Source: Candidatus Bathyarchaeota archaeon RBG_13_38_9 (GTDB lineage Archaea; Thermoproteota; Bathyarchaeia; 40CM-2-53-6; RBG-13-38-9). From it: a DNA stretch of 33,153 bases. Position numbers and translations under genes: made by a program. This document shows positions 1 to 33,153 of the stretch, piece after piece. The stretch's first letter is position 1. Each line of letters opens with the position of its first letter. The notes beneath the pieces are model-generated. The model made no database searches, was not told the DNA's origin, and saw nothing but the letters and a program-made list of their open reading frames with translations. The DNA is taken from contig MEZD01000001.1 of the NCBI GenBank assembly GCA_001775955.1, positions 75,197 through 108,349 on the forward strand. Direction: 5' to 3'.

Positions 1-101
1 AATCCACAATTCTCAATGGTTCCTTCGATTTTATCTGTAAGATCGATAATGTCAACCTCTCCCTTTGTTTTAACAGAAATATGTTCAGTTAGTACAGTCA
101 A
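1..101 (-). CDS. yjbQ: YjbQ/UPF0047 family protein, N-terminal part (runs off window start; TTG start proposed)
   Basis: Minus-strand translation from TTG at 101: MTVLTEHISVKTKGEVDIIDLTDKIEGTIENCG, typical UPF0047 N-terminus; not in the ORF track. Confidence 0.7.
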   Translation of the reverse strand, partial: MTVLTEHISVKTKGEVDIIDLTDKIEGTIENCG

Positions 102-164
102 ACCTCATCCAACTCTCATAATTCTTTGATTATGCTTTAAAGTGAAAAGCGATTAATACTTTCC

Positions 165-2723
165 TTGTTGATGTATTTTCTGAGGTCTATTATGATATTC
201 ATCAAAAAGTCCAGTTTTATATATTCACTAGTCATCATCATGCTTTTGATATCTAGTTCCATCCTTTCAATTTCTTCAGTTTTGGCAATTGGGGGGTACA
301 CGTCAACAGCGCCAACAATCGATGGCGCTATCGGCAATATTGAGTGGCAGAATGCTCAAACAGTAGATATCGATTTTGGAGAACTTGACGGATTCCATTA
401 TATTGGAAAGCTCTACGCCATGAATGACCTTGACAATGTTTACATAGCATTCGAGATTGATGATCCTATTCCTGGCCAAGCTAGATTGACATTGATTTTT
501 GATTGTAGTACTCCTAGTGATGGAATAGCGGATGATGGTGTACGTTTTGAACAAATCACTGCGCAATATTCAGACTTAGACGCTGATCTAAATCCAGATG
601 GACATATAGACGGTGTAATGACATCAAATATTGGAGCCGACAGTAACTACTTTGAATTATCTAAACCCATAGGAGCACCCGATCCAGATGATTGTTTGTT
701 TCCGAAAAAACTATTTGTGATTTATCGCTCTGGCCCAAATGTATTTGAATCCACTGATTGGCAACACATCCAGCAGTCCATTCCACATGATTTTACATTC
801 GATATCCGACATCCAGAAAAGGTCTCGGTAAGCCAAAACACATTCATAACATTAGATGTCGATTTTACACTTCTCGAACCTGACCTCGCCTTCGATGCTG
901 ATTTGTTAATAATTGATATGGATGACGACAGCGTATTAGATAGCATATCACTGAACGTTTTTGAGAGTATGAATGTTACAGAAACATTTGAACTCATTGC
1001 ACCAGCAGCAGCACAAAGTTGGTCGTTAATGGGTAGAGTAGCAGCACATTATGAAGATGGTGGCCTAAGTATAGGTACTCCTTTCACCATTGAAGTTGTG
1101 GATGATCTCGAGATCGATCCTGAAGCTGAGGGTATATGTATCTGGGATGGTCCTCCACCTCCCGAAACCGCACCCCCTTCAGAACAAATTGAGATACCTA
1201 TAGAGGTCAAATATGCCGTGACATATGACGCCTGGATAGTCGCTGGAATATACGATGAAGAAGGCGCCCTCATATCATCAGTTGAATTTGATGAAACAGT
1301 AAGCGGCATAGGATCAAACGACTATATCTTCGAGGTTACTACTCCCGATACTGAAGGCCCTTGGAACGTCAAAGCCTCACTCTATTACGGACATGTCGCG
1401 GGCGTCGATTCAGTACATCAGGAATGTGATGAGTGGCCTTTCACACTCATAATCACTTCTGGAGTTCCCGGAGGAGAGGGAGTCAAAATAATTGATGTAA
1501 CATCCCCTGTCGAGGTCAACAGTGGAGATGAGGTACTAGTAAATGTCAATGTTGAGTATGAACTCCCATCAGGAGCCAAATACCATGCAAGGATTCTAGA
1601 CTCCACTTCTAGCTTAATCATTAAGACAAGCGATGAAATGACTGCGGCATCTCATGGATTCAAGACTTTCAGCTTCGATGGAATTTATGCGCCTTTCGTC
1701 TTAACAGATACAATTTTCACATTACGAGCAGTCGCAGAATACAAAACAGATGGTGCCTGGCAGATCCTCGATCCGGAAGGCCAAGAAGAGTTTGAGATCA
1801 AGGTTCTTGGAGTCTCAATATCTCCTGGTGATCTACCTGTAGGACCCCTAATCCCACCACTTCCTGTCCCACCTGACTCTTTGCCACCTACACCGGAAGA
1901 CTTCGACTTTACTCTGAGTTTAACTCCAGACTCTCAGGAAGCTTCACCAGGTCAGACAGTCATCTACGAAGTTGAATTACAGGGATCCATAGAAGTAACT
2001 CAACTGGTAACTTTAGGTGTCTCTGGTCAACCTATAGGATCCACTGTCAACATAATTCCACTTGCGGGAACACCAACATACTCGTCAACCTTAACCATCA
2101 CACTTGGCGACTCAGTCCAGCCTGAGTCTTACACTATAACCGTAAATGCTTCTGGAGGAGAAAAAACTCATTCACAATCTGCATCATTAGTCGTCAAATC
2201 ACCACCCGACTTCTCTATCTCAATCTCAACACCAGAAGTTACAGTTGAACGAGGGGAAAGCATATCTATTGACATCAACATCGAGCCGCTTCATGGCTTC
2301 AATACCCCAGTCAATTTGGCTGTGACAACCTCACCAAACGGTGTAGAAGTCAAACTTAATCCTGAATCTGAAACACCTTCATTCACATCAAGAATAAAGA
2401 TAACAGTAGAAAATGATATGGCTCCTGGAACGTATCCATTGATTATTATAGCCGAAGGCTCATCCCAAAAGAGCTCTCAAGTAATTTTGAATGTAGAAGC
2501 TCCAAGACAAACTGCTGTAGCAACTCAATCTCAGTTTCCCTATGGGATGCTTGCATTAATTGTCAGCATATTGCTTATTGTTGCGGCAATACTTGCTTTT
2601 AGACGAAGAAAAACTAAAGCGACAGTCCCACCCCAAGCACCGATGAAATTCTGTATAGAATGTAGGGCACAGATATCTATCGATACGTTACATTGTCCAA
2701 AGTGTGGTGTAAAACAACAATGA
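165..2723 (+). CDS. Large secreted/surface protein with signal peptide, Ig-like/CARDB-type repeats, C-terminal TM and cytoplasmic zinc ribbon
   Basis: 852 aa ORF; hydrophobic N-terminus, repeated Ig-like segments (DFTLSLTPDSQEASPGQT; DFSISISTPEVTVERGES), TM then RRRK and FCIEC...CPKC. Confidence 0.8.
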   Translation: MLMYFLRSIMIFIKKSSFIYSLVIIMLLISSSILSISSVLAIGGYTSTAPTIDGAIGNIEWQNAQTVDIDFGELDGFHYIGKLYAMNDLDNVYIAFEIDDPIPGQARLTLIFDCSTPSDGIADDGVRFEQITAQYSDLDADLNPDGHIDGVMTSNIGADSNYFELSKPIGAPDPDDCLFPKKLFVIYRSGPNVFESTDWQHIQQSIPHDFTFDIRHPEKVSVSQNTFITLDVDFTLLEPDLAFDADLLIIDMDDDSVLDSISLNVFESMNVTETFELIAPAAAQSWSLMGRVAAHYEDGGLSIGTPFTIEVVDDLEIDPEAEGICIWDGPPPPETAPPSEQIEIPIEVKYAVTYDAWIVAGIYDEEGALISSVEFDETVSGIGSNDYIFEVTTPDTEGPWNVKASLYYGHVAGVDSVHQECDEWPFTLIITSGVPGGEGVKIIDVTSPVEVNSGDEVLVNVNVEYELPSGAKYHARILDSTSSLIIKTSDEMTAASHGFKTFSFDGIYAPFVLTDTIFTLRAVAEYKTDGAWQILDPEGQEEFEIKVLGVSISPGDLPVGPLIPPLPVPPDSLPPTPEDFDFTLSLTPDSQEASPGQTVIYEVELQGSIEVTQLVTLGVSGQPIGSTVNIIPLAGTPTYSSTLTITLGDSVQPESYTITVNASGGEKTHSQSASLVVKSPPDFSISISTPEVTVERGESISIDINIEPLHGFNTPVNLAVTTSPNGVEVKLNPESETPSFTSRIKITVENDMAPGTYPLIIIAEGSSQKSSQVILNVEAPRQTAVATQSQFPYGMLALIVSILLIVAAILAFRRRKTKATVPPQAPMKFCIECRAQISIDTLHCPKCGVKQQ

Positions 2724-4399
2724 AAATTGAATATTCAAGAAATTTGAATAGAAAACGAGTACCCATATTAAGTCTTAAAGTGTTCTTGCTTATTGCAACA
2801 CTCTCTTTTCTCTTATGTCAGTCGTTAGTTCCAGTTTCAGCGCAGGGAAGCCCCCAGATCAGCCTTGTAAATGCCCCTTCACAAGTAACGGTTGGTCAAA
2901 GCTTCCAGGTAGCTGTCAAACTTAGTTACATCTATGAAGGTAGTGAAGCTCGAGTGCAAATTTATGATCCTTCTACTCAATACACATGGGGGCCAACCCA
3001 AAAATATCAAGGAACCCCTGACGGCACGATAGGAGCAACAATAACTATAACGGCACCATTACAACCTGGCGACTGGTGTATCAAAGCACTTCTCGATTAT
3101 GCGGTAAAGGCTGGTTCAAAATTTACGTTGGCGGATCAACATGGATTCTGCGTTTCAGTTATTAAAAAAGAGATCACCCCAACACCAACTCCTACACCGA
3201 CTCCGGAACCAACTCTACCAGCTTTTGAGGTTGAGACTGATTGGGCTGTCGGTCGCGTCTGGATGGATCCTGAACATCATAGTCCAATCTCCACAATCCC
3301 CTACATAAACGAAGGTGAAACAGCAACATATCATGTTATGATCTATCTTAGGAGCTTCCATGTCATACCTGAAGAGTATAGTGAATCAGTGCGTCCTTCC
3401 ATTACGGCCCAAGTTTTCTTCCTGATGGACGGTACACTGAGAAATGACCTTTTCCCACCACAGACACTTGATTTAACGGTTGGAACAGCAGGTCAAGAAG
3501 TATCAACAAGAAGTATAGCTGGAAGCGACGGAGGAAAAACGCATACTTTTGGTTTCAGAGTTGTTTCATATTTTGTAGACCCACAATCGGCAAACAATGA
3601 GAACTCCACACAATTCATGATTGCTGGTCTTCCAAGTGCTACAATAATATCTGTGAACGCACCCAACACCACAGTCGTCAACACACCTCTGAACATAAGT
3701 ATCAATTTACAGTGGACTGCAGCCTTCGGGGCTGACTTGAGAGTTCTACTAATTGATCTTGATGGTTCATCATTCAGTACGAACATGACAAATGAGAAGG
3801 CTATAGGTGGAGCCGCTATCGGTGATGTCGTATCATTCGCAGTTACAGCTCCTTCAAGTCCGATGGAGTGGAATCTCAGGGCTGAAGCTTGGACAAGGGC
3901 AGACGGTTCAACTGAATGGCGTCATGACAGCTCAGGATGGTCGCGAGATTTCACAATCACTGTTACTGAATCAGTCTATAGTGCCAGGGTTACTGGTGTA
4001 GGAGGTCCAGGCAGAGTTCTTCCTGGAAGTGGATTCAGTATATCATCTGTAATTAGTTATAACTTCTCTGACCCTACAACGATTCATTTGACTGTAGGAA
4101 ACATGACTTCAATTACGGAGACTCTTGATGGGGTAGGAACTGAGAGCTATACACTGAATATGACTGCACCAGATGTAGAGGGACCTATTGTAATTAGAGT
4201 GGAAGTTCAATATGAGAGAGAAGGATCATTGCAGCATGATGAAGAGCAATGGTATAAGACTCTGATAGTCAATGTTTCTTCGGAGAGAGCAATGGAGAGC
4301 GTGCGTGGGCCTCTTCCAGATTGGTGGTATGAACAGATAGAGAAACCTTTCAACGATAGAATAATAGATCCAATTACAGACTTCTTATTCGGCCCCTAA
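2720..4399 (+). CDS. Secreted protein with Pro-Thr linker
   Basis: ATG at 2720 overlaps the upstream TGA (ATGA); signal-like N-terminus; TPTPTPTPTPEPT linker; track start at 2693 is probably too early. Confidence 0.75.
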   Translation: MKIEYSRNLNRKRVPILSLKVFLLIATLSFLLCQSLVPVSAQGSPQISLVNAPSQVTVGQSFQVAVKLSYIYEGSEARVQIYDPSTQYTWGPTQKYQGTPDGTIGATITITAPLQPGDWCIKALLDYAVKAGSKFTLADQHGFCVSVIKKEITPTPTPTPTPEPTLPAFEVETDWAVGRVWMDPEHHSPISTIPYINEGETATYHVMIYLRSFHVIPEEYSESVRPSITAQVFFLMDGTLRNDLFPPQTLDLTVGTAGQEVSTRSIAGSDGGKTHTFGFRVVSYFVDPQSANNENSTQFMIAGLPSATIISVNAPNTTVVNTPLNISINLQWTAAFGADLRVLLIDLDGSSFSTNMTNEKAIGGAAIGDVVSFAVTAPSSPMEWNLRAEAWTRADGSTEWRHDSSGWSRDFTITVTESVYSARVTGVGGPGRVLPGSGFSISSVISYNFSDPTTIHLTVGNMTSITETLDGVGTESYTLNMTAPDVEGPIVIRVEVQYEREGSLQHDEEQWYKTLIVNVSSERAMESVRGPLPDWWYEQIEKPFNDRIIDPITDFLFGP

Positions 4400-4445
4400 C
4401 AATGAATTTGATTTTCGATTCCTTTCATCCTTTCCAGATTGAATT

Positions 4446-5747
4446 CTATACTGCTTTCATATTTTCAATCACAGCATCAGCAAACTTGGATGTACTAATC
4501 GGCTGGACACCTTCAAACTGTCTTGCTAGATCATATGTGACTTTTCTCTGACTCACAGTTTTCTCTAAAGCTTTCTCAACAGTGTCAGCTGCTTCTTTCC
4601 AGCCAATATGTCTGAATAACATGACTCCTGATAATATCGCAGAGGTTGGATTCACCTTGTCCTGATTCGCATATGAAGGAGCTGTACCGTGAGTGGGTTC
4701 GAATAATGCAATGTTTGTCTCGTAGTTTATGTTGGCGCCAGGTGCAAGTCCAAGTCCACCACCCATAGCAGCAGCCAAATCAGAAATATAGTCTCCATTT
4801 AGATTAGGCAGGGCGAGAACATCATACTGTTTTGTCCTGAGTAAGAGTTGTTGGAACATACTGTCAGCCAATCTATCTTTTACTAGTATCTTCCCTTCTG
4901 GCATTGTTCCTTTGTAGGGTCCATCAGGCTTGAATAATTCGGTCTCAGTAACTATTTTGTCTTTGAATTCTTTATTGGCAACTTCGTATGCCCATCTCAT
5001 GAAAGCTCCTTCGGTAAATTTCATTATGTTTCCTTTGTGAACTATGGTAACACTTTTTCGATTGTTCTTGATTGCATAGGTTATTGCTGCTCTGACTATT
5101 CTTTTGGTTGCGTATTCGCTTATTGGTTTTATACCTATTCCTGAGTCTATTCTGACGTTAGTATTCATTTTGTTATTGAGGAATTCGATTACTCTCTTTG
5201 CTTCTTCTGAACCTTCCTCAAATTCTATTCCTGAGTATACATCTTCTGTGTTTTCCCTGAAGATCACGATGTCAAGCTCTTCAGGATTCTTGAGTTTACT
5301 GGGTGCTGTTGGTACATATTTCACTGGTCTAACGCATGCGTAGAGATCAAGTTTCTGTCTTAAGGTGACATTAAGGCTCCTGAATCCTCCAGCTATTGGA
5401 GTTGTTAAAGGTCCCTTTAAGGCAACTGTATGTTCTTTTATCTTTTTGAGTGTCTCTTCAGGAAGGTATTCACCATATTTCTTCTGAGCTTTTTCACCAG
5501 CTAAAACTTCAAGCCAGATAATCTTTTTCTGTGGTCCGTAAGCTTTCTCTACGGCACCATCAAGAACTCTTTTTGTTGCTTTAATGATGTCGGGGCCTAT
5601 TCCGTCTCCTTCAATGTAGGGTATTATCGGCCTTTCGGGAACATTCAATATTCCATCTACATTTTTTATCTTAGACCCGCCATTCTTCGATTTCTCGTTC
5701 TGTATTTTTATCTGTGAACTCATTTGTAACTCAGCGTGAGCTATCAT
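4446..5747 (-). CDS. icd: NADP-dependent isocitrate dehydrogenase
   Basis: [62 protein letters not shown]. Confidence 0.92.
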
Positions 5748-5790
5748 TCGAATTCATTCGGTATATAGTTCTTGTCTTGGTATCGATTGT

Positions 5791-7119
5791 TCAATATAGT
5801 TTCTTGATCTGTGCTCTCCATTCAGGGAATTGCTCGATTGACGGATAGTTGAGGCAATGGTTCTTCATTCTACGCATCTTTTTTGAAACATTTCTAAGTT
5901 TGATCAAGAAATCAAGTCGTCTGATGTTTCTGAAGGCTCTTTCCGCCTTATCACCAATGCTAAGTTTTAGATCGCCATCCATACTGGCTCTTAGAACATC
6001 ACTTTCTTTAACAAGTCTATTCTTCATTCCATAATTCAATTCATCATCTGTAATTTCTTGGATGAAGATTCTGAATATGTCTAAACCAGCCTGTTTGGCT
6101 CCATATCCCTTCATATAATCTATATTGTATTGCCATAAGCCTCTCCTGCTCACATCATCTCGCATTATTGCATCTGAGGATATCTCTCCGGCAAGTTTAC
6201 CGGCGAACATTGAAGGCCCAATTCCGCCCCCATGTATTGGATTAACCATACACGCTGCATCACCAACAATTATTAGCCCATTTTCAACAAAACAGTCTAT
6301 AGGCCGTCGAGTTGGCACGTATCCTCCTCCACCATGAAGAAGTTTGGAATCCTTAAGAAATGGCAATTGTAAAACATGATTATAGAGTTGAGTCTTAGGA
6401 TGCGGGCCTTTCATACTTGCTTGAATGCCTAATCCAACATTTACTTTTCCTCCATTTCTTGGGAACACCCAGAAATATCCTGCAGGCGATACAGATTGAT
6501 TGAGATATATCTGACAATATCCTTGTTCCAGCTCAACGTTACCCCGAATTTCCCTATAACATGCCATGAGATCTCGCTTTGATACCTCCCTCTCAATATC
6601 AAATCCTTCTGGGAGTCTGTTTTTAATGGAAGCCGCAATACCTGTTGCATCGATGGTGACCTTGGCATGGAAGTCCTCCTTCCGTCCACTCTTCAAATTT
6701 TTGGCCGTTACGCCTCTTACATATCCCTGCTCCGTTAGAGGCTCGATAACAAGCATGGAATCTTGAAATTCGGCACCACTCTCAATTGCAGATTTCAATA
6801 ATCTTTGGCCAAAACGAAATCGATCGACTATAGATCCAGAGACACCTTGACCTTCCATTGTGAAAGTGATCAACTGATCAGGTGAAATTACTTTTACTCC
6901 TTTAACTTCTGAATCGAAATCTAAACCCTTCGATGGTGCTGAAATTTCTAGTTTATTAAAATGATGTCCCGCTATGGCATCACCACACACCTTGTCTCCA
7001 ATCTTAGCTTCTGGTTTGCAATCCATCAAATTAACTTTCAATCCCGCTTTGGCAGCGGTATAAGCTGTTAAGCATCCACCACTCCCAGCGCCGATCACTA
7101 AAAGATCAAATTTTTCCAT
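5791..7119 (-). CDS. Geranylgeranyl reductase family FAD-dependent oxidoreductase
   Basis: FAD motif DLLVIGAGSGGCLTAYTAAKAG; GDAACMVNPIHGGGIGPSMFAGKLAGE. Confidence 0.88.
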   Translation of the reverse strand: MEKFDLLVIGAGSGGCLTAYTAAKAGLKVNLMDCKPEAKIGDKVCGDAIAGHHFNKLEISAPSKGLDFDSEVKGVKVISPDQLITFTMEGQGVSGSIVDRFRFGQRLLKSAIESGAEFQDSMLVIEPLTEQGYVRGVTAKNLKSGRKEDFHAKVTIDATGIAASIKNRLPEGFDIEREVSKRDLMACYREIRGNVELEQGYCQIYLNQSVSPAGYFWVFPRNGGKVNVGLGIQASMKGPHPKTQLYNHVLQLPFLKDSKLLHGGGGYVPTRRPIDCFVENGLIIVGDAACMVNPIHGGGIGPSMFAGKLAGEISSDAIMRDDVSRRGLWQYNIDYMKGYGAKQAGLDIFRIFIQEITDDELNYGMKNRLVKESDVLRASMDGDLKLSIGDKAERAFRNIRRLDFLIKLRNVSKKMRRMKNHCLNYPSIEQFPEWRAQIKKLY

Positions 7120-7212
7120 CTTGAATACACTCTACTGCAAATATCTAACTCAAGATTTGTATCATCTATACATCCTTGAAACATAAATGCGTACAGATCC
7201 AAAGTAATAGCT

Positions 7213-7851
7213 TTACTGTTTCAGACGCAGGAAACTATTGAGTATCTCTATTGCAACAGGTCCTCTAACTACATTACCTCTTATTGATTTGTCCGAGAAG
7301 TGAGGTATTGAATGAAAAACAGGATCAGGCTCTATATGCGGGAGTGATACAATATTTTCATCTTCAATTCTAAAAACGTCAACATGCACTCTACATATCC
7401 AACGATTATATCTTCGAAGTTCGGGATACTCTTTCTTGAGATTTAAGGGAAAGCCTATTGGACAGGCGACAGTTGGTCCAGGATGCCCAAATGGATCATC
7501 GACCATGTTTCGAGTCTCGAATCCGTTGGATTCATAGAGTTTGGCAATATCATCTGCTGATTTTATTTTATGGTCTAGATATTGATCTGGCTTAATCTCA
7601 AAGGCTGGATAATAATACGATTCCCTTGAAAGAGAATCCTGATATGTGGCGGAAAGATAATAATGTTCAACTTCTAATTTCGTTGGAACATATGTCCAAT
7701 CTACAGGTTGAGTTTGAATTTGCTCTATTCTAGAATAAGGCTCTGACATCTCTTCATCATTATTGAATATCATTAACTCGGATACAAACATGTTGCTTGA
7801 ACATTCATCAAAGAGATAACAAAAAAATTTGATTACCGTTAATCTGTACAT
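7213..7851 (-). CDS. Hypothetical protein
   Basis: 212 aa ORF; no family recognised; true start may be an internal Met. Confidence 0.5.
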   Translation of the reverse strand: MYRLTVIKFFCYLFDECSSNMFVSELMIFNNDEEMSEPYSRIEQIQTQPVDWTYVPTKLEVEHYYLSATYQDSLSRESYYYPAFEIKPDQYLDHKIKSADDIAKLYESNGFETRNMVDDPFGHPGPTVACPIGFPLNLKKEYPELRRYNRWICRVHVDVFRIEDENIVSLPHIEPDPVFHSIPHFSDKSIRGNVVRGPVAIEILNSFLRLKQ

Positions 7852-7918
7852 ACAGAATAACAGTTAGCAGCAAAAACCGTGCAATAAAATTAGGGATTAG
7901 AACGCGGGTGTTGTAATA

Positions 7919-8090
7919 GCGCCCATCGCCAGGAAAAAGCTATGACACTCTTTCCTTAGGGCGGGATTTGAACCCGCGTTATGTCCCTCCGATTGGAAGT
8001 CATACGGGTGACAGCCGTACACTCCAGACTTTTTCAGGCTTACTGGGCCAGACTATACTACCTTTATGCATCCTTGTTCTGATTGGGCAC
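7919..8090 (-). tRNA. tRNA-Asp(GTC)-like gene, apparently multiply interrupted; ends uncertain (core 7961..8060)
   Basis: Anticodon arm TACGG-CTGTCAC-CCGTA, D-arm TAGTATAGTCTGGCCCAGTA, T-arm GCGGG-TTCAAAT-CCCGC; insertions between arms; candidate acceptor stem GTGCCCA/TGGGCGC. Confidence 0.5.
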
Positions 8091-8251
8091 GGAATATTCT
8101 AACTCAGACAGCCCGGTCTCTCTATACACTTTATCGTAACTTTAAAGCCTTTCTCGTTTCTTTTTTTTAAGATAAAAAAACCAATAAGATGATTCAATGC
8201 TCATTCGCTGAAAGGTTTTTCTAGGTTATTGAATAGTAGCTCCTAGTACGC

Positions 8252-8373
8252 GGGCCCGTAGCTTAGTCAGGAAGAGCACCGGGCTTTTAACAAATTTGGA
8301 GGCCACCCGGAAGGAAACAATCTAAATGTTTCCTGGGGTAGGGTCGCGGGTTCAATTCCCGTCGGGCCCGCCA
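8252..8373 (+). tRNA. tRNA-Lys(TTT) with two introns, CCA encoded
   Basis: Acceptor GGGCCCG/CGGGCCC, D-stem GCTT/GAGC, anticodon stem CCGGG/CCCGG with CTTTTA|A loop, T-arm GCGGG-TTCAATT-CCCGT; ~15-nt insertion at 8290-8304 and ~30-nt insertion at 8312-8341. Confidence 0.85.
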
Positions 8374-8660
8374 AATTCCTTTCAAAGGATCATTCACGAG
8401 AAATTATAGAGAGGCTCATTCCTAGACCATGTGCAGAACAATAGATAGTGCGTTCTGAACAACTGTAACTTCAAGTAAAAGAAGAAAGTGACCAAGTGTT
8501 TTATAAGGTTCTTCTACGGTATAATGTTTTTAAGGCACAATGGTTTTATGACAATTCACAATCTTACCGGAATTTTGAATGGTTATTGATCAAGTGTTGG
8601 GAGGCGATTTAGAAGACGGACAAAAAATGTGTTGATTGCAGCAAACGAACTAGTAGAGGA

Positions 8661-8894
8661 TTGATGTACTGTGAAGCTTGCCGAAAATTACATTTCCTAG
8701 ATGCATTGAAACATGTTAGACAAGCAGATCTCCAACCAGAGATAATCAACAATTTGACTATTACAAACTCCGATAATCAAGTTCAAATTGTTCCTGAGAG
8801 GAGTGGAAAAGTCAGCTTCCCAATCGAAAGAACAAAACTTAGTGAGACATCACAAAAGGTAACACATGTGATTGCATCTGCAAAAAATAAATAG
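8661..8894 (+). CDS. Small zinc-ribbon protein, possibly frameshifted upstream
   Basis: In-frame upstream residues KKCVDCSKRTSRGLMYCEACRKLH give CxxC...CxxC, but no start codon there. Confidence 0.4.
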   Translation: MMYCEACRKLHFLDALKHVRQADLQPEIINNLTITNSDNQVQIVPERSGKVSFPIERTKLSETSQKVTHVIASAKNK

Positions 8895-9027
8895 AAACTT
8901 ATTCAGTATCACGTAGAACACAATTTTTGGCATATTCATTAATAGATTTTTTTCTACAAAAATAATCAGAGTCTAGAATCCATATAGAAAACGGAATTAG
9001 TAATATCTGATGTTTCTTCATCTTACG

Positions 9028-9046
9028 TGGTGCGGGGAGTGGGATT
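9028..9046 (-). repeat. Duplicate of tRNA-Leu 3' end (19 bp, includes CCA), att-like
   Basis: TGGTGCGGGGAGTGGGATT identical to 9895-9913 at the 3' end of tRNA-Leu. Confidence 0.8.
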
Positions 9047-9078
9047 CGCGCACCAGTTTACCAGTATATATAAAGAAA

Positions 9079-9088
9079 AGCGCGCGCT
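9079..9088. repeat. Palindrome AGCGCGCGCT, copy 1
   Basis: Exact 10-bp match to copies at 20271 and 31040. Confidence 0.85.
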
Positions 9089-9204
9089 TACTGTGAGAAA
9101 AGGGATATGAAAGACTCGATGTTTGTATTCTCACGTTGCGGCGTCGTGGTCTGAAATTCTTGATTAAGACTAGTGTGTGCGCACCACAGGGAGAACAACG
9201 CATC

Positions 9205-9495
9205 CTATCTCATCAGTTTATGAACTACCAGTTTATGAACTACAAAACCAACAATAACAGAGATAATAAAATATAGTACAAGATTGCCTATCAAACTTAT
9301 TGGTTCAAAATATGTATTCACGCCTTCTGCAATATTGAATCCTGCTGTTTTTGTATAGAATCTAAAAGGGTATCCAATTGTCAAATCACCGTCCGCAGGT
9401 CTTCGATCATTATACGATATCGTTGTAAAAGAAACCAAAACTATGAAAAATACAATTATTGTAATTAGCCAAAATCTTTTGTTTTTCATGATCAA
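9205..9495 (-). CDS. Small membrane protein, C-terminus with a duplicated 15-bp unit
   Basis: 96 aa with two TM segments; CAGTTTATGAACTAC repeated in tandem near the 3' end. Confidence 0.4.
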   Translation of the reverse strand: MIMKNKRFWLITIIVFFIVLVSFTTISYNDRRPADGDLTIGYPFRFYTKTAGFNIAEGVNTYFEPISLIGNLVLYFIISVIVGFVVHKLVVHKLMR

Positions 9496-9763
9496 GCTTG
9501 CGTTTCATGAATATATAAAACTTCCAGATTCTGTGAAGATCAGCGATGTTCTGACCTGCTATCCTCGCTCTTAGGTTGGAAGAGCCTGTCGTAACGTATA
9601 ATGCACAGACCTCATTCATACGGAAGAGTTGCTCAGCTATCTGGGGGAGTCGCTGCAAGTCGACCAGTAAAGCAACATCCGCTAGAAAGACTGGCTTAAC
9701 GTCATCCATTTCGCTTTTCACGTCATCAACCTTCTGATCAGATTGTGTTGTAAATTCCCCCAA
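9410..9763 (-). CDS. Lrp/AsnC ligand-binding (RAM)-like domain, possibly a remnant
   Basis: LLVDLQRLPQIAEQLFRMNEVCALYVTTGSSNLRARIAGQNIADLHRIW resembles the Lrp C-terminal domain; overlaps the downstream ORF by 86 nt. Confidence 0.4.
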   Translation of the reverse strand: MGEFTTQSDQKVDDVKSEMDDVKPVFLADVALLVDLQRLPQIAEQLFRMNEVCALYVTTGSSNLRARIAGQNIADLHRIWKFYIFMKRKLDHEKQKILANYNNCIFHSFGFFYNDIV

Positions 9764-9894
9764 ATCAGATCAAAGACAACCTATCAAAGCTTCTTCGACA
9801 AATCTATGCCTTGATATTGATAGTAATCTTCCTCGTTACAAAAAGAAGCTATCAACACGCACAAACTGTGATTTGCTAAACTGCGCCAGTAAAA

Positions 9895-10000
9895 TGGTGC
9901 GGGGAGTGGGATTTGAACCCACGAACCCCTACGGGATAGGCTCCTGAAGCTTACGCAGTATACTGCTTCTACGCCTTTGACCTGACTAGGCGATCCCCGC
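9895..10000 (-). tRNA. tRNA-Leu(CAG) with 18-nt intron in the anticodon stem, CCA encoded
   Basis: Acceptor GCGGGGA/TCCCCGC, long variable arm TCCCGTAGGGGTTC, T-arm GTGGG-TTCAAAT-CCCAC; removing 9951-9968 restores stem TAGGC/GCCTA around TTCAGGA. Confidence 0.88.
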
Positions 10001-10130
10001 AATTTCTCATTTTTATCATAGAAGATCTTCTTCAAGATATCGTTGATCATCTGAAAATGTTTGGGTACTAATTCAGTGAGTCTCTGGCTCCATAACAGTT
10101 TTAAGAGGAGAGCTTAGACACATCATTGAA

Positions 10131-12995
10131 ATGAAATATTACGACCAAGAGGAGCAGCCAGCGCCGACTTTTCCGACAAGAAAAGTAATGCTTGTAATAG
10201 CGACGCTCTTCGCAATTTTTGTGATATGGTCTATAGGTAGCCAGCTGATCTGGTTAATACTTAATTTCAAAGAGTTTGGTGAACTCTTTCTCAGACCAAT
10301 CTTTTTTGAGATAATAGGCGGAACCATACTCGCTATCATCGCTTTCGTGAGACTCGACATCTTAAAGAGACGGTCTCTAATTTGGTGGTTTATTAATCTA
10401 ATAATTTCCTCCTTCAAAGGATATGGGGCAATTCCACCAAATCGAATTGACTTTAAAAGTTTCAAACTAACACCAACGAAATTCGTTCTCTGGCAAATTA
10501 CAAAAGTTCTCTTAGGGATGATGCTATTCAGAAATTATATTTTCGGCATGGCTACCTATGCCATGTCTCAAGGTTGGGACCCAAGGCTTGATCTAGTACT
10601 GGGTGTATTCAAACTACCTTTCATTACTCCTCCAATGGATGGTGCATATGCTCAAGCAAATGTTCTACCAATGATACCTGCAATAACACTCTTAATAGGT
10701 CCTTTACTAGCCGCATTCGGAACCCGTCTAGTAATCTTGGTCGGTATTACTCAACTTGCAAGAATATTCACACCCACTTCTGAGGAGGCTTCTGGCGCCG
10801 TTCCTTTCGGGGTTAGCTGGCGAGTAGCCTCGTTCGAAGGTATGTTATCAATAGGCCTTTTCTGGGTCATGTTCAATAGTTTCTTCTCAGCAGTCATAGA
10901 TTACAATACACGCTACATCATTGGAGGTCTGGCTGTAGGCGTAATCTTATTTGCAATATTTTACTTTCTAGATTTACACTATTCAAAAGGGCTCTCTACA
11001 CTTAGACGACGCAGGGTTAACATCAGAATACTCAGCATCTTCTTAATAGCTCTGGTAACGGGTTCAATCATGGCCATAAATAATAGTGTAGCTGACGCGA
11101 GAAAAGTAGAATGGCTTGGACCATACACATCCCAACAGATTGTTGTCAATCAATATTTTGCAGAACTTGATAAAGTAAGAGAGGTCCCGTATGACATCAG
11201 CCTAAAGGTTACTCCGAAAAGCATGATTGAGGAACATATCACAGTTAATAGGGATCTGTTGAACAAGATTCGTTTATGGGATTGGGATGCTGCCTTCGCC
11301 AAACTAAAACCTGAGATTGGTCTTATACCTTATGTGGATTACCAAGATTCCGACATTCTAAGATTTAACAATACACTATACTGGAGCTCATCAATGAAAC
11401 CCATACTTCCAGAGACAGTTCTTCAAGCAGATCAATGGTATGCTGAACACCTAGTCTATACACACGTTCCCAATGGATTCTTAATTCTTAATGCCAATGA
11501 AGGTGTGATCGAAGAAGCTGACCAATTCTTCAAACAGAGGAGGATCTACTATGGTGAGGGAGGCCTCCTATCTGAGACTTGGGCTACATATCCACGGGAC
11601 CGTGAGGAAAGTGAAGAATTGGAAGGACATTTCTATACGGGAAATGGTGGTGTAAGTCTCTCTCCTCCTTTAAGTTGGATCTTCGAATTCAATTTCTTTC
11701 TAGCTTATCGTACACAGACGTTGGAGGTCTTAAGGTATAGAGACATTCACGATCGGATAGAGATGCTCTTTCCATATTTCGAATACGACTTCTTCGGACG
11801 GAAAGTAGACATGTTCCCAGTTACAGATGGTGTGCAGACATATTACTTGATGCCACTTATTGTTCGACTCGATACAGGAAAGGTTCCATGGAGTAGTAAC
11901 AATCCATTGTTGAGACTAGCTGGCTATGCATTGATCGACACATATAATGGCGATATCCAAATATTTGTGATCGGAGACGACTTCTTTAGCGAATTATTCA
12001 AGGATTCATACAGCGAATATATCAAAACAGAAATTCCTGGATGGCTTGAACTTCAGACAAGATACCCTGAGGAACTGTTCGAGTGGAGGGTTGGGATGTT
12101 TAATTATTACCATGTCACTGATCCAGCTACCTTCATAGTAGCAAAAGAATTCTTTGAAGTTCCAGAGGGCTTGGATACTTATTTTATAATGTCTCAACCT
12201 TCAGGTTTCAATGAACCTGAATTTGTAGGCTTGCTTTCTCTTGAACTTCGAGGAGCGAAGGGACGGAACTTAGCTGGATATATGGTAGTAGAGAATGATT
12301 ATTCCAGGTTAGGTGTTATGACTTTCAATAGAGTTTCTCTGGAGTCGGAGACAAAATTACTTGGACCTACAGCAACACTTGAGGCCCTCGAGAAAAATGC
12401 GGAATTCGCCACTTTGAGGACTCTACTTAGAACACCGCGCATAGGAGATAATATCCTATACAGAGTGGGCGAGCATGATGTATACTTTATACCTGTTTAT
12501 ACTGCTGGAGCTGGAGGTGTTGTTACTGAGTTGGGAATTGTTGCTTGTGTGGGCGCTCGATTTACTGGAGAATATATTGTTGGTCTTGGTGATACGGCAG
12601 AAGAGGCTTATAGAGAATATTTGACGGCAGTAGGCAGGATTGAGTTGCCTATACCTGAAGTTCCTACGGAGCCAAAGGAGGATGTTGAAGACCGATTTGC
12701 AAATGTTCTAAATATCTTTGAAAAAGCAAATGTTACACTAATGACTCCTGAAGCTTTGAATCCCACGGTTTCCTATAATGAAGGGATGACAGATTATGTG
12801 TCAATTGATCAATGGAATCAGACCAGACAACTAGTCGAAGATTTTATCTCTGATTGGGCTATTGAGACAGACAAAATTTTTATGTGGCAAGAAGGATCTA
12901 ATATCAACTTCGGAGCACTCTTAAACATCAATGGAATAACCGAACTCCACTACGTAACCGTCAATCTCGAAGTTGAAGAAAACCCTGAGGAGTAA
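10131..12995 (+). CDS. UPF0182 (COG1615) family membrane protein
   Basis: 954 aa; multiple N-terminal TMs then a large soluble domain (SQQIVVNQYFAELDKVREVPYDI; YYGEGG...YPRDREE; GGVSLSPPLSWIFEFNFF; AEEAYREYLTAVGRIELP). Confidence 0.85.
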   Translation: MKYYDQEEQPAPTFPTRKVMLVIATLFAIFVIWSIGSQLIWLILNFKEFGELFLRPIFFEIIGGTILAIIAFVRLDILKRRSLIWWFINLIISSFKGYGAIPPNRIDFKSFKLTPTKFVLWQITKVLLGMMLFRNYIFGMATYAMSQGWDPRLDLVLGVFKLPFITPPMDGAYAQANVLPMIPAITLLIGPLLAAFGTRLVILVGITQLARIFTPTSEEASGAVPFGVSWRVASFEGMLSIGLFWVMFNSFFSAVIDYNTRYIIGGLAVGVILFAIFYFLDLHYSKGLSTLRRRRVNIRILSIFLIALVTGSIMAINNSVADARKVEWLGPYTSQQIVVNQYFAELDKVREVPYDISLKVTPKSMIEEHITVNRDLLNKIRLWDWDAAFAKLKPEIGLIPYVDYQDSDILRFNNTLYWSSSMKPILPETVLQADQWYAEHLVYTHVPNGFLILNANEGVIEEADQFFKQRRIYYGEGGLLSETWATYPRDREESEELEGHFYTGNGGVSLSPPLSWIFEFNFFLAYRTQTLEVLRYRDIHDRIEMLFPYFEYDFFGRKVDMFPVTDGVQTYYLMPLIVRLDTGKVPWSSNNPLLRLAGYALIDTYNGDIQIFVIGDDFFSELFKDSYSEYIKTEIPGWLELQTRYPEELFEWRVGMFNYYHVTDPATFIVAKEFFEVPEGLDTYFIMSQPSGFNEPEFVGLLSLELRGAKGRNLAGYMVVENDYSRLGVMTFNRVSLESETKLLGPTATLEALEKNAEFATLRTLLRTPRIGDNILYRVGEHDVYFIPVYTAGAGGVVTELGIVACVGARFTGEYIVGLGDTAEEAYREYLTAVGRIELPIPEVPTEPKEDVEDRFANVLNIFEKANVTLMTPEALNPTVSYNEGMTDYVSIDQWNQTRQLVEDFISDWAIETDKIFMWQEGSNINFGALLNINGITELHYVTVNLEVEENPEE

Positions 12996-12997
12996 AA

Positions 12998-13447
12998 ATG
13001 AGTCTCTATAAAAAACGACGTGGACGTGAAATCGGTGATGCGATCAATATTATCACGATTTTCATTGGAGTCATTGTTGTTGGGGTAATACTTACTCTAT
13101 TAGTTAGATTTCAAAGAGGATTGCTTGGCATAGTTCTCGGCGGCTTGGCTGTAGCACTTGTAATCTATTGGATTCTAGAAATAAGGAAGACAATGAAAAC
13201 AGAATTTAAAGTAAGAGAAATAGATGCAAGAGAATGGGCACCTGATATAATAGAAAACAAGGAGGAAATCGTAGTTGTCGGCAAAGTGCCAGGTCCAAGA
13301 GAGAAAATAAAAGTTCTTTTAGAAGAAAATTTCCTAGAAGTTAAAGGCGGCCTCGGCTTCCGTAAAGTCGTAAAATTACCATCCAAAATAGTGAGCTTCA
13401 ATACTTCATACAATAATGGAGTACTTGAAGTAAGATTAAAGAAATAA
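12998..13447 (+). CDS. Membrane-anchored Hsp20/alpha-crystallin-like domain protein
   Basis: Two TM segments, then KIKVLLEENFLEVKGGLGFRKVVKLPSKIVSFNTSYNNGVLEVRLKK, ACD-like. Confidence 0.65.
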   Translation: MSLYKKRRGREIGDAINIITIFIGVIVVGVILTLLVRFQRGLLGIVLGGLAVALVIYWILEIRKTMKTEFKVREIDAREWAPDIIENKEEIVVVGKVPGPREKIKVLLEENFLEVKGGLGFRKVVKLPSKIVSFNTSYNNGVLEVRLKK

Positions 13448-13496
13448 TCGAAATTTTCAACAATAACCTCTTTACCGATCTAGGAATGCAGATTCT

Positions 13497-13844
13497 TTGA
13501 AAAAGACTACAGACTCAAGAAAATTATCAATAATTGTCTTGGTCACCTGCCCAGATAAAGAAAGTGCAAATAAAATTGCCTCCTCGCTTATAGAAAAAAA
13601 ACTGGCTGCATGTGTAAATACAATTAACAATGTTGAAAGCATATTCAGATGGAAAGGAAAGATCGAAAAATCTTCTGAGAACCTCTTAATTATAAAATCA
13701 AAGAAGCGACTTCTCAAGAAATTGATTGCGGATGTGCAGCAAAATCATCCCTACCAACTACCAGAAATTCTTGCTCTGCCAATCATTGGAGGATCTAAAG
13801 CATATATCGACTGGCTGAACGATGAGACTCAAAACATGATTTAA
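13497..13844 (+). CDS. cutA: CutA1 divalent-ion tolerance protein (TTG start)
   Basis: VTCPDKESANKIASSLIEKKLAACVNTINNVESIFRWKGKIEKSSENLLIIKSKK. Confidence 0.9.
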   Translation: MKKTTDSRKLSIIVLVTCPDKESANKIASSLIEKKLAACVNTINNVESIFRWKGKIEKSSENLLIIKSKKRLLKKLIADVQQNHPYQLPEILALPIIGGSKAYIDWLNDETQNMI

Positions 13845-13866
13845 AATATTGTTCCAGTGACCAAAT

Positions 13867-14271
13867 TTGATTGTCTTTAGGAAGACAGATCTTCAAATAA
13901 TCGCTCAACATTCAAGAGATTTGTTTCCAACCGAATCATGTGGCATAATTCTGGGAAAGAAACAAGACAATATCAAGATAGTTACAAAAATATTTCCGAC
14001 AAAAAATATTTTAAAATCTCGCACAAAATATCAAATCAATCCTCGGGAACAATTAAATATCTATATGAAAGCCGATGAAATATCACTCGAGGTCCTGGGT
14101 TATTATCATAGTCACCCATTTGGAGATACAAAACCATCAGAAACAGATATCAAAGAAGCGAATCAGCCTTGTTGTTCTTATGTTATCTACTCAAATGAGC
14201 AGGATGAGTTCAAGTCATTTCATTGGAATGGATCTTCATTCCTTGATGAAGAACTTAGGATATCCAATTAA
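13867..14271 (+). CDS. JAMM/MPN+ metalloprotease (desampylase-like)
   Basis: E in PTESCGIILG and HSHP...SETD JAMM motif; TTG start. Confidence 0.85.
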   Translation: MIVFRKTDLQIIAQHSRDLFPTESCGIILGKKQDNIKIVTKIFPTKNILKSRTKYQINPREQLNIYMKADEISLEVLGYYHSHPFGDTKPSETDIKEANQPCCSYVIYSNEQDEFKSFHWNGSSFLDEELRISN

Positions 14272-14414
14272 TATATTCCTCATAAAAAGATTCAGTTAAC
14301 AAATTTGGATTCATATGTCATTGACCACTATGTTCATGATGAATTATACCAACATTTAAGAATGAGGCACAGGTCTTTCTCTAGCCGATTCAATACTAGA
14401 GAAGGCCACTCATA

Positions 14415-15560
14415 TTGGATACTTTAAAGAAGGTTGAGGTTGGAAAACTTCAAACTCCACCCATTACAGTCCCATCAACTCATACCATCTCAAAAATTGT
14501 TGGCATCTTAAAAGACAAAAATTGTTATGAAGTATTTATTCCTGGAAAAGATAAAGTTGGAATAGTAACAATTAGAGACATTCTTACAGTCTCCCATCCT
14601 ACAACCACAAAGGCCTCTAGTATTATGAAATATCCTACTAGCCTTTCACCAACTACTTCTCTAGGTGAAGCTGCAAGAATCTTGACTGATTATCGACTCA
14701 GGGCACTACCAATAATGGAAGGAGGAGAACTCACAGGTGCGTTGACAGCAAGAAAAATTCTTGAATTCTTATTAGAAAAAGGTTCTTTGAATCTCCAAGT
14801 AAAGTCGCTCACGACAGGTAAGTTGACAACAATATCTAAGAACGATACAGTAGCGAAGGCTAGAAATCTAATGGTAGATAAGAAAATTGATCATCTACCA
14901 GTGATTTCTGATAATAAAATTGCTGGCATCGTGACTTCTAATGAGATAGTATTCAGAATAATACCAAGAGAAAGGATTGGTATTGCGATGACAAGTACGC
15001 GCGGCGCTCAAAAAAACTTTGGATACCAAGCAAGTTCAATCATGGAGACCCCATTGACATGCCAAGCTAGAGATAAAGCATCAGAAGCATTAGCAAACAT
15101 GCTCCGAGCAGGCAAGACTTACAATTTAGTTACAGTCCTGGGAATGGTTCAAAGTATTGTAACTCCAAGAGATTACATTAATCTTGTCGCCGAGCCCCAA
15201 CCCATAGTGGAAATCCCGGTCTACATAATAGGATTGCCAGAAGATCCATTCGAGGCTGAAGTTGCTAAGTCAAAATTCTTGAACTCAATTGGAACATTAA
15301 AAAGAGCTTTTCCAGAAATAGAGGAAGCACGTTCGGTTATAAAAATCTCAGAGTCAGTTAAGGGAAAAGAAAGAAGAAGATATGAAGTAGACATCGCAAT
15401 GACAACACACAAGGGAGTCATCAACTACTCTCACTCTGGATGGGACTTACCGAGTATTTACGATGAGTTGGCTACGAGGATCAAACGCTTAATGACACAG
15501 CGTCGAGGAACCGCAAAAAGATATTTGAGAAAAGGACAAAAGACAAAAAGAAAACGGTAA
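14415..15560 (+). CDS. Four-CBS-domain protein with C-terminal HPF/RaiA-like domain and basic tail
   Basis: Repeated CBS motifs (LRALPIMEGGELTGALTARKILE; IDHLPVISDNKIAGIVTSNEIV); C-terminus RRRYEVDIAMTTHKGVINYSHSGWDLPSIYDELATRIKRLMTQRRG; TTG start. Confidence 0.75.
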   Translation: MDTLKKVEVGKLQTPPITVPSTHTISKIVGILKDKNCYEVFIPGKDKVGIVTIRDILTVSHPTTTKASSIMKYPTSLSPTTSLGEAARILTDYRLRALPIMEGGELTGALTARKILEFLLEKGSLNLQVKSLTTGKLTTISKNDTVAKARNLMVDKKIDHLPVISDNKIAGIVTSNEIVFRIIPRERIGIAMTSTRGAQKNFGYQASSIMETPLTCQARDKASEALANMLRAGKTYNLVTVLGMVQSIVTPRDYINLVAEPQPIVEIPVYIIGLPEDPFEAEVAKSKFLNSIGTLKRAFPEIEEARSVIKISESVKGKERRRYEVDIAMTTHKGVINYSHSGWDLPSIYDELATRIKRLMTQRRGTAKRYLRKGQKTKRKR

Positions 15561-15591
15561 TTCTTCTAATTAAAAAAAATAGTGATGTGGA

Positions 15592-16695
15592 TCATCCTTG
15601 GCAGATATTCAAGGAGTCTGCTTTGAATTGGACATATACCTTTTTCCCTTTATTTATACACAAATCTTTAAAAGAACTCAATGTTAATTCTGACTCAATT
15701 AGAAAGCCTACATCCACCGAAACCTTTGCACTAGACTTCATCTGAACAATGCCAGATACCTTTCCTGTCAGATTGTTACAGACGCATCCACACCATTTCG
15801 GATTTCTAATTAATGATTCATTTGATAGGATGATATCTTCTGGTTTGATTGTAAGAATAATTTTTTCTCCATCTCCTTTTCCAATCACTGGCGCTAAGAT
15901 TTCTATGTTACCTATTTTGACTTTAGCGGGACTTGACGCAGCTTGAACTATTGTTCCATCATATACGTTTAGTCCGAGGAAGTTGGCCACATATTTGGAG
16001 TTTGGCTTCTCTAATATCTCGTCACGGTTACCTATCTGTTCTACGACACCTTCACCCATCACAGCTATCCTGTCAGAGATTGTGCATGCCTCAGCTAAAT
16101 CATGTGTTACATATATTGACGTTACTTCGAGAGGTTCTAAAAGATTCTTAAAATCGGTTCTTATACTCTCTCGAGTTTTCGGATCTAATGCGGACAGAGG
16201 TTCATCAAGAAGCAGAAGTGTAGGATCAATTGCTAAAGCTCTGGCCAAGGCTACGCGCTGCTGCTGACCTCCACTAAGCTCATGCGGATAACATTGGGTA
16301 CAATCTTTCAATCCTATAAAGTCTAGAAGTGAATTGATTTTTTTCTTAATCTCATGTCTTGGCAGATGTTTAGCTTTCAATCCGTATGATATATTTTCAT
16401 CAACTCGCATGTGAGGGAATAATGAATAATTTTGAAAGACATAACCTATCCCTCTATCTGAGGGACTAACATGGATTCTTTTACTTCCCTTTTTTCCATC
16501 AACAAGAATTTTGTTAATGTAAATTTCTCCCTCATCGGGTGAACACAAACCAGATATTATGTTCAGCATAGTAGTCTTGCCACAGCCGCTTGGTCCAACT
16601 ATTGATAGAAGCTCATTCGTTTGAACTTGTAAAGTGACATTTCTAAGAACTTCTTTATCTGAAAATCGTTTTTTTATTGTTTTAAGTTCTATCAT
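15592..16695 (-). CDS. ABC transporter ATP-binding protein, molybdate/tungstate/sulfate type with C-terminal TOBE-like region
   Basis: Walker A GPSGCGKTT, signature LSGGQQQR, Walker B LLLLDEPLSALD. Confidence 0.88.
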   Translation of the reverse strand: MIELKTIKKRFSDKEVLRNVTLQVQTNELLSIVGPSGCGKTTMLNIISGLCSPDEGEIYINKILVDGKKGSKRIHVSPSDRGIGYVFQNYSLFPHMRVDENISYGLKAKHLPRHEIKKKINSLLDFIGLKDCTQCYPHELSGGQQQRVALARALAIDPTLLLLDEPLSALDPKTRESIRTDFKNLLEPLEVTSIYVTHDLAEACTISDRIAVMGEGVVEQIGNRDEILEKPNSKYVANFLGLNVYDGTIVQAASSPAKVKIGNIEILAPVIGKGDGEKIILTIKPEDIILSNESLIRNPKWCGCVCNNLTGKVSGIVQMKSSAKVSVDVGFLIESELTLSSFKDLCINKGKKVYVQFKADSLNICQG

Positions 16696-17501
16696 AGTCT
16701 TGCCCCGTATCGTTTTCGGCCAAGTATTTTGAACAGTGCGAGAACTCCAAATGATACTACTATAAGGATTGCTGATAGGACATTTGATGCCATAGGATCT
16801 TCAGCCATTAACATGTAAATGGCTAACGGCATAGTTTGTGTTACACCTGGAAGATTACCTGCAAACATTAATGTTGCACCAAATTCCCCCATCGATCTGG
16901 CCCATGTCATTATGGTACCAGCTAAAAGTCCGTGTGAAGAGAGAGGAAGAGTTATTGTAAGAAAAACTCTTAATCTTGAAGGGTTCAATATTTTTGCGCT
17001 ATTAACTAAATTCCTGTCAACGTTCTCAAATGCTGCCTTAGCTGATCGTATTAGAAAGGGTGAAGCAACAAAGATTTGAGCCAAGACGACAGCGAGGGTA
17101 CTGCCTGGTAGAATTATTCCAAATTCTTTGAGTGTAGGTCCGATTATTCCTCTTGGGGCAAAAGCTAGCAGTAAAGCTACTCCCGCAACTGCTGGTGGAA
17201 GGACTATTGGGATATCAAGTACAGTATCAATAATTGATCTACCATGAAATCTCCTAGTTGCAAGTAAATATGCAGTGGGTATACCAAAGATAAAGGAAGT
17301 GAGAGTAGCAAAGGATGAAGTTACTATGCTTACAGTTAAAGCGCTTAAAACCTGCGGGTTTCTTAATTGAGGCATCAACATATCCAAATCTAGATTCAAG
17401 AAGACCGCAGCAATTGGAAATGAGATGAATGCAATGAAAAAAAGACATGCGAATGCTAATAATATTATAATTAATCTATCAGAAACCCGCTCGAGACCCA
17501 T
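16692..17501 (-). CDS. ABC transporter permease, ModB/WtpB/CysT type
   Basis: EFGATLMFAGN and PPAVAGVALLLAF; ATG at 17501 overlaps an upstream TAA (TAATG), so the track start at 17540 is likely too early. Confidence 0.85.
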   Translation of the reverse strand: MGLERVSDRLIIILLAFACLFFIAFISFPIAAVFLNLDLDMLMPQLRNPQVLSALTVSIVTSSFATLTSFIFGIPTAYLLATRRFHGRSIIDTVLDIPIVLPPAVAGVALLLAFAPRGIIGPTLKEFGIILPGSTLAVVLAQIFVASPFLIRSAKAAFENVDRNLVNSAKILNPSRLRVFLTITLPLSSHGLLAGTIMTWARSMGEFGATLMFAGNLPGVTQTMPLAIYMLMAEDPMASNVLSAILIVVSFGVLALFKILGRKRYGARL

Positions 17502-17623
17502 TACGAATAACCCTCCATTCTTGTAGCGAACTCCTTGCACTCATCGGATAGAATAAATTCAACAAATTTGACTGCTAATAGTGCACGCCAGAGTCTAGTC
17601 TCAAAGAATATATAATGCTTATC
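17501..17623 (-). pseudogene. C-terminal remnant of an ABC substrate-binding protein
   Basis: Open frame DKHYIFFETRLWRALLAVKFVEFILSDECKEFATRMEGYS* immediately upstream of the permease, stop overlapping the permease ATG. Confidence 0.6.
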
Positions 17624-17702
17624 TTAGCTACATAAGTAAACTAACATATTTACTTTATAATAGCGTAGCGAGTGCTATACTAACATCTCCCTTGAATTCT
17701 AA

Positions 17703-18689
17703 TCAAATATTGTTACTATGATGTTCGTAGCCGCGTGGCTCAATATCACGGTATTTATTTTTAAATTTTAGAATAATTTTTCCAGAATTTTCTGTTACGT
17801 GTCCTATTGGTATTAATGTACGAATCTTTTTCTTTGATTTTTCGTATAGGGCGGGTTTCTGAGTAATGACTAATTCATATTCCTCCCCACCATAAAACGC
17901 AAGCTCAATCGGATCGAGATTATTCTCCATCGCAAATTCTCTTACTTCTCGATGGATTGGAATCTTGTTTATTTGAAAACCTACATTACTTGATTTTGAA
18001 AGCTCGTATAGACTCCAAGCAAGACCATCACTTGAATCTATTGATGAATTTATGAGATGATTTTTTGCCAAAGTTAATCCCTCAGATAATCTTGCCTTTG
18101 GCATGAATACAGCTTTAATGGCCTTCTCTTTTAATTTTTTAGAGATTTCCATATTTTTCTTTATTATCTTCAAACCAAGCGCCGGCAATCCAAACGCTCC
18201 GGTAACCATTACTATATCGCCCACTTTTGCAGTGTCACGCCTAATGAGTTCCCTCTCTTTGCAGATGCCAAAAGCAGATACATCAATTGTTAAATCTGTA
18301 GATTCGTTTGTGTCTCCACCTATTACATGTGTAGCGTATTCTCTAGCTGCTGCATTTATCCCCCCACCAATTTGTCTAACATAATTTTCACTTATCTTTC
18401 CAGGCATTCCCAAAGAAATCAATATGCCCATAGGTTGGACACCTTTGGCAGCAAGATCACTTATGACGGAAACTACTGCCTTTCTAGATGTCTGCCAAGG
18501 ATTCATGCCTTTAGGAATATCTGTCTTCGCAACAAGCATATCACATTTCATAACGGCTAATTGGCCTCTTCCAATACGAATTGCAGCAACATCGTCTCCA
18601 AAAGGCAATGGATTATTTTTCATCTTATCTTGAAGATTAACTATGATGTCGATGATTTTTCTCTCAGTCAGCTTATTTTTCTTTAACAT
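17703..18689 (-). CDS. thiL: Thiamine-monophosphate kinase
   Basis: PFGDDVAAI, SDLAAKGVQPMGILISLGMP, VIGGDTNES, SIDSSDGLAWSLYEL, YGGEEYELV. Confidence 0.88.
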   Translation of the reverse strand: MLKKNKLTERKIIDIIVNLQDKMKNNPLPFGDDVAAIRIGRGQLAVMKCDMLVAKTDIPKGMNPWQTSRKAVVSVISDLAAKGVQPMGILISLGMPGKISENYVRQIGGGINAAAREYATHVIGGDTNESTDLTIDVSAFGICKERELIRRDTAKVGDIVMVTGAFGLPALGLKIIKKNMEISKKLKEKAIKAVFMPKARLSEGLTLAKNHLINSSIDSSDGLAWSLYELSKSSNVGFQINKIPIHREVREFAMENNLDPIELAFYGGEEYELVITQKPALYEKSKKKIRTLIPIGHVTENSGKIILKFKNKYRDIEPRGYEHHSNNI

Positions 18690-18799
18690 AGTTAATCGTT
18701 GACCATTAAGACATTAGATATAATATCTCTGAAACTTTTACTCTAAAAAATGCTTATGAGCATGACTATTAAGAGATCGGTAAGCCCCGGCACTTTTCT

Positions 18800-18901
18800 G
18801 CCCCGGTTCCTAAAGGTTGATCAAGGCGGGAAAGCTCAGCTCGGTAGAGCGACGGCTTCGTAAGCCGTAAGTCCTGGGATCAAAGCCCAGCCGGGGCTCC
18901 A
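18800..18901 (+). tRNA. tRNA-Thr(CGT) with ~25-nt intron between acceptor stem and D-arm, CCA encoded
   Basis: Acceptor GCCCCGG/CCGGGGC, D-stem GCTC/GAGC, anticodon arm ACGGC-TTCGTAA-GCCGT, T-arm CTGGG-ATCAAAG-CCCAG, U73 CCA. Confidence 0.83.
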
Positions 18902-18949
18902 TGATTCAAGTTAGATTTCTATTCTTATTATACATAATTCTTTCAGAGT

Positions 18950-20326
18950 TTGACAAATGTCTTAGTAATGCTTATTCAAGAGAAATCAATTGCAAATTTA
19001 TTGGACAACATGCTCATTGCTCTTACATTCCCTTGGGCTAAGTCGAGAAACTATAGTCTGAGTGCTTTAATAGGGTCAATTGAAATCGATTCTGAACTAA
19101 CAGATATTGAAATAATAATTGTTAACGGTAGTTTAAAGACATCAATCGAACGGATCTCTAAAAAATTTGATAAGATAATAATTTGCATTTCGTTTATGAC
19201 CCCTGATCTCAAACATATTAGAAATGAAATAGACAGTCTTAGTTCCCTTCAGAATCCAATCCGGAAAAAACTTATTCTAATAGCTGGCGGACCACATCCA
19301 ACAGGTGATCCTTTAGGAACTCTGAAGATGGGTTTTGATATAATCGTAATTGGAGAAGGAGAAAAAACACTAAGGAAAATAATTTCCAAAATAAAAAATA
19401 ATGATTCTATAGAAGATTTGAAAGGTTTAGCCTATCAGAAAAATCATCAAACATTCATAAAAAAATCCAATGACTGGATCAACCTTGACGACTTTCCAGC
19501 TTTTGCACCTTTGCATCGTCTATTTTCCCCAATTGAAATATCTCGCGGATGCCCTTTCGTTTGCAATTTTTGTCAGACGCCTAGAATTCATGGTGGTTCA
19601 ATGCGTCATAGAAGCATTTCTAACATCTGTCGACACTTGAGATATGCATCTAAGATAGGAAAGAAGAATACATGGTTCATTTCTTCCAATGCCTTTGCAT
19701 ATGGTTCATTTGATGGTAAAAAAACTAATGAAACAGCAATAGAAGATCTGCTGAGATCAATAAGAAAAATCCCGAGTATGGAAAAAATATTTTTTGGTAC
19801 TTTTCCATCTGAAGTACGACCCGAATTTGTTACAGATGACCTTGTTTCACTGATTATCGAATACTGTACCAATAGAACTCTCTCGATAGGCGCTCAATCA
19901 GGAAGTGATCGAATTTTGGAATTCATTCATAGAGAACATACTGTGGAAGAGATAATGAATTCCATTGAAATTGTAAAAAAATATGGGATAATTCCATATG
20001 TCGATATTATTTTTGGTCTGCCATCAGAGAATGATGAAGACAGAGCGAGGACAAGGGAATTAATGAAATTTGTGATTGATAAAGGGGGAATAATCCATTC
20101 TCATGTTTTCATTCCGCTACCAGGAACACCATTTCAGAGATTCCCTCCAGGAAGAATTACCATCGAAGATAGGAATTATATCCAAAAACTAACCGCAACG
20201 GGAAAAGCGAATGGTTCATGGCAGCATCAGATGAGAATTGGTGAAGAAATTGATTCAGTGTTTCAGAAAAAGCGCGCGCTAAGAAGAAAATCTTCTGATG
20301 ATTCAAACATATTCAGATTGATGTAG
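18950..20326 (+). CDS. B12-binding/radical SAM domain protein (MJ1487-like)
   Basis: SRGCPFVCNFCQTP (CxxxCxxC); N-terminal B12-binding-like GGPHPTGDPLGTLKMGFDIIVIGEGE; TTG start. Confidence 0.85.
   Translation: MTNVLVMLIQEKSIANLLDNMLIALTFPWAKSRNYSLSALIGSIEIDSELTDIEIIIVNGSLKTSIERISKKFDKIIICISFMTPDLKHIRNEIDSLSSLQNPIRKKLILIAGGPHPTGDPLGTLKMGFDIIVIGEGEKTLRKIISKIKNNDSIEDLKGLAYQKNHQTFIKKSNDWINLDDFPAFAPLHRLFSPIEISRGCPFVCNFCQTPRIHGGSMRHRSISNICRHLRYASKIGKKNTWFISSNAFAYGSFDGKKTNETAIEDLLRSIRKIPSMEKIFFGTFPSEVRPEFVTDDLVSLIIEYCTNRTLSIGAQSGSDRILEFIHREHTVEEIMNSIEIVKKYGIIPYVDIIFGLPSENDEDRARTRELMKFVIDKGGIIHSHVFIPLPGTPFQRFPPGRITIEDRNYIQKLTATGKANGSWQHQMRIGEEIDSVFQKKRALRRKSSDDSNIFRLM
20271..20280. repeat. Palindrome AGCGCGCGCT, copy 2 (inside radical SAM CDS)
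   Basis: Exact 10-bp match. Confidence 0.85.
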
Positions 20327-20335
20327 AGAATTTGT

Positions 20336-20662
20336 TTAGGCTTTTCTTTCAACTTTTATTTTGCATTTAGTCGCTACTGCGGCAATAGCTCCTAATGCAG
20401 CAAGCCAAGGCGCAATGGATACACCAACAATGCCAACTGTTGCCGGTATTTCTAGAAGAGTTTTTCCCTCCTCATTCTCGACAATTAATTTAGTGACATT
20501 CCCTTCATGAAGTATTTCTTTAGTCTTCTGAATTAGTTCTTCTGACTTGACATCAAATTCTTCTACAATTGTTTTAGCGGTGTTTTTACCGCAGTTTGGA
20601 TAGTATTTTGCAGTTTCAGATATCTCGGTACTACATCCATTACATGTTACCAATATGCTCAC
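20336..20662 (-). CDS. DUF4342-like small protein with N-terminal zinc-ribbon-like segment
   Basis: ELIQKTKEILHEGNVTKLIVENEEGKTLLEIPATVGIVGVSIAPWLAALGAIAAVATK. Confidence 0.7.
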   Translation of the reverse strand: MSILVTCNGCSTEISETAKYYPNCGKNTAKTIVEEFDVKSEELIQKTKEILHEGNVTKLIVENEEGKTLLEIPATVGIVGVSIAPWLAALGAIAAVATKCKIKVERKA

Positions 20663-20940
20663 GTTTCATCAATTTTATTTTCATATTAATCAATTGAAAA
20701 TAGAAACATTGCACGATTGTTTCCAGAGATGATATTTAACAAGTACAAATTGAAATAATTTCAGCGTTATTCTACTATACCTGTAAAACATCAAATCATT
20801 CCAGAATTTTTGATTTATACAGGCACAATTAATTAGTATAATACAACTTACTAAATAAATGAGTGTACTGTACTAGATGATTTAAATACAGTTTACTTGA
20901 GATATCATTAAAAGATCAAAGTAACAATAAGTTCAGTGCG

Positions 20941-21708
20941 GAGGATCAAAAAATCTACTCTAATCAATATAATTATGGCCAACAAGGATATGGTGGCTAT
21001 CCTTCAAGCTACGGATATGGATCCCAAGGAGCATATCCAAGCTCTGGCTATGGTTATCAACCCCAATATCCACAATATTCACAATATTCACAATCGCAAT
21101 ACTACCAGCCACAATATTCACAACCATATACTCAGCAGTCTCAACATTATCAGCCACAATATCGAAGGGAAGTTCATCCTCCACAACAACCATTTCCAGG
21201 ACAATACGGTCCCCCAACACAACCATATCCAGGACAATATGGCCCTCCAAGACCACCATATCCACCATACGGATTTTTCGGTCGAGCGGGTGCAATAACG
21301 GCAGCCGCCATTATATTACTCATCTTAGGAATAGTTGGCATTGGAGGCGGTATCACACTAATTGTAGCAAGTGCATTCCTGCCTTCGTTTGGTGGAATAC
21401 CTATTATTGGAGATATTATACTAATCAACCAGTGGGTTCTTGGTGGATTAGGTGCAATTTATCTTGGACTCGGGGTCTTGACCTTGCCAGCATTCTACCT
21501 ACTTTGGAAGAATAAAAGATCTGGAGGAATTATGGGTATAGTCCTAGCAGCAATAATATTAGCAGGATTTGCGATAACGCCCTTCTTCCCTGTGCTCTGG
21601 TACGGGGGAATTTTCGGAGTTGCACTCGCAGTCATAGTAATCATATTGATACCAATCCGATGGAACTCTTTGAGACATAATAATTACCCACGACCGCCCT
21701 ATTATTGA
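20941..21708 (+). CDS. Membrane protein with Q/Y/P/G/S-rich low-complexity N-terminus and several TM segments (start unresolved)
   Basis: Continuous open frame EDQKIYSNQYNYGQQGYGGYPSSYGYGSQGAYPSSGYGYQPQYPQYSQYSQ...PYPGQYGPPRPPYPPYGFFGRAGAITAAAIILLILG...YPRPPYY*; the track lists only its 3' part (21478..21708). Confidence 0.75.
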   Translation, partial: EDQKIYSNQYNYGQQGYGGYPSSYGYGSQGAYPSSGYGYQPQYPQYSQYSQSQYYQPQYSQPYTQQSQHYQPQYRREVHPPQQPFPGQYGPPTQPYPGQYGPPRPPYPPYGFFGRAGAITAAAIILLILGIVGIGGGITLIVASAFLPSFGGIPIIGDIILINQWVLGGLGAIYLGLGVLTLPAFYLLWKNKRSGGIMGIVLAAIILAGFAITPFFPVLWYGGIFGVALAVIVIILIPIRWNSLRHNNYPRPPYY

Positions 21709-21741
21709 TTGCAGAGATAAAACATTCCTTTACATACTAAT

Positions 21742-22317
21742 CTATTCTGGTCTTTTGATCTTTCTGATAAGCCAGATCATTTTCTCTGCAAAATTTTTCA
21801 CCGTCTGCAAACCTTCATCATCATTAATTACTTCATTTTTTTCTCTTCCGAATGCTATATTCCAGTATGTTGATCCTGGAACAATCATCCCCTGATGCAG
21901 GAAGAAGAATAGCAACTGAGCAAGGGTAAAATTATGTCCTGCTCTCCTTGCGACAACGATGGCTCCTCCAACCTTGTCTTCGAAAACTCTACCTTTTGCA
22001 ATCGATAAATATCCAGCCCTATCGATAAGGGCTTTAATTTGGGGCGTCGCGGATCCAAAATATACGGGTGAAGACAAAATGATCCCATCAGCATTAGTCA
22101 TCTTGTCGAAGATCGATTTGAGGTCGTCTTCTATCCAACAATCTCCAGTTTTCCTACATGATAAGCATGCGTCACATGGCTTGATCTCTTTATCTGATAA
22201 TCTTACTAGCTCTGTTTGAACACCGTCCTTCTCCATAGCTTTCAAAGTTTCCGCTACAAGATACTCAGTATTTCCGCCTATTCTCGGGCTTCCTACAATG
22301 CCTAATATCTTGATCAA
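21742..22317 (-). CDS. Flavodoxin-like NADPH-dependent FMN reductase / iron-sulfur flavoprotein-like
   Basis: ILGIVGSPRIGGNTEYLV; CDACLSCRKTGDCWIEDD; GIILSSPVYFGSATPQIKALIDRAG. Confidence 0.85.
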   Translation of the reverse strand: MIKILGIVGSPRIGGNTEYLVAETLKAMEKDGVQTELVRLSDKEIKPCDACLSCRKTGDCWIEDDLKSIFDKMTNADGIILSSPVYFGSATPQIKALIDRAGYLSIAKGRVFEDKVGGAIVVARRAGHNFTLAQLLFFFLHQGMIVPGSTYWNIAFGREKNEVINDDEGLQTVKNFAEKMIWLIRKIKRPE

Positions 22318-22366
22318 GTCACATAGATCCTTTTTTCATAATTAGTTTATTGAAGGCCGCTCGTTT

Positions 22367-22801
22367 TTATTTCAAGATTTCTATCATTTTCTTTGGAAGT
22401 CTAGTTGCTTTACATTTCTTTTTAATTACGCACACAGACGTGCTATATCCTGATGCGAGAATTTTTTTACTAGACTCATCTTTCACTTTAAAAACAAACT
22501 TAATAGTTTTCTCTTTTATCTGGTCAATTTTGGTTTGGAGGACTATTTGGTCATCAAATTTTATTGGGGCATGAAATCGGGCGTATACCTCTCCAACTAC
22601 TAAAGATAATTTCTGTGGGCTTCCTTCAATATTGATATATCCATTATTCATGAAAGTGATTCTGTTTGATCTCAATAGTTCTATTCTTCCGAAGCTGAAC
22701 CATTCAAATATTCTTGGATGAAAGATGTTTCCTGAAAAATCTGTATCTCCTGCTTTAACACGTATTCTAAGGTGTTTACTTTTCATTAGAATGATCAGCA
22801 C
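22367..22801 (-). CDS. Acyl-CoA thioesterase, 4HBT hotdog-fold
   Basis: RVKAGDTDFSGNIFHPRIFEWFSFGRIELLR...EVYARFHAPIKFDDQIVLQTKI. Confidence 0.8.
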   Translation of the reverse strand: MLIILMKSKHLRIRVKAGDTDFSGNIFHPRIFEWFSFGRIELLRSNRITFMNNGYINIEGSPQKLSLVVGEVYARFHAPIKFDDQIVLQTKIDQIKEKTIKFVFKVKDESSKKILASGYSTSVCVIKKKCKATRLPKKMIEILK

Positions 22802-22920
22802 AGAATGTTTGCTTGACTAATTGTGTCTTTTATTAGTCTATTAATATTTTTTTCATTATAGATAACACTCTTGCAGAATATTGAAAAGTAAGCCGTTGAT
22901 CTAAGAACCCTCCATATGAG

Positions 22921-24276
22921 ATGATTTTAATGGGTGGAATTGCCGGAATAGCAGAATCGGGGATGCGTAATGAAGTCAATCGAATGTTAGACAAGATTGC
23001 TCATCGAGGACATGCTGCTCGTAAAGTCGTAGAGTTTGATAATGCAACACTCGGAGCCGTATATACAGAAGTTCAGAAAGAACAAATTGATAGTTTAGAG
23101 AAGGATAAGACAGCTTCTGATTTTGTTGCGGATGGCCATTATGCTTATGCTAAGATCTTAAATGATGGATTATTTCTTGAGCGCGATCAGTTAGGAGTTT
23201 CACCACTATATTATGGGCACACCGAGAATGAAGCATTATGCTTTGCTTCAGAAGTAAAAGCGTTGATCGAGTTCACAAATGATATACATGAATTTCCTCC
23301 TGGCCACCGCTATATTAGTAATAAAACTGAAAGTTACTATAAATTAGAAAAGAAGAAGCCTCTTGATGTGGATCCCGATAATATAGCTAGTGAACTGTAT
23401 AAACGGTTAGAAATTTCAGTATCTGGATTTGTTGTTGGACATGATCCAATAGGTGTATGGCTTTCAGGCGGACTTGACTCCAGTACCATGACTTCTTTCG
23501 CTCGGCCACTTGTACGCAAATTACATACTTTTTCTGCTGGTTTTCCTGATGCTCCTGATTTAGTACATGCGCGAATAATGGCTGAACACATTGAATCTGA
23601 TCATCATGAAACTATTGTCAATTTAGATGATCTCCTTTCTGCCCTCCCAGACGTAATTTATCACCTTGAATCGTTTGATGCGCTGCTTGTTAGATCAAGT
23701 ATCGCAAATTTTCTTGTATCTCAAGATGCTGCAAGACATGTTGCAGCCGTGTTGTCGGGGGAGGGAGGTGACGAACTCTTCGCCGGCTACACATACCTTA
23801 AATCTCTAGACCTAGCAGAATTAGATAACGAACTCATAGATATTACTGGTAGACTTCATAATACAGCGCTGCAAAGAGTAGACCGTAGCGCATCCGCTCA
23901 TGGAACGGTTGCTCACGTTGGATTTTTGGATCCCAAGGTAGTGGATTATGCTCTTCAAATTCCTGCCAAATATAAGATATCCAAAAATGTTGAGGAGTGG
24001 ATTTTACGTAAAGCCATGACCGAAAAACTTCCAAAACAAATATTGAATAGAAAAAAAGCAAAATTCTGGTTTGGATCTGGAATAGAAACTTGCCTACACC
24101 AATATGCTGAAGCGCAAATAGATAATGATGAATTTGAGCGTTTTCGAAAACTACCTTCTGGATTGATACTTCACACTAAAGAGGAATTTATGTATTATCG
24201 TATCTTTAGAAAATATTTCAAAGATATAAATAATCTTTCATGGATGGGACGTACCAAAGGCGCACCCAAGCAATAG
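22921..24276 (+). CDS. Asparagine synthetase (AsnB)-like protein with degenerate GAT-II domain
   Basis: MGGIAGIAESG at the GAT-II position, SGGLDSS PP-loop, LSGEGGDELFAGY. Confidence 0.85.
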   Translation: MILMGGIAGIAESGMRNEVNRMLDKIAHRGHAARKVVEFDNATLGAVYTEVQKEQIDSLEKDKTASDFVADGHYAYAKILNDGLFLERDQLGVSPLYYGHTENEALCFASEVKALIEFTNDIHEFPPGHRYISNKTESYYKLEKKKPLDVDPDNIASELYKRLEISVSGFVVGHDPIGVWLSGGLDSSTMTSFARPLVRKLHTFSAGFPDAPDLVHARIMAEHIESDHHETIVNLDDLLSALPDVIYHLESFDALLVRSSIANFLVSQDAARHVAAVLSGEGGDELFAGYTYLKSLDLAELDNELIDITGRLHNTALQRVDRSASAHGTVAHVGFLDPKVVDYALQIPAKYKISKNVEEWILRKAMTEKLPKQILNRKKAKFWFGSGIETCLHQYAEAQIDNDEFERFRKLPSGLILHTKEEFMYYRIFRKYFKDINNLSWMGRTKGAPKQ

Positions 24277-24365
24277 GAGAGCAGTATAGTACCTCCTTAA
24301 GTTAAGAAAAATGATCATTAGATCAATTATAAATATGCACAGATATTTGCTATGTTGAGACTATT

Positions 24366-24920
24366 CTATTCCATAACTGGTAATTCTTCTGCCTTCCATT
24401 GCACTATTCCACCCGACATATCATAGACCTCTCGAAAACCTAGGTGTCTCATCATATCCATTGTTACACTACTACGAATATCCGCTAAACAATAGACGAG
24501 ATACTTTTTGTCTCTATCAAGCTTGCCAATTTCATCGCGGAAACTTTTGGTATAATTAGTGCGTTCATCCATGTAGTAATCTAGGTTAATTGCGTTTTCT
24601 ATATGACCTTCCGCAAACTCTTCTGGAGTACGAACATCTAAAATTACAAAGTTGAAATTGTTTTTATTTTTCTTAATTAGAGTGAATGCTTCTTGTGGTG
24701 TAACTACTGAATGCCCCAAATCTTCACGTGTGAGTTCTTTTTCAGGGCTTGACGTCGTTTCTTGAGTAACTGTTGGCTCGGTAGTCTTTTCTTCAGGAGT
24801 TGTTTGGGGTTGTGTAATTTGTTCTTGTGTTATTAATCCAGTTCCTAACCAGACTACTATTCCCACTATTACCAAGACAACAGTGAGTGTACCAATTTTT
24901 TTCATATTTATTGTTGCCAT
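24366..24920 (-). CDS. Membrane-anchored rhodanese-domain protein
   Basis: N-terminal TM; FVILDVRTPEEFAEGHIENAINLDYY; catalytic-loop CLADIRS. Confidence 0.85.
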   Translation of the reverse strand: MATINMKKIGTLTVVLVIVGIVVWLGTGLITQEQITQPQTTPEEKTTEPTVTQETTSSPEKELTREDLGHSVVTPQEAFTLIKKNKNNFNFVILDVRTPEEFAEGHIENAINLDYYMDERTNYTKSFRDEIGKLDRDKKYLVYCLADIRSSVTMDMMRHLGFREVYDMSGGIVQWKAEELPVME

Positions 24921-24951
24921 GAATCATTTCACACCTTGAACATGATACTTC

Positions 24952-26148
24952 CTAACGTGAACAATAGAACACTTCTTTTCCATTAGTGTCCCACATTTGC
25001 TCCTCTGTCCATACAATATGAGCTTGCTCACTTGAAGCGGCGATAGCTTGATCATATTGCCATTGATATTCGCTTAGTTTTATCGGTGTTTCCCAATTAG
25101 TAGCGGAAAGATCACCGCTTGTATAGTACAAATCCATTCCCATATATTCTGCATTTCTCAGATCTTGCCAAACTAAGTGGACTGTTTTATCGGCTACAGC
25201 TATCCTTGGATAATTCTGTATCTTACTGTCGGTAGTTATCCTAGTATCATTTGACCAAGTTTTTCCATAGTCTGTACTGGCGATAAGCCAAATATCAATC
25301 CATGAATCAAAAAAGGCTCTGAAATCCGACCAAGTAATATAGACACGATCTTCAATTGCTGCAACGTCTGGATATTGTTGCCAAGCACCTTCCGTTGGTA
25401 ATCTATTCTCTGTTAACCATGTCTTTCCACCATCTACACTTCTAACATAGTATACTATGATTCCCTTAGACCCTCCAGGTGGGTAATGCCATTCTCTATG
25501 ATCCTCATAGACAACATAGACATAATCACCATAGGCTGCAATCGACTGTCTCCATTGGATAGATGGGTTTGAGGTAAGTCTCTGCTCTGAATCCCAACTT
25601 AATCCAGCATCAACACTTCGTCTGTAATAGATGTCATAATTTGTTGAAGCCATATTTCGTTCATCCAGCCAAGCTAGATGCACATATTCGTCGTATGCAG
25701 CTATACGAGGATCCCATTGATTTGCATTGAATGTTAGTTGTTCTTCAGATTCCCAACTGTTTCCGCCATCTTTGCTGTGTTTTATGTAAATGTCGCTTCC
25801 AGTTTTATCGAAGTTACGTTTGTCTTCCCAGACAACATATACATTATCTCCATATGCTGAGATATCCGGATTTTGTTGGTTTGCAAGATTATTTGTTATC
25901 ACTATAGGGGAAACCCAAGTATTTCCTCCGTCAGTGCTTCGCCTGTATAAAATGTTAGATCCTTGACTGTTGTCTTCCCACACAACATGTACTACGTCTC
26001 CAATCACTGCAACCCTTGGTCTAGATTGATTGTAAATATTTTCACTTAGATTCTTACTTTCACACTGCGCCTCTGCTTGACTTAAAAATGTGGGTGATAA
26101 TATTACTAATAATAAAATAAATGCTAAACTGAATTGCAGGAATTTCAT
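24952..26148 (-). CDS. Secreted sialidase-like (BNR repeat) protein
   Basis: Signal peptide; repeated STDGGNTW, SKDGGNSW, SVDAGLSW, SVDGGKTW, STDYGKTW. Confidence 0.8.
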   Translation of the reverse strand: MKFLQFSLAFILLLVILSPTFLSQAEAQCESKNLSENIYNQSRPRVAVIGDVVHVVWEDNSQGSNILYRRSTDGGNTWVSPIVITNNLANQQNPDISAYGDNVYVVWEDKRNFDKTGSDIYIKHSKDGGNSWESEEQLTFNANQWDPRIAAYDEYVHLAWLDERNMASTNYDIYYRRSVDAGLSWDSEQRLTSNPSIQWRQSIAAYGDYVYVVYEDHREWHYPPGGSKGIIVYYVRSVDGGKTWLTENRLPTEGAWQQYPDVAAIEDRVYITWSDFRAFFDSWIDIWLIASTDYGKTWSNDTRITTDSKIQNYPRIAVADKTVHLVWQDLRNAEYMGMDLYYTSGDLSATNWETPIKLSEYQWQYDQAIAASSEQAHIVWTEEQMWDTNGKEVFYCSR

Positions 26149-26215
26149 ATGTATCTTTTCACACAGTTACTATTATTCTTTTTATCCATATTGAGTTTGA
26201 ATATGAAAAAATTGG

Positions 26216-26857
26216 TCATATCTTGTATTTCTCATAATTTAGACAGAATTTTGCATCTTTAATCTTGTAGGCACTATAAGCTTCCTGAATTATGTTAAAT
26301 GCTTCTTTGGAATTCTTAGCTAGAAAAAGTAATTCAACGTCTTCTTTATTTAACAATTCATTTTTGAGCGGCCATTTCTTAACCCAATTTATTAAATCAA
26401 TCCACATTTCTCCCAGTAAAATGATTGGTACATTACAAATTTGCTTGACTTGCATGAGTTGCCATGTGTATAAGAACTCCAACAATGTTCCCACTCCTCC
26501 TGGAGCAACTACAACAGCATTGGAGAGACGCATAAAATTGTCTAGTCTATTTGAGAACTTATCAAATTCTTTCTTTATATCCAGATGGGCAGCTACTTCT
26601 TGCTCAAAAGGGAGATTAATTCTTAATCCAACTGAGTGAGCTTTATCATTGTTCCTGCCCACGTGATGCCCCTCGCTTGCAGCATTCATTAGACCGGGCC
26701 CCCCTCCAGTAACTAGATCCATCCCCGCTTCAGAGATCATTTTTGCCAATTCGAATATTGAAGCATATATCGGATCACCCTTTGCGATTCTTGCCGACCC
26801 AAAAATTGTTACTCGAAAATGTTTCTCTAAAAATTCCTTGTCAAGATCAATACCCAT
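26216..26857 (-). CDS. LOG family / lysine decarboxylase-like protein
   Basis: GGGPGLMNAASEG and PGGVGTLLEFLYTWQL. Confidence 0.88.
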   Translation of the reverse strand: MGIDLDKEFLEKHFRVTIFGSARIAKGDPIYASIFELAKMISEAGMDLVTGGGPGLMNAASEGHHVGRNNDKAHSVGLRINLPFEQEVAAHLDIKKEFDKFSNRLDNFMRLSNAVVVAPGGVGTLLEFLYTWQLMQVKQICNVPIILLGEMWIDLINWVKKWPLKNELLNKEDVELLFLAKNSKEAFNIIQEAYSAYKIKDAKFCLNYEKYKI

Positions 26858-27029
26858 TGAAAAAACCTTTCAAACTAGTTTACTTAAGCCGAAAACGATT
26901 ATGATAAAAAACCTTTTTGTTTATAATAAAAATACTTACAAATTTCAATAAAATATTTTCAAAAGTTTCTACATTATCTTAGACTTATTCAATGACTTAG
27001 CGATTTCAATATATATCATAATGTAGCAT

Positions 27030-28421
27030 ATGATAGGATTTCAATCCAAGGAGACACAGCCTTTGAGCGACGATGCAATAAGATCGATTTTTGAGCCAAA
27101 TTCAATTGCGGTAGTTGGAGCATCAAGAAATCCAGAGAAAGTTGGGTATTTAATTCTTAAAAATTTACTCGAGAGTGGTTTCAAAGGTAAATTATTTCCC
27201 ATCAATCCAAAAGTCGATGAGATCCTAAGTTTAAGGACATACCCCTCGCTTGAGGATGTAAGTGAAGATATTGATCTTGCAGTCATTGTTGTGCCAGGAA
27301 CAATTGTTCCAAATGTGTTAAAGGAATGCGGAAAGAAAGGAATTAGATCTGTCATTGTAATTTCAGGCGGTTTTCGTGAATCTGGAAAAGAAGGAGAAGA
27401 ATTAGAGAAATTAGTAATTAAAATCATTAATGAAACAGGAATCCGTTTAGTCGGTCCCAACTGTATTGGTGTAGACAATCCCTATATCGGTATGTCAATG
27501 TGGGTCGGCGTCAAAAAGAAAGGGCCAATATCGATAGTATCTCAGAGTGGCCTCGTTGGAACCGCTTTCCAATGTTGGGCAGAAAAGGAAAGCATCGGAA
27601 TTAGCAAATGCATATCATTAGGAAACCAAGTTGATGTTAATGAAATTGACATCTTAAGATATTTCGAAGAAGACCCCCACACAAAAACCATCGCTATGTA
27701 CCTTGAGGGCATTCAAAATGGAAGAGAATTCATGAAAGTGGCCTCCGACGTATCAAAAAAGAAACCTATAATAGCATTAAAAGGAGGTCGAACCGAGAAA
27801 GGCATCAAGGCAGCAAAATCACATACAAGATCGCTCTCCGGAAAAAGTGAGATCTTTGAGGCAGCAATAAATCAATCAGGCATTCTTAGTACAAGTAGTC
27901 TCGAAGAGCTCTATATTTATTCAAAAGCATTATCCTTTTTACCTTTACCGAAGGGCCGAAGGGTACTCATCATAACATCATCTGGAGGAGCAGGCATTAT
28001 GGCTGCCGATACGGTTGATAGGCTTAATTTAGAACTGCCTTCCATTTCAGATGATGTTGAAAAACGTCTGCGTCAAGTGTTGCCTAGCTATTGTGTATTT
28101 GACAATCCATTCGATGTGACGACTACCACAGTAGAATCATTTCAGCTGGTGATGGAGGAAAATCTTGAGGATGAAAATATTGATGCGTTTCTACCTATCT
28201 TTGCAGATCCTCTCCCACGTGCAGCTGAAGCTGTGAAAACTGTTGCGAAGAAAACTAACAAACCTATTGTAGTTTGCTATGTTGGCGGTGGTAAGGTCGA
28301 AGACATTGAAAAAGAAAAGATGCATGAAGCTGGGATTCCTGTTTTTTCAACACCTGAAAAAGCTGTCACAGCTTTGTATGCATTGGTAAGATACAATGAA
28401 CTTCAAAGCAAGAATGTTTAG
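27030..28421 (+). CDS. Acyl-CoA synthetase (ADP-forming) alpha subunit
   Basis: CoA-binding IAVVGASRNPEKVGYLILKNL; VGPNCIGVDNP; SQSGLVGTAF; SHTRSLSGKSEIFEAA. Confidence 0.88.
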   Translation: MIGFQSKETQPLSDDAIRSIFEPNSIAVVGASRNPEKVGYLILKNLLESGFKGKLFPINPKVDEILSLRTYPSLEDVSEDIDLAVIVVPGTIVPNVLKECGKKGIRSVIVISGGFRESGKEGEELEKLVIKIINETGIRLVGPNCIGVDNPYIGMSMWVGVKKKGPISIVSQSGLVGTAFQCWAEKESIGISKCISLGNQVDVNEIDILRYFEEDPHTKTIAMYLEGIQNGREFMKVASDVSKKKPIIALKGGRTEKGIKAAKSHTRSLSGKSEIFEAAINQSGILSTSSLEELYIYSKALSFLPLPKGRRVLIITSSGGAGIMAADTVDRLNLELPSISDDVEKRLRQVLPSYCVFDNPFDVTTTTVESFQLVMEENLEDENIDAFLPIFADPLPRAAEAVKTVAKKTNKPIVVCYVGGGKVEDIEKEKMHEAGIPVFSTPEKAVTALYALVRYNELQSKNV

Positions 28422-28494
28422 CACTCACGTTTTCAAGTTTATTTAAAATATAGGTATTAGACAGAGTAACTCTTCTAATTATAAAATCTAGGAT

Positions 28495-29214
28495 TTGGAA
28501 TCTATGACAAAGCCTCTCTATTTGGATGACGCATATCTTAAGGAATGTGAAGCAACTGTATCCACTGTAAATGATTCAAAATACATCATATTAGACGAAA
28601 CTATATTTTATCCAAAAGGTGGAGGTCAATCCAATGATATTGGTACTATAACAAAGGGGAACGATATTTTCAATGTCGTGTATGTAGTAAAGTTCTCAGG
28701 AGAGACTTCCCATGAAATCGATAGACCGGGTCTAAAGGTCGGAGATAGAATTCAATGTAAACTTGATTGGGAAAGACGATACAAGTTGATGCGAAGTCAC
28801 ACAGCTGCCCATACCTTAATAGCAATATTATGTAACAAAACAAAAGCCCTCGTAACGGGAAATGATCTCACAACTGAGAAGACCAGATTTGATTTTAACA
28901 TAGAAAATTTTGATAGAGATATCTTCATGAGTTGTATCGATGAAGCGAACGATCTTTTCAAAAAAAATATACCTGTGAAGACTTACGAATTACTACGAGA
29001 AGAAGCTCTAAAAATTCCTGGAGTAATCAAAATGGCTGAAGCACTTCCACCTCAAATATCAAAATTGCGAATTGTAGAAATAGAAGGATTCGACAGACAA
29101 GCTGATGGCGGAACACATGTAAAAAATCTGAATGAAGTAGGTCAAATAGAATTCATGAAAGCTGAAAATAAAGGAAAGAATAACAGGCGAGTATACTACA
29201 GAATCGTTCTATAA
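28495..29214 (+). CDS. alaX: Alanyl-tRNA editing protein, AlaX-type
   Basis: ETIFYPKGGGQSNDIG; MRSHTAAHTL; DRQADGGTHVKN. Confidence 0.9.
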   Translation: MESMTKPLYLDDAYLKECEATVSTVNDSKYIILDETIFYPKGGGQSNDIGTITKGNDIFNVVYVVKFSGETSHEIDRPGLKVGDRIQCKLDWERRYKLMRSHTAAHTLIAILCNKTKALVTGNDLTTEKTRFDFNIENFDRDIFMSCIDEANDLFKKNIPVKTYELLREEALKIPGVIKMAEALPPQISKLRIVEIEGFDRQADGGTHVKNLNEVGQIEFMKAENKGKNNRRVYYRIVL

Positions 29215-29235
29215 CGTGCGCTCCAGTCCTAAGCA

Positions 29236-30312
29236 TTAGACTGTTAATGTTAGAGCTCCTGTGGGACATTGAGAAACACATGCTTCACAAGTTACACAGT
29301 TTCCGGGATATTTATTTAACATCTTTTTGTGTTCCTCCACCATTTCAAATACTCCTTTGGGACAGATGTCATAACACATGCCACATTTAGTACATTTAGA
29401 TTGGTCAAGAACTATCGTGCTATTTACTATCTTTGATCTACCGCCGAACTTTATGTTTCCAAGTTTCTGAATTCCTATCTTGACTAATATTGGGTCAAAT
29501 TGGCTTTTTTGTAATGGAGTTGCTCCATCAAAATCAATTCCTATTATTAGGATTAAACCCATGGCTATGAATAGAAGATTCTGGATATACTTGGTTTGGT
29601 TGATAGCTAGAAAGTTGAAGGAGATAACTCCGATTACTATTAGAATTTCCAAAAACAGTATTTTCCGCCATCCTGATTTTCCAGGAATGAATGGTTGCAG
29701 ACCATACATTAGGAATATCAAACCCCAGCCTAACAGAATGACCTCAGCAAACCAATCCTTCGAGAAAAATTCTATGATTATTAAAACAAAGATTAGGAAA
29801 GTCGTGGATATACCAAGGCCGACGTCAATTCGATCAATAAAAGGCCATCTTACTCTGCGCATTTTGTCCGTTTTCTTGAGTCCATCGTTCACATATTCTG
29901 GTATATCCTGTGCATATACAGGACCGAACTTGCAATCCCATCCTGTTTCTTTCTTTACAAGTTTAACATCAATTCCAGCAGCTGAAAGCTGAGGTAATAT
30001 TAAAATTCGATGTTCAACTTTCTCATCGATATTAGAAGTCTTGACTACTGGGATTATAGAATGAGCTGTAAAATTGGATCCTCTTGCAGCGCACCAAACA
30101 TTGATACCATTTGTTGGCACTACTAGCAGATAACAATCCTGATTTTTGAGATATTGAGTTAATCTCTTTACTGTGAGATCAAAATTAGCTGTGACGAAGA
30201 CTGGACTATTTTTATTTGGATTTCCAAAAATTCTTACTCCGGGTTCTACAGAAAGTGGCATTAGACGAAAAAAGGTTCCAAAAAATGTTCTTAAAATCTC
30301 TTTGAACTTCAA
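29236..30312 (-). CDS. HgcA-HgcB-like fusion: corrinoid-binding domain, TM region, C-terminal 2x[4Fe-4S] ferredoxin
   Basis: GNPNKNSPVFVTANFDLTVKRL, NGINVWCAARGS cap motif, RILILPQLSAAGIDVKLVKKETGWDCKFGPVYAQDIPEYV, several TMs, CTKCGMCYDICP and CVTCEACVSQCP. Confidence 0.85.
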   Translation of the reverse strand: MKFKEILRTFFGTFFRLMPLSVEPGVRIFGNPNKNSPVFVTANFDLTVKRLTQYLKNQDCYLLVVPTNGINVWCAARGSNFTAHSIIPVVKTSNIDEKVEHRILILPQLSAAGIDVKLVKKETGWDCKFGPVYAQDIPEYVNDGLKKTDKMRRVRWPFIDRIDVGLGISTTFLIFVLIIIEFFSKDWFAEVILLGWGLIFLMYGLQPFIPGKSGWRKILFLEILIVIGVISFNFLAINQTKYIQNLLFIAMGLILIIGIDFDGATPLQKSQFDPILVKIGIQKLGNIKFGGRSKIVNSTIVLDQSKCTKCGMCYDICPKGVFEMVEEHKKMLNKYPGNCVTCEACVSQCPTGALTLTV

Positions 30313-30317
30313 TCTGA

Positions 30318-30977
30318 TTACTCCTTTTGGCCAACAAATAATGCGAATGAATCGATGAAGCTTCTCCGTTCACAAATAATTTTGAACCCTGCATTCGTCA
30401 TTGGGCCTTTGATGTCTTCTAATGTTTTAGTTGAAGTCTGAGTGAGAAGATAGGTTATTAGTGCTAAGGGAATTCGTATTGATGAGTGTACTATATGTTT
30501 CCATGATGATCGAGGTTTTACCTCATCCGCAATTATGATTAATCCATTAGGTCTTAGTATTCGATAGGCTTGACTTAATACATATTTTTGTTCATCAGCG
30601 TATAACTCACTAAAAACTAATGTACTGACAATTCTATCGAATGTATTGTCATTGAATGCTTTTTCCATTTCGATGGCACCCATTTCTTCAAGTTGAATTT
30701 TTTCAATCAAATTGTGTTCCCGAACTTTTCGTTCTGCTATTGCTAACATTTGACTTGATTTATCGAATGCAACTACTGATGCTCCTTTCTTAGCACAGGA
30801 TATTGCCAAGGTTCCAGTGCCACAGCCAATTTCTAGGACTTTATTACTTTCATGAACATATTCTTCAACGATCTCTTGCTGCATTCTCCTGTCTTGTCCG
30901 AAAGATATCAAATTTATTCCCATATCGTACCGTTGGGGTGCCGATTCTAGGATTTTCATAAAAACGTAGCTTGCCAT
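30318..30977 (-). CDS. Class I SAM-dependent methyltransferase
   Basis: VLEIGCGTGTLAISCAKKGASVVAFDKS; FDRIVSTLVFSEL; ILRPNGLIIIADE; ends 5 bp before the HgcA-like ORF. Confidence 0.88.
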   Translation of the reverse strand: MASYVFMKILESAPQRYDMGINLISFGQDRRMQQEIVEEYVHESNKVLEIGCGTGTLAISCAKKGASVVAFDKSSQMLAIAERKVREHNLIEKIQLEEMGAIEMEKAFNDNTFDRIVSTLVFSELYADEQKYVLSQAYRILRPNGLIIIADEVKPRSSWKHIVHSSIRIPLALITYLLTQTSTKTLEDIKGPMTNAGFKIICERRSFIDSFALFVGQKE

Positions 30978-31017
30978 CTACTAGCTCCATTTAGAATTAA
31001 ATGCTGAACATTAATGA

Positions 31018-31209
31018 AAGAATTGGTATAACAAAAGTAAGCGCGCGCTAATAGATGAAACAGGTGTTAGAATACATTTCATACTTTTTGGAGACGATGC
31101 CCGACATACTCCTGGCGGCACTTACATGACGATCTGTGGCGGTCTCAAAGATTCAGATGGAAAATATTGGAAATCGTCTATTAGAGTTTGGAGATTTAAG
31201 GCTGTTTAG
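31018..31209 (+). pseudogene. Open frame without start codon; protein-like remnant or small gene
   Basis: KNWYNKSKRALIDETGVRIHFILFGDDARHTPGGTYMTICGGLKDSDGKYWKSSIRVWRFKAV*. Confidence 0.35.
31040..31049. repeat. Palindrome AGCGCGCGCT, copy 3 (upstream of methyltransferase/HgcAB-like operon)
   Basis: Exact 10-bp match. Confidence 0.85.
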
Positions 31210-31249
31210 TACACTATCGTTTCCATTTCTTTTTTTGTTTTATGATCAA

Positions 31250-32311
31250 TTATTTTTTCGCTATTTTCCATAAGACCATACCAATTAGAACTGTCAAGAA
31301 TATCAATGAGGGAGAAAGAAGAATTGCTTGTATTGACACACTTGAGATTGCAGCTTCCACTGCGTAACTCAACCAGTACATATGCATAAGTAATATTCCA
31401 AGGAAGCTTCCAATAGCGATTTCTGAGAGAACAATTTTTTTCGCCGCCCATCCGAATATTTCAAGGAGAATAATTGTCGCTATTATGAAGAATAGAATTC
31501 TTGTCACCAGTTCTAGTGTTTGATTGAAATAGAGATATGGTAACGACATGTCAATGAACAATGTTAAACCTGCGAATGCGATTATACTGGCGAAGGTATA
31601 GTTAAGATCAAACGTTATTTTACTGGATCCTTTATCTGGAATTTGCCCTCTCAACAGCCATACAATGAAGAGAATTAATAGAGCATATGCAGAAAGGATT
31701 CCTACGAAAAACATTAGTGAGATGTCAAACGAGATTCCATAAAGGAAAAAGATTGTTGGGACTGTTAGAGTTAGTAATGTTGAAACAATTTTGAATAGAA
31801 CTGCTATAGATAAATTGAGTTCGTATTTAGTTGCGACATAGTATGCAATTAAAGCTACCCAACCAAATTGTATTACTACAAGTGATAGCCTTTCGAGCAT
31901 TACTAGAAGTGTGAATATTGAGGATGCAATATCTATTGGCAGCAACCCTGCGATGGCTAGAGTGAAAGCTTCTCCTACACCGAATCCTAAGGCGAATGTT
32001 AGATATCCATATAGATTCAGGTTTTTGAGTCGTTCATGTCTTTGAAGAAAGAGATAGACGGCTATTACTTCGATTAACTCGACTATGGTAATCGTTAGAA
32101 AGTAAGGTATTGTATCAGGATTCGCCAAGAACGGGAAACTATCCCAGAGAACTGTTAGCAAGACCAACTTTGTAGCAAGAGCACATGCCCAGCTTAGCCA
32201 ACCAATAAGGAAAATACCAAGGTTCGGTCTGAATTTTACTATGGCTACTATGAGTGCTATTAGACCTCCCGCGAACAATGTCAGACTATTTAGAAAATAC
32301 ATAGGAAACAC
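31250..32311 (-). CDS. Polytopic membrane protein, possibly YhfC-like intramembrane protease family
   Basis: 353 aa, many TM segments; VELIEVIAVYLFL and FALGFGVGEA motifs. Confidence 0.6.
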   Translation of the reverse strand: MFPMYFLNSLTLFAGGLIALIVAIVKFRPNLGIFLIGWLSWACALATKLVLLTVLWDSFPFLANPDTIPYFLTITIVELIEVIAVYLFLQRHERLKNLNLYGYLTFALGFGVGEAFTLAIAGLLPIDIASSIFTLLVMLERLSLVVIQFGWVALIAYYVATKYELNLSIAVLFKIVSTLLTLTVPTIFFLYGISFDISLMFFVGILSAYALLILFIVWLLRGQIPDKGSSKITFDLNYTFASIIAFAGLTLFIDMSLPYLYFNQTLELVTRILFFIIATIILLEIFGWAAKKIVLSEIAIGSFLGILLMHMYWLSYAVEAAISSVSIQAILLSPSLIFLTVLIGMVLWKIAKK

Positions 32312-32380
32312 TTGATCAAATGAATTCTTAGACTGATATTAAAGACAAATATGAAGTCTTCCCTTTACATTGTTGTATGT

Positions 32381-32941
32381 TTATTGTTTCTCTCCACAAT
32401 TTTGACAGAAATCGGACTGAAGTGGTAGAGAGGTTCCACATTTAGAACAAAAATGGGCTTGAGTGGGTTTAATCTGTTTTTGGTTAGCAGCGACGAAAAC
32501 AAGGTTAGATGAAGTAAGTTTATTGATCTTTAGAATGTTTTTCAGTGTACTTCCAACTTCTGATGGTGTACCATTTGATTCTATAGATACAATCCTTTGA
32601 TCTAGAACAATATCTGCTTTCACCGTCACTTTTTCTTGTGTCTGATAGATTTGTTGAAGAAATTGTGAACTGATATTAAGAAGCTCATAAGCTACAGTTT
32701 CCTTAAGAATAGTCAAAGTTAATTCTGGATAGAAAGGGGGAGTGGGATATCCTGGTGGAGGATCAGGTATCACAACGATCTGGGTCTTGAATCCTTTCTT
32801 TTCGAGTCTACCAGCTAACTCTGTCAGAGAAGGATTTTCTTGAGTTCCAGGATTCTTCCAGATTATCACATCAAATCCAGAATCAATGTATGGTTTTATA
32901 AAGTCCAATGGAGAGGACGGAGAATTCATTGTTGAGGCCAA
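32381..32941 (-). CDS. Hypothetical protein with C-terminal zinc ribbon
   Basis: C-terminal FCSKCGTSLPLQSDFCQNCGEKQ. Confidence 0.65.
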   Translation of the reverse strand: MASTMNSPSSPLDFIKPYIDSGFDVIIWKNPGTQENPSLTELAGRLEKKGFKTQIVVIPDPPPGYPTPPFYPELTLTILKETVAYELLNISSQFLQQIYQTQEKVTVKADIVLDQRIVSIESNGTPSEVGSTLKNILKINKLTSSNLVFVAANQKQIKPTQAHFCSKCGTSLPLQSDFCQNCGEKQ

Positions 32942-33014
32942 ATCTTTCGCCCAGATTTCTTGATCATAGTAACTGTTTAAAGCTTCGGAATCTCGTGAAT
33001 TGACACTAATTATC

Positions 33015-33153
33015 TTAGGACATTCTACTTCTTCTAATGGTCATAATATAGATGAGGAATGTTATAACCGATATGAATGCAGACACAAATGCAAATATCC
33101 AAATTGGAGAATCGGTTGTGCTAGAAGCCCATCTTGCTTCGATCAGTTTTGGT
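33015..33153 (-). CDS. C-terminus of a protein with a terminal TM (runs off window end)
   Basis: Open frame PKLIEARWASSTTDSPIWIFAFVSAFISVITFLIYIMTIRRSRMS*. Confidence 0.55.
   Translation of the reverse strand, partial: PKLIEARWASSTTDSPIWIFAFVSAFISVITFLIYIMTIRRSRMS

What the first reader, a model, noticed from the sequence alone, without database searches (positions are those of the whole stretch)
29236..30312. Single-chain HgcA-HgcB-like protein with a variant cap motif (NVWCAARG)
The protein reads collinearly as HgcA (mercury-methylation corrinoid protein): VTANFDLTVKRL, GINVWCAA, LILPQLSAAGI, KKETGWDCKFGPVYAQDIP, then several TMs. It continues in one chain into a dicluster ferredoxin resembling HgcB (CTKCGMCYDICP...CVTCEACVSQCP). 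Canonical HgcA and HgcB are separate proteins and the cap helix is normally N(V/I)WCA(A/S)GK; here GK is replaced by RG after the presumed Co-ligating Cys74 (30079-30102). From memory, fused HgcAB-like proteins have been noted in a few archaea and their mercury-methylating ability is doubtful. This could be a Hg methylator, or a corrinoid methyl-transfer/redox enzyme of unknown substrate.
Basis: partly seen in the sequence, partly recalled or inferred. Interest (0 to 1): 0.85.

Follow-up and report, generated by a model that had tools for sequence, protein, structure and literature searches.

The report
Fused HgcAB-like corrinoid protein with CpaM
This archaeal gene encodes a membrane vitamin-B12 protein related to the mercury-methylating pair HgcA/HgcB but joined into one chain and lacking the thiols that handle mercury; it sits in an operon with a SAM methyltransferase (CpaM) that probably loads its methyl group, so it is a known but uncharacterised relative of the mercury methylators, not an expected mercury methylator.

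Summary
ORF 29236-30312(-), 358 aa, is a collinear HgcA-type corrinoid domain, membrane domain and dicluster ferredoxin in one chain. It belongs to an already catalogued family (NCBIfam NF043039 'HgcAB-like fusion protein', 390 bits, cut-off 285) and fails the curated cut-offs for HgcA, HgcB and the acetyl-CoA-pathway corrinoid protein. The variant cap (NVWCAARG) is normal for this group. Among 260 Bathyarchaeia genomes CpaM and the fused protein pass their cut-offs in the same four, always adjacent; the pair is also adjacent in another archaeal class. In one Bathyarchaeon (G097) a CpaM-type domain is itself fused to HgcA in a 547-aa chain. The fused proteins have four, not five, membrane helices and lack HgcB's Cys73 and C-terminal cysteines, which mercury methylation needs; two cultured organisms with fused HgcAB make no methylmercury (literature). 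Best reading: CpaM methylates the Cys74-held cob(I)alamin from SAM, the ferredoxin keeps cobalt reduced, and the methyl goes to an unknown acceptor, probably not mercury. Family known; I found no paper reporting a CpaM-HgcA fusion.

The parts
29236..30312 (-). hgcAB-like fusion gene, 358 aa, TTG start
   Evidence: NCBIfam NF043039, 390 bits over the 285-bit cut-off
29818..30312 (-). N-terminal corrinoid-binding domain (about residues 1-165)
   Evidence: Pfam CdhD residues 18-140; aligned to CFeSP gamma 316-439 in PDB 2h9a
30079..30102 (-). cap motif NVWCAARG (residues 71-78); Cys74 codon 30091-30093, inferred lower axial cobalt ligand
   Evidence: sequence; Cys74 aligned with Thr374 of CFeSP gamma; Cys present in 7 of 7 HgcA-type and 0 of 27 CFeSP gamma domains
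29521..29829 (-). membrane domain, four predicted transmembrane helices (residues 162-264)
   Evidence: hydropathy, two scales
29362..29394 (-). first 4Fe-4S motif CTKCGMCYDIC (residues 307-317)
29266..29298 (-). second 4Fe-4S motif CVTCEACVSQC (residues 339-349); chain ends 9 residues later with no further Cys
30318..30977 (-). cpaM, class I SAM-dependent methyltransferase, 219 aa, upstream partner in the same presumed operon
   Evidence: NCBIfam NF043040 'corrinoid protein-associated methyltransferase CpaM', 291 bits over the 180-bit cut-off
30321..30326 (-). Shine-Dalgarno-like AAGGAG of the fusion gene, inside the 3' end of cpaM, 8 bases before the TTG start
   Evidence: sequence

Best explanation
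cpaM and hgcAB-like form a two-gene operon for a membrane-bound corrinoid methyl-transfer system. Inferred cycle: (1) the C-terminal two-cluster ferredoxin reduces the corrinoid held by the N-terminal domain to cob(I)alamin; (2) CpaM delivers a methyl group from SAM to that cobalt, giving a methylcob(III)alamin with Cys74 as lower ligand; (3) the Cys-on methyl-cobalt passes the methyl group to an acceptor. The acceptor is unknown and probably not mercury, because the thiols thought to bring Hg(II) to, and take methylmercury from, canonical HgcAB are missing. Shown here: domain anatomy, family, gene order, co-occurrence and the CpaM-HgcA fusion in a relative. Inferred: the SAM-to-cobalt direction of transfer, Cys74 ligation, and the non-mercury acceptor.
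For: HgcAB-like family match. CpaM 5 bp upstream with the ribosome-binding site of hgcAB inside cpaM; the genes overlap in G499 and are 5 bp apart in G005. In 260 Bathyarchaeia, HgcAB-like and CpaM are over cut-off in the same 4 genomes. G499 in another class of the phylum has both, adjacent. Both proteins share the same kinship pattern: G005 is nearest G499 in HgcAB-like (53%) and in CpaM (50%), although the window genome is in G005's own family, so the pair travels together. G097: CpaM-type domain (118 bits) and HgcA domain (174 bits) in one 547-aa ORF, order as in the operon, followed by a separate HgcB-like gene; contig GC 33.3% against 32.7% for ten other contigs of that genome. CpaM has no Cys conserved across the sequences read, which argues against an ArsM-type thiol-bound metalloid site. 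SAM is the methyl donor to cobalt in canonical HgcAB (PMC11588087). No Cys after the second ferredoxin motif in 5 of 5 fused proteins, against 4 in G097 HgcB and 3 in G122 HgcB; HgcB Cys73 and at least one tail Cys are needed for full Hg methylation (PMC7305189). Cultures with fused hgcAB made no methylmercury: M. methylutens and P. furiosus (PMC5893877).
Against: Purified canonical HgcAB takes methyl from SAM without a separate methyltransferase, more than 50 times faster than free cobalamin does (PMC11588087), so CpaM may not be needed for that step. CpaM could instead methylate the product or a substrate. G571 has a CpaM gene without any HgcA-type domain, though that CpaM is frameshifted and next to a transposase-like fragment. 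The G097 fusion rests on one 2.9-kb contig and its CpaM domain is below the curated cut-off. Acceptor unknown. No reliable structure.
Confidence: 0.5

Rival explanations
1. It is a genuine mercury methylator: HgcA and HgcB activities simply fused, working as in canonical HgcAB.
For: Same domains in the same order, Cys cap conserved; HgcA domain clades with canonical HgcA against CFeSP (100/100).
Against: Below HgcA and HgcB curated cut-offs; Cys73 and tail Cys absent, fifth membrane helix absent; GK of the cap absent; two cultured organisms with fused genes did not methylate Hg (PMC5893877; PMC7319479).
Confidence: 0.1
2. CpaM does not load the cobalt; it makes or finishes a small molecule, and HgcAB-like performs another methylation of the same molecule (for example a lipid or cofactor). 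HgcAB-like takes methyl directly from SAM, as canonical HgcAB does.
For: Canonical HgcAB uses SAM unaided (PMC11588087). CpaM's next-best family matches are UbiE/MenG-type quinone methyltransferases (84 bits), which act on small molecules.
Against: A CpaM-HgcA single chain and the strict pairing favour a direct protein partner; no neighbouring pathway genes are visibly shared between the window, G005 and G499 beyond the pair (by inspection).
Confidence: 0.27
3. It detoxifies or volatilises a metal(loid) other than mercury (As, Sb, Se, Te, Sn) by corrinoid methyl transfer.
For: Canonical HgcAB in the Bathyarchaeon G122 sits beside arsenic genes ArsN2 and an ArsA-type ATPase and a PadR-type regulator; the G005 cassette follows an HxlR-type regulator.
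Against: No metal or metalloid resistance gene turned up among the window proteins searched near the gene; CpaM lacks conserved Cys.
Confidence: 0.1
4. It is a Wood-Ljungdahl accessory: a spare CFeSP-like methyl carrier for acetyl-CoA synthesis.
For: Homology to the CFeSP gamma C-terminal domain.
Against: The genome has a separate CODH/ACS operon with its own delta and gamma subunits (G000:C9, read by inspection); all HgcA-type domains clade apart from 27 CFeSP gamma domains; the Cys cap is absent from CFeSP; the gamma NCBIfam cut-off is not met (93 vs 306 bits).
Confidence: 0.03

Closest known systems
NCBIfam NF043039 HgcAB-like fusion protein (fused proteins of Pyrococcus furiosus, Methanococcoides methylutens, Kosmotoga pacifica and Atribacteria in the literature)
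   Same: Full-length match over the curated cut-off; one chain; Cys cap; dicluster ferredoxin; profile ends just after the second cluster motif, as this protein does
   Different: Nothing that sets it outside the family; about 35% identical to the G005 and G499 members read here
NCBIfam NF043040 CpaM
   Same: Upstream gene passes the cut-off (291 vs 180 bits) and is adjacent to a corrinoid protein, as the name says
   Different: In G097 a CpaM-type domain (118 bits, below the cut-off) is fused to an HgcA domain
HgcA (NF040863) and HgcB (NF040864), mercury methylation pair
   Same: Corrinoid domain, membrane domain, two-cluster ferredoxin, cap Cys
   Different: One chain; four instead of five membrane helices; no Cys73 or tail Cys; cap GK replaced by RG; scores below both cut-offs
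Corrinoid iron-sulfur protein gamma subunit (CdhE/AcsC), PDB 2h9a and 4djd
   Same: C-terminal corrin-binding domain, about 30-43% identity in blastp hits
   Different: No Cys at the lower-face position; two further N-terminal domains; soluble; encoded elsewhere in this genome

Membership tests
HgcAB-like fusion protein (NF043039) | Whole-protein score over curated 285 bits | tested here: met
   390 bits, residues 8-354 onto 2-349 of 350
HgcAB-like fusion protein (NF043039) | Corrinoid domain, membrane domain and dicluster ferredoxin in one open frame | tested here: met
   358-aa ORF without stop, conserved in orthologues
HgcAB-like fusion protein (NF043039) | Adjacent CpaM | tested here: met
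   NF043040 291 bits, 5 bp upstream; adjacent in 5 of 5 genomes read
HgcA, mercury methylation corrinoid protein | NF040863 score over 275 bits | tested here: not met
   168 bits; control G122 HgcA gives 420
HgcA, mercury methylation corrinoid protein | Cap motif NVWCA(A/G/S)GK | tested here: not met
   NVWCAARG; Cys kept, GK not (motif from PMC7536318)
HgcA, mercury methylation corrinoid protein | Five transmembrane helices | tested here: not met
   Four by two hydropathy scales; on the GES scale G122 and G097 HgcA show five
HgcB, mercury methylation ferredoxin | NF040864 score over 99 bits | tested here: not met
   48 bits; control G122 HgcB 116
HgcB, mercury methylation ferredoxin | Cys73 about 12 residues after the second cluster motif and C-terminal Cys | tested here: not met
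   No Cys after the second motif; chain ends after 9 residues (requirement from PMC7305189)
HgcB, mercury methylation ferredoxin | Two CxxCxxCxxxC(P) motifs | tested here: met
   Residues 307-317 and 339-349
Mercury methylator (function) | Methylmercury formation | not testable with these tools
   Needs an assay; literature negatives for two fused homologues (PMC5893877)
CFeSP gamma subunit | Score over NF003195 cut-off 306 bits and full domain set | tested here: not met
   93 bits, only the last 125 profile positions
ArsM arsenite methyltransferase (for the CpaM partner) | Conserved substrate-binding cysteines | tested here: not met
   No Cys column conserved in seven CpaM-type sequences

The most novel reading that the evidence does not exclude
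cpaM-hgcA-hgcB was an ancestral operon whose genes fused in different ways (A+B in the window, CpaM+A in G097), and CpaM is a dedicated SAM:cob(I)alamin methyltransferase of HgcA-type proteins. The original job of the HgcA lineage would then be SAM-driven corrinoid methylation of something other than mercury, mercury methylation being a property of the members that have HgcB's Cys73 and tail thiols.
Probability: 0.25. Interest if true: 0.85.

Novelty: new member of a known kind. Interest (0 to 1): 0.5.

Why it matters
The native function of HgcA-type proteins, and what separates mercury methylators from look-alikes in metagenomes, are open questions. This locus should not be counted as a mercury-methylation gene. 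Its partner CpaM, and above all the CpaM-HgcA chain in G097, give a concrete way to test how HgcA-type cobalt is methylated from SAM and what the non-mercury members act on.

Tried and rejected
Structure prediction of the fused protein and of CpaM from three near-identical sequences: both useless (mean pLDDT about 33), so no fold search was run and no cobalamin position could be modelled. Three scans of viral contigs gave no answer from the server. No relative on plasmids. The genome-contig scan with one protein found only two close orthologues, so bacterial and euryarchaeal fused proteins were not read here and are cited from papers. Rejected: CFeSP or Wood-Ljungdahl subunit; ArsM-type role for CpaM; assembly artefact of the fusion (orthologues). 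A first alignment row for G097 was a poor fragment and was not used. The placement of G097 and G122 as sisters in the tree (86/58) is flagged as possible long-branch attraction and not relied on. Podar et al. 2015 and Haft and Gwadz 2023 are not in the library.

Full report
What is there. The ORF at 29236-30312 on the minus strand is intact, 358 codons from a TTG start. The upstream gene (30318-30977, minus) ends five bases before it, and an AAGGAG ribosome-binding site for the fusion gene sits at the very end of that gene, eight bases before the TTG. Downstream is a convergent alanyl-tRNA editing protein AlaXM, so the operon ends with the fusion gene; upstream of the methyltransferase there is a gap of about 270 bases to the next large ORF. 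The genome is a Bathyarchaeia-type assembly of 1.72 Mb, 75% complete; two close relatives are titled Candidatus Bathyarchaeota and carry 94% and 90% identical copies.

Family. NCBIfam places the protein in NF043039, HgcAB-like fusion protein, 390 bits against a cut-off of 285. HgcA (NF040863) gives 168 bits against 275, HgcB (NF040864) 48 against 99, CFeSP gamma (NF003195) 93 against 306. As a control, the Bathyarchaeon G122 encodes a canonical pair that passes both HgcA (420 bits) and HgcB (116 bits).

Cobalt ligand. phmmer against the PDB aligns residues 18-141 with CFeSP gamma 316-439 and puts Cys74 on Thr374 of 2h9a (position counted from the printed alignment). In an alignment of the corrin domain all seven HgcA-type proteins read here have Cys at this column, and none of 27 CFeSP gamma domains does; the seven form a clade with 100/100 support against those 27. 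Cys-on cobalt is established for canonical HgcA (PMC11588087, PMC7305189). Here it is inferred by homology. The cap reads NVWCAARG in the window and its two close relatives, NVWCAATG in G005, NVWCAAAG in G499 and NVWCAARG in G097, against NVWCAAGK in G122. The loss of GK is therefore a group feature, not a peculiarity of this gene.

Membrane topology. Hydropathy gives four helices in each fused protein tested and, on the GES scale, five in the HgcA of G122 and G097. With the corrin domain inside the cell, five helices would put the C terminus outside, so a fused ferredoxin can stay inside only if one helix is lost. The fusion appears to have replaced the fifth helix. This is a deduction from hydropathy, not a measured topology.

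Mercury-handling thiols. In HgcB, Cys73 is essential and at least one tail cysteine is needed for full activity (PMC7305189). None of the five fused proteins has a Cys after the second cluster motif; the HgcB of G097 has four and that of G122 three. In culture, Methanococcoides methylutens with a fused gene pair made no methylmercury, and Pyrococcus furiosus was the first such case (PMC5893877; also PMC7319479). So a mercury-methylator reading of the window gene is unlikely, though untested here.

The partner. The upstream protein is CpaM, corrinoid protein-associated methyltransferase (NF043040, 291 bits, cut-off 180), a class I SAM methyltransferase with UbiE/MenG-type proteins as next-best families. 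Among 260 Bathyarchaeia genomes the fused protein is over its cut-off in four (G000, G001, G002, G005) and CpaM in the same four. Three of these are one genus, so this is two independent genera rather than four events. In an even sample of 401 genomes of the phylum, CpaM over the cut-off occurs in three: the window genome, G499 and G571. G499, from another class, has CpaM directly followed by the fused gene; the gene is split over two contigs that overlap by 123 identical bases. G571 has a frameshifted CpaM next to a transposase-like fragment on a 2.7-kb contig and no HgcA-type domain found in the genome, best read as a remnant. For both proteins G005 is closest to G499 (53% and 50%) rather than to the window genome of its own family (35% and 42%), so the pair has moved as a unit.

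A natural CpaM-HgcA chain. In the Bathyarchaeon G097 one open frame of 547 codons (L041:1046-2689, minus) carries a CpaM-type domain (residues 1-204, 118 bits, below the cut-off but far above the next methyltransferase family at 44) and an HgcA domain (174 bits HgcA, 179 bits HgcAB-like). A separate HgcB-like gene follows with cysteines at the Cys73 position and in the tail. The order is that of the operon. The contig's GC content (33.3%) fits the genome sample (32.7%). Such a chain is the strongest sign that CpaM acts directly on the HgcA corrinoid. It rests on one short contig of a metagenome assembly.

How it most likely works. In purified canonical HgcAB, SAM methylates cob(I)alamin and methyl-THF does not (PMC11588087). 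I infer that in this family CpaM carries out or improves that step, the ferredoxin re-reduces cobalt, and Cys74-ligated methylcobalamin hands the methyl on to an unknown acceptor. Against this, canonical HgcAB needs no CpaM, so CpaM may act on a small molecule instead. CpaM has no Cys conserved across the sequences read, so an ArsM-like thiol-bound metalloid site is unlikely. The same genome has its own CODH/ACS operon with both CFeSP subunits (G000:C9), so a Wood-Ljungdahl role is not needed.

Novelty. The fused family and, by its name, the CpaM association are already in NCBIfam. Searching the open-access library found no paper on CpaM with HgcA and none focused on Bathyarchaeia HgcA; that library lacks many journals. 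The window locus is a new member of a known kind. The CpaM-HgcA chain in G097 is the part a specialist is least likely to know.

Noticed in passing
L041:1046-2689 (-), genome G097: Single 547-aa ORF with a CpaM-type SAM methyltransferase domain fused to an HgcA domain (cap NVWCAARG), followed at 701-1015 (-) by an HgcB-like protein with a Cys73-like residue and a C-terminal Cys pair.
   Followed up: partly
L044:8895-12761, genome G122: Canonical split hgcA-hgcB in a Bathyarchaeon beside ArsN2, an ArsA-type ATPase, a thioredoxin-like protein and a PadR-type regulator, with no CpaM next to it; a candidate true mercury methylator in this class.
   Followed up: partly
L043:6701-7867 (+), genome G005: In this fused protein the first cluster motif is CKGAGFCEQIC, missing the second Cys, with an extra Cys just after the motif; the cluster may differ in type.
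   Followed up: no
L065:1493-2065 (+), genome G571: Frameshifted cpaM followed by a transposase-like fragment and no HgcA-type domain found in the genome: probable decay of the cassette.
   Followed up: partly
window 18950-20326 (+): B12-binding/radical SAM protein of family TIGR04013 (456 bits), another probable corrinoid enzyme about 9 kb from the fused gene.
   Followed up: no
window 15592-17540 (-): Molybdate/tungstate-type ABC transporter ATPase and permease genes, overlapping by four bases.
   Followed up: no
L049:14690-15757 (genome G000:C9): A stretch reads as a run of N in the held genome.
   Followed up: no
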